Source: an uncultured Eubacteriales bacterium
GTDB lineage: Bacteria > Bacillota > Clostridia > Christensenellales > Aristaeellaceae
Length of the DNA: 45,442 nt
Assembly: GCA_902765305.1 (NCBI GenBank)
Contig: CACWZI010000045.1
Span: 1-45,442 of the forward strand
Direction: 5' to 3'
The position numbers and the translations under genes are program-made. Shown in pieces: positions 1 through 45,442 of this stretch. Each line of letters begins with the position of its first letter. Within the stretch, counting starts at the first letter, position 1. The notes below the pieces were generated by a model, which was given only the letters and a program-made list of their open reading frames with translations, was not told the origin of the DNA and made no database searches.

Positions 1-384
1 GGCGATGTTGTTGCCGTAGTGGGGGCCGTCGGAAGCCGCCATGGGCATCATGGAACCGGTAGCGATCTCCTTGCCGTCCTTGTCGTTGATGACGTAGTCG
101 ATGCTCAGATAGGGCACCCAGCCGTCCACCGGGAAGGAATAGGGGTTCTCGTTGGCGGTCAGGTCAACCTCGATGTGCAGGTCGGAATCCTCCTTGGAAG
201 CGGCCAGGTCCGAGGGCGCCATGTCCACGGGCTGGAAGTACACCATCGCCATGGTCATGAAATCCACGGTCTGCTCACCCTCAACGCCCAGCTCGAACTC
301 GTCGAAACCGGCCTCCTCGGCCAGGGCGAAAGCGGAAACGCTGAGCATCATAACGGCCAGCAGCAGAGCAAGAAACTTCTTCAT
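1..384 (-). CDS. P19-like periplasmic Fe2+ transport protein (partial, 3' end off window)
   Basis: The first 128 codons of an exported protein are visible; the rest lies before base 1. It has a Lys-Lys signal peptide ending near AFALAEE. The mature part carries P19 / Fe2+ transport protein family features: the stretch VYFQPVDMAP, an acidic strand HIEVDLTANENPYSFP, GWVPYLSIDYVI, and the loop MMPMAASDGPHYGNNI, where family Met and His residues bind metal. P19 proteins bind extracytoplasmic iron (or copper) and deliver it to an FTR1-type permease. The gene lies directly downstream of an FTR1 gene in the same orientation, which supports an FTR1-P19 uptake unit. ATG at 384 is preceded by GGGAGG at 8 nt spacing. 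Family assignment is from motif memory; the metal is inferred. Confidence 0.8.
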   Translation of the reverse strand, partial: MKKFLALLLAVMMLSVSAFALAEEAGFDEFELGVEGEQTVDFMTMAMVYFQPVDMAPSDLAASKEDSDLHIEVDLTANENPYSFPVDGWVPYLSIDYVINDKDGKEIATGSMMPMAASDGPHYGNNIA

Positions 385-468
385 GTGATTTGCCTCCCAA
401 TTAATAATATTGATGTTTGTATCTTCAACGCGCCCTGCGCGGGGCAGGAGGCGTGGAGAACCGTTTTT

Positions 469-571
469 TAATGAGGAATGAGAAATGAGGAATGAAGGAT
501 GCGAAACGAAGAGCCCGGCTATCTGAATTCCTAATTCCTCATTCCTGATTCCTCATTCCTGATTCCTAATT
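469..571. repeat. Opposed short tandem repeats forming a long hairpin (FTR1-P19 junction)
   Basis: The left arm (about 472-500) repeats the unit GAGGAATGA with variations; the right arm (about 524-571) is a run of ATTCCTCATTCCTG-type units, its complement. Transcribed, the arms would fold into a long imperfect stem between FTR1 and P19. The FTR1 stop codon (TAG) lies inside the right arm. Arms of this kind with different units also occur at 24505-24582 and 25617-25692. Confidence 0.75.
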
Positions 572-2350
572 CTTCGTCGCGTATTCAGCGCGCATGGCCT
601 CGATCTTCGCTTCATACTCGGCCTTCTGGGCATCGAGCTTGCCGCGATAGTGGGCCATCATGAAGGTCACCAGCAGTATGATCGACAGGATCAGCTGGGG
701 CACCAGGGTCTCAAGATAGGGATAGATGCCGAACACCTGGATCACGTCGTTCTCGGGGATGCCGGGCACCCGCAGGGACAGGTCGAACACGTTGCCCTCG
801 GCCAGCTCCTTGATGCCGCTGCCCAGGAAGGAGACGCACATCACGGCCATCAGTATGGACGTGGCGGTGAAGAACACCTTCAGCGGCAGCTTGACGGACA
901 GCTTCGTGATGGCCAGGTAGACGAACACCAGCACCACGCAGCCCACGCCGAAGCCTGCCCAGACCATGCCGGGGTTGCCCTCGGAGAGCATCGGCTGGTA
1001 GAACAGCACCACCTCGGCGCCCTCGCGGAACACCGACAGGAACGCCGTAAAGGCCAGGGCGAAGGAGCTGCCCTGCTCCAGGGAGGACTGGACCCGGTTA
1101 TCGATGTAACGGCTCCAGGAGGCGGCCTCTGCCTTGGAGATCATCCAGTTGGATACGTAGAACAGCACGCACACGGCGATCAGGGCGGTGATACCCTCGA
1201 TGATCTCCTGGGCCATACCGGCGCTGGTAAAGGCCCGCTTGGCCCAGGCCAGCACCGCCGCCGCGACGAAGGACGCCGCGATGCCGCAGACCGCGCCGAT
1301 GTACACGTTCTTCAGGCTCTTGCCCGGATTGCCGCTCTTTTTCAGATAGGCGATGATGGCGGCGATGACCAGTATGGCCTCCAGACCCTCGCGCACGATG
1401 ATGCCGAAGGCGCCCAGGAAGGTCAGCAGCCGCGGATCGCTGGGCTTTTCCTCCTCGACGGCCGCTTCGGTCTGGCCCGCCTCCGCGGCGGCAGCCGCCT
1501 TGGCCTCGGCCTCCTGCTCGTCGATGCGCCTGGCCAGCTTCAGCACGGTGTTCTTGGCCTTGTCGGTGGTGGTGCGGTACTTGTTCTTCTGGTACTTCTC
1601 CGCCGCCGTCGCCACCAGGCTGCGCAGGTTGGCGAACTGGGCCTCCATGTTCTGCCGGTCGCCCTGGGACAGGTCGGTGTAGATCCTGTGGCTCAGGCCG
1701 GATTCCTCGTAGACGCTGTAGTAGGCGGTGTTGAGGTTGTCACTGGCCGCCTCGAAGTCCTTGTCCAGATAGCCCATGTAGGCCGTATCCAACAGCTCCT
1801 TCACCAGCGTGGCGGCCTCGTACCAGCTTTCGTACTTCTGGGCCGCGTTGGGATCGGCGGAGTATTCGGGATAGGGATCGGTGGAGACCAGCTCGCCCCG
1901 CTTGTACCACTTATTCTCGCTCTGCGCGCCGCCCTGCTGGGCCGCCAGCTTGTTGCCGTCCTCGCGGATCATGCTTTTCAGCTTGACCAGCGCCGAGCGC
2001 ACGCGCACGATGACGTCCTGCTGTGTGTTTTCCTTCTTGACCTCGGACTTGCAGGCGGAGAACTGCATCTCCACGGCGTTCTTGCGGTTGCCGGAGATGT
2101 AGCTCATGGTCTGGCGCTCGAAGCCAGTGGTCTCGTACACCCGGAAATAGGCGTTGCTGACGTTGTCGTAGGCCGCCGTAGCGTCGCCGTCCAGGTAGGA
2201 CTCGAAGGCGGCGTCCAGGTATTTATCGATCTCATCCGCGGCGTCGGCCCATCGGGTATCCGCCTCGGCCAGGACAGGCGCGCACAGATTCATCAACAGC
2301 ATCGCCAGCATGACGACGACGCCAAGCCAGGCGAAGGACCTTCTGTTCAT
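566..2350 (-). CDS. FTR1 family iron permease with duplicated N-terminal extracytoplasmic domain
   Basis: An integral membrane iron permease of the FTR1/EfeU family, about 594 residues. Two signature motifs are visible: REGLE near residue 320 and REGAE near residue 442, the RExxE glutamates that take iron through the membrane. Before the permease comes a signal peptide (residues 1-30) and about 290 extracytoplasmic residues built from two similar units of about 100 residues; each contains YLDxD, AA-DN, AY--VYE and a later R--(M/V)E-QF pattern. An Ala/Glu-rich linker precedes the first membrane helix. ATG at 2350 follows GGAAAGGAAG; an in-frame TTG at 2356 is possible. It sits upstream of the P19-like gene and divergent from AraC- and DtxR-like genes. 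Iron as substrate follows from the family. Confidence 0.92.
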   Translation of the reverse strand: MNRRSFAWLGVVVMLAMLLMNLCAPVLAEADTRWADAADEIDKYLDAAFESYLDGDATAAYDNVSNAYFRVYETTGFERQTMSYISGNRKNAVEMQFSACKSEVKKENTQQDVIVRVRSALVKLKSMIREDGNKLAAQQGGAQSENKWYKRGELVSTDPYPEYSADPNAAQKYESWYEAATLVKELLDTAYMGYLDKDFEAASDNLNTAYYSVYEESGLSHRIYTDLSQGDRQNMEAQFANLRSLVATAAEKYQKNKYRTTTDKAKNTVLKLARRIDEQEAEAKAAAAAEAGQTEAAVEEEKPSDPRLLTFLGAFGIIVREGLEAILVIAAIIAYLKKSGNPGKSLKNVYIGAVCGIAASFVAAAVLAWAKRAFTSAGMAQEIIEGITALIAVCVLFYVSNWMISKAEAASWSRYIDNRVQSSLEQGSSFALAFTAFLSVFREGAEVVLFYQPMLSEGNPGMVWAGFGVGCVVLVFVYLAITKLSVKLPLKVFFTATSILMAVMCVSFLGSGIKELAEGNVFDLSLRVPGIPENDVIQVFGIYPYLETLVPQLILSIILLVTFMMAHYRGKLDAQKAEYEAKIEAMRAEYATKN

Positions 2351-2436
2351 GCTCAAAGGACTTCCTTTCCTCGCCCGCCGTTCGGCAGACGCGCGGATTA
2401 CAGTTTGTTTTGTATCACTAATCCGCAGACATTATT

Positions 2437-2644
2437 TTAGCATAATCTAACCAGAGGTGCTATTCTGAAATTGACTATTTGTTTTAGTTAACTAATATTT
2501 AGCATGACTAACAGGAGCGAGAAATTCTGATTCATCGAACACAGCCCGTTAAATCAAAATTTCCTCCGATCTTAACTTGTCTGTTTTTGACTTTTTCTGT
2601 ATCACCACTGGCACCATGGGTTATTATGTGCTAACATATATTAG
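2437..2644. promoter_or_regulatory. Divergent promoter region with TTAG/CTAA dyads (candidate DtxR/IdeR-type operators)
   Basis: The 327 bp between FTR1 and the AraC-type gene hold no gene. Three dyads of the form TTAG-N4 to 6-CTAA stand at 2437-2450, 2484-2495 and 2499-2511, and a reversed one, CTAA-N6-TTAG, at 2631-2644. The first overlaps a TAAAAT -10-like element facing FTR1; the last lies just after TATTAT (2622-2627) facing the regulators. TTAG...CTAA halves resemble the DtxR/IdeR consensus core. A DtxR-like regulator is encoded in the divergent operon, so autoregulation and control of iron uptake are inferred. Confidence 0.5.
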
Positions 2645-2677
2645 TGAATATAAACTACGCAAGTGAGGCGACGGGAC

Positions 2678-3067
2678 ATGACGCAGCAGCAGCGCCGCGT
2701 GAACCGGGAGATGGAATCGCGCAGGGACGCGGGCCGGGGATTGACCCGCGCGGCCAGGGAATACGTGGAAGCCCACAGCGAAGAGAAGTTCTCGCTGCAG
2801 GCGGTGGCAGACGCCCTGTTCGTCAACGGCAGCTACCTGCTTCGGGTATTCAAGGCCAACACCGGCCATACGCTGCTGTGGTACCACAACCACATCCGCT
2901 GTGAGCGGGCCAAGGCCCTGCTGCGCAGCGGGAGCATCAGCATATCGCAGGTGGGCGAGCAGGTGGGCTTTGTATCCTCCGCGCACTTTTCCCACGTGTT
3001 CAAGAAGATGACCGGCATGACACCCTCCGATTACCGGCTCGCCAACGCGTCGTCGGAAAGGCCGTGA
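2678..3067 (+). CDS. AraC-family DNA-binding protein, HTH domain only
   Basis: A short (129-residue) regulator that is essentially only the AraC/XylS C-terminal DNA-binding domain. After a basic N-terminus, the first helix-turn-helix is in FSLQAVADALFVNGSYLLRVFK and the second in ISISQVGEQVGFVSSAHFSHVFKK, followed by the family end TGMTPSDYR. No ligand-binding or dimerisation domain is present. ATG at 2678 is preferred over GTG at 2663 because only the ATG has a purine-rich GAGG upstream. The stop overlaps the region just before the DtxR-like gene, so the two are cotranscribed. Its position opposite the iron permease suggests a role in iron uptake control, which is inference. Confidence 0.88.
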   Translation: MTQQQRRVNREMESRRDAGRGLTRAAREYVEAHSEEKFSLQAVADALFVNGSYLLRVFKANTGHTLLWYHNHIRCERAKALLRSGSISISQVGEQVGFVSSAHFSHVFKKMTGMTPSDYRLANASSERP

Positions 3068-3078
3068 AAGGAGCGCCG

Positions 3079-3486
3079 ATGGAAAAAAAGGCAAAAACCC
3101 CCCGCGTGATCAGCGACACCACGCTGGACCGCTACCTGGGCGCGATACTGGCGCTGCGCCAGCGCATCCCCATCGTTCGTTCCGTGGACGTAGCCAACCA
3201 CCTGGGCAATTCCAAGGCCTGCGTCAGCATGGCGCTGAAGCAGATGACCGTACAACAACTGGTCGAGGTCGGACCCCACGGCGCGCTGCTGCTGACCGAA
3301 GCCGGCGAGCGCCGCGCCACCGGGCACCGGGACAGCTGCCGCTATTTCCAGCGGTTGCTGGTCCAGTCCGGCGTGCCCGAGCAGGAGGCCCACACCGAAG
3401 CCGCCGCAATCACCCGAGTCATCAGCCGCCCCTCCTTTGAGGCGCTGCAGGGCTACCTGACGCGGATGGGGATTGACGCGGAATGA
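3079..3486 (+). CDS. DtxR/MntR-like winged-helix regulator lacking usual metal ligands
   Basis: A 135-residue protein matching the DtxR-like winged helix plus dimerisation helices: a YLGAILAL first helix, the HTH around VRSVDVANHLGNSKACVSMALKQM, a wing (GPHGALLLTEAGERRATGHR) and a helix ending ITRVIS. In MntR-type relatives the metal ligands sit in YLEAI, a RHELL-like helix and a RIEHVIS-like segment. Here the Glu of YLEAI is Gly and EH in the last segment is TR, so metal binding in the canonical site looks lost. ATG at 3079 has AAGGAG 6-7 nt upstream; the in-frame GTG at 3064 overlaps the AraC stop and lacks a good site. It is probably the regulator acting on the upstream TTAG/CTAA dyads. 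Confidence 0.8.
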   Translation: MEKKAKTPRVISDTTLDRYLGAILALRQRIPIVRSVDVANHLGNSKACVSMALKQMTVQQLVEVGPHGALLLTEAGERRATGHRDSCRYFQRLLVQSGVPEQEAHTEAAAITRVISRPSFEALQGYLTRMGIDAE

Positions 3487-3490
3487 CTGA

Positions 3491-3539
3491 GAAAGAACGC
3501 CCTCGATGCGCATGCATCGAGGGCGTTCTTTCGTTTTTT
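3491..3539 (+). terminator. Rho-independent terminator after the regulator pair
   Basis: A long perfect stem (GAAAGAACGCCCTCGATGC with its complement, 3491-3532) around a 4 nt loop is followed by a T-rich run on the plus strand. It begins 4 nt after the DtxR-like stop and lies between convergent genes, so it may also stop the sortase transcript. Confidence 0.88.
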
Positions 3540-3540
3540 A

Positions 3541-4632
3541 TCAGGATTTATAGGCCTCTTCCACCGCGGAGATCACCGCGTCCTTCGACTCGCCGGGACG
3601 CAGTCGTCGGGCCAGCACCACCAGGCGGTCGTCGTCCAGGCAGGTGGACAGGGTCAGCAGCGCGTCGTCGGGCTCCACGTCCACGGGGATCTGGAACATC
3701 GACCGCGCCTCCACCGCGTCGATATAGGCTTCGAAGTCAGTCGCCGAAGCGAAGACCGGATTCGAGAAGTAGTTGAAGTAATTGGCGTCATCGACCTTCG
3801 AGGAAACCTGCAGCACCGCGAACACGGCATAGCTCTCCTTTTCCCAGAGGGTGCTGAAGGCGATCATCGGGTGCTGCCGCACGAAATCCAGCTTGCGGTA
3901 GTGGGTCAGTATGCCGAACATACTGCCGTCGTTCATGCTGTGGCCGTGGATCAGCAGGTTTTGGGTGTCCTCGTTGATCGGTGAATTTTCGTCCAGGAAC
4001 AGCGTTCCGGAGGCGTTCTTCGCGCCGGAGAAGTCGTGATCCAGGTAGAACACGTTGTCCCGGTAGACCACCGGCAGGTGCACCGTGCCCGATATGCTGA
4101 TCCAACCCACCGTGTCCGGGTTCTTCTGGGCCAGCTGACGCATCTCCGGCAGGATGTCCAGATCGGTGCGGTGGAAGGCCGCCGTCTGCGGGGCGCTCGC
4201 CGCCTCCGTCGGCAGCGCCAACGTCTCGGGTATGACGATGGGCGAGCCGTCCGGCATCACCATCATCGACAGCTCCCCATAGGGCGAAGAGGACGCGCCC
4301 GCCGCCTGTGCGGCGAAGGCCGGAGCGCTCCCGTCCCCGACGGGCGGCGCGGCGATTTCCGCCATCATCGTTTCCCCGCTGACCCCGTACAGATCCGCCA
4401 GCTGGCGGTTCAGCCGCGCGGTGCGGATGCTGCGCACGATCACCGACGCGGACAGCCCCAGTGCCACCACCACGACCAGCGCCAGCACAGCCTGGGCCGC
4501 GATGAACCGCCGCCGGTTGACCACGCGGAAGCGCCTGCGCCGCCGCTTTACCGGCATTTTTACGCGCAAAAAGCGCGGCTTCAGGGCATTCCCCGGCCGA
4601 TAGCGGATTCGCCGCGCGCGCTTTCGCTGCAA
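3541..4632 (-). CDS. Class B sortase
   Basis: A membrane-anchored cysteine transpeptidase of about 363 residues. A very basic cytoplasmic N-terminus (many Arg/Lys in residues 1-43) is followed by one membrane helix (about 44-65), a low-complexity linker and the sortase fold. Catalytic residues are visible: His in IHGHSM (about 231), Cys in TLSTC (331) and Arg in RLVVLARR. TLSTC and the long helix-containing insert before it fit class B. The start is TTG at 4632 with GAAGG upstream; an ATG at 4557 lacks a ribosome site. It has its own promoter. No pilin or NPQTN-type substrate is adjacent; the 1850-residue surface protein at 11747-17299 ends in a sorting-signal-like tail and is a candidate substrate. 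Confidence 0.93.
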   Translation of the reverse strand: MQRKRARRIRYRPGNALKPRFLRVKMPVKRRRRRFRVVNRRRFIAAQAVLALVVVVALGLSASVIVRSIRTARLNRQLADLYGVSGETMMAEIAAPPVGDGSAPAFAAQAAGASSSPYGELSMMVMPDGSPIVIPETLALPTEAASAPQTAAFHRTDLDILPEMRQLAQKNPDTVGWISISGTVHLPVVYRDNVFYLDHDFSGAKNASGTLFLDENSPINEDTQNLLIHGHSMNDGSMFGILTHYRKLDFVRQHPMIAFSTLWEKESYAVFAVLQVSSKVDDANYFNYFSNPVFASATDFEAYIDAVEARSMFQIPVDVEPDDALLTLSTCLDDDRLVVLARRLRPGESKDAVISAVEEAYKS

Positions 4633-4697
4633 GCTGACGCACCTTCGTTTCGTGATTGATGATATGAAGGGCTGATTGAACGGCCTTAGTTTTTTAA

Positions 4698-4726
4698 ATT
4701 ATACCTGAATCACGCTTTTCGGGCAA
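4698..4726 (-). promoter_or_regulatory. Sigma-A-type promoter of the sortase gene
   Basis: TTGCCC (4726-4721) and TATAAT (4703-4698) on the minus strand with a 17 bp spacer, about 65 bp before the TTG start. The remaining sequence between 4633 and 4864 shows no gene. Confidence 0.75.
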
Positions 4727-4814
4727 CGCTTTTCCTACCAATGTTATTCACAATTGGATTGCAATAATGTTACAAAACTATGCGCATCTGTTCAGAACCG
4801 AATGAATACAATTA

Positions 4815-4849
4815 TTCACCCCGTTATCATCCACGCCGACAAGGGTGAA
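4815..4849 (-). terminator. Possible weak terminator after the hydrolase gene
   Basis: A TTCACCC / GGGTGAA stem with a loop of about 21 nt lies 16 bp after the hydrolase stop and is followed by an AT-rich stretch on the minus strand. The stem is short, so this is tentative. Confidence 0.3.
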
Positions 4850-4864
4850 CGGGTGCGCCATCGG

Positions 4865-5608
4865 TCAGAATTGCCGCAGCCAGTCCTGCACCTCTGTCAC
4901 CACCCGGTCGAGGTGCCGGTCATAGCAGTGGTCGTCGCCGGGGATCAGCACCAGCCTGCCGTTCGCGTATCGCTCGGCGGCCCTGACGCCATACTCCACC
5001 GGCACGGCCTCGTCCGCGTCGCCGTGGATCAGCAGCACCGGCCCGGTATAGCGGTCGATGGCCTCCTCCACGTGGATCGTCTGGGCCACCCGGGCGTAGT
5101 TGCCGTCCAGCTCCAAATCGCCCCAGCCGTGCAGCACCTCGGGGATGTGGTCCGGGTCGAAACGCTCGCCCAGCAGCTCGCCGCTGCGGGCGATCTCCGG
5201 GATCATGCAGGCCGGGGACAGCGGGATCAGGCCCTTGACGACGTCGTGCTTCATCGCCGCCGCCAGCATCACCAGCAGCCCGCCCTGGGAATGGCCGCAG
5301 AGATAGAGGTCGGTGACAAAGTCAAGGCCCCTGGCGTAGTCGATCACCGTCAGCGCATTGGTCAGCCACTTGTACAGGGTATGCTTCCTGAATTCGCCGT
5401 CGCTGTGGCCGTGGCCGTACATGTCCGCCCGCAGGGTGGCGAAGCCGACGTCGTTGATGCCCTTCGACACGGCAATGATGTGCGGCTCCTCGATGTGCCC
5501 GGTAAAGCCGTGGATGACCACCACCAACGGGCATTTCATCCCCGGCCGGTAATTCGAAGGCATGTCCAGCTTCGCGTTCAGCCGAATGCCGTCGTCCTGG
5601 ATGTACAT
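4865..5608 (-). CDS. Alpha/beta hydrolase, cinnamoyl/feruloyl-esterase-like
   Basis: A cytoplasmic serine hydrolase of 247 residues without a signal peptide. The nucleophile elbow GHSQGG places Ser at 107; the oxyanion motif is HGFTGH (about 33-38); the acid is probably Asp199 in HGDADEAVP and the base His227 in GDDHCY. An insertion between strands (about 133-180) forms a lid as in Est1E/LJ0536-type esterases that release hydroxycinnamates from plant cell-wall esters. Length and N-terminus (MYIQDDGIRLNAKLDMP) suit that family, but substrate is inferred. ATG at 5608 has AAGGAGG 8 nt upstream; a TTG at 5626 would place the ribosome site inside the gene. It follows pgi by 60 bp, across a strong hairpin. 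Confidence 0.85.
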   Translation of the reverse strand: MYIQDDGIRLNAKLDMPSNYRPGMKCPLVVVIHGFTGHIEEPHIIAVSKGINDVGFATLRADMYGHGHSDGEFRKHTLYKWLTNALTVIDYARGLDFVTDLYLCGHSQGGLLVMLAAAMKHDVVKGLIPLSPACMIPEIARSGELLGERFDPDHIPEVLHGWGDLELDGNYARVAQTIHVEEAIDRYTGPVLLIHGDADEAVPVEYGVRAAERYANGRLVLIPGDDHCYDRHLDRVVTEVQDWLRQF

Positions 5609-5628
5609 GTCTATGTCCTCCTTCAATG

Positions 5629-5655
5629 AACAGCCGGGGCGGTGCCCCGGCTGTT
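5629..5655 (-). terminator. Hairpin between pgi and the hydrolase gene
   Basis: A perfect 12 bp stem (AACAGCCGGGGC and complement) with a 3 nt loop, 13 bp after the pgi stop and directly upstream of the hydrolase ribosome site. There is no long T run, so it may be partial termination, mRNA end protection or processing rather than full termination. Confidence 0.55.
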
Positions 5656-5668
5656 CTGCACGTTATGC

Positions 5669-7252
5669 TCAGATATTCAACAGATCGCTGTACGCCTTCA
5701 GGGCGCCGTCGGTGTCGTGGGCCAGCACGCGCTTGGCCAGCACCTTGCCCAGCTGCACGCCCTCTTGGTCGAAGCTGTTCACGTTCCAGCAGAAGCCCTG
5801 GAACATCACCTTGTTCTCAAAGTGGGAAAGCAGCGCGCCCAGGCTCTCGGGGGTCAGCCGGTCGCCCACGATGATGGACGAGGGACGCCCGCCGGCGAAG
5901 GCCTTGTTGGGGTTCTCGTCGGCCTTGCCGCAGGCGAAGGCCATGATCTGGGCCGCCACGTTGGCGCACAGCTTCTGCTGGCTGGTGCTGCCCTGGATGT
6001 CCACATCCACGCCCAGCTGGTTCTCGCGGAAGCCCACGAACTGCAGCGGCAGGATGTCGGTGCCCTGGTGGAGCAGCTGATAGAAGGAATGCTGGCCGTT
6101 GGTGCCGGGTTCGCCGAAGATCACCGGGCCGGTGGCGTAACCCACAGGCTCGCCGAAACGGTTGACGGACTTGCCGTTGGATTCCATGTCCAGCTGCTGC
6201 AGGTGGGCCGGGAAGCGGCTGAGCGCCTGGGAATAGGGCAGCACCGCGGTGGCGGGCCAGCCCTGGACGTTGCGCTCGTACACGCCGATCAGCGCGTCCA
6301 GCATGGCGGGGTTCTTCATCGGGTCGGGATTTTTCGCCAGCGCGTCTGCCTCGGCCGCGCCATTCAGGAAACGAGCGAACACCTCGGGGCCGAAGGCCAG
6401 GGACAGCACCACGCCACCCACGCAGCTGGTGGAGGAATAGCGGCCGCCGATGTAATCGTCCATGAAGAAGGCGGCCAGGTAATCGCTGCTCTTGGCCAGG
6501 GGGGAGGTCTCGCTGGTGACGGCCACCATGTGCTTCGAGGCGTCCAGCCCCGCGCCCTTCAGGGCGTTCTTCACGAAGGCCTCGTTGGTCAGGGTCTCCA
6601 GCGTGGTGCCGGACTTGGACACCAGCACGAACAGCGCGTGGGCCACATCGATGCCCTGCAGTACGCTGGCCGCGTCGTCCGGGTCCACGTTGCTGATGAA
6701 GCGGGCCTCCATCTTCAGGGCGCCGCACTGGCGGGCCCACTGCTCCAGCGCCAGGTACATGGCCCTGGGGCCCAGGTCGCTGCCGCCAATGCCGATCTGC
6801 ACCACGGTGGTGAACTTCTCACCCGCGGCGTTGGCGATCTCGCCGGCGTGCACCTTCCTGGCGAAGTCGGCGGCCTTCTGCTGCTGGGCCACATAGAATT
6901 CCCGCTTGTTGACACCGTCGGCCACCACGTCCGCGCCCTGCTGGCCGCGGGTCAGCTGGTGCAGCACCCGGCGCTTTTCGCCGGTATTGATGATCTCGCC
7001 CTCCAGCAGCGCCCGATACTTTTCGGCCAGCTGGGCCTCGTCCGCCAGCGCGCACAGCACAGAGAGCACCTCGTCGTCCACGGCCTTCGCCGCGTAGTTG
7101 TACACCAGGCCGCCGGCCATGGGCACGCAATACTTCGCCACGCGCTGCGCGCCGACCTCGCCCGCCATCGCCTTGGGCAGGTCGACCCGGTCCTTCATGC
7201 CGGAGAGCTTCTTAAAAGCCGCCAGTGTGTCCAGGTTTTTCCAGGAAATCAT
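5669..7252 (-). CDS. pgi: Glucose-6-phosphate isomerase
   Basis: Interconverts glucose 6-phosphate and fructose 6-phosphate in glycolysis/gluconeogenesis; cytoplasmic. About 527 residues, of the long bacterial PGI type. Visible family signatures: the phosphate-binding SKSGTTLETLTN, IGIGGSDLGPRAMYLAL, the YIGGRYSSTSCVGG stretch, GEPGTNGQHSFYQLLHQG holding the catalytic Glu and His, and QLGVDVDIQGSTSQQKLCAN. ATG at 7252 has AAAGGG about 8 nt upstream; an upstream in-frame GTG at 7261 is less likely. A promoter lies at 7307-7336. The neighbours are not glycolytic, so it appears to be an independent transcription unit, possibly with the downstream hydrolase. Confidence 0.97.
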   Translation of the reverse strand: MISWKNLDTLAAFKKLSGMKDRVDLPKAMAGEVGAQRVAKYCVPMAGGLVYNYAAKAVDDEVLSVLCALADEAQLAEKYRALLEGEIINTGEKRRVLHQLTRGQQGADVVADGVNKREFYVAQQQKAADFARKVHAGEIANAAGEKFTTVVQIGIGGSDLGPRAMYLALEQWARQCGALKMEARFISNVDPDDAASVLQGIDVAHALFVLVSKSGTTLETLTNEAFVKNALKGAGLDASKHMVAVTSETSPLAKSSDYLAAFFMDDYIGGRYSSTSCVGGVVLSLAFGPEVFARFLNGAAEADALAKNPDPMKNPAMLDALIGVYERNVQGWPATAVLPYSQALSRFPAHLQQLDMESNGKSVNRFGEPVGYATGPVIFGEPGTNGQHSFYQLLHQGTDILPLQFVGFRENQLGVDVDIQGSTSQQKLCANVAAQIMAFACGKADENPNKAFAGGRPSSIIVGDRLTPESLGALLSHFENKVMFQGFCWNVNSFDQEGVQLGKVLAKRVLAHDTDGALKAYSDLLNI

Positions 7253-7306
7253 CGCAAACACCCTTTCTTTGTTCTATGAAACGCGGTTTCAGAAATCGTC
7301 ACAGTT

Positions 7307-7336
7307 ATTATAGCGCATAAGTATGGGAATTGTCCA
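7307..7336 (-). promoter_or_regulatory. Promoter of pgi
   Basis: On the minus strand TGGACA (7336-7331) and TATAAT (7312-7307) are 18 bp apart, 55 bp before the pgi start and immediately after the terminator of the SH3 gene. Confidence 0.7.
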
Positions 7337-7377
7337 GTATAAAAGAGGCCGGGAAACCGACCTCTTTTATACCGGAC
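7332..7377 (-). terminator. Terminator of the SH3-domain gene
   Basis: A 12 bp stem GTATAAAAGAGG with its perfect complement (7337-7348 / 7361-7372), extended by GTCC/GGAC, starts 13 bp after the SH3 gene stop. The A/T-rich arms give it T runs in both directions. Confidence 0.75.
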
Positions 7378-7389
7378 ATTACCTTCCGA

Positions 7390-7890
7390 TCAGCTCACCC
7401 TGCGCAGGTACTTGCCGACCACCCAGCCGACGTAGGAACCGCGCTTGATGCGCACCCAGCTGTTGCTCTTCCCGGTGATGGAAACCTTCATATCCGTCTT
7501 TAGCGTAGTCAGATACTTCGAGCTCTTGCTGGCCTTGGCATACACGGGTACCTTCGTCACGGCCTTGTACTTTGCGCCAGGCAGGTCGGTGACGGAGGTC
7601 AGATACTTCCTGTCCACATAGCCGCTGCCGCCGTAGTAGGCCACCTTCCACCAACCGTTCTTGTAGGACTTGTATACGACGACCGTGCCCTTCTTCAGGT
7701 GGCCGATGACCCTGCCGTCGATCGACGCGGTCGCGTGAACATTGAGCCGGTCGCCCTTATCGACGGTCGTGACGACATAGGAACCGCTTCCCCTCTTGCT
7801 GGACGCGAAAGCCGGCACTGCGGACGCAACCAGCATCACCGCGATCAGTACCAGGCTGAACGCCCTCTTGACGACATAGGATCCCCTCAT
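7390..7890 (-). CDS. Exported protein with two bacterial SH3 domains
   Basis: A small secreted protein (166 residues): a signal peptide ending at VPAFAS (about residue 30), then two SH3b-like domains at about 37-95 (contains RLNVHATASIDGRVIGHLKKG, a typical SH3_3 pattern, and WWKVAYYGGSGYVDRKYL) and about 100-164 (ending SWVRIKRGSYVGWVVGKYL). No enzyme domain is attached. Such domains usually bind peptidoglycan peptides, so a cell-wall-associated role is likely, but no specific function can be named. ATG at 7890 is preceded by GGAGGAGGGG. It has its own promoter and terminator and looks monocistronic. Confidence 0.85.
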   Translation of the reverse strand: MRGSYVVKRAFSLVLIAVMLVASAVPAFASSKRGSGSYVVTTVDKGDRLNVHATASIDGRVIGHLKKGTVVVYKSYKNGWWKVAYYGGSGYVDRKYLTSVTDLPGAKYKAVTKVPVYAKASKSSKYLTTLKTDMKVSITGKSNSWVRIKRGSYVGWVVGKYLRRVS

Positions 7891-7959
7891 AGAAAATACC
7901 CCTCCTCCGGTCGCGCACGCAAATTTGCAATCCGTTACACGTCGACCAATATTGTAATT

Positions 7960-7988
7960 ATGATACCATAAATAATGACGCTGTGCAA
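7960..7988 (-). promoter_or_regulatory. Promoter of the SH3-domain gene
   Basis: TTGCAC (7988-7983) and TATCAT (7965-7960) on the minus strand with a 17 bp spacer, 70 bp before the start. The whole gene-free stretch 7891-8287 holds this promoter, two hairpins and a MITE-like element. Confidence 0.6.
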
Positions 7989-8030
7989 TACCAATATGAC
8001 CACAATTTGAAATAAATTAAAGGAAACGGT

Positions 8031-8096
8031 GTTGCCATGCACTCTCTGGGTGTATGGCAACAGGAGGCGGCGCTCCATTCAGAGCGCCGCCTCCTG
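8031..8096 (-). terminator. Two adjacent hairpins, probable terminator of the solute-binding-protein gene
   Basis: First hairpin 8031-8061 (GTTGCCAT arms); second 8061-8096, a perfect 15 bp GC-rich stem (CAGGAGGCGGCGCTC and complement, loop CATTCA). They lie about 190 bp past the solute-binding protein stop, separated from it by the MITE-like element, as if the element had inserted between gene and terminator. Confidence 0.55.
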
Positions 8097-8099
8097 TAC

Positions 8100-8270
8100 T
8101 TAAGGAAATACCGCGCAATTAAGGTGGTCAGCTGGCGAGTGAATTTTTCGACAGATGCAATTGCAGATTTCGAAGGTTTACTGGGTTCGAGCGCCCGAGA
8201 AATCTGCAAGCAGCAGATGTCGGAAAAGGCACCGCCAGATGTGCCGCCGTATTGTGCGGTATTTCCTTAA
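8100..8270. mobile_element. MITE-like element, 171 bp, 20 bp terminal inverted repeats
   Basis: The left end TTAAGGAAATACCGCGCAAT (8100-8119) and the right end (8251-8270) are inverted repeats with 19/20 identity. The interior is itself a long imperfect palindrome: TTTTTCGACAGATGC... on the left pairs with ...GCAGATGTCGGAAAA on the right, and AATTGCAGATTTC with GAAATCTGCAAG. It carries no ORF of note. Flanking target duplications are not obvious; both ends begin TTAA, which could include a target. It lies just after the solute-binding protein stop (8288). Non-autonomous mobility is inferred from architecture alone. Confidence 0.6.
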
Positions 8271-8287
8271 CCGTTCCGCCCGGTCGC

Positions 8288-9115
8288 CTATTCGATCGCG
8301 CCGCCTTCGACCACAAGGTTGTCTGGGTCGACCGCGTCGCCGTAGACGTCCTTCAGCGTGGCCTCGTAGTCGGCGTGGAAGAACTGCTCGGCAGCCAGGG
8401 CCTCGATCTCTTCATTGATGTAAGCCAGCACGGTATCGTTGCCCTTCTGCACCGCGGGGGCGATGGTGTCCAGGCTGCCCAGGCTCTCGATGCCCACGGT
8501 GAAGCCGGGATTTTCGATGGCCCAGGCCAGCACCTCGGTGTTGTCGGTGGACAGGGCGTCTCCGCGGCCGTCCAGCAGGGCATTGAAGGTCTCGGTGTAG
8601 GTGTCGAACTTCAGCAGTTCCACCTCGGGCTCGTTGGCGGTAAACCAGGTCTCGGCGGTGGTGCCCTTGGAGACGATCAGCTTCTTGCCCCTCAGGTCTT
8701 CGATCGAGGTGATCAGCGCGGCGTCGGGGCTGACCACACCCAGGGCCACCTTCATGTAGGGCAGCGCGAAGTCCACCACCTCGGCCCGCTCCGGCGTCAC
8801 GGTGAAGTTGGCCAGTATGATATCCACTTTGGCGCTGGTCAGGTACTCCACACGGTTCGGCGCGTCCACGCTCACCAGCTCCAGCTCGACGCCCAGGTCC
8901 TGGGCCAGGCGGCGGGCGAAGTAGACGTCGTAGCCCTGGTATTCGCCGTATTCGTCCACATAGCCGAAGGGCTTCTTATCGGAAAACACGCCGATGACCA
9001 GCTTGCCGCTCTCCTTGATTTCGTCGAGGCTGCGGGCCTTGGCGTCGGCCAGCGCGCCGGCGGTCAGGGACAGTACGAGGGCAAGTGCCAGAATCAATGC
9101 AAACAGCTTTTTCAT
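8288..9115 (-). CDS. Polar amino acid (probably cyst(e)ine) ABC transporter substrate-binding protein
   Basis: A secreted SBP_bac_3 family protein of 275 residues: signal peptide (1-23, ending AGALA), then the family opening GKLVIGVFSDKKPFGYVDE, GYDVYFARRLAQDLG, and KVDIILANFTVTPERAEVVDFALPY; the second lobe includes GKKLIVSKGTTAETW and GRGDALSTDNTEVL. These stretches resemble the cysteine/cystine and PEB1-type group. No lipobox is seen. It is transcribed from its own promoter and attenuator-like leader, downstream of the ATPase and two permeases. The ligand is inferred from family resemblance and from Cys-rich leader peptides before both transcription units; it is not proven. Confidence 0.9.
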   Translation of the reverse strand: MKKLFALILALALVLSLTAGALADAKARSLDEIKESGKLVIGVFSDKKPFGYVDEYGEYQGYDVYFARRLAQDLGVELELVSVDAPNRVEYLTSAKVDIILANFTVTPERAEVVDFALPYMKVALGVVSPDAALITSIEDLRGKKLIVSKGTTAETWFTANEPEVELLKFDTYTETFNALLDGRGDALSTDNTEVLAWAIENPGFTVGIESLGSLDTIAPAVQKGNDTVLAYINEEIEALAAEQFFHADYEATLKDVYGDAVDPDNLVVEGGAIE

Positions 9116-9160
9116 GGTTAACGCTCCTTTTCAAATTGTCGTCGGGTTATAGGGGGTCGT

Positions 9161-9213
9161 ACATAAAACAACGGGCCGGATTGGACGATCTGCGCATCCA
9201 ATCCGGCCCGCCG
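9161..9213 (-). terminator. Attenuator hairpin before the solute-binding protein
   Basis: A perfect 13 bp stem (GGGCCGGATTGGA and complement, 9173-9185 / 9197-9209) is followed on the minus strand by a T-rich run (TTGTTTTAT). It lies between the Cys-rich leader peptide stop (9237) and the solute-binding protein start (9115). The 8 nt CATCCAAT within the leader coding region (9263-9256) can pair with ATTGGATG at the base of the terminator's 5' arm (9202-9195), giving a possible antiterminator. Confidence 0.75.
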
Positions 9214-9236
9214 TTTCCCGCTTGCGCGCATGCACG

Positions 9237-9311
9237 CTAAGACGGCCGACAGGGCATTGGATGGCGCCCCCGGCACATACAACACATGCAGCTGATCACG
9301 TAATTGAACAT
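9237..9311 (-). CDS. Cys-rich leader peptide, 24 aa (upstream of the solute-binding protein)
   Basis: A 24-codon ORF starting MFNYVISCMCCMC and ending with TAG; 5 of 24 residues are Cys and 3 internal ones Met. ATG at 9311 has GGGAGG 8 nt upstream and a perfect sigma-A promoter about 40 bp before it. A terminator hairpin follows 28 nt after its stop. Clustered Cys codons (8, 10, 11, 13, 21), then a segment able to pair with the terminator arm, fit ribosome-mediated attenuation: stalling on Cys codons would free that segment and prevent termination. The regulatory role is inferred; reading frame, promoter and hairpin are direct observations. Confidence 0.75.
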   Translation of the reverse strand: MFNYVISCMCCMCRGRHPMPCRPS

Positions 9312-9349
9312 GTGGCGCGCCTCCCTTTAATGTCTATCGGATTGATAAG

Positions 9350-9378
9350 ATTATAGCGCCATCCCATTTTCCTGTCAA
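9350..9378 (-). promoter_or_regulatory. Promoter of leader 2 and the solute-binding protein
   Basis: TTGACA (9378-9373) and TATAAT (9355-9350) on the minus strand with a 17 bp spacer, a perfect consensus match. It begins 6 bp after the ATPase stop, so the binding protein has a transcription unit separate from the permease-ATPase genes. Confidence 0.88.
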
Positions 9379-9383
9379 GGGGT

Positions 9384-10133
9384 TTACGCCTTTTTAACCG
9401 TGTCAAACTCGAAGGTGTCCAGGAACGCCCGGGCTCGGGGGGTTTGGGGATGGTGGAAAAAGTCGGCAGGCCTGCCCTCCTCCACCACCTTCCCCCCCTC
9501 CAGGAACAGCACCCGGTCGGCTACGGCCTCGGCAAAGCGCATCTCGTGGGTCACGATCAGCATCGTCCGGCCGTCCCTTGCCAGGTCCAGCACCACGTTA
9601 AGCACCTCCCGCACCATCTCCGGGTCCAGGGCGGCGGTGATCTCGTCCAACAGCAGCAGCCGGGGGTGCATCAGCATGGCCCGCACCAGCGCCACCCGCT
9701 GCTTCTGGCCACCGGAGAGCTGGCGGGGCAGCGCGTGCAGCTTGTCCGCCAGTCCCACCCGCGCGAGCGCCTGTACGGCCTCGGCCTTCACCTCGTCGTT
9801 GGAGCGCTTCAAGGCCTTCACCGGGCCGAGGCTCAGATTGCCCAGCACATCCATGTGGGGAAACAGGTCGTAGCTCTGGAACACCATGCCGATCTGGCGG
9901 CGTACCTGCACCATGTCCATGCCGGAAATCGGCGCGCCGTCCAGCAGGATCTCGCCGGAATCCGGCGTCTCCAGGCCGTTGACGCAGCGCAGCAGCGTGC
10001 TCTTGCCGCAGCCGCTGGGCCCGACCACCACCACGACTTCCCCGTCCCCCATGGCCAGGTCGATGCCGTCCAGCACCCCGTTGCCGTCAAAGCTCTTTTT
10101 CAGGTTCTTGATTTCAAGCACGTATCCGCTCAT
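9384..10133 (-). CDS. Polar amino acid ABC transporter ATP-binding protein
   Basis: A cytoplasmic ATPase of 249 residues of the GlnQ/TcyC class. Walker A GPSGCGKST (about residues 37-45), Q-loop in GMVFQSYDLFPH, signature LSGGQKQRVALVRAM, Walker B LLLLDEITAALDPE followed by the H-loop VTHEM. The usual DEPTSALDPE reads DEITAALDPE, a tolerated variant. ATG at 10133 is reached through AGGAGGGG and lies next to the preceding permease stop, so translation is likely coupled. It powers the two permeases upstream, with substrate delivered by the product at 8288-9115. Confidence 0.95.
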   Translation of the reverse strand: MSGYVLEIKNLKKSFDGNGVLDGIDLAMGDGEVVVVVGPSGCGKSTLLRCVNGLETPDSGEILLDGAPISGMDMVQVRRQIGMVFQSYDLFPHMDVLGNLSLGPVKALKRSNDEVKAEAVQALARVGLADKLHALPRQLSGGQKQRVALVRAMLMHPRLLLLDEITAALDPEMVREVLNVVLDLARDGRTMLIVTHEMRFAEAVADRVLFLEGGKVVEEGRPADFFHHPQTPRARAFLDTFEFDTVKKA

Positions 10134-10134
10134 T

Positions 10135-10815
10135 TTACCCCTCCTGACACGCCCACTGCTTCTCCAGATGCTTCGCCAGCAGCGATATGGGCCAGCAGGC
10201 GAAGAAGTACAGCAGGAACACCGCCCCGTAGACCCACACCGCGCCCTGGGGGGCGTCGTAGCGGGCGGCGTCGATGATCTGGCTGCCCACCTTCAGCACC
10301 TCCACCACGCCAATCAGCATGACCAACGAGGTGGTCTTGATCATGCGGGTGGTCAGGTTGATGGCCTGGGGCACCAGACGCCGGGCCGCCTGGGGCAGCA
10401 GCACGTGGGCCCAGACCTGCCCCTGGGTCAGCCCCAGGGCCGCGCCGCTTTCCCGCTGGTGAACGGGAATCGAGGTGATCGCCCCGCGCACGAGGTCGCC
10501 CATCTCCCCCGCGCCCCAGAAGGTGAACACGATCACCGCCGCCGTCTCGCCGGACATCTGCAAATTGAAGGCCTTTGCCATGCCGAAATACACCAGGAAC
10601 AGCAGCACCAGCTGGGGCACGATGCGCACCGTCTCCAGCCACAGCCGCGTCACCGCCCGCACCACCGGGTTTTTCAGCGTCATCAGCACCCCCACCACCA
10701 GACCCAGGGCGATGGACAGGACCACCGAAATCAGCGACAGCTTCAGCGTCACGCCCAGGCCGCCCAGCAGCCGGGCCGGGTTGTTGCCCTTAAACAGCAC
10801 TGCCAAATCCCGCAT
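10135..10815 (-). CDS. Polar amino acid ABC transporter permease 2
   Basis: A membrane permease of the HisM/GlnP type (226 residues) with about five helices. The binding-protein-dependent transport loop (EAA-like) is visible as RESGAALGLTQGQVWAHVLLPQAARRLVPQ around residues 130-160; this loop contacts the ATPase. It overlaps the upstream permease by 26 bp and ends next to the ATPase start, so the three genes form one translationally coupled operon. With permease 1 it should form a heterodimeric membrane domain. Confidence 0.93.
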   Translation of the reverse strand: MRDLAVLFKGNNPARLLGGLGVTLKLSLISVVLSIALGLVVGVLMTLKNPVVRAVTRLWLETVRIVPQLVLLFLVYFGMAKAFNLQMSGETAAVIVFTFWGAGEMGDLVRGAITSIPVHQRESGAALGLTQGQVWAHVLLPQAARRLVPQAINLTTRMIKTTSLVMLIGVVEVLKVGSQIIDAARYDAPQGAVWVYGAVFLLYFFACWPISLLAKHLEKQWACQEG

Positions 10816-11455
10816 GGCGCAGCCTCCTCTCCAGCAGCGTGAACGCGATCGATATCGGCAGCAGCAGCGTCAGGTACGAAAGCGTCAGCATCAATAGCGC
10901 CTCGTCCGTCTTGTAGTACATGCCGATCAGGTCCTTCGCCACGTACATCAGGTCAGCCAGGGCCACGGCGCTGAACACGCTGGTCTCCTTGATCAGGAAC
11001 ACGGCGTTCGCGCCGATGGAGGGTATGGCCGTGGCCAGCCCCTGGGGCAGTATCACATAGCGCAGGTTTTGCAGCGGCGTCAGACCGATGCACATGCCCG
11101 ATTCCTGTTGGACCCTGTCCACCGACTCCAGCCCGCTGCGCAGCGATTCCGCCATATAGGCCCCGCCCAGGAAGGTGAGCCCCGCCACCGCGCAGGTCTC
11201 GGCGTCCAGCTTGATACCCACCTTCGGCAGGCCGAAGTACAGGAAGAACAGCTGCACCAGCAGCGGCGTATTGCGGGCCAGCTCGATATAGACCCCCGCG
11301 ACCCTGTCCAGCACCGGCACGCGGAAGTGCCGCGCCATGCAGCACAGCGCCCCCACCACCAGCGACAGCGCGATGCCCGCCAGACCCAGCCGCAGCGTCA
11401 GGCCCGCGGCCTTGACGTACATGGGCAGGAATTTGACCATAAAGGACGTATCCAA
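10790..11455 (-). CDS. Polar amino acid ABC transporter permease 1
   Basis: A membrane permease of the same family (221 residues), opening LDTSFMVKFLPMYVKAAGLTLRL. The EAA-like loop reads QQESGMCIGLTPLQNLRYVILPQGL. The frame stays open upstream to 11659, but that region holds the leader peptide in another frame, a terminator hairpin and the promoter. I place the start at TTG 11455, which has GGAGGAGG about 9 nt upstream. It is the first structural gene of the permease-permease-ATPase operon, controlled by leader 1 and its hairpin. Confidence 0.88.
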   Translation of the reverse strand: MDTSFMVKFLPMYVKAAGLTLRLGLAGIALSLVVGALCCMARHFRVPVLDRVAGVYIELARNTPLLVQLFFLYFGLPKVGIKLDAETCAVAGLTFLGGAYMAESLRSGLESVDRVQQESGMCIGLTPLQNLRYVILPQGLATAIPSIGANAVFLIKETSVFSAVALADLMYVAKDLIGMYYKTDEALLMLTLSYLTLLLPISIAFTLLERRLRHAGFGSAV

Positions 11456-11476
11456 GGGAATGACCTCCTCCATCGC

Positions 11477-11505
11477 ATAAAGAAACAGCGGCCTGCGGCC
11501 GCTGT
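11477..11505 (-). terminator. Attenuator hairpin before permease 1
   Basis: A perfect 9 bp stem ACAGCGGCC / GGCCGCTGT with a 3 nt loop (11485-11505), followed on the minus strand by TTTCTTTAT. It sits 21 nt after the leader 1 stop and before the permease ribosome site. GGCCTG in leader codons 17-19 (11557-11552) could pair with CAGGCC across the loop and 3' arm, a weaker antiterminator candidate than in leader 2. Confidence 0.7.
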
Positions 11506-11526
11506 ATGGGTTCACCCTTTTAAACA

Positions 11527-11607
11527 TCACCGGCGCGCGGACATGGCAAAACAGGCCCTGCGACAACACATCAGAGCATATGCGCCACAGAAATGCTTCC
11601 CTGCCAT
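11527..11607 (-). CDS. Cys-rich leader peptide, 26 aa (upstream of permease 1)
   Basis: A 26-codon ORF containing HFCGAYALMCCRRACF and ending with TGA; Cys at positions 7, 14, 15 and 19. ATG at 11607 follows AAAGGAGG at good spacing, 24 bp after a consensus -10. The sequence is not a copy of the second leader at 9237-9311, yet both share promoter, short Cys-rich peptide and terminator hairpin. That repeated architecture ahead of both halves of one transporter is the main argument that it is real. Its role as a cysteine-sensing attenuator is inferred. Confidence 0.72.
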   Translation of the reverse strand: MAGKHFCGAYALMCCRRACFAMSARR

Positions 11608-11630
11608 CGTTTCCGCCTCCTTTTGACAGG

Positions 11631-11659
11631 AGTATATGCCTATTTACCCGGTATGTCAA
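11631..11659 (-). promoter_or_regulatory. Promoter of leader 1 and the permease operon
   Basis: TTGACA (11659-11654) and TATACT (11636-11631) on the minus strand with a 17 bp spacer. The region 11660-11746 between it and the next gene shows nothing further that I can name. Confidence 0.85.
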
Positions 11660-11746
11660 TAGGAACTGTGAAAATTAAAGGAATGATAAACCTGTCCCGT
11701 TGCAGCTCGGCATCCTGACTTCTGTATCTCCTTCTATGCTGCTTTG

Positions 11747-14700
11747 TTAACCCTTACGGGTCCTCCTGCGCAGTAAGCCCAGCAGCGCCAGCGCCACGAG
11801 GGCCACGGCCAGGTACAGCTGCAGGTTGGAATGATCGCCGGTGTCCACGCCGTCGCGCACATGCAGGGTGACCTCCCGGCTGACGATCTGCGCGCCCTCG
11901 GCGTCGGTCACGACGCAGCGGAAGCGCGCGCCGTCCCACTGCTTCTCGATGTCCTTGCGGCTCAGGGTCGGCTCGGTGAAGCCGGGCAGGTCGACCCACT
12001 TTTCATGCTCGGGGTCCCACACCTGCCACTGGTAGGTATAGGGCGGCTTGCCACCGGCGACCTCCACCTGGAAGCTCACGTCCTCGCCCGCCTGGGCGGT
12101 CACATCCTCGGGCTGCCGGGTGAAACGCAGTTCGTCGCCCCCGCCGTGGGGATAGATGGTGAAGCCGTTGTTCAGCACGGCGGTTTCCTTGATGCCCCGG
12201 GGGGTGAATTCGAACCGGGCGGACTGCACCTTGTCGGGGTCGAACAGCGCCTTCAGCGGCACGGAGATGGTGGTGGTCGTCCCGGCGGCCATCGCCTCGG
12301 GCCTGTAGGGCAGGCTGACGTACATCGGCTCGCTGCTGTTGTCCAGGTACATGGCGCAGGTCAGCTCGATCGCCTCGCCGTTGTGGTAGTAGTTGTGCAG
12401 CGTGATGTCCAGGATCTCGTCGCCCTTGTGATCGGTGCGCAGCCGGTGGCTGACGTCGATGTCGTGAACGTCGAAGTTGACCTCCAGGCTCTCAGGCGCG
12501 TCCACCTCCAGCGCGTACAGGCTCACCGCGTCCTCGCCAGCGTTGGCGACCAGCTCGCCCCGGTTTTGAAGCTCCAGCTTGCCGGTCTGTTCGTTCAGGG
12601 CGTAGTCCAGCCGGTGGACGCCGTACTCGGCCAGCTTCGCCCGGTTCGCCGCAGCGGCAGCGTTGCTGACCGTGCCCGCTTCGGCGAACAGCTCCGGATT
12701 CGTCTTCGCCAGGGCGGAGGCGGCCAGGTAGTTGTCGTACACGGAGATATTATGCAGCTTCAGCCGCAGGTCGTAATTGCCGTGCCAGTCGTCGGGGACC
12801 TTGATGTTGCCCACGAAGCAGCCCATGGAGCCGGGCACCAGCACGCCGGTGGACACGTAGCTGGAGCTGCTGCCCACGGTCTTGGTGTGGCTCGACGACC
12901 ATACATGATTGTCAAAGTAGGTGGTCACCGCGGTTTCCTTCACGGTCCAGTCCTGTCGGCGGGGTGAATACTGGAAATCCTTGTCCCGGTAGATGGCCTG
13001 CTCGCCGGTGGCCACGGTCTTCTCCCCGCCGTGGAACAGCTTTGTATAGCTGTGGGCGGGAATCAGCAGGCCGGTGTGCAGGGTCTCGACCTTCTCGATT
13101 TCGTTGCCGTTCTTGTCCAGCAGCATCGCATCCACGTCGAAGCTGCCGATGCCCATGTTGCCGTCGTTCAGCGCGGTGAACTGGGTGCGCAGGAAATCGC
13201 CCTGGAGCGCCGTGGTCTCGATCATCGCCGCCTTTTGCAGCTTCATGGAGGTCGCCAGCGTGATGTCAAATTTGTACAGCGTCGCCTCCGGGATGTTCTG
13301 ATCCTGCTCACCGGTATCCGGTTTGACGGTGATATAGCCCACCTTCTTGTCCGTCAGCGTGATTTCCTGGGGCACCGCCGGGTATTTCTTGCCATTATAG
13401 TCGACATCCGGCAGCGTGAACTCGGCGATCACCAGCTCGTCGGAGAAGGAATTGGTGGACGAATCGTAGTACACGCCACCGATGCGCCAGACGTCCGGGT
13501 CGCTGTCCTTCTCCTTCGGCGCGGTGGTCAGCCAGTAAAGGTATTGGGAAGCGCCGATGGACACCGCATGGAATTCGGTAGCGGGAATGCTGAGGTCGTA
13601 GTCCTTATAGGTGATGTTGAAATCCCCCCGACCCATGCCATAATTGACGCCGCCTTTGGAGATGGTTCTGGGCGCGACATAGATGCTCTTCAGGCGGTTC
13701 TCCACCCGGTCGCCCACTGTCTCCCTGTCCATGTAAAAGATCGTCTGGGAGAAGTTCTTCCCGTCTGGGGCCAGTTGCTGGAGCATCTCGAAGCTGGTGA
13801 TGTCACCCTCCGCCAATACGATCGCTTCTTGGCAATAATCCGATTCGAGCTTGACCTTGCCTTTATACCTCCTGACTGAATACGGCCACGGGAAGTTCAT
13901 GTAGTAATCGAACAGCACGATATAGCACGGCTTCTGGCCATAGTTTTTCACATCCAGCGCAACGAAACCGGGAATTTTGGTGTAGTGGAAATCATCATCC
14001 TCGTCGGTACCGTCATAATCAAGATTCCTGCTGCGCATACTGGAATGCGATTGCACCCGTTTATAATCAAAGCCATAGCGCAGTCGTGCCGGTCCATCGT
14101 CATACCCGTTGTGAATAAGCAGGTCACCACAAATCTCCATCACATCCTTGTCCGGCAGAATGTAGAACAGGTTGTACTGGGACATTCTCTCACTGTCGTT
14201 TTGTCCGAACAACGCGCCGTAAACCTCCACCTGACCCATGCCGCTCTCTCCGGCCCACTCGATCTTTGGTTTGCTGCAAATCGGCGACAGGAAATTATCT
14301 ACCGTGGGAATCCAGGGGTAAAAGAGAACTTTATTTTTTGATAAGGGGATTGTGGGAAACTTCATAGCGTCGTTGAACTCCACATAGCAAACGATAATAT
14401 TTGGATCCTGTTCCGTTCCGCCGGGTATGGGCTTGCCGTCTTTGTCTATCGATCTGGCGAGCACGGCGATCAGATGCAGGTACCTGCCGTCGTTGTAAAC
14501 ATCGTAGCCGCATACCTTGTACTCATTATAATGAACAAACCGTTTGTATAGGTCACCAACAATATACCACCCGAGCCTGACCGCCACCCCATGAGTCTTG
14601 TCCTCGATACCGAGCTGGCAATACGTGGTTGGTCTCTCAATATAGAATATATAGTCGCTATCCTTGTAATTAACAGCCCGGATATCTGTGCCCGGATAGT

Positions 14701-17299
14701 TCGTATCTATGGCCTCCGCCGCCGGCGCCATCGCCGGATAGCGCGCCGGCTCGGTGCCCACGATGTCCACCTGTGGCGCTTTTGGGTCGTCCCCGGCATC
14801 GTCGTTGGCGTAGGCGGCGAACAGGCCCGCGGCCGCGTTGGCGTTGCTGCCGTTCGGGTAGACCTGGTACACGGGCGAATCCCATGCAGTCCGGGAATAC
14901 TTGATCCAGAAGATCTCAAACCCGACGGACACGATGGCCTGGAGGGTGACGGTGATGGTGGCGGGTGCATCCAGGTTGAGCGCTATGATGATGTTGATCA
15001 TGCCCATGGCGGAGACCCACGCCGAGGCCAGGCCCTTGATTCCAAAGCCCAGCGTGGCCGTCAGCGATATGCGAATGGTGATGGTGATGTTCTTGAGCGG
15101 CTTGAAGTGCGGGTCGTAGGGCTTGCCGTCCTTGTCCACCTTGAAGGTGACGTGGAAGCCGTCGACGCCGATGCCCGCGGAGAGGCTGAACACATAGCCG
15201 ATGTACAGCGGCACGGGGCCGATGGTGAGCATCTGGGTGTATTCCTGGGTGAACACCACGTTGAGACCCGCCATGAAGCTGAAGGCTCCCAGCGTTCTGG
15301 AGCCGTCCTCTTCAAATTTGCCCGAGCCGGCCACAAACGCGCCGAAATCCAGCTTCATGCGGGCCTGGCCCTCACGGGGAAGGATGCCCTTGTACACATT
15401 GCTGGCCTTGCCGGTGGCCTGCTTCTTTTGGGTCACGCTGATCGCGTGCTCGTACTGCTTCATGGCCTTGTCGTAGCGCTCGGCCTCCGTGTTCTTCCAG
15501 GAGAATTTCTCCGTAGCGGATTGGGGAACCAGCGAGCTGCCCCAGGACACGGTGACATAGCCGACGGGGTCGTAAAACACCTTCGGCAGATTCTGCTCAA
15601 AGGGCAGGTTCACGCCGAACTTGCCCCCGATGACGGGGATGTTGAAATCAAAGCCGAAGCCGCCGCCCAGGACCGAGGTCATGGGGTTGATGGGCTCCTG
15701 GCCGGTATAGATGGGCTGGTCCACCTTGGCGCGGATGGGCGTCAGCTTGGTATTGATCCTTTCCCCGGTCTCCCGGATGGTGAAATAGGGGGAATCCTCC
15801 GTGATCAGGCCGGTGGCCAGGCAGCGCTTGAAATCAGCGGTGTAAACATACCGGGTGTGGGTGTCCGAATCCCTGACGGGATCCTGTGTCGGCTTCATCT
15901 CCACCCACCGGGTCGTCAAATTGTCATAATCGTAAGCCTTGTAATGCAGCGTCGGGTTCACGGGGCGCTCGCCTTTGGCGTGGACGATTTCCAGCACGAA
16001 GCTGATTTGGGCGTCGTTCACCGGGGAAATCTCGGTCTTCTTGTCATCGTAGAGTATGTCGAAATTATTGAAGGTGCAGGAATAGGCATAGGGCTTGACG
16101 CTGCCTTCCGCGTTGGTCTGTACGGCTTCGCCCTCCGTCACCGGGCCGGTCAGCGGCGTCAGGTCATAGATCAGGGGCGTGCCCTGGGTCACCAGCGCCC
16201 AGGGGATGTAAAAGCTGCGGTAGCCGGCGGCGCTGGCGTCCACATCGATGATCAGCTCCATGCCGTAATCGTAGTCGTTGACGAACTTCGTGGCGTCGAA
16301 CACGATGTTGCCGGTTTTTTCAGCCGAAACGCCCTCGATCACCGTATCGGGGTTGTTGCAGTCCTTCACCGTCGCCCTGACGCCGGCCAGGGGCACGCCG
16401 TCGACGCCGTGGAACTCCAGGGCGAACTCGTTCTTGTCGATGACCGTGATGTAAACGTCCCCGGGGTCGGCGTTGCCCAGCACGCTGCCGCCCGCCCCCA
16501 GCCGCGACAGGCGGGTGTCATTGCCCACGACGCGAACCTGGTTGGCGGACACGTTGACGGTCTGCGGTTCGTCCACCGAGGTCAACAGCGCGTGCAGCCA
16601 CTGGGAAAATTCCGGCTCTGTTTCACCGTCGATGACGCTCTGGCAGATCTGCATCTCCCGCCGCTCCTGCCGGTCGAAGTCCAGCACCTGGCCGCGCAGG
16701 TCGGCCAGGGCGTCGGTGGCCTCGCGGACGCGCTGGGACAGGCGCAGCTGCTCGGTCTCGTACAGGCTGCCCGACCGGTTGGCCAGCGTCTCGGCAGTGT
16801 TCTCGATCAGCGCGGTGTAATCGCCCAGGCGATCCCTCAGGAAGTGGGCACTCTCCTCGATGACCTCGGTGTCGAACATGAACTGGCGCAGCATGTCCTC
16901 GTAGCCCGCGAATTCACCCGAGGTGAATTTTGCGTAGGACGCCGGGTCGTCGGCCTGCATCCGCTCCAGCAGGCTGTCGGCGCGGCTGAACACGCTGACC
17001 ACGTTGTAGAACTCCTTGGTCAGCTTGTCGTCCAGCCAGTCGATGAGGGTCTGGGCGTCCCAGGTGTCCTCCGGCTCCATGCCGTTGTGATAGACGGTCT
17101 CCCTGGCCGTCAGCCGGAGCGTTGAGACGCCGTCGGCGTTGGCCTGAGGGTAGTCCGGGTCCTGGCGCAGGCCCGCGATTTGCAGCGCGCGGTTCAGCTC
17201 GGCCTCGGTGATGGGATCGACGGTCTTTGCGAAGGCCGTCCAGGGCAGCGCCTGGGAGAGCAGTATGAGCGTGAGAATCAGGGCGAATGCTTTTTTCAT
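11747..17299 (-). CDS. Very large exported surface protein with Ig-like domain and sorting-signal-like tail
   Basis: An 1850-residue exported protein with no recognised enzyme domain. Visible features: signal peptide (1-24, ending TAFA); a largely helical N-terminal part to about 230; beta-rich and carboxypeptidase-regulatory-like stretches from about 290 (for example LEFHGVDGVPLAGVRATV); a Gly-rich middle with FGVNLPF and AGLNVVF strands; a long region of WD/kelch-like spacing without clear repeats; an Ig-like domain near 1720-1805 (QPEDVTAQAGEDVSFQVEVAGG, with YQWQVWD and ARFRCVVTDAEG); and a tail with DTGDHSN, a membrane helix and RRRTRKG. The tail resembles PxTGD-type sorting signals of Clostridia but has VDTGD. 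It follows the PrsA/SurA-like gene by 22 bp, which may encode its folding factor. Confidence 0.8.
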   Translation of the reverse strand: MKKAFALILTLILLSQALPWTAFAKTVDPITEAELNRALQIAGLRQDPDYPQANADGVSTLRLTARETVYHNGMEPEDTWDAQTLIDWLDDKLTKEFYNVVSVFSRADSLLERMQADDPASYAKFTSGEFAGYEDMLRQFMFDTEVIEESAHFLRDRLGDYTALIENTAETLANRSGSLYETEQLRLSQRVREATDALADLRGQVLDFDRQERREMQICQSVIDGETEPEFSQWLHALLTSVDEPQTVNVSANQVRVVGNDTRLSRLGAGGSVLGNADPGDVYITVIDKNEFALEFHGVDGVPLAGVRATVKDCNNPDTVIEGVSAEKTGNIVFDATKFVNDYDYGMELIIDVDASAAGYRSFYIPWALVTQGTPLIYDLTPLTGPVTEGEAVQTNAEGSVKPYAYSCTFNNFDILYDDKKTEISPVNDAQISFVLEIVHAKGERPVNPTLHYKAYDYDNLTTRWVEMKPTQDPVRDSDTHTRYVYTADFKRCLATGLITEDSPYFTIRETGERINTKLTPIRAKVDQPIYTGQEPINPMTSVLGGGFGFDFNIPVIGGKFGVNLPFEQNLPKVFYDPVGYVTVSWGSSLVPQSATEKFSWKNTEAERYDKAMKQYEHAISVTQKKQATGKASNVYKGILPREGQARMKLDFGAFVAGSGKFEEDGSRTLGAFSFMAGLNVVFTQEYTQMLTIGPVPLYIGYVFSLSAGIGVDGFHVTFKVDKDGKPYDPHFKPLKNITITIRISLTATLGFGIKGLASAWVSAMGMINIIIALNLDAPATITVTLQAIVSVGFEIFWIKYSRTAWDSPVYQVYPNGSNANAAAGLFAAYANDDAGDDPKAPQVDIVGTEPARYPAMAPAAEAIDTNYPGTDIRAVNYKDSDYIFYIERPTTYCQLGIEDKTHGVAVRLGWYIVGDLYKRFVHYNEYKVCGYDVYNDGRYLHLIAVLARSIDKDGKPIPGGTEQDPNIIVCYVEFNDAMKFPTIPLSKNKVLFYPWIPTVDNFLSPICSKPKIEWAGESGMGQVEVYGALFGQNDSERMSQYNLFYILPDKDVMEICGDLLIHNGYDDGPARLRYGFDYKRVQSHSSMRSRNLDYDGTDEDDDFHYTKIPGFVALDVKNYGQKPCYIVLFDYYMNFPWPYSVRRYKGKVKLESDYCQEAIVLAEGDITSFEMLQQLAPDGKNFSQTIFYMDRETVGDRVENRLKSIYVAPRTISKGGVNYGMGRGDFNITYKDYDLSIPATEFHAVSIGASQYLYWLTTAPKEKDSDPDVWRIGGVYYDSSTNSFSDELVIAEFTLPDVDYNGKKYPAVPQEITLTDKKVGYITVKPDTGEQDQNIPEATLYKFDITLATSMKLQKAAMIETTALQGDFLRTQFTALNDGNMGIGSFDVDAMLLDKNGNEIEKVETLHTGLLIPAHSYTKLFHGGEKTVATGEQAIYRDKDFQYSPRRQDWTVKETAVTTYFDNHVWSSSHTKTVGSSSSYVSTGVLVPGSMGCFVGNIKVPDDWHGNYDLRLKLHNISVYDNYLAASALAKTNPELFAEAGTVSNAAAAANRAKLAEYGVHRLDYALNEQTGKLELQNRGELVANAGEDAVSLYALEVDAPESLEVNFDVHDIDVSHRLRTDHKGDEILDITLHNYYHNGEAIELTCAMYLDNSSEPMYVSLPYRPEAMAAGTTTTISVPLKALFDPDKVQSARFEFTPRGIKETAVLNNGFTIYPHGGGDELRFTRQPEDVTAQAGEDVSFQVEVAGGKPPYTYQWQVWDPEHEKWVDLPGFTEPTLSRKDIEKQWDGARFRCVVTDAEGAQIVSREVTLHVRDGVDTGDHSNLQLYLAVALVALALLGLLRRRTRKG

Positions 17300-17321
17300 G
17301 GGGATGCCTCCGTCATTCGTA

Positions 17322-18092
17322 TCAGTCGTCCAGCAGCTCGGGGTGGGTCTCGATCTCGTATTCGTCCATCCAGTCCTCCATCTGCTTTTCCAGCTCCAGG
17401 GTCTGGCAGTAGTACAGCGCGGAGGCGTTGAGGGCGCTGCGCTCCTCGGCGGTCAGCTCGTGGGCGCCCTCGGGGGAACCTCCTGCTCGTAGAGATCCAG
17501 GTCGTTTTCATAGCGCTGCCGGTCGGGAAGGAGAAATTGGGCCTCGTAGTACTTCTCCACCATGTCCTCGGTGAGGGTCATGCTGGGGCAGAACATCTCC
17601 ACCGCCCGGTGACGGCGCTCGTTGGCCTTCAATTCTTCGAAGATCGCCTCGGAGGTATAGCCCTGCTCCTGCATGAACTCGGTCACCTGATCCTCGGTGA
17701 AGCCCTGGTCGGACTGTTGCGCCCGCTGCCAGATGCCCTGCCACATGGCCTCGTATTGGCTCATGGCCGTGGCCCTGAGCGACTCCTCCTCCTCGCCTGT
17801 GAAGTCGTTCTTGCCCGCGTCCCGCAGCTTCATCTCGATCAGGCCCACGCCGATGAATCGGTTGATCGTCTCGTCCCGCTGCCGGAGCTTTTCCTCGTCC
17901 GTCAGGTATTTTTTGGGTCATCATTTCCGAGAGGGTGACGTCCGTATCCACGGCGCTTTCCAGCTGGCTTTTCGTAAACGTCACGTCCCCCACCCGCACC
18001 ACGACGGGGTCAGCCGCCGCCTCCGACAGGGCCGGGCAGGCCGTCAACGCCGTCAGCAGCGCGATCAACACAAGGCAAAGCGTCTTCTTCAT
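17322..18092 (-). pseudogene. SurA/PrsA-like exported protein, interrupted by two homopolymer frameshifts
   Basis: Read across frames this gives one protein of about 255 residues: a signal peptide with a possible lipobox (LTAC), then VVVRVGDVTFTKSQLESAV as in SurA N-terminal/PrsA-like chaperones, a long charged helical region (YLTDEEKLRQRDETINRF ... AEERSALNASALYYCQTL) and an acidic end HPELLDD. Two breaks divide it: an A6 run near 17912-17917 carries one base too many, and a C5 run near 17481-17485 one too few. The codon pattern and protein character continue perfectly across both breaks. No rotamase domain is visible. These may be sequencing errors, a recent pseudogene or slippage sites. 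It is probably cotranscribed with the 1850-residue protein. Confidence 0.7.
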
Positions 18093-18169
18093 CGTTTCAA
18101 TCGCCCTTCACACGTAAAAGAACTAAGGAGAGCCATTCTTTAATTCCATTAGAATACCAATACTATAAT

Positions 18170-18198
18170 ATTGTAGCACTGAAGTGACGACAACGCAA
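18170..18198 (-). promoter_or_regulatory. Promoter of the SurA-like gene and surface protein
   Basis: TTGCGT (18198-18193) and TACAAT (18175-18170) on the minus strand with a 17 bp spacer, about 78 bp before the start. The gene-free stretch 18093-18417 holds this promoter, a dispersed repeat and the ftsZ hairpin. Confidence 0.6.
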
Positions 18199-18243
18199 GG
18201 ATATGCCGCAAAATAATCACAATTTCTAACTGTTCGATCGCGA

Positions 18244-18355
18244 AATACTGATTTATCGAGCTGTGCTCGATAAATCAGTATTCAGGTTTTAGGTTTTAGG
18301 GGTTAGGTTTTAGGGGTGGTGCAAATCCCTTCGGGATTTGTGCGACAAATCAGTA
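18244..18355. repeat. Dispersed palindrome with telomere-like TTTTAGG tail, copy A
   Basis: A perfect 18 bp stem (AATACTGATTTATCGAGC and complement, 18244-18261 / 18265-18282) is followed by CAGGTTTTAGGTTTTAGGGG-type repeats to about 18317, a small hairpin (GCAAATCCC / GGGATTTGTGC) and a half copy of the palindrome (GACAAATCAGTA). The first 88 bp match copy F at 45347-45434 except in the 3 nt loop. Confidence 0.85.
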
Positions 18356-18372
18356 GTTGCCTCCCTCATACG

Positions 18373-18404
18373 CCAACCGCCCTGCCGAATGGCAGGGCGG
18401 TTGG
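18373..18404 (-). terminator. Hairpin after ftsZ
   Basis: A perfect 14 bp stem (CCAACCGCCCTGCC and complement) with loop GAAT, 13 bp past the ftsZ stop. There is no T run, so termination strength is uncertain. Confidence 0.6.
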
Positions 18405-18417
18405 TTTGCAAACCCGA

Positions 18418-19709
18418 TTACTTCTTCTTCATGAAGCTGGGGACGTCCGGAGTGAAGCCCCGGCGGTTCTGGGTGCGGGGCTGCTCCTGGCCCTCGTCCT
18501 GGTAGACGCGGGGGCGGCGGGTCTGCTGGCGCTCCGCACGGCGCTGCTCCCGCTGCTCGTAGCCGGTGTCGGCACTCTGGCGGGGCGGGCGCTCGCGTTC
18601 GGTGCGGGCGCGGCGCTCGAAGATCGGGGAGACCTCCTCCTCCTCGTAGCGGGAGGTCCTGGGCGCGCGCTCCGGCTCATCCACCGGGGCTTCGCGGCTT
18701 TCGCTGCCGATGGCGCTCTTCAGGGGATCGGTGAAGCTGGGCTTCTCGAAGCCGGTGGCGATGACGGTGATCTTGACCTCGTCGTCCATGCTCTCGTCTA
18801 TGCCCGCGCCGAAGATGATGTTGGCCTCGGGATCGGCGGCGGCGGTGATCAGCTGGGCCGCCTCGTTGATGTCGATGATGGAGGTATCCGGGCCGCCGGT
18901 GATGTTGATCAGCACCGCGCAGGCGCCGTCGATGGAGGTCTCCAGCATCGGGCTGGAGATGGCCTGCTTGGCGGCCTCCACCATGCGGTTCTCGCCCTTG
19001 CCGATGCCGATGCCCATGTGGGCCAGGCCGCGGGACTGCATGACCGTGCGCACGTCGGCGAAGTCGAGGTTGATCAGCGAAGGCACGGCGATCAGGTCGG
19101 AAATGCCCTGAATGCCCTGGCGCAGCGTGTCGTCGGCGATCTTGAAGGCGTCGGTCATCGTGGTGCCCTTGGTGACCACGGACAGCAGCCGGTCGTTGGG
19201 AGGGTATCCACGTTGGCCTTCAGCTTCTCGATGCCCGCTTCCGCGTTCTTCATGCGCTGCCGCCCCTCGAAGAGGAAGGGCTTGGAAACCACGCCGATGG
19301 TCAGTATGCCCATCTCCCGTGCGGTCTCGGCGATGATCGGCGCCGCGCCTGTGCCGGTGCCGCCGCCCATGCCGCAGGTGACGAATACGAGGTCGGAGCC
19401 CTTGATGGTGTTGGCGATATCTTCGCGGCTCTCCTCGGCGGCCTTCTGGCCCACCTCGGGGTTCGCGCCCGCGCCCAGGCCCTTGGTCAGCTTGTCACCG
19501 ATCTGGATCTGGATGGGCGCCTTGGACATGGCCAGCGCCTGCTTGTCGGTGTTCACCGCGATGAAGTCCACGCCGCGAAGGCCGGAATCCACCATGCGGT
19601 TCACCGCGTTCGTACCCGCGCCGCCGACGCCGATGACCTTTATGGCCGCAAAGTTGGTGTTCTCTTCCTCATTATTGACGTTCTTGTCTTCCATTTCAAA
19701 TTCCAACAC
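18418..19709 (-). pseudogene. ftsZ: Cell division GTPase FtsZ, frameshifted as given
   Basis: The tubulin-like GTPase that builds the division ring at midcell. The N-terminal part (from GTG 19709, GAGGGGG upstream) shows [28 protein letters not shown] and the tubulin signature [12 protein letters not shown]. The C-terminal part shows [20 protein letters not shown], the GTPase-activation loop region DFADVRTVM, and the conserved tail [11 protein letters not shown] that contacts FtsA. The frame breaks near 19199-19203: relatives have DTLIVIPNDRLL, whereas the DNA reads DTL directly followed by an out-of-frame PNDRLL, equivalent to about 10 missing bases. The gene is normally essential, so an assembly or sequencing fault, or a second intact copy elsewhere, is more likely than true loss. 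It lies last in the dcw cluster. Confidence 0.85.
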
Positions 19710-19757
19710 AAGGCATCCCCCTCGTCAGTATAGTTTGGTATATATTGTCTATGGATA

Positions 19758-20948
19758 TCAGCCCCGCCCGCCGAAGAGGTTCTTCAGGCGGCTCGACAGG
19801 CGCTCGTCCTGCCCGCCCTGGCTTTCGATGGAATCAAACACCAGGTCGGCCAGGCCCAGAGACGCCGAAAATACCGGGCTGTTCAATTTCGATGATTTCG
19901 CGGCGGAAACCTTGATCGGCCGGTTGATCTTCGCCGCGAGGGCCTCCCTGGCCCCGCGCATCAGCGCGATGCCGCCGCCGGTGAGGAACACCTGGGAGCG
20001 CTTGCCCAGCAGCGGTTCCACGTCGTTGCGCACGGTCATGTCGATCATGTCCGCCAGCTCCTGGAAGCTCTCCTCGACGATCTTACCCACCTGATCCCGC
20101 GGGAAGGTCATCCGGCGGCCGTTGTCGTCGAAGACCTCGGAGAAGGAATTGGCGTCGAACTCGTCGGGGTTGAATACGAAGCCCCTCTTAATCTGCTCCG
20201 CGGCGCGCATCGGTATGCGCAGCTTCATGGCCAGATCGGCGGTGATGTGCCCGCCGCCCCTGGGAAGTATGGCATGGTAGATGATGGCGTCGCCCTCCAC
20301 CACGCTGATCTCGGTGTTCAGGTAGCCCACGTCCATCAGCACCGCCACGCGGTCGCGCTCCTCCAGCGACAGCACCAGCAGGCCCTCGCCCAGCGTGCAG
20401 GACAGGAAGCCCAGTATCGTGATGTTCTGCCGCCCGATCATCTCCGAGACGTCGTCGATGAACTGGGGGTCGGCCACGATGAAGGTGGTCCTGGCCCGCA
20501 GCCGGCTGCCGCGCCCGCCGGGCATCATGGTCTTCTTGCCGTCGTCCACGATGAACCAGGAAGGCGTTCTGTGCATCACCAGGCCGCCCTCCTCGCCGAT
20601 GTGCAGCATGTCCGCCGCGGCGTCCTGCACGGCGTTGATCGCCGCTTCGTCCACCACCCCGTCGGGCAGCTCCACCTCGGTTTCACAGGAGCGCACGTGG
20701 ATGTATTCCCCGGGCACGCCAACGTAGATCTCCTTGATCTTGGAATTGGCCTCCAGCTCCGCTGCCGCGATGGAATCGCGCACGCGCTGTATCATCTGGC
20801 CCGGCGTGTTCCAGTCGCCGTCGGAATAGCCGTCGTAGGGCACGGTACCCGAGCCGATGATGTCCAGCCGGTCCATGCCGCCGTTCTGCGCGATCACCGT
20901 CACGATCTTGGACGTTCCGAATTCAATGGCCGCAATTTGCGTTTTCAT
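19758..20948 (-). CDS. ftsA: Cell division protein FtsA (actin-like FtsZ membrane tether)
   Basis: An actin-fold ATPase (396 residues) that anchors FtsZ to the membrane. Visible: the phosphate-1 motif AAIEFGTSKIVTVIA, the SHS2-like 1C region with EIYVGVPGEYIHVRS, phosphate-2 VLMDVGYLNTEISVVEGD, the adenosine motif VFLTGGGIALMRGA, and a C-terminal amphipathic helix LSSRLKNLFGG that would bind the membrane. It precedes ftsZ by 48 bp. A strong promoter about 60 bp upstream suggests ftsA-ftsZ can be transcribed apart from the wall-synthesis genes. Confidence 0.92.
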   Translation of the reverse strand: MKTQIAAIEFGTSKIVTVIAQNGGMDRLDIIGSGTVPYDGYSDGDWNTPGQMIQRVRDSIAAAELEANSKIKEIYVGVPGEYIHVRSCETEVELPDGVVDEAAINAVQDAAADMLHIGEEGGLVMHRTPSWFIVDDGKKTMMPGGRGSRLRARTTFIVADPQFIDDVSEMIGRQNITILGFLSCTLGEGLLVLSLEERDRVAVLMDVGYLNTEISVVEGDAIIYHAILPRGGGHITADLAMKLRIPMRAAEQIKRGFVFNPDEFDANSFSEVFDDNGRRMTFPRDQVGKIVEESFQELADMIDMTVRNDVEPLLGKRSQVFLTGGGIALMRGAREALAAKINRPIKVSAAKSSKLNSPVFSASLGLADLVFDSIESQGGQDERLSSRLKNLFGGRG

Positions 20949-21009
20949 ATCTGTAGTCGACCCACCCTATCCTTTGTTACGCACTATGTTCAGCCCAACA
21001 TATACCGTT

Positions 21010-21038
21010 ATTATACATGGAATTGTTTCGATATGCAA
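21010..21038 (-). promoter_or_regulatory. Promoter of ftsA-ftsZ
   Basis: TTGCAT (21038-21033) and TATAAT (21015-21010) on the minus strand with a 17 bp spacer. It lies in the 175 bp AT-rich gap between ftsQ and ftsA. Confidence 0.75.
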
Positions 21039-21123
21039 ACCGCAAACCCCGGATTTTTCCGTTTTTCGACAGTTTTCAAAATACTTTCAAATTTGGGGCT
21101 ATGGTTTGTCATAGAATTTGAAT

Positions 21124-21948
21124 TCAGCTCTCCGGCACGCCCGTCGCCTCCGGCGCTGAAGTGGCCCCTGCACTTTGCGTGGACGAATCGTAGCCGTAGC
21201 GCTTCGGGTCCGGCGCGACCGTGGCCTCCGGGATGTAGTCGGCCTTTCTGCCGCTGTACACGTCCAGCTTGCCGCCCCGCTCGCCCCTAGCCTCCAGGTC
21301 GGACAGCGCTGCGGCCATCCAGGCGATCTTGTCCGGCATGTTTTCTGTGTTCCCCAGCAGCACCGTCACGCCGGTACGGGTGATGACGCGCAGGTCCTCG
21401 ATGTCCTCCACGTTGATCTCCGAGGCGTACTGCGTGGCCCCCCGGGCCTTCAGCGCCTCCAGCACCGCCTCCATGGCCCCGCAGCGGCCGTCGGCGGTAT
21501 CCAGCTGGCGTCCCAGCTGGTAATAGGAGGCGCGCAACCCGCTGACATAGGGCAGGTTCTCCGGCAGCTGGTCGAGTACCTGGGCCACATAGCCCGCCGA
21601 ATCCAGCACCAGCACATTGCCGCCCTGGAGCATCACCGCGTCGTGACTGCGGGGCCGCACGGTCAGCAGGATCTGATTGGGATAGCGCTTTTCAAGGTCC
21701 ACAAAGGCCAGCCGGCCGTCGCTCTCCACGGCCAGGCGCACCTGCTCCGCGTCCACACGCCCCATGGACCCGCCCAGGCGTATGCCACTCAGCCTCAGCA
21801 CGTCGCTGGCCGGGATCTGCCCCGCGCCCTCCACCTGCACGTCCCGCACCACGAACACCACCCGCGCCAGCAGCACCCAGAGGGCGATGCCCAGCACGGC
21901 GATGGCCGCGATCAGAGGCCAGGGCGATTGCTTCTTTTTCCTGCGCAT
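21124..21948 (-). CDS. ftsQ: Cell division protein FtsQ/DivIB
   Basis: A bitopic membrane protein of the divisome (about 274 residues). A basic cytoplasmic tip (MRRKKKQSPW), one membrane helix (about 11-32), a POTRA domain (VQVEGAGQIPASDVLRLSGIRLG...) and the FtsQ beta domain with the RYPNQILLTVRPRSHDAVM signature; the C-terminal tail is Pro/Ala/Ser-rich. ATG at 21948 has GAGG about 7 nt upstream; another ATG at 21960 overlaps ftsW and has no ribosome site. It follows ftsW directly; murG and murC, which usually lie between, are absent. Confidence 0.88.
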   Translation of the reverse strand: MRRKKKQSPWPLIAAIAVLGIALWVLLARVVFVVRDVQVEGAGQIPASDVLRLSGIRLGGSMGRVDAEQVRLAVESDGRLAFVDLEKRYPNQILLTVRPRSHDAVMLQGGNVLVLDSAGYVAQVLDQLPENLPYVSGLRASYYQLGRQLDTADGRCGAMEAVLEALKARGATQYASEINVEDIEDLRVITRTGVTVLLGNTENMPDKIAWMAAALSDLEARGERGGKLDVYSGRKADYIPEATVAPDPKRYGYDSSTQSAGATSAPEATGVPES

Positions 21949-21949
21949 C

Positions 21950-23113
21950 TTATTCCTCATTTTTCGAAATGTTCATCAGCACGGCCACGGCGGCCATCAG
22001 TATGCTTATGGAGGTGCCGCCGGCGCTGAAGAAGGGTAGGGGCAGGCCGGTGGTGGGCATCATGCCGATCACCACGGCCACGTTCAGCACGCACTGTACA
22101 CCGATCATGCAGGTGATCCCCCCGGCCAGCATGGCCCCGAAGCGGTCCGGGCAGCGCATGGCCACCCGCAGGCCGAAGAACAGGAAGGCTCCGAACAGCG
22201 CAAGCACCGCCACGCAACCCACCCAACCCAGGTCCTCCCCCACCACGGCGAATATGAAGTCGGATTCCGGATAGGGCAGGAAGGCGAACTTCTGTCGCCC
22301 CATGCCCGGCCCCATGCCGAACAGACCGCCGGAGCCGAAGGCCAGCAGCGACTGGGAGAGCTGGTAGCCCTCGTTGGTCATGAAGTCGAAGGGATGCCGA
22401 AAGGACATCAGCCGCGCCCGGCGGTAGTCCTCGGACAGGGCGTAAAAGGTGCCCAGCGCCATGCCCGCCGCGCCCACCAGCCCCAAATGCACCCACCGGG
22501 CCCCGGCGATCATCACCATCACGGCGGTGACGATCAGTATGCTGCCCGCTGTGGACAGGTTCGGCTGCATCAGGATCAGCAGGAAGACGCCACCCGGCAA
22601 CAGGAACAGCGGCACGAGGCCCCGGAAAAACCGGGTCACGTCCCGCTGCTTCTGACTGAGGGCCCGGGCAAGGTAGACGATCATCGCGTACTTCGCCAGC
22701 TCCGAGGGCTGGAAGCTGACCGGCCCCAGCCGCAGCCAGCGCCGGGAGCCGTTCAGCATCTTCCCGATGCCCGGCACCGCCACCAGCGCCAGCATCACCA
22801 GGCTGACCGCCAGCAGCCCGCCGCACAGCCAGGGCCTGGCCAGTATTCGATAATCGATCCGCAATAGCACCAGCATCGCCACCGCGCCCACGCCAACGCC
22901 GAACAGCTGGGAGAGCACCTCGGACAGCGCGCCGCCGTGGTCCTGGGCGTTGTAGTAGCTGGCGGCATACAGTGTCGCAAGGCCCGTCACCAGCAGCAGC
23001 GCCGTGGTGAGCGCAATGCCCCTGTCCACGCCCGCGAACATGCCCCGCATCGTATCTCTCTTCGCGGCGACCTGCCGCGCGTCATTGGCCCCGGATGCGG
23101 GCCGCAGGATCAA
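21950..23113 (-). CDS. ftsW: Lipid II-polymerising SEDS protein FtsW
   Basis: A polytopic SEDS glycosyltransferase (up to 387 residues) that polymerises septal peptidoglycan with its class B PBP partner (the ftsI product here). Family marks: GSRRWLRLGPVSFQPSELAKYAMIVYLA, QPNLSTA, FGSGGLFGMGPGMG, PYPESDFIFAVVGEDLGWVG and PTTGLPLPFFSAGGTS. TTG at 23113 overlaps the murD stop by 4 bp with GGAGGG upstream; ATG at 23050 is an alternative. No second SEDS gene is in the window. Confidence 0.93.
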   Translation of the reverse strand: MILRPASGANDARQVAAKRDTMRGMFAGVDRGIALTTALLLVTGLATLYAASYYNAQDHGGALSEVLSQLFGVGVGAVAMLVLLRIDYRILARPWLCGGLLAVSLVMLALVAVPGIGKMLNGSRRWLRLGPVSFQPSELAKYAMIVYLARALSQKQRDVTRFFRGLVPLFLLPGGVFLLILMQPNLSTAGSILIVTAVMVMIAGARWVHLGLVGAAGMALGTFYALSEDYRRARLMSFRHPFDFMTNEGYQLSQSLLAFGSGGLFGMGPGMGRQKFAFLPYPESDFIFAVVGEDLGWVGCVAVLALFGAFLFFGLRVAMRCPDRFGAMLAGGITCMIGVQCVLNVAVVIGMMPTTGLPLPFFSAGGTSISILMAAVAVLMNISKNEE

Positions 23114-24483
23114 GCCCGCCGGCCCTCCAGGCGATTCACGATGTCCTTGAAGATGCGGCCCCGCTCCTCGTAGTCCTTGAACATGTCGAAGGAAGCGCAG
23201 CTGGGCGAAAGCAGCACGTTGCCGCCGGGGTTCGCCAGCTCGAAGGCCTTCTCCACCGCGGCCCGGAAGTCGTAACCAGCGTGGACCCAGGCGTGATAGC
23301 CCACCTTCTCAAGGGTCTGCTCGCATTGCTTTGCGGTATCCCCGATCAGCACGATCCGGGATATGGGGCACTTCAGTATCTCCTCGCACAGCGGGGTGAA
23401 GTCGGTGTGCTTGTCGTAGCCGCCCAGGATCAGTACCGTGGGCCGCTTCATGGCCCGCACGGCCTGTATGGTGGAATCCACATTGGTGCCCTTGGAGTCG
23501 TTGATGAAGCGCACGCCGTCCAGCTCCCGCACGAATTCGATGCGGTGCTCCACGCCCTTGAAGGTGCGCAGCGTGTGGCGGATCACCGGCGCGGGGATGC
23601 CCGCCGCCATGGCCATGGCCGTAGCCGCCAGGGCGTTTTTCAGGTTGTGCTCGCCGGGGATGTACACCTCCTCGGCGGGGCAGACGGCCTTGTTGTCCTG
23701 GGGCGTGCCGTAGACGATGCTGCCCTCCTGCACGAAGGCCCCGAAGGGCACCGGGTTGCGGGAGGAGAACCAGGCCACCCGGCACTTCACCCGGTTGGCC
23801 ATGTCCCTGGTGACGGGGTCGTCCCAGTTCAGCACCACCACGTCGTCGCCGGCGCAGTTTTCAAAGATGCGCTCCTTCAGCGCTATGTATTTTTCCATCG
23901 TGCCGTGGCGGTTCAGGTGATCCTCGGAGATGTTCAGCACCGCGCACACGGCGGGATGGAACTCGGAGGAGGTCTCCATCATGAAGGAGGAGATCTCGCA
24001 GACGGTCACGTCCCCCGGCTTCATCTCCCCCGCCGCGCCGCTGTAGGGCGTACCGATGTTGCCCACCACGAAAGTGCGACGCCCGGCGTTTTTGAAGATC
24101 TCGCCCAAGAGCGTGGTGGTGGTGGTCTTGCCGTTGGTGCCGGTGATGGCCAGCAGCAGGCCCTTGGCCTCGCGGTAGGCGTACTCGATCTCGCCCATTA
24201 CCTCCACGCCCAGCGCCTTCGCCCGAACGACGGCGGGATGCTCCACCGGGATGCCGGGGCTGACGATCAGCGCGTCCATGCCCTCCACCAGGTTTTCCGG
24301 GTGCTTTTCACCCAGGCACAGCACCGCTCCGTCGGCCTTCAGGCCGTCAAGCGCGCCATCGAATTCCGCCTCGGCCTTGCCGTCGCAGACCCATACCCTC
24401 GCGCCCCTTTGCAGCAGCAGCCGCGCCGCCGCGATGCCGCTGCGGGCCATGCCGAAGACGAGCACCTTTTTGTTTTCCATCAT
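23110..24483 (-). CDS. murD: UDP-N-acetylmuramoyl-L-alanine--D-glutamate ligase
   Basis: A cytoplasmic ATP-dependent ligase (457 residues) adding D-Glu to UDP-MurNAc-L-Ala. Visible: N-terminal Rossmann segment VLVFGMARSGIAAARLLL, P-loop TGTNGKTTTTTLLGEI, the EISSFMME motif, NISEDHLNRHG (Mg/carbamate region) and the C-terminal NDSKGTNVDSTIQAV and LILGGYDK. Two ATG codons are adjacent (24483, 24480). It follows mraY across a 112 bp gap filled by an inverted tandem-repeat hairpin and overlaps ftsW. Confidence 0.97.
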   Translation of the reverse strand: MMENKKVLVFGMARSGIAAARLLLQRGARVWVCDGKAEAEFDGALDGLKADGAVLCLGEKHPENLVEGMDALIVSPGIPVEHPAVVRAKALGVEVMGEIEYAYREAKGLLLAITGTNGKTTTTTLLGEIFKNAGRRTFVVGNIGTPYSGAAGEMKPGDVTVCEISSFMMETSSEFHPAVCAVLNISEDHLNRHGTMEKYIALKERIFENCAGDDVVVLNWDDPVTRDMANRVKCRVAWFSSRNPVPFGAFVQEGSIVYGTPQDNKAVCPAEEVYIPGEHNLKNALAATAMAMAAGIPAPVIRHTLRTFKGVEHRIEFVRELDGVRFINDSKGTNVDSTIQAVRAMKRPTVLILGGYDKHTDFTPLCEEILKCPISRIVLIGDTAKQCEQTLEKVGYHAWVHAGYDFRAAVEKAFELANPGGNVLLSPSCASFDMFKDYEERGRIFKDIVNRLEGRRA

Positions 24484-24504
24484 ATTCCGAATCCCCCTTT
24501 AATG

Positions 24505-24582
24505 AATGGCAAATGGGAAATGGGAAACACTGTGAATGATTGCCTGATGCAATCCATCATTTCCCATTTCCCATTTGCCATT
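24505..24582. repeat. Perfect 23 bp inverted arms of short tandem repeats (mraY-murD junction)
   Basis: The left arm (24505-24527) is built from AATGGCAAATGGGAAATGGG-like units and the right arm (24560-24582) is its exact complement, with a 32 nt loop. It fills the gap between mraY and murD in the operon. The unit differs from those at 469-571 and 25617-25692 but the architecture is the same. Confidence 0.85.
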
Positions 24583-24595
24583 TCCATCTTTGTTT

Positions 24596-25591
24596 TTATG
24601 CCACAAATCCCAGCAGCGCGATCAGGCACAGCACGGCGGTAGCGATGTAGTACATCGCCACGATGCTGGTCTCGGGTATGCCGCTGAGCTCGAAGTGGTG
24701 GTGCAGCGGCGCCATCTTGAAAAAGCGCTTGCCGTGGGTCGCCCGGAAGTAGGCGAACTGGATCAGGTCCGAAAGGCTGGACAGCATCATCGCCAGCGCG
24801 ATGATGGGCAGCAGCAGCGACAGCCGGGTCACCAGCGTCATCCCCACCAGAGCGCCGCCGATGAAGAAGGAGCCCACGTCGCCCATGAACACCCGGGCCG
24901 GGTGGGAATTGTAGCGCAAAAAGCCCAGCAGGCCGCCCACCATCGCGCCGCCGAAGATGGCCACGTTCAGCAGGTTGTCGGTCTGGGCCGGATTGGCCGC
25001 CGCCAGGGCCACGCAGATCAGCGCCATGGTCACGAAGTCGATCAGCGCGCAGCCGCCCAGCAGCCCGTCCAGGCCGTCCAGCAGGTTGGCCGAGTTCACC
25101 GTGCCCACCAGCACGAATACCATCACCGGGATGTAGAACCAGCCCAGGTTCCACTCCACGTTGACGAAGGGCACCGTCAGCGACGGACCGATGTTGGGAT
25201 TGAAGTAGGCCCAGAAGGCCAGCGCCACGGACAGCACGATCTGGGGCGCCAGCTTCTGCTTCGGCGTCAGGCCCTCGGCCCGGTGCAGCCTGATCTTGAT
25301 CCAGTCGTCCACAAAGCCGATCAGGCCGAAGCCCAGCGCCGACACCAGCGCCATCAGCATGAAATCCCAGCGGGCGGTGCCGTAGGAAAAGGCCAGCGTG
25401 GCGATCAGCGCCGGCACGGCGAATATGATGCCGCCCATCTGGGGCGTGCCCTGCTTCTTCTTGTGGGACTGGGGGCCGAGCTCGTAGATCTCCTTGCCGA
25501 ATTTCATCCGCTTCAGCCACGGGATCACGATCGGGCCCAGCACGATCGCCATCGCGAAGGACGCCAACACCGTCCAGATCAGTCTTTGCAT
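24596..25591 (-). CDS. mraY: Phospho-N-acetylmuramoyl-pentapeptide-transferase MraY
   Basis: A polytopic membrane enzyme (331 residues) making lipid I from UDP-MurNAc-pentapeptide and undecaprenyl phosphate. Signature motifs: GTPQMGGIIF, GFVDDWIK (Mg-binding Asp pair), NSANLLDGLDGL, RVFMGDVGSFF and APLHHHFEL (HHH site). The ribosome site is weak and far from the ATG (GAGAGGGG about 15 nt upstream). murF, normally upstream, is missing; murE precedes across another repeat hairpin. Confidence 0.97.
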   Translation of the reverse strand: MQRLIWTVLASFAMAIVLGPIVIPWLKRMKFGKEIYELGPQSHKKKQGTPQMGGIIFAVPALIATLAFSYGTARWDFMLMALVSALGFGLIGFVDDWIKIRLHRAEGLTPKQKLAPQIVLSVALAFWAYFNPNIGPSLTVPFVNVEWNLGWFYIPVMVFVLVGTVNSANLLDGLDGLLGGCALIDFVTMALICVALAAANPAQTDNLLNVAIFGGAMVGGLLGFLRYNSHPARVFMGDVGSFFIGGALVGMTLVTRLSLLLPIIALAMMLSSLSDLIQFAYFRATHGKRFFKMAPLHHHFELSGIPETSIVAMYYIATAVLCLIALLGFVA

Positions 25592-25616
25592 GTTATCTTA
25601 TGTTCCCCTCTCATTT

Positions 25617-25692
25617 GGAGTTTAGAGATTAGAGTTTAGAGTACAGAGTTTGATTGGCGCTCTCAACTCTCATCTCTCAATCCTCACATCTC
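25617..25692. repeat. Imperfect opposed tandem repeats (murE-mraY junction)
   Basis: Left arm GAGTTTAGAGATTAGAGTTT... (25618-25650) and right arm of CTCTCAACTCTCATCTCTCA type (25660-25692) are imperfect complements. The murE stop codon lies inside the right arm, just as the FTR1 stop lies inside the repeat at 469-571. Confidence 0.7.
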
Positions 25693-27135
25693 CTCCAGCA
25701 GCTCCCGCACGACCACCTTCTCGTCGAAGGGATGCTTTTCGCCGCGGATCTCCTGGTATGTCTCGTGGCCCTTGCCGGCCAGCACCACCACGTCGCCCAC
25801 GCCGGCGAACTTCAGCGCGTAGCGAATGGCCTCCCGGCGGTTCTCGATCACCACGTACTCGCAACCCGTGGGCTTGATGCCCGCCTCGATGGCGTTCAGT
25901 ATGTCCATGGGGTCCTCGTTGCGGGGGTTGTCGCTGGTCAGTATGCAGTAATCCGCCAGCTCGCCGGCGATCTCGCCCATCACCGGGCGCTTGCCCCGGT
26001 CACGGTCCCCGCCGCAGCCGAACAGCGCGATCATGCGACCCTTGGTGGTCTGGCGCACCGCCTTCAATATGTTTTCCAGGCTGTCCGGGGAATGGGCATA
26101 GTCCAGTATCACCCGGTAGGGGGTGCCGGTATCCAGCAGCTCGATGCGCCCGGGCACGTTGTACACGCTCTCCAGGCCCTGGCGAATGCTCTCGGGCCCG
26201 GCCCCGGCGCAGATGCAGATGCCCGCCGCCATCAGTGCGTTGTAGACGTTGAATATACCCGCCAGGTGCAGCGATATGGTGGTGCGGAAGCGCTTGTGCC
26301 AGGTCATCAGGAAGCTGCAGCCCCGCTCGCCGATCTCGATGTCGTTGGCGTAGACGTCGCTGCTCTCCCGTATGCCGATGCGCATGGCCTGACGGCCCAG
26401 CGCCCGCACGCCTGTGCTGACCCGCTCGTCGTCCACGTTATAGACGATGTCCTCGCACACGTCGGGGGCCAACAGCCTCATCTTCGCGGCGAAGTAGGCG
26501 TCCAGGTCCGCAAAGTAGTCCAGGTGGTCCTGGGAAAAATTCGAGAACGCCGCCACCTTGAACTTCACGCCCGCCAGCCTGTGCATGTCCAGCGCGTGGG
26601 CCGAGACCTCCATGATCACGCATTCCATGCCCGCGTCCACCATGCGCCGCAGCAGCGTCTGGGTCTCGATTGGGTCCGGGGTGGTCAGCCGGTTGGGGAT
26701 GGTCTCGTCGCCGATCATCGAACAGACGGTGCCGATCAGCCCGGTCTTTACGCCCGCGGCCTCCATGATGGCCTTGACCAGGAAGCTGGTAGTGGTCTTG
26801 CCCTTGGTGCCGGTGATGCCCAGCATCATCAGCTTTTCCGAGGGGTTGCCAAAATATTCGGAGGCGACATAGGAAACCGCCACGCGCACGTCTTCCACCT
26901 TCACCTGAGGCACATCCAGGGGCAGGAAGCGCTCGACCACCAGGGCGGACGCGCCCTTTTCCACGGCTTGCGGGGCAAAGTCATGGGCGTCCATGTGCAG
27001 GCCGGGGGTGCAGAAGAACAGCGCGCCTGGCGTCGCCCGCTTGGAATCGACGCACAGCTCCGATATCTCGACGTCTGTATTGCCCTTTGTACTGACCTCT
27101 CCGGGAATCCTCCCGATCAGCGCTTTCAGTTTCAT
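25684..27135 (-). CDS. murE: UDP-MurNAc-tripeptide synthetase (meso-diaminopimelate-adding)
   Basis: A cytoplasmic ligase (483 residues) adding the third amino acid to the stem peptide. P-loop GITGTKGKTTT at 106-116; SAHALDMHR and NFSQDHLDYF in the central domain; Lys218 in AAKMRLL is the probable carbamylated Lys; C-terminal GCGGDRDRGKRP. The substrate motif DNPR at 402-405, continuing NED, is the one found in meso-DAP-adding enzymes, so this organism should have DAP-type peptidoglycan. ATG at 27135 has GAGGGGG upstream. It follows ftsI by 41 bp. Confidence 0.97.
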   Translation of the reverse strand: MKLKALIGRIPGEVSTKGNTDVEISELCVDSKRATPGALFFCTPGLHMDAHDFAPQAVEKGASALVVERFLPLDVPQVKVEDVRVAVSYVASEYFGNPSEKLMMLGITGTKGKTTTSFLVKAIMEAAGVKTGLIGTVCSMIGDETIPNRLTTPDPIETQTLLRRMVDAGMECVIMEVSAHALDMHRLAGVKFKVAAFSNFSQDHLDYFADLDAYFAAKMRLLAPDVCEDIVYNVDDERVSTGVRALGRQAMRIGIRESSDVYANDIEIGERGCSFLMTWHKRFRTTISLHLAGIFNVYNALMAAGICICAGAGPESIRQGLESVYNVPGRIELLDTGTPYRVILDYAHSPDSLENILKAVRQTTKGRMIALFGCGGDRDRGKRPVMGEIAGELADYCILTSDNPRNEDPMDILNAIEAGIKPTGCEYVVIENRREAIRYALKFAGVGDVVVLAGKGHETYQEIRGEKHPFDEKVVVRELLEEM

Positions 27136-27176
27136 CCGACAGCCCCCTCAGAATGGCGATATGTATCAATCATGCG

Positions 27177-29294
27177 TCACGGCGGTTCAAACCGCACCGC
27201 GATCCGCGTCGTTGGATTCACCGTTGTCCCGGCGGCGGGCGACTGGCTGACCGCCAGCCCGCTGCCCTCGATTTCCAGCTCCAGCCCGTAGGACTTCAGC
27301 AGCCGGTTGGCCTCGGTCACCGGCATGCCCGTCACGTCGGGCACTGCCACCGCGCCGTCGATCGCCGTCGGCCCGGCCACGTAGAGCATCACCAGTGCCC
27401 CGGCGTTCATCTGTGCGCCCGCCGCCGGCAGCTGGCGGATCACCCTGCCGCCCATGCCGTCCAGAACGCTGTCCAAGCCGGCATCCGACAGGGCCTTCCT
27501 GGCCTCGTCGACGCCCAGGCCGGTCACGTCCGGTACGGCCACCTGCTCGGCGGGCGGCTCATCGGTATCCGGAGCCACCCCCAGGTAGGCCAGCGACTTT
27601 TCAAGGATTTCCTTCGCATAGGGCGCGGCGGTCACCGATCCGAAGTCCACCGGCACGTCCGCCTCGTCCACCACCAGCAGCACCGCGATGCGCGGGTCAT
27701 TTGCCGGCGCAAAGCCCACGAAGGATCCGATGTGGGTATCCCGGGACACCACGCCGTCCACGTAGACCTGAGCCGTGCCCGTCTTGCCGCCCACGTGATA
27801 GCCGGGGATATAGGCGTTCTTGCCGCCGCCCAGGGTCACCACGTCCTCCAGCAGCCGCCGCATCACCGCGGAGGTCTGCTCGGAGACGGGATGGCCCGTG
27901 ACCTTCGGCGCGCCCCGCCGGATGACCTCGCCGCCGGCGTCGCTGACCGATTTGATCGCCCAGGGCTGCATCAGCCTTCCGCCGTTGACGACGGCGCAAA
28001 CCGCGGTGAGCAGCTGGATCGGCGTCACCGCCACCGACTGGCCGAAGCCGATGCGGGCGATATCCACTCGCTTGACGGCGCGCCTGGAGATCACGATGCC
28101 GTCGGCTTCGCCGGGGATGTCCACCCCGGTCTTATGCCCGATGCCGAAGGCATCCAGGTAGGTATACAGCTTGTCCACGCCCAGCCTGAGGCCCATCTCC
28201 ACGAACACGGGGTTGCAGGAGTTCTGCAGCGCCTGGGCGAAGGTCTCGGCGCCGTGGGGCTTGCCCCAGCAGCGGATCTTTCCCCCGTCCACCACCACGG
28301 AGCCCGCGCAGTAGAAGCCCTCGTCCACCGACACCAGTCCCGCGTCCAGCGCCGAAGCCGCGGTGAGCACCTTGAAGGTGGAGCCCGGCTCGTAGGCGTC
28401 GGTGAGCACGCGGTTGCGCATCCGGTCGGTCAGGGTCCTGACGTCGTCGCGCGGCGGATCGTTCAGGTCGTAGTCCGGCTTGTTGACCATCGCCAGGATC
28501 TCTCCGGTGGCCGGGTCCATGGCCAGCACCCGCACTGCCTTGGCGTTGTTGACCTCCAGCGCCTCCCTGGCGGCCTGCTCGGCGAAGCTCTGTATGGAGG
28601 CGTCGATGGTCAGCGTCACCGAACCGCCGTTGACGGCGGCCACGTATTCCGTCTCGCCGTAGCCCAGGGCGCGGCCCCTGCCGTCCACCTGGGAAAGCAC
28701 CCGGCCTGCCTTGCCGGAGAGGTAGCGGTCCAGCGACTGCTCCAGCCCCGCCTGGCCCACGCCGTCGATGGTGGTCAGGCCGATCAACTGGGCGGCGAAG
28801 GCGCCCATGGGATAGTAGCGCTTGCTCTCCTCCTCCAGGTACAGCCCGTTCAGCGCGTCGGAGCCCGCGGCGGCGTGCTCCGCCTTCATGCGCTTGAGCT
28901 GCCGGGCCGTTTCCCGGGGCAGCTGGCGCTTCAGCGTGACGCCGCCCTTGCTGGTGTCCGCCGCCTTCCTCCGGATGACGGCGGCCTCTACGTCCAGCAC
29001 CGGCGCCAGCAGCGCGGCGAATCGCGCGGCGTCCGCCACCTGGCGGGGGCTTACGGAGGCGGTATAGGCCGTGGCGCTCTGGGCCAGCACAGCTCCATTG
29101 CGATCCAGTATGCGGCCCCGGGTGGGCCGTATGGCGCTTTCGCTGGTCCACTGGGACTGGGCCCTGCGCTGCAGCGCCCTGCCCTGGATGACCTGCAGCC
29201 AGAACAGCCGTCCGCCCAGCGTCGACAAAAGCAGAAAGAAGACGGCCATACATAGCGCAAGGCGGCGACGGATGACCGGCCCTGTGAGAACCAA
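27177..29294 (-). CDS. ftsI: Class B penicillin-binding protein FtsI/SpoVD type with two PASTA domains
   Basis: A bitopic transpeptidase that cross-links septal peptidoglycan (about 705 residues). One N-terminal membrane helix; the PBP dimer domain begins at TRGRILDRNGAVLA; transpeptidase motifs STFK (Ser about 305), SCN (about 359) and KTGTAQV (about 500). Two C-terminal PASTA domains start VAVPDVTGLGVDEARKAL and AVPDVTGMPVTEANRLL; this arrangement is typical of SpoVD/PBP2x of spore formers and cocci. TTG at 29294 has GGAGG 7 nt upstream; GTG at 29300 is closer to it and less likely. Partner of FtsW and FtsL in this cluster. Confidence 0.95.
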   Translation of the reverse strand: MVLTGPVIRRRLALCMAVFFLLLSTLGGRLFWLQVIQGRALQRRAQSQWTSESAIRPTRGRILDRNGAVLAQSATAYTASVSPRQVADAARFAALLAPVLDVEAAVIRRKAADTSKGGVTLKRQLPRETARQLKRMKAEHAAAGSDALNGLYLEEESKRYYPMGAFAAQLIGLTTIDGVGQAGLEQSLDRYLSGKAGRVLSQVDGRGRALGYGETEYVAAVNGGSVTLTIDASIQSFAEQAAREALEVNNAKAVRVLAMDPATGEILAMVNKPDYDLNDPPRDDVRTLTDRMRNRVLTDAYEPGSTFKVLTAASALDAGLVSVDEGFYCAGSVVVDGGKIRCWGKPHGAETFAQALQNSCNPVFVEMGLRLGVDKLYTYLDAFGIGHKTGVDIPGEADGIVISRRAVKRVDIARIGFGQSVAVTPIQLLTAVCAVVNGGRLMQPWAIKSVSDAGGEVIRRGAPKVTGHPVSEQTSAVMRRLLEDVVTLGGGKNAYIPGYHVGGKTGTAQVYVDGVVSRDTHIGSFVGFAPANDPRIAVLLVVDEADVPVDFGSVTAAPYAKEILEKSLAYLGVAPDTDEPPAEQVAVPDVTGLGVDEARKALSDAGLDSVLDGMGGRVIRQLPAAGAQMNAGALVMLYVAGPTAIDGAVAVPDVTGMPVTEANRLLKSYGLELEIEGSGLAVSQSPAAGTTVNPTTRIAVRFEPP

Positions 29295-29321
29295 GCGCAC
29301 CCCTCCCCGCCCAGGAATTTT

Positions 29322-29687
29322 TTAATCCAATTCCCCAGCGCCGGTGTTTTCGGCGCTCTGCGCGGTCGTGCCGTAGGACAGCCCGGACAGGTTCACCATC
29401 CGAAGCTGCGTATCGTCGGGCAGCTGCATGCCCAGGGCCTGCGCCCTGGCCGTAATCCTGTCGTGACTGTGGAATTGCTCCAGGCTGTGGTTCAGGTTGT
29501 CAATGCGGCTCTCCAGTTCCCGGGCTTCGGTCCGGGCCGCGTAGGTCTGCTTGCTCTGGTTGGAAAGCTGCACCATCATGGTGATCTGGGCGACGACGCC
29601 GAGGAGCACCACTACCGCGAAGGCGATCATGAGCCTGCGGTTCAGCTTACGCTCCCGCATTCTGCTGGAGGTCTGCATCCTGTTCAT
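29322..29687 (-). CDS. ftsL: Cell division protein FtsL-like
   Basis: A small bitopic protein (121 residues): basic N-terminus, one membrane helix (about 18-40, MIAFAVVVLLGVVAQITMMV), then a leucine-zipper-like coiled coil (about 45-75) and a short segment DRITARAQALGMQLPDD typical of FtsL/DivIC ends. Sequence conservation in FtsL is low, so identification rests on size, topology, the AxxLGM-like end and position between mraZ and ftsI. ATG at 29687 has GGAGG 7 nt upstream. rsmH, which nearly always sits between mraZ and ftsL, is absent: only 29 bp separate them. Confidence 0.85.
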   Translation of the reverse strand: MNRMQTSSRMRERKLNRRLMIAFAVVVLLGVVAQITMMVQLSNQSKQTYAARTEARELESRIDNLNHSLEQFHSHDRITARAQALGMQLPDDTQLRMVNLSGLSYGTTAQSAENTGAGELD

Positions 29688-29716
29688 ATCTATTCCTCCG
29701 CCGCCAGGGGTAGAAC

Positions 29717-30181
29717 TCAGCCGTTCGGGTTGCTGTAGTAGCGATCGTTCACATAGTCCAGCAGCGCGCCGATGTCCATCTCGGCCTTTTCGCAGGTCTC
29801 GACAAAGCGGTTCTCGTCCCAGATCTCCAGCCAGCGGCCCATGCCCGCGAAGCGGATGGCCTTGTCCATGCCCACCTTCTGGCGCAGCACTGCCGGCAGC
29901 AGCACGCGGCCCTGGCTGTCCAGGCTCTGGTTGGTAAAGGAGAAGGCCTTGATCAGGCGCACGTAGGCCATGCCCCGGGCGTCGCTGTCGGGTATCCGGT
30001 CCAGGCGCGCGCTCATATCCTGCCACTTGTCGACGGGATACAGCGCGATGGCGTTGAACGCGTTGTTCAGGCCAATGGTGAACCCATCGCCCAGCGCCTC
30101 GCGATAGGCGGCCGGGATGGTCGCCCGGCCCTTGGGGTCAATATTATGCGTGTAGTTGCCCGAAAATTCAGCGCCCGGCAT
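29717..30181 (-). CDS. mraZ: Transcriptional regulator MraZ
   Basis: A DNA-binding protein (154 residues) with two AbrB-like SpoVT folds that regulates the dcw operon. First repeat: GNYTHNIDPKGRATIPAAYREAL; second: LDSQGRVLLPAVLRQKVG. The two DxKGR/DxQGR cores are diagnostic. ATG at 30181 is preferred, 8 nt after AAGGGGG; GTG at 30190 would fall too close. First gene of the cluster; three decamer-spaced repeats ahead of it look like its own operator. Confidence 0.95.
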   Translation of the reverse strand: MPGAEFSGNYTHNIDPKGRATIPAAYREALGDGFTIGLNNAFNAIALYPVDKWQDMSARLDRIPDSDARGMAYVRLIKAFSFTNQSLDSQGRVLLPAVLRQKVGMDKAIRFAGMGRWLEIWDENRFVETCEKAEMDIGALLDYVNDRYYSNPNG

Positions 30182-30190
30182 CGGATTCAC

Positions 30191-30222
30191 CCCCTTATCT
30201 CCACTTTGTACCCCACATTATA
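30191..30222 (-). promoter_or_regulatory. mraZ promoter with MraZ-type decamer repeats
   Basis: An extended -10 (TGGTATAAT, TATAAT at 30222-30217) has no good -35. Directly downstream on the minus strand come TGGGG-N5-AGTGG-N5-AGGGG (30215-30191), three G-rich pentamers at exact 10 bp period. MraZ is known to bind direct TGGGN repeats spaced by 5 nt, so this is a likely autoregulatory operator; the last repeat doubles as part of the ribosome site. Confidence 0.65.
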
Positions 30223-30314
30223 CCACATCAATACTCTTTCCGCCACTTTTTGACACTAATTTCATATCTTTTCGGAATTTTGTCATATTTGCGGTATTTT
30301 ACGCAGAATAAACA

Positions 30315-30372
30315 GAACAGACGTTTGCATTCTGCTCCCGAATATGCTATACTGTAAACAGAACATTTGTTT
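30315..30372 (+). promoter_or_regulatory. lexA promoter with two SOS boxes
   Basis: TTGCAT (30325-30330) and TATACT (30348-30353) are 17 bp apart. Two Gram-positive LexA-box-like sites flank it: GAACAGACGTTT (30315-30326) overlapping the -35 and GAACATTTGTTT (30361-30372) just after the -10; both fit GAAC-N4-GTTY. This predicts autorepression. Confidence 0.82.
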
Positions 30373-30385
30373 GGGGGAAAGGATC

Positions 30386-30985
30386 ATGCGCGCATCCCAT
30401 GAGAATCAGCAGAAGATATTGGATTTTATCAAGTCGGAGATCGAGGACAAGGGCTATCCCCCGTCGGTGCGCGAGATCTGCGCGGCGGTGGGCCTGCGTT
30501 CCACCTCCACGGTACACGCCCACCTGAACCACCTGGAGGCCCAGGGCCTGATCCGCCGGGATCCCACCAAGCCCCGGGCGCTGGAGGTGGTGGACGGCTC
30601 GCAGCCCCGGGGCCGCAGCGTGCCGCTGGTGGGGCGGGTGACCGCCGGCCAGCCGATCCTGGCCATCGAAAACATCGACGAATACCTGACGCTGCCCCAA
30701 AGCGTGCTGGGCCAGGGCAAGATGTTCTGCCTGCGGGTGGAGGGCGAAAGCATGATCGACGCGGGCATCATGGACGGCGACCTCGTGGTGCTGCGCCAGC
30801 AGGACACCGCCGAAAACGGCGAGATCGTGGTGGCCATGAACGACGAGGACGAGGCCACCCTGAAGCGCATCTACTACGAGGCGGACCGTGTGCGCCTGCA
30901 GCCGGAAAACCCCACGATGGCCCCCATCTACGTGAAGCGCGCCACCGTGCTGGGCAAGCTGGTGGCGCTGATAAGGCAGTTCTGA
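30386..30985 (+). CDS. lexA: SOS repressor LexA
   Basis: The SOS-response repressor (199 residues), inactivated by RecA-stimulated self-cleavage. Winged-helix N-terminal domain (GYPPSVREICAAVGLRSTSTVH), cleavage site Ala87-Gly88 in GRVTAGQP, catalytic Ser122 in VEGESMIDAGI and Lys160 in EATLKRIYY. ATG at 30386 has GGGGGAAAGG upstream; a more upstream in-frame start at 30344 would lie before the promoter -10. It is divergent from mraZ, separated by about 205 bp, and ends at a strong bidirectional terminator. Confidence 0.97.
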   Translation: MRASHENQQKILDFIKSEIEDKGYPPSVREICAAVGLRSTSTVHAHLNHLEAQGLIRRDPTKPRALEVVDGSQPRGRSVPLVGRVTAGQPILAIENIDEYLTLPQSVLGQGKMFCLRVEGESMIDAGIMDGDLVVLRQQDTAENGEIVVAMNDEDEATLKRIYYEADRVRLQPENPTMAPIYVKRATVLGKLVALIRQF

Positions 30986-31026
30986 AAAAAAACTGATTTG
31001 TCGCTCTGCGACAAATCAGTTTTTTT
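30985..31026. terminator. Bidirectional terminator from the dispersed palindrome family, copy B
   Basis: ACTGATTTGTCGC and its complement (30992-31004 / 31008-31020, loop TCT) are flanked by A8 and T6. The stem is the same core as the palindromes at 18244, 39071, 40950, 41079 and 45347. It lies between convergent lexA and the DUF6273 gene, whose stop is at its edge. Confidence 0.9.
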
Positions 31027-31720
31027 ACACCTTCAGCAGCACCCACACCGCAGGGCGCACGCCGCCGCCCTCGTAGTCGATGTGTATGCCGTTTTCGTAG
31101 ATGGTTCCGTCGTCGTAGACGGCCACGGTGCTGAACAGGTTGCTGCCGGGGCAGCGCAGCCACCACCATTCGCTGCCGGCCCGGTCAGCCGGATCGGGCA
31201 TGTAGCGCTCGATCTCCTCCACGCCGGGGACATGCACCCGGTCCATGGTGTCCGGGCCGCCCTGGGTGTAGAACTTGCGGTTGCGCAAATTCTGGAGCTT
31301 GTTGGGCACGATCTTCATCCGCTCCGCGGGGGTGAAGGCTGCCTCCAGGAAATCCTTGTTCAGCCACTTGCGCAGCGAGCAATCCGACCAGGTGGCGTCC
31401 TCCAGCGTGGTGCGATGGTAGCAGCGGCGGGTAACGATTTCCTCGGCCAGCAACAGGCGCATCTTGCCCCGCTGGTCCACGATCCGCCAGCGGATGGGCT
31501 TGCCCTCGAAGCTGCCGAAGGTCACCGTGCAGCCCGGCATATGGGCCAGCAGCGTCTCGCACTTTTCGATATAGGACGCGGACTGCTTGTAATCGGAAAT
31601 CTGCCGGAAAAGCCCCTCGGCCTGGCGCAGGTCCTCCGCCCCGGCATAGTGCAGGAATTTATCCTTGGCCTGCTGATAAACGCCCTCCCTCTCGGCATTT
31701 GGGTTCATTTCATTTGACAT
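31025..31720 (-). CDS. DUF6273 domain protein of unknown function
   Basis: A 231-residue protein without signal peptide or membrane helix. Residues about 10-60 are helical and Sel1/TPR-like (DLRQAEGLFRQISDYKQSASYIEKC). The rest matches the DUF6273 pattern: VTFGSFEGKPIRWRIVD, LLLAEEIVTRRCYH, CSLRKWLNKDFLEAAFTPAE, then a WWWLRCPGSN loop and GGGVRPAVWVLL. The family is frequent in gut Clostridia and has no established function that I know. ATG at 31720 has GGGAGGGG upstream. It has a consensus promoter with an unusual palindromic spacer, so it is probably specifically regulated. Confidence 0.82.
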   Translation of the reverse strand: MSNEMNPNAEREGVYQQAKDKFLHYAGAEDLRQAEGLFRQISDYKQSASYIEKCETLLAHMPGCTVTFGSFEGKPIRWRIVDQRGKMRLLLAEEIVTRRCYHRTTLEDATWSDCSLRKWLNKDFLEAAFTPAERMKIVPNKLQNLRNRKFYTQGGPDTMDRVHVPGVEEIERYMPDPADRAGSEWWWLRCPGSNLFSTVAVYDDGTIYENGIHIDYEGGGVRPAVWVLLKV

Positions 31721-31751
31721 CCATATACCCCTCCCGGTATTTTATGGACAT

Positions 31752-31780
31752 AGTATAACACCCCCGGGGGGTATTGTCAA
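31752..31780 (-). promoter_or_regulatory. Consensus promoter with CsoR/RcnR-like palindrome in the spacer
   Basis: On the minus strand TTGACA (31780-31775) and TATACT (31757-31752) are 17 bp apart. The spacer is ATACCCCCCGGGGGTGT, a near-perfect G/C-tract palindrome of the kind bound by CsoR/RcnR-family repressors (Cu, Ni or persulfide sensors). The operator role is inferred. Confidence 0.65.
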
Positions 31781-31821
31781 GTCACAGCCAGGTTAAAACC
31801 CATGCAACGCGCCCCGTCGAC

Positions 31822-33081
31822 CTATTGCGGCAAATCGTCGCCGTTCGTTTCCGGCGCTTCCACAAATCCGAAGGCGGCGTCCACCCTGGGCAGGTATTCA
31901 TCCAGCAGGCTGTACATGCGTTCATAGCTGCGGATGTAGTCATCGTTCGGATACCACAGCGCCTTGTCCATCTCGTAGTATTCTTCCGGAATCTCCGCGC
32001 GGAAGCGTTCAAATTCGGCCCGTATGTTGGCCCTGGACAGGGGATACTGGCGCAACTCGGCATACCTGGCCCGCACCTCCTCGGGAAAGCAATCCCGAAT
32101 GCGCCCGAAAAGGCCCCTGCACTGAATCACCGTGTCTAAATTGATCTCCCCATAGGCATCCCAAAGGCCAGTGCCCTTCCAGTCGATGCCCCAGAGGGAA
32201 TCCAGGTCATACAGCGTCGGCGCCCACCGTTGGCCGTCGCGGGTCACCAGCAGTATGTTTTTCCCCCGGTTGTCCGGTGCGTAGCTCACGCACATAAAGC
32301 AATAGTAATTGAAGCAGGCGTCGAGGTCCAGGTACTGGTCGGCATTGGCGCGGAATTCCTCGTCCGTAGCATCCCTGACAAATTGATAAAGGCGCTTGAA
32401 CTTCGCCTTGTTCTCCGCGTTCGCCTCCCCCACCTCGAACACCCAGCCCTTTTGAAAGTTTTGCCAGTCCGACTCGAAAAAGACGACGTTGTCCTCCCAG
32501 CTCTCACCAAACATCGCGATGTGGTTCTCGTTGTTCTTGTCCAGCCCCAGCATCCACTCGTCCTTTGGGATGTTCCAGGTGTACAGCCCCGCGGGCTCGC
32601 CGTTCAGCACCACCCAGACGGGAAAGCCGTCCACCACACCCGCGTTAGGCGCATGCTCAAACAACCCGTAGCAGCGCTGCATGCTGGCAGCCAGCCGTGC
32701 CGAGACGATGTTGCAGGCGTGGGTGGGATCGATATAATTGGCCTTCAGGCAGTACTTTTTGTGCGCCCCCCAGCCCGCGCGCAGCTCCAGCTTCCTTGCC
32801 AGCTTGACGGTGAAGTTTTTCTTGTCGAACTTCGCGCTGGAGACGCCCTGAATATGGATGGTGATCGGCTCGATGAAGCGCAGGCCTGAGGCAGCGTCCT
32901 CGTAGCTGAGCACCGCCGGCCGCACGTCGGCCTTGCCCTGCCAGTCCGTCAGCGAATCGGCGGAGATGGACACCACCGGAAGGGTCTGCGACCGCGCCTG
33001 TCCCGCGCCGGGCAGTGCCAGGGACAGCAGCCCCAGTGCAAGCAGCACGACCAGCGTGCGCTTTCCCGCAAGCTTTGTCAT
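31822..33081 (-). CDS. Exported CotH-family (kinase-like) protein
   Basis: A secreted protein of 419 residues in the CotH kinase family. Signal peptide (1-29, ending GAGQARS); then VSSAKFDKKNFTVKLARK (family Lys region), CLKANYIDPTHACNIVSARLA, FPVWVVLNGEPAGLYTWNIPKDEWMLG and WAPTLYDLDSLWGIDW, the last holding the conserved Asp pair. CotH of Bacillus phosphorylates spore-coat proteins; many clostridial homologues are extracellular and uncharacterised. ATG at 33081 has GGAGG 7 nt upstream. It starts 25 bp after the BMP-like gene and so appears to be the last gene of the receptor operon. Whether it acts in spores or in the cell envelope cannot be said. Confidence 0.88.
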   Translation of the reverse strand: MTKLAGKRTLVVLLALGLLSLALPGAGQARSQTLPVVSISADSLTDWQGKADVRPAVLSYEDAASGLRFIEPITIHIQGVSSAKFDKKNFTVKLARKLELRAGWGAHKKYCLKANYIDPTHACNIVSARLAASMQRCYGLFEHAPNAGVVDGFPVWVVLNGEPAGLYTWNIPKDEWMLGLDKNNENHIAMFGESWEDNVVFFESDWQNFQKGWVFEVGEANAENKAKFKRLYQFVRDATDEEFRANADQYLDLDACFNYYCFMCVSYAPDNRGKNILLVTRDGQRWAPTLYDLDSLWGIDWKGTGLWDAYGEINLDTVIQCRGLFGRIRDCFPEEVRARYAELRQYPLSRANIRAEFERFRAEIPEEYYEMDKALWYPNDDYIRSYERMYSLLDEYLPRVDAAFGFVEAPETNGDDLPQ

Positions 33082-33106
33082 GTCATACCTCCGTTTTGCC
33101 CTGCAT

Positions 33107-34321
33107 TCAATCCTCCACGGTAATGACATCCTGTAACAGATAGTGGAACGTGGGCCACGAGCTGTTGGCGTTCTCCCTGTACCCCTGGCTCAGGTCGACG
33201 GTGTCGTTGGAATTGTCGGGATCAACGCCGATATAATTGCCCTTGAACACCTCCAGTGTGCCCTTGCACAGGGCATCGACGGCCTTGTTCAACTTTTCGT
33301 CAGTGCCGTAGGGCGCCAGCTGGCGGTTCAGCTCGGTCAGCTCCACCCAGCCCTGGTCGAAGCCGGCGCACATATCGTTGCCGAAGACGGCTCCGGATAT
33401 GCTCTTCTCGATCTCGCGGCCCTCCAGCAGCGCCTCCACCGCGCCGACCACATAGGGGACCCAATTGACCCGGGTGCTGACCAGCGAGGTGGACGGGGCG
33501 ATGTCCACCATGCTCTGGTTGTAGCCCACGTGGATCACGGGCCGGCTGGCCACGGCCTCCTCGCAGGCCATGGCAGGGCCGATGGTATCGGTATGCTGGC
33601 CGATCACCACGCAGCCCTCTTCGATCAGGGCCTTCGCGCAGGCCTTTTCCCGGCTGTAGCTGCTCCAGGCGTGGGTATAGCGCACGCGCATGGTCGCCTC
33701 CGGCGCCACGGAGCGCACGCCCAGCAAAAACGCCGTGTACCCGGAGACCACCTCCACCGAGGGATAGGCGCCGACATAGCCCACCAGCGCGCCGTCGGCG
33801 CCGATGATGCGGTTGTCGATCATGTCCCGCAGCTTGAGCCCCGCGGCGATGCCGCTGACGTAGCGGGCCTGGTAGATGGCGCCGTTGAAGGTGTGGTAGT
33901 TTTCCGGATAGTCGCCGTGGTTCGCGGCATTGTAGGAGGTCTGGCAGAACTGCACGTTTGGATACTGCCGCGCGGCCTCGACGATCTGGGCGCTGTAGTT
34001 ATTGGTGAATATGATCGAACAGCCGTCCTTCACCAGGGCGTGCAGCGGCTCCTCGCACTCGTCATCGGGCACGTTGGTGTGGGTATAGATTCGCACCCGG
34101 TCCGGCAGCTGGGCCTCCAGCGCCTCCTGGGCCAGCATGAAATTGTAGGTGTAGGGCGTGCTCTCGTCGTTTTCATAGATGAAGCCCACCTTCAGGGCGT
34201 CCACCCGGGCGCTCCCGTCCCACACGGAATAGACCATGCTGAAGGCCGCGACCACCAGCAGCGCCGTCACGATCGTGGTTATGTATACGCGCTTCATACC
34301 CGTCGTCACCCATCCCTTCAT
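33107..34321 (-). CDS. Membrane-anchored BMP/PnrA-like ligand-binding protein
   Basis: A BMP-family (basic membrane protein, PnrA-like purine-nucleoside binding) protein, 404 residues. A single N-terminal helix (about 9-32, VYITTIVTALLVVAAFSMVYS) without lipobox Cys would anchor it outside the membrane. The binding fold includes ALKVGFIYENDESTPYTYNFM, IIFTNNYSAQIVEAARQYPNVQF, ARYVSGIAAGLKL, GALVGYVGAYPSVEVVSGYTAFLLG and VIGQHTDTIGPAMACEE, all standard BMP landmarks. ATG overlaps the stop of the HD-GYP receptor gene (ATGA), so the two are translationally coupled. No ABC transporter is nearby, which suggests it presents or senses a ligand for the receptor; this is inference. Confidence 0.85.
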   Translation of the reverse strand: MKGWVTTGMKRVYITTIVTALLVVAAFSMVYSVWDGSARVDALKVGFIYENDESTPYTYNFMLAQEALEAQLPDRVRIYTHTNVPDDECEEPLHALVKDGCSIIFTNNYSAQIVEAARQYPNVQFCQTSYNAANHGDYPENYHTFNGAIYQARYVSGIAAGLKLRDMIDNRIIGADGALVGYVGAYPSVEVVSGYTAFLLGVRSVAPEATMRVRYTHAWSSYSREKACAKALIEEGCVVIGQHTDTIGPAMACEEAVASRPVIHVGYNQSMVDIAPSTSLVSTRVNWVPYVVGAVEALLEGREIEKSISGAVFGNDMCAGFDQGWVELTELNRQLAPYGTDEKLNKAVDALCKGTLEVFKGNYIGVDPDNSNDTVDLSQGYRENANSSWPTFHYLLQDVITVED

Positions 34322-37300
34322 TCATCCTTCTTGGCCGGATACAGTGCGTTCAGGTCGATCTTGCCCTCGTCGATCAGCCGCAGCATGATGTCCACAATCT
34401 GCGGGTCGAACTGGGTGCCTCTGCCGTTCTTCATCTCATTCAGCACATAGCCGAAATCCATCTGCTTGCGATAGATGCGGTTGGCAGTCATGGCGTCGAA
34501 GGCATCCGCCACGCCGATGATGCGGCCGTACAGCGGTATCTCCTCGCCCTTCAGGCCGTCGGGATAGCCCCTGCCGTCAAAGCGCTCGTGATGGTAGCGC
34601 GCGCCCTCCACCACATGCTCGATCAGCGTGAAGTCCTTGAGGATCTCCGCGCCGCGGGTGACGTGGGATTTCATCACCGCGTACTCTTCGTCGGTCAGGC
34701 GGGCGGGCTTGTTGAGTATGGCGTCCGGAATGCCGATCTTGCCGATGTCGTGCATCAGCGCGGCGCGGCGCAGGTTCTCGCACTCCGCTTCGCTGAAGCC
34801 CAGCTCCCGGGCGATCAGCACCGAATACTGGGATACCCGCTGGGAATGCTGGCTGGTGCGCTCGTCCTTGGCGTCCACCGCCTTGGCGATGGCGATGATG
34901 GTCTCGTTGCCCATCTGGATCTGCTGCTTCATCAGCGCCATCTCGTGGGCCTGGCGCTCCAGCACCCGCTGCATGCGCCTGCGCTGGCTGTACCAGGTGA
35001 TCCAGATGACCGCCAACATCGGCACCAGCACGATATAGGCCATGAACCAGGGATGGTCGTAAAGCTCCTTGGCCTTGACCAGCGTGTAATCCCGCTCGCC
35101 CAGTATGTTGCCCTTGTTGTTGTCGAAGACCGCCAGGTGGAAGGTGTAGCTGCCAGTGGGCAGGTTGGTATAGGTGATGGTGCCCAGGCTGCTCTGGGGC
35201 ATGATGGTCCAGTCCGCTTCGAAGCCCTCCAGCCAATAGCCCACGTAGGGATCCTGTATGGTGTAGTTGATGATCTCCGGCATCAGCTCCACCTTGCCCA
35301 CGCCGCGGCCGATCTCGATGGTGCTGCGGCGACCCACGCTCTTAACCGTATTGTCCAGCTTCACGCTCTTGACCGACATGCGGTAGGCGTTGATGCCCGA
35401 AGTATAGCGCTCGGTGTCGATGATGAACACGCCCCTGTCGCAGGGCAGGAACAGATCGCCGTGCGCGTCGCAGTAATTCCAGGAATTGGCGGTCAGGGCG
35501 CTGGTCAGGCCCCGCCGGGCGTCCAGCAGGTCATAGGCGATGGTCTCGCTGCCGGAGAGCAGCTCGTCCCGGTCCACCACGTAAATGCCCGCGCTGCTCA
35601 TCACGAACAGCGTCTTTTCATCCCTGGCCCATATGTCGTAGTTGTTGTAATAGGGAAAGCTGTCCAGGCTGCGGATGGCCCCGGCCTCATCCATGTAGCA
35701 CAGGCCGTTGCTGGTGACGATGAACACGCCCTTCCCCTTGGAGTCGGAGACGGTGCGCAGGATCACGCCGGAGCTGAGCCCGTCGTCCCGGGTCAGCATG
35801 TGGTCCACCCTGCCGTCCCTGAGGACCGCGATGCCGTCGCCGTCGGTGCCGGCCAGTATGGTGCCGTCGGGCAGCTCGGTCGCCGTGAGGATCATCGAAT
35901 TGATCAGGCCGTCGGCATAGCCGATGGTTTCGACGATCTCATGATCCCGGATGAAGCTGATGCCGGTGTCGCCGCCGGCCATGATGGTGCCGTCGGAAAG
36001 CTCCGTCACCACCCGGGCCCGGTTGCCGAAGCTGCCGCTGTCGCTGTTGTAAAGGTGCTCCGTGCCGTCGGGCTCCACCTCCATAAGGCCGCTTCCGTAG
36101 GTGCAGACCCACAGGTGATCCGACGTATCCACCAGCAGGCAGCGTATGCGAACGCCGTCCAGCTTCTCGGTCAGCGCGTTGGTGATCCGCTTCTTGCAGG
36201 CCGCGTCCACCACGTCCAGGCCCTTGTCGGTGCCGAAGTAGTAATCGCCCTGCCACTTCTCCACCGCGTTGACCACGCGATTGGGCATGCCGACCGTGCC
36301 GTACACGTCCTTGAAGGCGGAGGGCGCCATGCGCAGCAGCCCCAGCCGGGACGAGGTGAACCACAGGTTGCCCTGGTAGTCGATCAGCATGTTGTCGATG
36401 GAGTTGTTGAAGTCGTTGGTGTTGACGTACTCGAATTCGTTTTCCCGGCTGATGTAGCCGACGCCGTTGTCGGCGGAGATGAACAGCTCGCCGCCGCCCA
36501 CGTAGTAGAGGTCGTTGATGCTCTTCAGGCCCTCGCAGGTGCGCACGGTCTTTTCGTCAAACCAGCCTTCGTCCACCTCGAACACGTAGATGTGGTTGGT
36601 GGAGGTGCCCGCCAGCAGCACGCCGTCCGGGTCGAAGCAGACGCTGTTGAACAGCTCCTCGCCCTCCGGCAGCTGCAGCGAGCTCTGGATCACGCCCTCG
36701 CGCATCAAAAACAGCCGGCCGTCGGAGGTGACCGCCGCCACGTGGCCTTCGTCGTCGGCGGCGATCTTGTCGGCGTAGTTCACCTCCCGGAGGGTGTTGA
36801 CCCGCCTGAGGCCATTTTTCAGGGTCAGGATCTGCATGCTGCCCGTGGTGCCCACATAGTAATAGCCGTCGGCGCTCTGTATGATGGCGCGCACCGAGTT
36901 GGAGGGCAGTCCCCTGGACTGGTCCACCACGTTGGAGATGCGCTCGTTGATGCAGATGGACAGGCCGTTGTCGTTGGTGCCGATCCACAGGCGGCCTTCC
37001 GCGTCCACGTAGAGGCAGTTCACGTTGCGCACGGATTCATAGCCGTCCATCCAGGTGAACTCCCGCCCGTTGTAGCGGTACAGGCCGGCATAGGTGCCGA
37101 TCCAGAGGATGCCGTCGTTGGTCTGGGCGATGTCGTTGGCCTCGCCACAGGGCAGGCCGTTGTTGCTGTTGTAGACGGTCTGCACGTAGTCGTTGTAATC
37201 GATGGCCTCGGCGTCCTCCTCGGCCCGGGCGACGGGCATGGCCATAGCGCCGCCCAGCGCCAACGCCAGCGCCAGCGCCGCCAGCCTTTGCGCGGTCTTG

Positions 37301-37857
37301 TGCCGCGCGCCGCCCCGGCGCGCCAGCCGGACCAGGCGCACCGCGACGAACAGCAGCACCAGCGTCAGCAGCTTGTCCAGGAATTCCACGTAGAACTGGC
37401 CCAATATCCGGCACAGCAGAAGCGGCACGTTCCGTTCCCGAAAGAAGCCGATCACGCCGTTGCCCCAGAGATTGCCGGTGCCGCCGTCGTAGAAGATCAT
37501 GTTCAGCGGCACGGAGATGACCACGGCCACCACGGCCACGGTCGCCGCCACCGTCATCGTGTCAACAAAGGTGTCCAGCTTTTTCCTTCTCGCCCAGAAG
37601 CCGACGATCAGGCCCATGGCCACGCTGGTCAGCGCGTATATATAGGAAATGCCGTTCATCATGCCGTATATGAGATTGCTGGCCAGGCCCACGATCGCGC
37701 CGCACACCGGCCCGCCGGCATAGGCGCACAGCACCGTGCCGCAGGCGTCCAGCCACAGGGGCAGGCTGAAGTGGGACGCCAATACCCTTCCCCCATAGTT
37801 GATCAGCATGCAAAACACGACAAACAGGCTGATTTGCCAGGTCTTCCACCGCTTCAT
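34318..37857 (-). CDS. Giant receptor: ECF-S-like membrane domain, propeller, Y_Y_Y, HD-GYP
   Basis: A 1179-residue membrane signalling protein. In order: five or six helices (about 6-175) resembling ECF transporter S components (LPLWLDACGTVLCAYAGGPVCGAIVGLASNLIYG); an extracytoplasmic beta-propeller (about 210-830) of two-component-regulator repeats such as DGILWIGTYAGLYRYNG and EGRLWIGTNDNGLS; a Y_Y_Y domain (about 850-945); a membrane helix (about 955-975); a short coiled coil; and a cytoplasmic HD-GYP domain (about 985-1165) with MHDIGKIGIP and HHERFDGRGYP intact, so c-di-GMP phosphodiesterase activity is expected. ATG at 37857 has GGGGAGG 10 nt upstream. It lies between an SBP_bac_3 gene and the BMP-like gene. 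The combination of an S-component-like domain with propeller and HD-GYP is unusual. Confidence 0.9.
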   Translation of the reverse strand: MKRWKTWQISLFVVFCMLINYGGRVLASHFSLPLWLDACGTVLCAYAGGPVCGAIVGLASNLIYGMMNGISYIYALTSVAMGLIVGFWARRKKLDTFVDTMTVAATVAVVAVVISVPLNMIFYDGGTGNLWGNGVIGFFRERNVPLLLCRILGQFYVEFLDKLLTLVLLFVAVRLVRLARRGGARHKTAQRLAALALALALGGAMAMPVARAEEDAEAIDYNDYVQTVYNSNNGLPCGEANDIAQTNDGILWIGTYAGLYRYNGREFTWMDGYESVRNVNCLYVDAEGRLWIGTNDNGLSICINERISNVVDQSRGLPSNSVRAIIQSADGYYYVGTTGSMQILTLKNGLRRVNTLREVNYADKIAADDEGHVAAVTSDGRLFLMREGVIQSSLQLPEGEELFNSVCFDPDGVLLAGTSTNHIYVFEVDEGWFDEKTVRTCEGLKSINDLYYVGGGELFISADNGVGYISRENEFEYVNTNDFNNSIDNMLIDYQGNLWFTSSRLGLLRMAPSAFKDVYGTVGMPNRVVNAVEKWQGDYYFGTDKGLDVVDAACKKRITNALTEKLDGVRIRCLLVDTSDHLWVCTYGSGLMEVEPDGTEHLYNSDSGSFGNRARVVTELSDGTIMAGGDTGISFIRDHEIVETIGYADGLINSMILTATELPDGTILAGTDGDGIAVLRDGRVDHMLTRDDGLSSGVILRTVSDSKGKGVFIVTSNGLCYMDEAGAIRSLDSFPYYNNYDIWARDEKTLFVMSSAGIYVVDRDELLSGSETIAYDLLDARRGLTSALTANSWNYCDAHGDLFLPCDRGVFIIDTERYTSGINAYRMSVKSVKLDNTVKSVGRRSTIEIGRGVGKVELMPEIINYTIQDPYVGYWLEGFEADWTIMPQSSLGTITYTNLPTGSYTFHLAVFDNNKGNILGERDYTLVKAKELYDHPWFMAYIVLVPMLAVIWITWYSQRRRMQRVLERQAHEMALMKQQIQMGNETIIAIAKAVDAKDERTSQHSQRVSQYSVLIARELGFSEAECENLRRAALMHDIGKIGIPDAILNKPARLTDEEYAVMKSHVTRGAEILKDFTLIEHVVEGARYHHERFDGRGYPDGLKGEEIPLYGRIIGVADAFDAMTANRIYRKQMDFGYVLNEMKNGRGTQFDPQIVDIMLRLIDEGKIDLNALYPAKKDE

Positions 37858-38030
37858 TTGCCGCATTCCTCCCCTCAGGCCGATGTCATCCTCCACAGTG
37901 GCGTCAGGTTGCCGCGAAGTGAAGCGAGTCCTTTAGGGCCGCTACATCTCTCGCATTCCTTTCATGGTGTACCCACTTCGTGGGATCTCCATTTATAAAG
38001 CATACCCTAAGGCTGCTACGGTGATTTACC

Positions 38031-38972
38031 TCACAGTCCCAGCGCGTCCGCGCGTTGGATGGCTTCCTCATACCACTGCATGTACTGGCCGGACGCCAGC
38101 ACCTCGTCGATCACGCCGTTGACGAAGGCGATCAGCTGGCCCTCACCCTTCCGCGCGGCGATGCGGTCCCCCTCGAACTGCTCCTCCAGGGTGAAGTGGA
38201 CCCCGGGCACCATCATCAATCCGCAGCGGGGATTGCCCTCGATATAGGCGTGGCCGGTCTGCGCGTCCACCATGACCGCGTCGACTGCGCCGTCCATCAG
38301 CGCGTTGTACAGCGCCTGAACCGAATTCATGCGCCTGAACTCACGGTAATGGAACACGTTTTCGTACATCTGCGCCTCCTGCAGCGAACCGCTCTGCGCC
38401 GCGATGTTGCGACCCACCAGGCTGGAAACGCCGGTGATGCGTCCGCTGTCCGAAGCGCGGATCATCAGTCCGCTGCCGGCCCGGATGGTCGCGTAGTAAT
38501 AGCCCTTGGAAAAGGTGATCTGCGCCGCCCGCCCTGGCGTGTACGAAAGGGCCGATATGGCCAGGTCGCAGGTCCCGTCGGTCACGGCGTTCAATACCTC
38601 GGAAAAGTCCATCGGCACGATTTGCAGTTCAACGCCCATCCGCTGTGCGATCAGGCGGGCCAGCGCCATGTCCGCCCCTACGTAGCCTTCCTGGCCTTCG
38701 AGATCCGGGTCGATGAATTCCTGGGGCGGGAAGTAGGGCTCCGTGGCCACCCGCAGCACCCCGGCCTCACGGATGTCGGCCAGCACGCCGGTGGCATCCC
38801 CGGGGATGCCACCGGAGGTATCCAGCGACACATCCACGAAATTCCAGGCGTTTTCCATGTACTGCGCGTTTGCGTCGTCCACCTCCAGGCTCTCGGCCAA
38901 CGTCGGCGCCACCGCAAGCAGCGCCGCTAGTACAAGGACGGCCAGTCGCCCGATCCAACGATCAACAGACAT
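38031..38972 (-). CDS. Orphan SBP_bac_3-type extracytoplasmic solute-binding protein
   Basis: A secreted binding protein of 313 residues: signal peptide (1-26, ending PTLAES), a charged linker, then the SBP_bac_3 fold from about residue 68 (IREAGVLRVATEPYFPPQEFI, GADMALARLIAQRMGVELQIVPMDFSEVLNAV, CDLAISALSYTPGRAAQITFSKGYY). No lipobox. The permease/ATPase genes that normally accompany it are absent; the next gene, 173 bp on, is the HD-GYP receptor. I infer it is a soluble sensor input rather than a transport component, as in binding-protein-dependent signal receptors. It is first in the operon with its own promoter. The 173 bp gap holds only a small CCCACTTCGTGGG hairpin. Confidence 0.88.
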   Translation of the reverse strand: MSVDRWIGRLAVLVLAALLAVAPTLAESLEVDDANAQYMENAWNFVDVSLDTSGGIPGDATGVLADIREAGVLRVATEPYFPPQEFIDPDLEGQEGYVGADMALARLIAQRMGVELQIVPMDFSEVLNAVTDGTCDLAISALSYTPGRAAQITFSKGYYYATIRAGSGLMIRASDSGRITGVSSLVGRNIAAQSGSLQEAQMYENVFHYREFRRMNSVQALYNALMDGAVDAVMVDAQTGHAYIEGNPRCGLMMVPGVHFTLEEQFEGDRIAARKGEGQLIAFVNGVIDEVLASGQYMQWYEEAIQRADALGL

Positions 38973-39029
38973 AGGATCACCTCTCCGTCGTCAAAGGCTG
39001 TTTGGAAGAGCCAATAATAACCTGATGAT

Positions 39030-39058
39030 ATTATAGCGCATGACTTCGTTTTGGTCAA
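39030..39058 (-). promoter_or_regulatory. Promoter of the receptor operon
   Basis: TTGACC (39058-39053) and TATAAT (39035-39030) on the minus strand with a 17 bp spacer, about 58 bp before the binding-protein start. Confidence 0.8.
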
Positions 39059-39070
39059 TATTAGAGGGAC

Positions 39071-39105
39071 AATTCTGATTTGTCGCAGCGCGACAAATCA
39101 GAATT
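39071..39105. repeat. Dispersed palindrome, copy C
   Basis: AATTCTGATTTGTCGC and its complement (39071-39086 / 39090-39105, 3 nt loop), a perfect 16 bp stem sharing the CTGATTTGTCGC core. No TTTTAGG tail is attached. It follows the pepF terminator hairpin. Confidence 0.8.
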
Positions 39106-39117
39106 TATCCCTCCCCA

Positions 39118-39156
39118 TCAAACGCGCCGCCCGGTCAGGCCGGGCGGCGCGTTTGA
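39118..39156 (-). terminator. Terminator hairpin of pepF
   Basis: A perfect 17 bp GC-rich stem (TCAAACGCGCCGCCCGG and complement) with a 5 nt loop, 10 bp past the pepF stop. The T run is short; copy C of the palindrome follows and may add to termination. Confidence 0.75.
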
Positions 39157-39165
39157 TCTGTTCAG

Positions 39166-40920
39166 TTATCCGACAAGCTTCTCCAGCTCCTCCAGCTTTT
39201 TCTCGAACACCTTCAGGCTCGAGCGCCAGAAGTTCACGTCGGCCACGTCGATGCCCACCGAGGCGGCCACGTCGCGCACCATGCCGCTGCCTGCAGCGCG
39301 CAGCAGCTTCTCGTAGTCGGGCAGGAAGGCCGCGCCCTTCTTCTGGTAGAGCGCGTACACGCCCACGGCGAACAGCTGGCCGAAGGCATAGGGGAAGTTG
39401 TAGAAGTGGACGTCGGTGGAGTAGTAGTGGCTCTTGCAGGCCCACATGTAGGGGTGCAGATATTCGGGGTCCAGGCCGTCGCCGTAGGTTCTCTTCTGGG
39501 CGTCCAGCATGATCTCGCACAGCTCCCGGGGGCTGAGGGTGGTGTCGGAGCGGCGGGCGACGACCTCGCTCTCGAACAGGTAGCGGCTCATGATGTCCAC
39601 GATCACCTGGGCGGCGTCGGAGAGCTGCTGCTCCAGCAGGGCGATCCGGGTGTCCCGGTCCGCGCTCTCCAGAATCCTCTGGGCCAGCAGGGTCTCGTTG
39701 AAGATCGAGGCGGTCTCCGCCAGGGGCATGGGATAGTCGGCCATGAGGATCGGCAGGTCCTTCATGCACTCGTTGTGGTAGGCGTGGCCCAGCTCGTGGG
39801 CCAGGGTGCTCACCGAGCCGTAGCTGCCCTCGAAGTTGGCCAGCACGTAGCTGATGCCCAGCGGGTGCATGCCGCTGCAGAACGCGCCGCCGCCCTTGCC
39901 CTCCCGGGGGAACATGTCGATCCACCTCTCGTCGAAGGCGCGGTTGATCATGTTCGCCATGCGGGGGCTGAACGCGCCCAGCTCGCGAACCAGGATCTCG
40001 CGGGCGTCCTCGGGGGTGTAATCCCCCTTCGCCCTGCCCACCGGGGCGAACAGGTCGTAGAACTTCAGGCCGCCCCCGTAGCCCAGCAGCTTCGCCTTCA
40101 GGCGGAAGTAGCGGCGGAACATGGGCAGGCTCTGCTCCATAGCCTGCAAAAGCGCGTCCAGCGTGGCCCGGTCCATGTTGGCCCCGTCCAAGGCCATGTC
40201 CAGCACGGAATCGTAGTGCTTCAGCTCGGCCAGCGTCCGCGCCTCGCCCTTGATGCCGTTCAGGCAGGCCGCCATGGGGATCTCCATCTTGGGATAGGCG
40301 GCCAGCTCGGCCTCGTAGGCGGCCTTGCGCACGTCGGCCTCGGGGCTGTTGGCCATGCCCCGCACCGCGGAAAGGGGCAGCGACTTGGCCTCGCCGTCCA
40401 CGGTGATCTCCACCATGTGATTGCCGTCCAGCTGGTCCCGCAGCTGCTCCCAGGCGTTGCCGCCGGTCATCTGCATTTTCAACACCGTGGGCTCCAGGGC
40501 CGGGTCGATCACGTGCTTCGCGTTCTCCTGAAGCCTGCGCAGCAGGAAGGCGTGGGCCTTCAGAAGGTCGCTCTTTTTGATCAGCGCGTCCAGGTCTTCC
40601 ACCGGGCCCAGTTTCGCGCTCAGGGCGCTGGTGGCCTCCTCCAGGCGATTCATCACCGGCAGCAGGCGCGCATAGGCCGCCATGGCCGGCTCGCAATTGG
40701 CGTCCGCCGCCAGTGTCAGCTGGGCGAAGGACATGGTCTTGGTGGCCAGCGTGGCTGCTTTCGTGTTCAGGCGGATCGCGTCCTCCAGCGCGGGCACGGA
40801 GACTTCCATATTCCGCGCCTGATCGACAGCCGCCTCGGCGGTCTTTTTCAGTTCTTCGATGTCGTTCAGGAACTCCGGCGCGTCAAAGGACGCATAGAGC
40901 TTTGAAAGGTCCCAGGTCAT
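39166..40920 (-). CDS. pepF: Oligoendopeptidase F (M3 family)
   Basis: A cytoplasmic zinc metallopeptidase of 584 residues cleaving short peptides. The zinc site is STLAHELGHAYHNECM (HExxH) with the downstream Glu helix ETASIFNETLLAQ; the N-terminal PepF domain precedes it (MTWDLSKLYASFDAPEF), and the substrate-side GAFCSGMHPLGISYVLANFEG and HPYMWACKSHYYS are typical of M3B enzymes. ATG at 40920 has GGAGGAAG 9 nt upstream. It looks monocistronic, flanked by repeat elements on both sides. Confidence 0.96.
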   Translation of the reverse strand: MTWDLSKLYASFDAPEFLNDIEELKKTAEAAVDQARNMEVSVPALEDAIRLNTKAATLATKTMSFAQLTLAADANCEPAMAAYARLLPVMNRLEEATSALSAKLGPVEDLDALIKKSDLLKAHAFLLRRLQENAKHVIDPALEPTVLKMQMTGGNAWEQLRDQLDGNHMVEITVDGEAKSLPLSAVRGMANSPEADVRKAAYEAELAAYPKMEIPMAACLNGIKGEARTLAELKHYDSVLDMALDGANMDRATLDALLQAMEQSLPMFRRYFRLKAKLLGYGGGLKFYDLFAPVGRAKGDYTPEDAREILVRELGAFSPRMANMINRAFDERWIDMFPREGKGGGAFCSGMHPLGISYVLANFEGSYGSVSTLAHELGHAYHNECMKDLPILMADYPMPLAETASIFNETLLAQRILESADRDTRIALLEQQLSDAAQVIVDIMSRYLFESEVVARRSDTTLSPRELCEIMLDAQKRTYGDGLDPEYLHPYMWACKSHYYSTDVHFYNFPYAFGQLFAVGVYALYQKKGAAFLPDYEKLLRAAGSGMVRDVAASVGIDVADVNFWRSSLKVFEKKLEELEKLVG

Positions 40921-40949
40921 TTGCTTCTTCCTCCGTTGTTTGTTGTTAT

Positions 40950-41111
40950 AAATACTGATTTGTCGCGCTGCGACAAATCAGTATTTAGGTTTTAGGTTAT
41001 AGGTTTTAGGTGTTAGGGAAGGTAGAAATCCTGACGGATTTCTTTTAAAACCTAACCCCTAAAACCTAAAACCTGAATACTGATTTATCGAGCCCTGCTC
41101 GACAAATCAGT
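40950..41111. repeat. Compound dispersed repeat: two palindromes with opposed TTTTAGG arrays (copies D and E)
   Basis: A perfect palindrome (AAATACTGATTTGTCGC arms, 40950-40986) runs into AGGTTTTAGGTTATAGG... repeats (to about 41018), a GAAATCC/GGATTTC hairpin, a complementary array (AAAACCTAACCCCTAAAACC, about 41047-41074) and a second palindrome (41079-41111). The whole 162 bp is one large inverted repeat between pepF and the NYN gene. It shows that copies A and F are half-units of the same design. Confidence 0.88.
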
Positions 41112-41116
41112 TTTCG

Positions 41117-42094
41117 TCAGCATATCCTCAGCAGCATCGTATGGGCGTCGTCCATCTCGATCACCAGCAGGCCCTTCTTCTCCAGGGCCTTCATCACGTC
41201 GCTGAAGCGCTTGAAGCCGATCTGCTTCTCCTCGAAGCTGGGATAGTCGGCCTGTATGGTGGCCTTCAGTATAGAAGGGTTCACCCGCTCGAAGCCCTCG
41301 TCCTTGAAGTGCGCCAGGGCCTGCTCGAAGGCGTGGACCCAGTTGCTCTTGTCCAGCTTCGCCTCGCCCTCGTCTTCGGTGTCCAGGCCGATCATCAGGC
41401 TGGAATTCTCCATCCAGCTGGTCAGCTTGTCGGAATTGCGGGTGATCTGCTGCACCAGCTTTCCGAAGGTGGCGCAGCCGTAGCTCTTCTCGGAAAAATC
41501 CGGGCGCAGGCGGTTCAGCGTGTCCTTCAGCTCGCTGGCGTACATCTGCTCCTCGTCCTGGTCGCCCACGATGGTCTCCACCTGGCTGACCAGCTCGTTG
41601 ATGTCGCCCTCCTCGGGGATGCTCTCCTGCTTCTTGGTCTTCTTGGGCTGGCGCTTGGCCACCGACTCCAGGAACACGAACTCGTTGCAGGCGTTGACGA
41701 ATATGCCGCTGGCCGCCTCGGAGCGTGAGATGCCCAGCACGTGCTTGCCCATGCTCTTGAGCCGTCCCACCAGGGGCGTATAGTCGCTGTCGCCGGAGAC
41801 GATGCAGAAGCTGTCGATCAGGGGGTTGGTGTAGGCCACCTCCATGGCATCGATCACCAGCTGGATGTCCAGGTTGTTCTTCTGCACCTTGCCCCAGCGC
41901 AGCGAGGGCACCACCGCGAAGGTGTTGCTCAGCAGCACCGGCTTCAAATCGGTGTAGCGATCTGTGTAGCCGTACACCTTGCCCAGCAGGATGTCCCCGC
42001 GTATCTTCACTTTTTCGATGATGGAGAGCAGCAGCGATTCCTTCGCCCCCACGTTCTCCAGGTCCACAAATACCGCAAAATTGGATTTACCCAT
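41117..42094 (-). CDS. NYN-domain protein with C-terminal LOTUS/OST-HTH domains
   Basis: A cytoplasmic protein of 325 residues. The NYN (LabA/DUF88, PIN-like nuclease) domain spans about 1-145 with the expected acidic residues in FAVFVDLENV, LDIQLVIDAMEVAY and CIVSGDSDYTPLVGRLK. A charged linker (KRQPKKTKKQES) leads to two OST-HTH/LOTUS-like units, about 160-235 (YASELKDTLNRLRPDFSEKSYGCATFGKLVQ) and 250-325 (NPSILKATIQADYPSFEEKQIGFKRFSDVMKALEKKG), which in other proteins bind RNA. RNA cleavage is the family expectation; target unknown. It starts 18 bp after ilvN, so it appears to be cotranscribed with the acetolactate synthase genes. Confidence 0.88.
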   Translation of the reverse strand: MGKSNFAVFVDLENVGAKESLLLSIIEKVKIRGDILLGKVYGYTDRYTDLKPVLLSNTFAVVPSLRWGKVQKNNLDIQLVIDAMEVAYTNPLIDSFCIVSGDSDYTPLVGRLKSMGKHVLGISRSEAASGIFVNACNEFVFLESVAKRQPKKTKKQESIPEEGDINELVSQVETIVGDQDEEQMYASELKDTLNRLRPDFSEKSYGCATFGKLVQQITRNSDKLTSWMENSSLMIGLDTEDEGEAKLDKSNWVHAFEQALAHFKDEGFERVNPSILKATIQADYPSFEEKQIGFKRFSDVMKALEKKGLLVIEMDDAHTMLLRIC

Positions 42095-42112
42095 ATGTTA
42101 TCCCTTCTGAAT

Positions 42113-42664
42113 TCAGAGCACATTCTTCCCGTAATCGAATTCGTCCTTCTCCTTGGTCTGCGCGTCGATGGTTTCCTCGCCGCGCTCCATGGCCAGCATG
42201 CCGGTGCGCACCAGCTCCAGTATGCCGAATTCACCCAGCAGGTTCTGTATGGCGTCGGCCTTGCTGTCGTCGCCGATCACGGCGATGGTCAGCGATCCGG
42301 TGGTCACGTCGATGACCGTCGAGCGGAAGATGTTGGCGATCTGTATGATCTCGCTGCGCGCCTGGTGGGTCGGCGCGGCCACCTTGATCAGCACCAGCTC
42401 CCGCCGGATGGATTTCGCCGGGTCCAGCCGCTTGACCGAGTGGACGCAGATCAGCTTGCGCAGCTGGCTGCAGATCAGCCCGGCCTGCTTCTCGCTGGTC
42501 AATACCTCGATGGTCATGCGGGAGACGGCCGGGTCGTGGGTCGTGCCCACGGCCAGCGAATCGATGTTGTAGCCCTTGCCGGAGAACAGCCGCGCCACGC
42601 GGGACAGCACGCCCGCCTCGTTGTCCACCAGCACCGCCAGGGTGTGCCTGCTGATATCATTCAC
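42113..42664 (-). CDS. ilvN: Acetolactate synthase small (regulatory) subunit
   Basis: The regulatory subunit of acetohydroxyacid synthase (183 residues), which gives valine feedback control. The ACT domain opens HTLAVLVDNEAGVLSRVARLFSGKGYNIDSLAVG; the C-terminal half has ELVLIKVAAP, and VIDVTTGSLTIAVIGDDSKADAIQNLL. GTG at 42664 has GGAGG 9 nt upstream. It follows ilvB by 18 bp. The symbol could equally be ilvH. Confidence 0.95.
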   Translation of the reverse strand: MNDISRHTLAVLVDNEAGVLSRVARLFSGKGYNIDSLAVGTTHDPAVSRMTIEVLTSEKQAGLICSQLRKLICVHSVKRLDPAKSIRRELVLIKVAAPTHQARSEIIQIANIFRSTVIDVTTGSLTIAVIGDDSKADAIQNLLGEFGILELVRTGMLAMERGEETIDAQTKEKDEFDYGKNVL

Positions 42665-42682
42665 CGTCGCTCGCCTCCTCCG

Positions 42683-44392
42683 TCAATCCACCATGAACCG
42701 GATGATGTCGCTGCCGCCGCTCACCATGGGCCGCACCATCTCGTCGATGTCGATAGCGCAGTCGATCACCGTCGCCTGTTTCCCCGCGAGTGCGTCTTCC
42801 AGGGCCGCCTCCAGCTCTGCCACGTCCGTCACCCGGCAACCCTTCAGCCCGTAGGCCTCCGCCAGCTTCACGAAGTCCGGCCCCCGGTCCAGCGTGGTCT
42901 CGCTGTAGCGGCCGTTGCAGGTCAGGGTCTGCCACTGGCGCACCATGCCCAGCGTTCCGTTGTTGAAGATCACGACGATCAGCGGCAGCTTGTAGTACCC
43001 CACCGTCGAAAGCTCGTTCAGGTTCATGCGGAAGCTGCCGTCGCCGGTGATCAGCACCACCGGCTTGTCCATGTTGCCCGCCTTGGCCCCGATGGCCGCG
43101 CCCAGGCCGAAGCCCATCGTGCCGAAGCCGCCGGAGGTGACCAGCTGGCCGGAGTATTCAAAATGCAGGTGCTGGATGGCCCACATCTGGTGCTGGCCCA
43201 CGTCGGTGGCGAATATGGCGTCCCGGGGCACGACCTTCGCGATGGTGTCCAGCACCTGGCTGGGCGTCATGTGGTCGCCAGCCTCGTCGTACTCGGTCTC
43301 GGTCTTGAAGGAGAACACATAGTCCTTCCACCTGTCGTGCGCCTGCTGCTCCAGGCGTTCGTTCAGCAGCTGCAGCACCCGCCGCGCGTCGCCGACGATG
43401 TGGTGATCGGTCTGCACGTTCTTGTTGATCTCGCTGCGGTCGATGTCGATCTGCACCACCTTCGCGTTGCGGGCGAAGCTGCCCGGCTTCAGCGCCACCC
43501 GGTCGGAGAAGCGGCAGCCCACGGCGATCAGCAGGTCGCAGGCGTCCACGGCCATGTTGCTGGCCTGGCTTCCGTGCATGCCCACCAGGCCCGTGGACAG
43601 CGGGTTCAGCCCCCGGAAGCCGCCCGCGCCCATCACGGTGATGCCCACCGGCGCGTCGATGCGGTTGGCGAAGGCCTCGAATTCCCGGTCTGCCCGGCTG
43701 CGCACCACGCCGCCGCCGCAGATCAGCATTGGCCGTTCGGAGATGCGGATCATGTCCACCAGGATGTCGATGTCGCTGTAGTCCGGCTCCGCGGCGCGGA
43801 AATCCTGGGTGGAGCGCTTCATCAGCTGGGCCAGCCGCCCCGCCTTGCCGTGCCTGTCCCGCTTCAGCGGTACATAGTCGGCCATGTCCTGGGTGACGTT
43901 CTTCGGGATGTCGATCAGCACCGGGCCGGGCCTGCCGCTGCGGGCGATGGCGAAGGCCTCCCGCAGGGTGTCGGCCAGGTCGGCCACGTCCCGCACCAGG
44001 TAGTTGCACTTGGTGATGGGCATGGTGACGCCGGTGATGTCCACCTCCTGGAAGGAATCCTTGCCCAGCAGGGGCAGCCCCACGTTGCAGGTGATGCAGA
44101 CCACCGGCGAGGAATCCATGTAGGCGGTGGCGATGCCGGTGACCAGGTTAGTGGCGCCGGGGCCGGAGGTGGCGAAGCACACGCCCACCTTGCCGGTGGC
44201 GCGGGCGTAGCCGTCCGCCGCGTGGCAGGCCCCCTGCTCGTGGGCCGTCAGCACATGGAAGATGCCGGGATAGCCCGTCAGCGCGTCGTAGACGTGCAGG
44301 ATCGTGCCCCCCGGAAAGCCGAAGACGATGCCCACCTCCTGCTCCAGCAGGCATTCCATCAGTATCTGCGCCCCGGTCATCAGCATGGTCAT
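42683..44392 (-). CDS. ilvB: Acetolactate synthase large (catalytic) subunit
   Basis: A thiamine-diphosphate enzyme (569 residues) making acetolactate and acetohydroxybutyrate for valine, leucine and isoleucine. Visible: catalytic Glu in the N-terminal domain (VLTAHEQGACHAADGYARATGK), TSGPGATNLVTGIATAYMDS, KDSFQEVDITG, the central FAD-binding domain (GITVMGAGGF), and the ThDP/Mg motif GDGSFRMNLNELSTVGYYKLPLIVVIFNN. ATG at 44392 and 44386 are both possible after GGGAGGGG. It leads the ilvB-ilvN-NYN operon and has a consensus promoter and a GC-rich hairpin in its leader. Confidence 0.96.
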   Translation of the reverse strand: MTMLMTGAQILMECLLEQEVGIVFGFPGGTILHVYDALTGYPGIFHVLTAHEQGACHAADGYARATGKVGVCFATSGPGATNLVTGIATAYMDSSPVVCITCNVGLPLLGKDSFQEVDITGVTMPITKCNYLVRDVADLADTLREAFAIARSGRPGPVLIDIPKNVTQDMADYVPLKRDRHGKAGRLAQLMKRSTQDFRAAEPDYSDIDILVDMIRISERPMLICGGGVVRSRADREFEAFANRIDAPVGITVMGAGGFRGLNPLSTGLVGMHGSQASNMAVDACDLLIAVGCRFSDRVALKPGSFARNAKVVQIDIDRSEINKNVQTDHHIVGDARRVLQLLNERLEQQAHDRWKDYVFSFKTETEYDEAGDHMTPSQVLDTIAKVVPRDAIFATDVGQHQMWAIQHLHFEYSGQLVTSGGFGTMGFGLGAAIGAKAGNMDKPVVLITGDGSFRMNLNELSTVGYYKLPLIVVIFNNGTLGMVRQWQTLTCNGRYSETTLDRGPDFVKLAEAYGLKGCRVTDVAELEAALEDALAGKQATVIDCAIDIDEMVRPMVSGGSDIIRFMVD

Positions 44393-44411
44393 GTCCCCTC
44401 CCATCTGTAGC

Positions 44412-44483
44412 GGCGGCAATCTGCCGCCATATCCTCGTCCACACCAAAGCGCCCGCCGGTCCCAGTATCAGACCCGCGGGCGC
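44412..44483 (-). promoter_or_regulatory. Leader hairpins before ilvB (possible attenuator)
   Basis: The roughly 105 nt untranslated leader contains a 13 bp stem with one mismatch (GCGCCCGCGGGTC arm, 44449-44461 / 44471-44483), followed by TTTGGTG, and a smaller GGCGGCA/TGCCGCC stem (44412-44428) next to the ribosome site. The T run is weak. No leader peptide rich in branched-chain residues and no T-box motif was found. Confidence 0.4.
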
Positions 44484-44502
44484 ATCCGGCATCATTGATG
44501 GA

Positions 44503-44532
44503 AGTATAACACCTTCCAATTTTAACTGTCAA
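44503..44532 (-). promoter_or_regulatory. Promoter of the ilv operon
   Basis: TTGACA (44532-44527) and TATACT (44508-44503) on the minus strand with an 18 bp spacer. The -35 box lies inside the last codons of the HD-domain gene. Confidence 0.82.
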
Positions 44533-45310
44533 CCGCTTTGTGTAAAGTTGCCTCAGCCACCACCTGTTTCAGAGCGTGTTGCCGGTCGAAACCGGAGAAG
44601 TGGAGTTGCCTGGCCCGGGCCAGGGCCGCCTCCAGCGCCTCGCCCGGAGAAAAGCCCGCGGCCAGCAGATCCTCCCGTGTGACCGTGGGGAGGGCCGTCA
44701 CCCGGCGGTAATCCTCCAGCCGCTGGTGCAAGAATAGCTCCAGGCTCTCGTCATAGGGCTCATCCAGCTTGCCGGAGGCGTCGGCCCGGGACAGCAGGAT
44801 CAGGTCCTCCGGGCACAGGCTCAGATCGAACAGCTGGCGGGTCTTTTTCTTCTTCGAGCGGCACTTGGCCAGTATATTGGGCCGCATGTGCAGCCACACC
44901 ATATTCTCGACATAGTCCGTCAGCACCGCGTCGTCGGTCAGACGGGCCATCAGGCTCCGGCAGAGGGGCCGGCCCGCCACCTCATGGCCATAGGCGGTGA
45001 TCTTTCCGTCCGGCTGCACCTGGGTACAGGCGGCCTTGCCCAGGTCGTGGGTCAATGCCGCCAGCATAAAGCCCAGTGGGTTTTTGGCCTTATGGCGCAG
45101 TTCGGCGGCGCAGTCCACCACCAGCATCGTGTGCTCGAATACGTCCCCCTCCGGGTGGTAGACCGGGTTCTGCGCAACGCCCACGCAGGCCGCCAGTTCA
45201 GGCAGCGCCCCAGCCAATTCACCCGCGGCGAGCATGTCGCGGAAGTGTGTCGAGGGCCGTATGGCATGCATCAACGCGTCAAATAGTCTATCCCTGCTTT
45301 TTTCATCCAT
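44522..45310 (-). CDS. HD-domain phosphohydrolase, CCA-adding-enzyme HD-like
   Basis: A cytoplasmic HD-superfamily protein of 262 residues. The metal site is spread over FEHTMLVVD, MLAALTHDLGKAACT and GHEVAGRPLCRSLMARL, the pattern seen in the HD domain of tRNA nucleotidyltransferases and their stand-alone relatives; the nucleotidyltransferase head is absent. A Lys-rich segment (RSKKKKTRQL) and a C-terminal helical part follow. Substrate unknown. ATG at 45310 has AGGAG 8 nt upstream; an earlier in-frame start at 45337 lacks one. It is followed directly by the ilv promoter. Confidence 0.85.
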   Translation of the reverse strand: MDEKSRDRLFDALMHAIRPSTHFRDMLAAGELAGALPELAACVGVAQNPVYHPEGDVFEHTMLVVDCAAELRHKAKNPLGFMLAALTHDLGKAACTQVQPDGKITAYGHEVAGRPLCRSLMARLTDDAVLTDYVENMVWLHMRPNILAKCRSKKKKTRQLFDLSLCPEDLILLSRADASGKLDEPYDESLELFLHQRLEDYRRVTALPTVTREDLLAAGFSPGEALEAALARARQLHFSGFDRQHALKQVVAEATLHKAVDS

Positions 45311-45346
45311 GTAACCTGCTCCTGACAGTGCATGCATCGTTCTGCA

Positions 45347-45442
45347 AATACTGATTTATCGAGCTATGCTCGATAAATCAGTATTCAGGTTTTAGGTTTT
45401 AGGGGTTAGGTTTTAGGGGTGGTGCAAATCCCTTAACGCTTC
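45347..45442. repeat. Dispersed palindrome with TTTTAGG tail, copy F (runs off the window)
   Basis: AATACTGATTTATCGAGC and complement (45347-45364 / 45368-45385) followed by the same CAGGTTTTAGGTTTTAGGGG tail as copy A. The match to 18244-18331 covers 88 bp with a single difference in the loop and then ends, where copy A has a small hairpin and this copy reads AACGCTTC. Confidence 0.85.

Follow-up and report, generated by a model that had tools for sequence, protein, structure and literature searches.

Two cysteine-rich leaders as candidate transcription attenuators of a predicted cysteine ABC importer in an uncultured Clostridia bacterium

Results

Two importer units with separate leaders

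The window, the whole stretch of 45,442 nucleotides that was analyzed, carries on its minus strand two transporter units, one encoding two permeases and an ATPase and the other a binding protein, each with its own promoter, Shine-Dalgarno (SD) sequence, Cys-rich open reading frame (ORF) and intrinsic terminator, the latter lying between the leader ORF and the structural gene (Table 1). All elements named in the original prediction (two units, each with a promoter, a ribosome site, a Cys-rich ORF of 24-26 codons and a hairpin) were found, and its claim that the two leader peptides are not copies of each other holds: leader 1 encodes MFNYVISCMCCMCRGRHPMPCRPS (24 codons, 5 Cys) and leader 2 encodes MAGKHFCGAYALMCCRRACFAMSARR (26 codons, 4 Cys, all TGT). 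Between positions 8800 and 12700, the only sigma-70-like sites were these two promoters (shuffle mean 0.7), and terminators 1 and 2 were the two longest of 7 terminator-like stems (shuffle mean 2.1). Cysteine was encoded by TGT in 7 of the 9 Cys codons of the leaders compared to 2 of 29 in the six long genes of the window (Fisher p = 9e-5). The start codon of permease 1 was picked by comparison with relatives.

Table 1. Features of the two importer units, with positions in the window.
Feature	Position	Strand	Evidence
Promoter of unit 2, TTGACA-17-TATACT	11631..11659	-	11/12 consensus; position kept in alignment of 13 genus leaders
Shine-Dalgarno of leader 2, AGGAGG	11616..11621	-	sequence
Putative leader peptide 2, MAGKHFCGAYALMCCRRACFAMSARR	11527..11607	-	ORF; tandem Cys in 13/15 genus loci
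Candidate antiterminator of leader 2, GCGCGCCGGTGATGT, pairing with the 5' arm of terminator 2	11524..11538	-	folds with ribosome at Cys codons 7-19 vs stop; shuffles
Terminator 2, 9-bp stem then TTCTTTAT	11485..11505	-	terminator scan; genus alignment
SD of permease 1, GGAGGAGG	11471-11464	-	sequence
Permease 1, TTG start	10790..11455	-	TIGR01726 above cut-off; PF00528
Permease 2	10135..10815	-	TIGR01726 above cut-off; PF00528
ATPase	9384..10133	-	top NCBIfam hit TcyN, scoring under its cut-off
Promoter of unit 1, TTGACA-17-TATAAT	9350..9378	-	12/12 consensus; 5 bases past ATPase stop codon
Shine-Dalgarno of leader 1, GGGAGG	9320..9325	-	sequence
Putative leader peptide 1, MFNYVISCMCCMCRGRHPMPCRPS	9237..9311	-	ORF; kept in relatives
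Candidate leader 1 antiterminator segment GCGCCATCCAATGCCC	9252..9267	-	folds with ribosome placed; swap test
Terminator 1, 20-bp stem then TTTATG	9168..9214	-	z -5.3 for 9168-9227
Solute-binding protein, cysteine-receptor type	8288..9115	-	PF00497; PDB homology

The binding protein resembles cysteine receptors

Compared to the PDB, the binding protein matched 1xt8 (E = 6.6e-85) and 2yjp (E = 4.9e-77), the next match being at 9.5e-35, and is thus homologous to the cysteine-binding proteins of the CjaA/NGO2014 type. NGO2014 (2yjp) is described as an L-cysteine receptor (PMC7170509); CjaA binds cysteine, its role in cysteine import being given as unproven and the protein as possibly not solely a cysteine receptor (PMC4178425). 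The NCBIfam cystine models match the importer genes below their cut-offs. The closeness of the binding protein to known cysteine receptors provides an independent clue to the probable ligand, in agreement with the cyst(e)ine that had been predicted from the leaders.

The leaders are conserved together with the importer

To follow leader 1 we used a model, R1, made from 35 of 39 leader 1 ORFs (omitting L024, a near copy of L022, and L063, L027 and L104). At E ≤ 1e-6, R1, which was built partly from the loci it was scored on, was found in all 18 sampled genus genomes with the binding protein and in 46 of 54 family genomes with a binding protein at least 72% identical, the other 8 giving no match; relatives without a Cys-rich ORF or hairpin had been named in the original prediction as what would count against it. 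No match was seen in the 10 genus genomes without the binding protein, even at E ≤ 0.01, nor in the 18 genomes carrying the more distant receptor. Two of 228 other genomes had one, before metY in G064 and, in G141, downstream of metN/metI-like genes where the contig ends, and the 5 matching genomes among 396 of the order (own genome counted) all fell within the organism's own family. The genome itself contained leader 1 as its only R1 match (next best E = 0.116), a search that leaders unlike R1, such as leader 2, would escape; a plus-strand match at the same site fits the terminator palindrome. A phage collection gave no match to 9100-9400.

Receptor homologues were taken as the best 80 loci in one set and at E ≤ 1e-50 in another. 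Of 82 distinct regions preceding the binding-protein gene, 34 contained an SD-led ORF of 12-40 codons and at least 4 Cys, versus 1 of 1640 dinucleotide shuffles. The same strict criterion gave 4 of 65 on the permease side versus 0 of 1300 shuffles, a low count because many leader 2 peptides have just 2-3 Cys. Tandem-Cys leader 2 ORFs were nevertheless found at 13 of 15 genus loci, being absent at L041 and L050, and a GCGG-type stem with a T run was kept in all 13 aligned genus leaders. Cys makes up 18.6% of leader 1 residues compared to 0.8% in the transporter. For both window leaders the SD, frame and Cys clusters are conserved, and the ORFs are putatively translated.

Stalled and terminating ribosomes favor mutually exclusive pairings in silico

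The predicted segment following the Cys codons and complementary to the terminator 5' arm is present in the binding-protein leader, where CATCCAAT (inside 9267-9252) pairs with ATTGGATG in the 5' arm of terminator 1 (9214-9195). The permease leader lacks this pairing and has a different one instead, GCGCGCCGGTGATG with ACAGCGGCCGC. In either leader the antiterminator and terminator pairings exclude each other, and folding agreed with the original prediction in that a ribosome stalled at the Cys codons frees the segment and one at the stop codon does not; in leader 1 it paired with the terminator 5' arm when the ribosome was placed at Cys codons 8-13, and not at 21 or the stop. Arm pairing in window leader 1 was 0.80 stalled versus 0.23 at the stop, and in window leader 2 it was 0.83 versus 0.29, each matched by 2 of 25 shuffles. 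Among relatives, the leader 1 means (n = 34) were 0.75 stalled and 0.27 at the stop, with shuffles at 0.62 and 0.40, and for 26 of 34 leaders no more than 20% of the shuffles did as well. The corresponding leader 2 means (n = 15) were 0.76 and 0.39, with shuffles at 0.63 and 0.43, and the 20% limit was kept by 7 of 15 leaders.

Duplex and swap tests covered 50 elements, omitting L036 and L045, whose terminators were badly called, as well as elements without a called terminator; the fold comparison with shuffles used the same elements less L063. For R1, terminator ends of L017 and L036 were set by hand. When each leader 1 segment was tested against its own terminator arm (n = 35), 1 of 5000 permutations was as good; from species to species, the predicted antiterminator pairing of leader 1 changes in step with the terminator of the same leader. 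For leader 2 (n = 15), 88 of 5000 permutations were as good, the pairing being consistent but nearly invariant. The expected conservation of an alternative pairing stood for leader 1 and was consistent but weaker for leader 2. Duplexes no better than their shuffles were formed by 6 of 35 elements for leader 1 and by 4 of 15 for leader 2, window leader 2 being near zero (z -0.16). The leader 2 antiterminator is the weaker candidate, fitting by position and weak in the swap test and against shuffles. Before the terminator 3' arm is made, ribosome-free RNA also favors the antiterminator (means 0.69 and 0.72), and basal termination would therefore depend on translation or kinetics; once the 3' arm has been added, the fold of lowest energy is that of the terminator.

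Related leaders and a second peptide class

In relatives, similar leaders occur before metY, methionine-transporter-like and other genes. A second class of short peptides was also observed there, with an A-T-D-R-C core before the cysteine receptor and L-L-S-R-N-R-M before metY, and some metY leaders have their second ORF extending into a tRNA-Cys-like element with anticodon CAT. In the own genome, the examined flanks of metY, two cysK and cysS contained no Cys-rich SD-led ORF (3 or more Cys and a C.?C motif), metY being preceded by a second-class peptide, and the symporter from L173 had no match. Neither the two window leader peptides nor five second-class peptides had an NCBIfam or Pfam match at E ≤ 10.

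Discussion

Two independent ribosome-mediated transcription attenuators very probably control this one predicted cysteine ABC importer. Classical leader attenuators (trp, his, leu, thr) combine control codons with mutually exclusive antiterminator and terminator structures; the window leaders share both, the amino acid here being cysteine. Polymerase would start at each promoter with a ribosome trailing on the short ORF. With ample Cys-tRNA, the ribosome would reach the stop codon and cover the antiterminator segment, allowing the terminator to fold and transcription to end ahead of the structural gene. With scarce Cys-tRNA, it would stall on the cluster of Cys codons that precedes the segment, and the segment would then pair with the terminator 5' arm and let polymerase continue into the transporter genes. 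We infer that the ORFs are translated, that the ribosome stalls, that polymerase reads through, and that read-through depends on cysteine.

The leaders might instead read sulfur amino acids generally, their clustered Cys and Met codons making the ribosome stall whenever Cys-tRNA or elongator Met-tRNA is scarce. Met is enriched in leader 1 peptides (12.1% beyond the start codon compared to 2.9% in the transporter), and relatives have such leaders before MetN-like, MetQ-like and metY genes. We consider this unlikely, although still plausible, since the Met count varies among leaders, the receptor homologues are cysteine receptors, and drift of TGT runs could yield ATG-TGT repeats. It is quite improbable that ribosome arrest is due to the nascent peptide, acting as a metabolite sensor, rather than to slow decoding of Cys codons. 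The C-terminal halves are indeed conserved as amino acids (RPSxxxLCLR in family members; FAM/FAV in 10 of 13 tandem-Cys leader 2 peptides), but the conserved half of leader 1 follows its terminator and overlaps the antiterminator segment, so that RNA pairing can explain its conservation, and the N-terminal halves vary, with differing number and spacing of Cys.

Control mainly at the promoter, through a CymR/Rrf2-like repressor that binds DNA, leaving the leaders secondary, has a still smaller likelihood. Inverted repeats such as ACCTATTGACATAGTAGGT, which may resemble Rrf2 operators, overlap the -35 in relatives L028, L074, L053, L180 and L184; no such clear repeat was evident by eye at the window promoters, and a repressor leaves the Cys codons, terminators and matching antiterminators unexplained. 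An origin of the ORFs and hairpins by chance, or as plain terminators at the ends of genes, is extremely improbable: leader 1 does lie directly past the ATPase gene, where a terminator could be expected, but a new promoter and an ORF precede terminator 1, and R1 conservation, the ORF shuffles and the swap test contradict this explanation.

This candidate pair of cysteine attenuators follows a known design, found here in gut Clostridia. The uORFC-8-2 motif of Rhodobacterales, as described in PMC8632094, lies upstream of cysS and likewise has tandem Cys codons in a short ORF followed by an intrinsic terminator, with read-through proposed upon stalling. That motif belongs to Alphaproteobacteria and an aminoacyl-tRNA synthetase gene, with UGC dominant, whereas here TGT dominates in Clostridia and two unlike leaders serve one transporter; the window leaders precede transporter genes and are not uORFC-8-2. 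The mycobacterial polycysteine uORFs (Canestrari et al. 2020) likewise carry runs of Cys codons in a short ORF ahead of sulfur genes; they are cysteine-responsive and leaderless according to the title and are cited as translation attenuation (PMC13236596, PMC9094748). PMC1262725 states for these that no conserved terminator was found, whereas the window leaders have an SD and an intrinsic terminator and are therefore of another type.

In Firmicutes and the Clostridia group, amino-acid genes are often controlled by T-boxes, which many Firmicutes use for cysteine. Neither leader matched the T-box family (RF00230), and nothing in the window matched Rfam at gathering score. Elsewhere in the genome there were 17 T-box matches, of which 6 exceeded the cut-off; by eye, no Cys specifier was evident in the 17 alignments, several being ambiguous. 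Of ten of these T-boxes, nine were followed by a gene that by eye did not resemble a cysteine gene, and no gene was found for L121. Among the literature matches listed, with limited coverage of subscription papers, there was no Cys leader attenuator in Clostridia.

Across the family, one may tentatively imagine, as a possible if doubtful scheme, that a ribosome-read sulfur regulon replaces Cys T-boxes, with poly-Cys/Met leaders attenuating transcription, the DRC/NRM peptide acting as a nascent-chain sensor, and ribosome position deciding tRNA-mimic folding at some metY genes. The second peptide class (DRC/NRM) may be more novel than the Cys leaders.

The leader alone points to the specificity of the transporter, and here it agrees with the receptor homology. 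In Clostridium perfringens, cysteine limitation relieves premature termination at cysteine T-boxes that control cyst(e)ine uptake (PMC2940859); these read the tRNA directly, whereas the window leaders would act through a translated ORF. The same report describes some clostridial sulfur genes as lacking a T-box, and other mechanisms of cysteine control may therefore exist in clostridia (PMC2940859). The leaders described here, which are conserved within a single family of gut Clostridia, offer a concrete, testable candidate for such control.

Conservation of the Cys-rich leaders

The receptor was found at E ≤ 1e-50 in 72 of 300 family genomes, and 82 distinct upstream regions were drawn from 110 receptor loci. 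An SD-led ORF of 12 to 40 codons with at least 4 Cys was present in 34 of these regions, compared to 1 of 1,640 shuffles. The leader 1 model (R1), built on 35 elements taken partly from the very loci then scored, matched at E ≤ 1e-6 in 46 of the 54 family genomes with a receptor at least 72% identical, in 0 of the 18 genomes with a distant receptor, and in 2 of the remaining 228 family genomes. At the genus level, R1 matched all 18 genomes having the receptor and was absent from all 10 genomes without it, even at E ≤ 0.01. An order-level scan matched 5 of 396 genomes, every one in the same family. At L010, leader 1 was not seen within 400 bases, yet R1 matched farther upstream. There and at L039, other sequence occupies the space from the terminator to the receptor gene, and the leader sits beyond it.

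On the permease side, a tandem-Cys SD-led ORF precedes permease 1 in 13 of the 15 genus loci with sequence there, L041 and L050 lacking one. These 13 peptides hold 2 to 4 Cys each in total, FAM or FAV is common to 10 of them, and a GCGG-type stem followed by a T run comes after the ORF in all 13. When 4 or more Cys were required, as in the strict count, 4 of 65 regions on this side qualified compared to 0 of 1,300 shuffles. Longer poly-Cys ORFs with terminators lie before permease 1 at some loci in other Clostridia (L068, L076, L080, L106, and L115); terminator-arm pairing was strong in L080 (z −4.8) and L115 (z −3.6) and was not seen in L068 (z 0.7).

Organization of the locus

The source draft genome comprises 3.9 Mb in 177 contigs, the window being contig 45, and its nearest named relatives are uncultured Clostridiales or Clostridia, several of rumen origin. 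Both units carry a separate promoter and terminator, and between the two an SD with a short ORF rich in Cys codons. Because promoter 1 starts 5 bases past the ATPase stop codon, terminator 1 would also be encountered by transcripts running on from the permease-permease-ATPase unit.

Features of the window and of related loci
Feature	Location	Strand	Remark
Permease 1	window 11455-10790	minus	
Permease 2	window 10815-10135	minus	
ATPase	window 10133-9384	minus	
Solute-binding protein (receptor)	window 9115-8288	minus	
Distant second receptor homologue	window 38064-38819	minus	28% identity
R1 match of L010	G234:C343:1782-1958		
R1-type leader before metY	L168, L179		TIGR01326 above cut-off
R1-type leader before MetQ/NlpA-like gene	L172		below cut-off
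R1-type leader before MetN-like gene	L175, L178		L175 below cut-off; L178 by likeness
R1-type leader before amidohydrolase	L174		TIGR01891 above cut-off
R1-type leader before symporter-like genes	L173, L171		by likeness
R1-type leader before operon with partial symporter	L170		
R1-type leader before gene cut by contig end, downstream of metN/metI-like genes	L169		by eye
Second-class leader before metY, own genome	L188 1382-1495		MATDRMCRC
tRNA-like element (CAT anticodon, tRNA-Cys-like body) between leader ORF and metY	L204 2830-2904; also L206, L209, L210, L214, L224		

A proposed stall-dependent antiterminator

The mechanism considered here is the classical attenuator mechanism, in which a ribosome stalled at the Cys codons would free a leader segment to pair with the terminator 5′ arm. 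Assuming a ribosome footprint of 13 bases beyond the A-site codon start, folding of the window leader 1 paired the CATCCAAT region with this arm when the A site was at Cys codon 8, 10, 11, or 13, and left it unpaired with the arm at codon 21 or the stop. Segment GCGCGCCGGTGATG of leader 2 behaved alike in folding, being arm-paired on stalling and not at the stop.

Shuffles were used as the control since longer free RNA pairs more on its own. Arm pairing of leader 1 was 0.75 stalled and 0.27 at the stop (shuffles 0.62 and 0.40), and in 26 of 34 elements at most 20% of the element's own shuffles reached the observed value; the corresponding values for leader 2 were 0.76 and 0.39 (shuffles 0.63 and 0.43), with 7 of 15 elements. 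Swapping terminator arms across species weakened the leader 1 duplex (1 of 5,000 permutations equally good) and had a less clear effect on leader 2 (88 of 5,000). The duplex test on 50 elements gave a mean z of −1.15, with z ≥ 0 in 10 of 50; the duplex, swap, and shuffle counts all come from related sequences and are hence less than independent. Changes in the two partners that match each other include those in L072 (GTCCGTCTC pairs with GAGGCGGAC), L032 (GTCCGTCCCCTG with CAGGGGTCGGA), and L014 (CCATC with GATGG).

Leaders elsewhere and a second peptide class

Among 12 R1 matches lying elsewhere than at the receptor, selected from the match list, 10 have a clustered-Cys SD-led ORF, and L176 and L177 do not. 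An inverted repeat like ACCTATTGACATAGTAGGT, presumably resembling an Rrf2/CymR-type operator, covers the −35 box of Cys-related promoters in L028, L074, L053, L180, and L184.

Another type of SD-led short ORF, with the core [AV][TKR]D.C, lies between the terminator and the receptor gene in 14 of 39 elements compared to 0 of 1,950 shuffles. The cores are ATDRC, AKDRC, or ATDVC (L033, L031, L036, L026, L030, L032, L072, and others), an example peptide being MFHISRATDRCFSI; no such ORF occupies this position in the window or most of its genus. A wider regex scan of 2.13 Mb of loci, both strands, returned 27 distinct matches: 19 before the receptor, 1 directly before the own-genome metY, 1 before the L170 operon, and 6 elsewhere. 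Upstream of metY, an SD-led [ND]RM ORF was present in 37 of 52 loci compared to 2 of 1,040 shuffles, and 19 of these 37 contain LLSRNRM. Leader endings at metY (L204 to L251 and the own genome) are LLSRNRM, LNVNRM, or ATDRMCRC. ARAGORN called a tRNA-Met(cat) upstream of metY in 6 of the 51 loci scanned. In L204, the leader ORF terminates within the tRNA-like element, which shares 75% to 76% identity with two tRNA-Cys genes and 69% with a third; its identity with four other tRNAs of this small comparison set does not exceed 55%. We read arrest or tRNA mimicry as putative functions of this peptide class.

Ligand and control codons

The receptor was assigned to solute-binding protein family 3, and the solved structures closest to it are 1xt8 (E = 6.6e-85), which we take to be CjaA, and 2yjp (E = 4.9e-77), the third-best being 9.5e-35. 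One study states that CjaA (Cj0982c) binds cysteine, that cysteine import is unproven, and that a cysteine role is perhaps not its sole one (PMC4178425); another identifies 2yjp as the L-cysteine receptor NGO2014 (PMC7170509). Because the NCBIfam cystine models score under their cut-offs, we only infer cysteine specificity of the importer.

The literature describes a Cys attenuator with an intrinsic terminator predicted upstream of cysS of Rhodobacterales (PMC8632094), active mycobacterial polycysteine uORFs (according to citations in PMC13236596 and PMC9094748), and Cys T-boxes employed by Clostridium perfringens (PMC2940859). Among the matches listed by a literature search that covered few subscription papers, none described a clostridial leader attenuator for Cys.

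Cys makes up 18.6% of leader 1 residues, Met 12.1%, and Arg 16.7%, compared to 0.8%, 2.9%, and 4.7%, respectively, in the transporter; by eye, Arg codons of the genus leader 1 peptides lie mainly within the antiterminator half. TGT accounts for 7 of 9 Cys codons in the window leaders and for 2 of 29 in six long window genes (p = 9e-5). Such rare control codons would make the sensor sharper.
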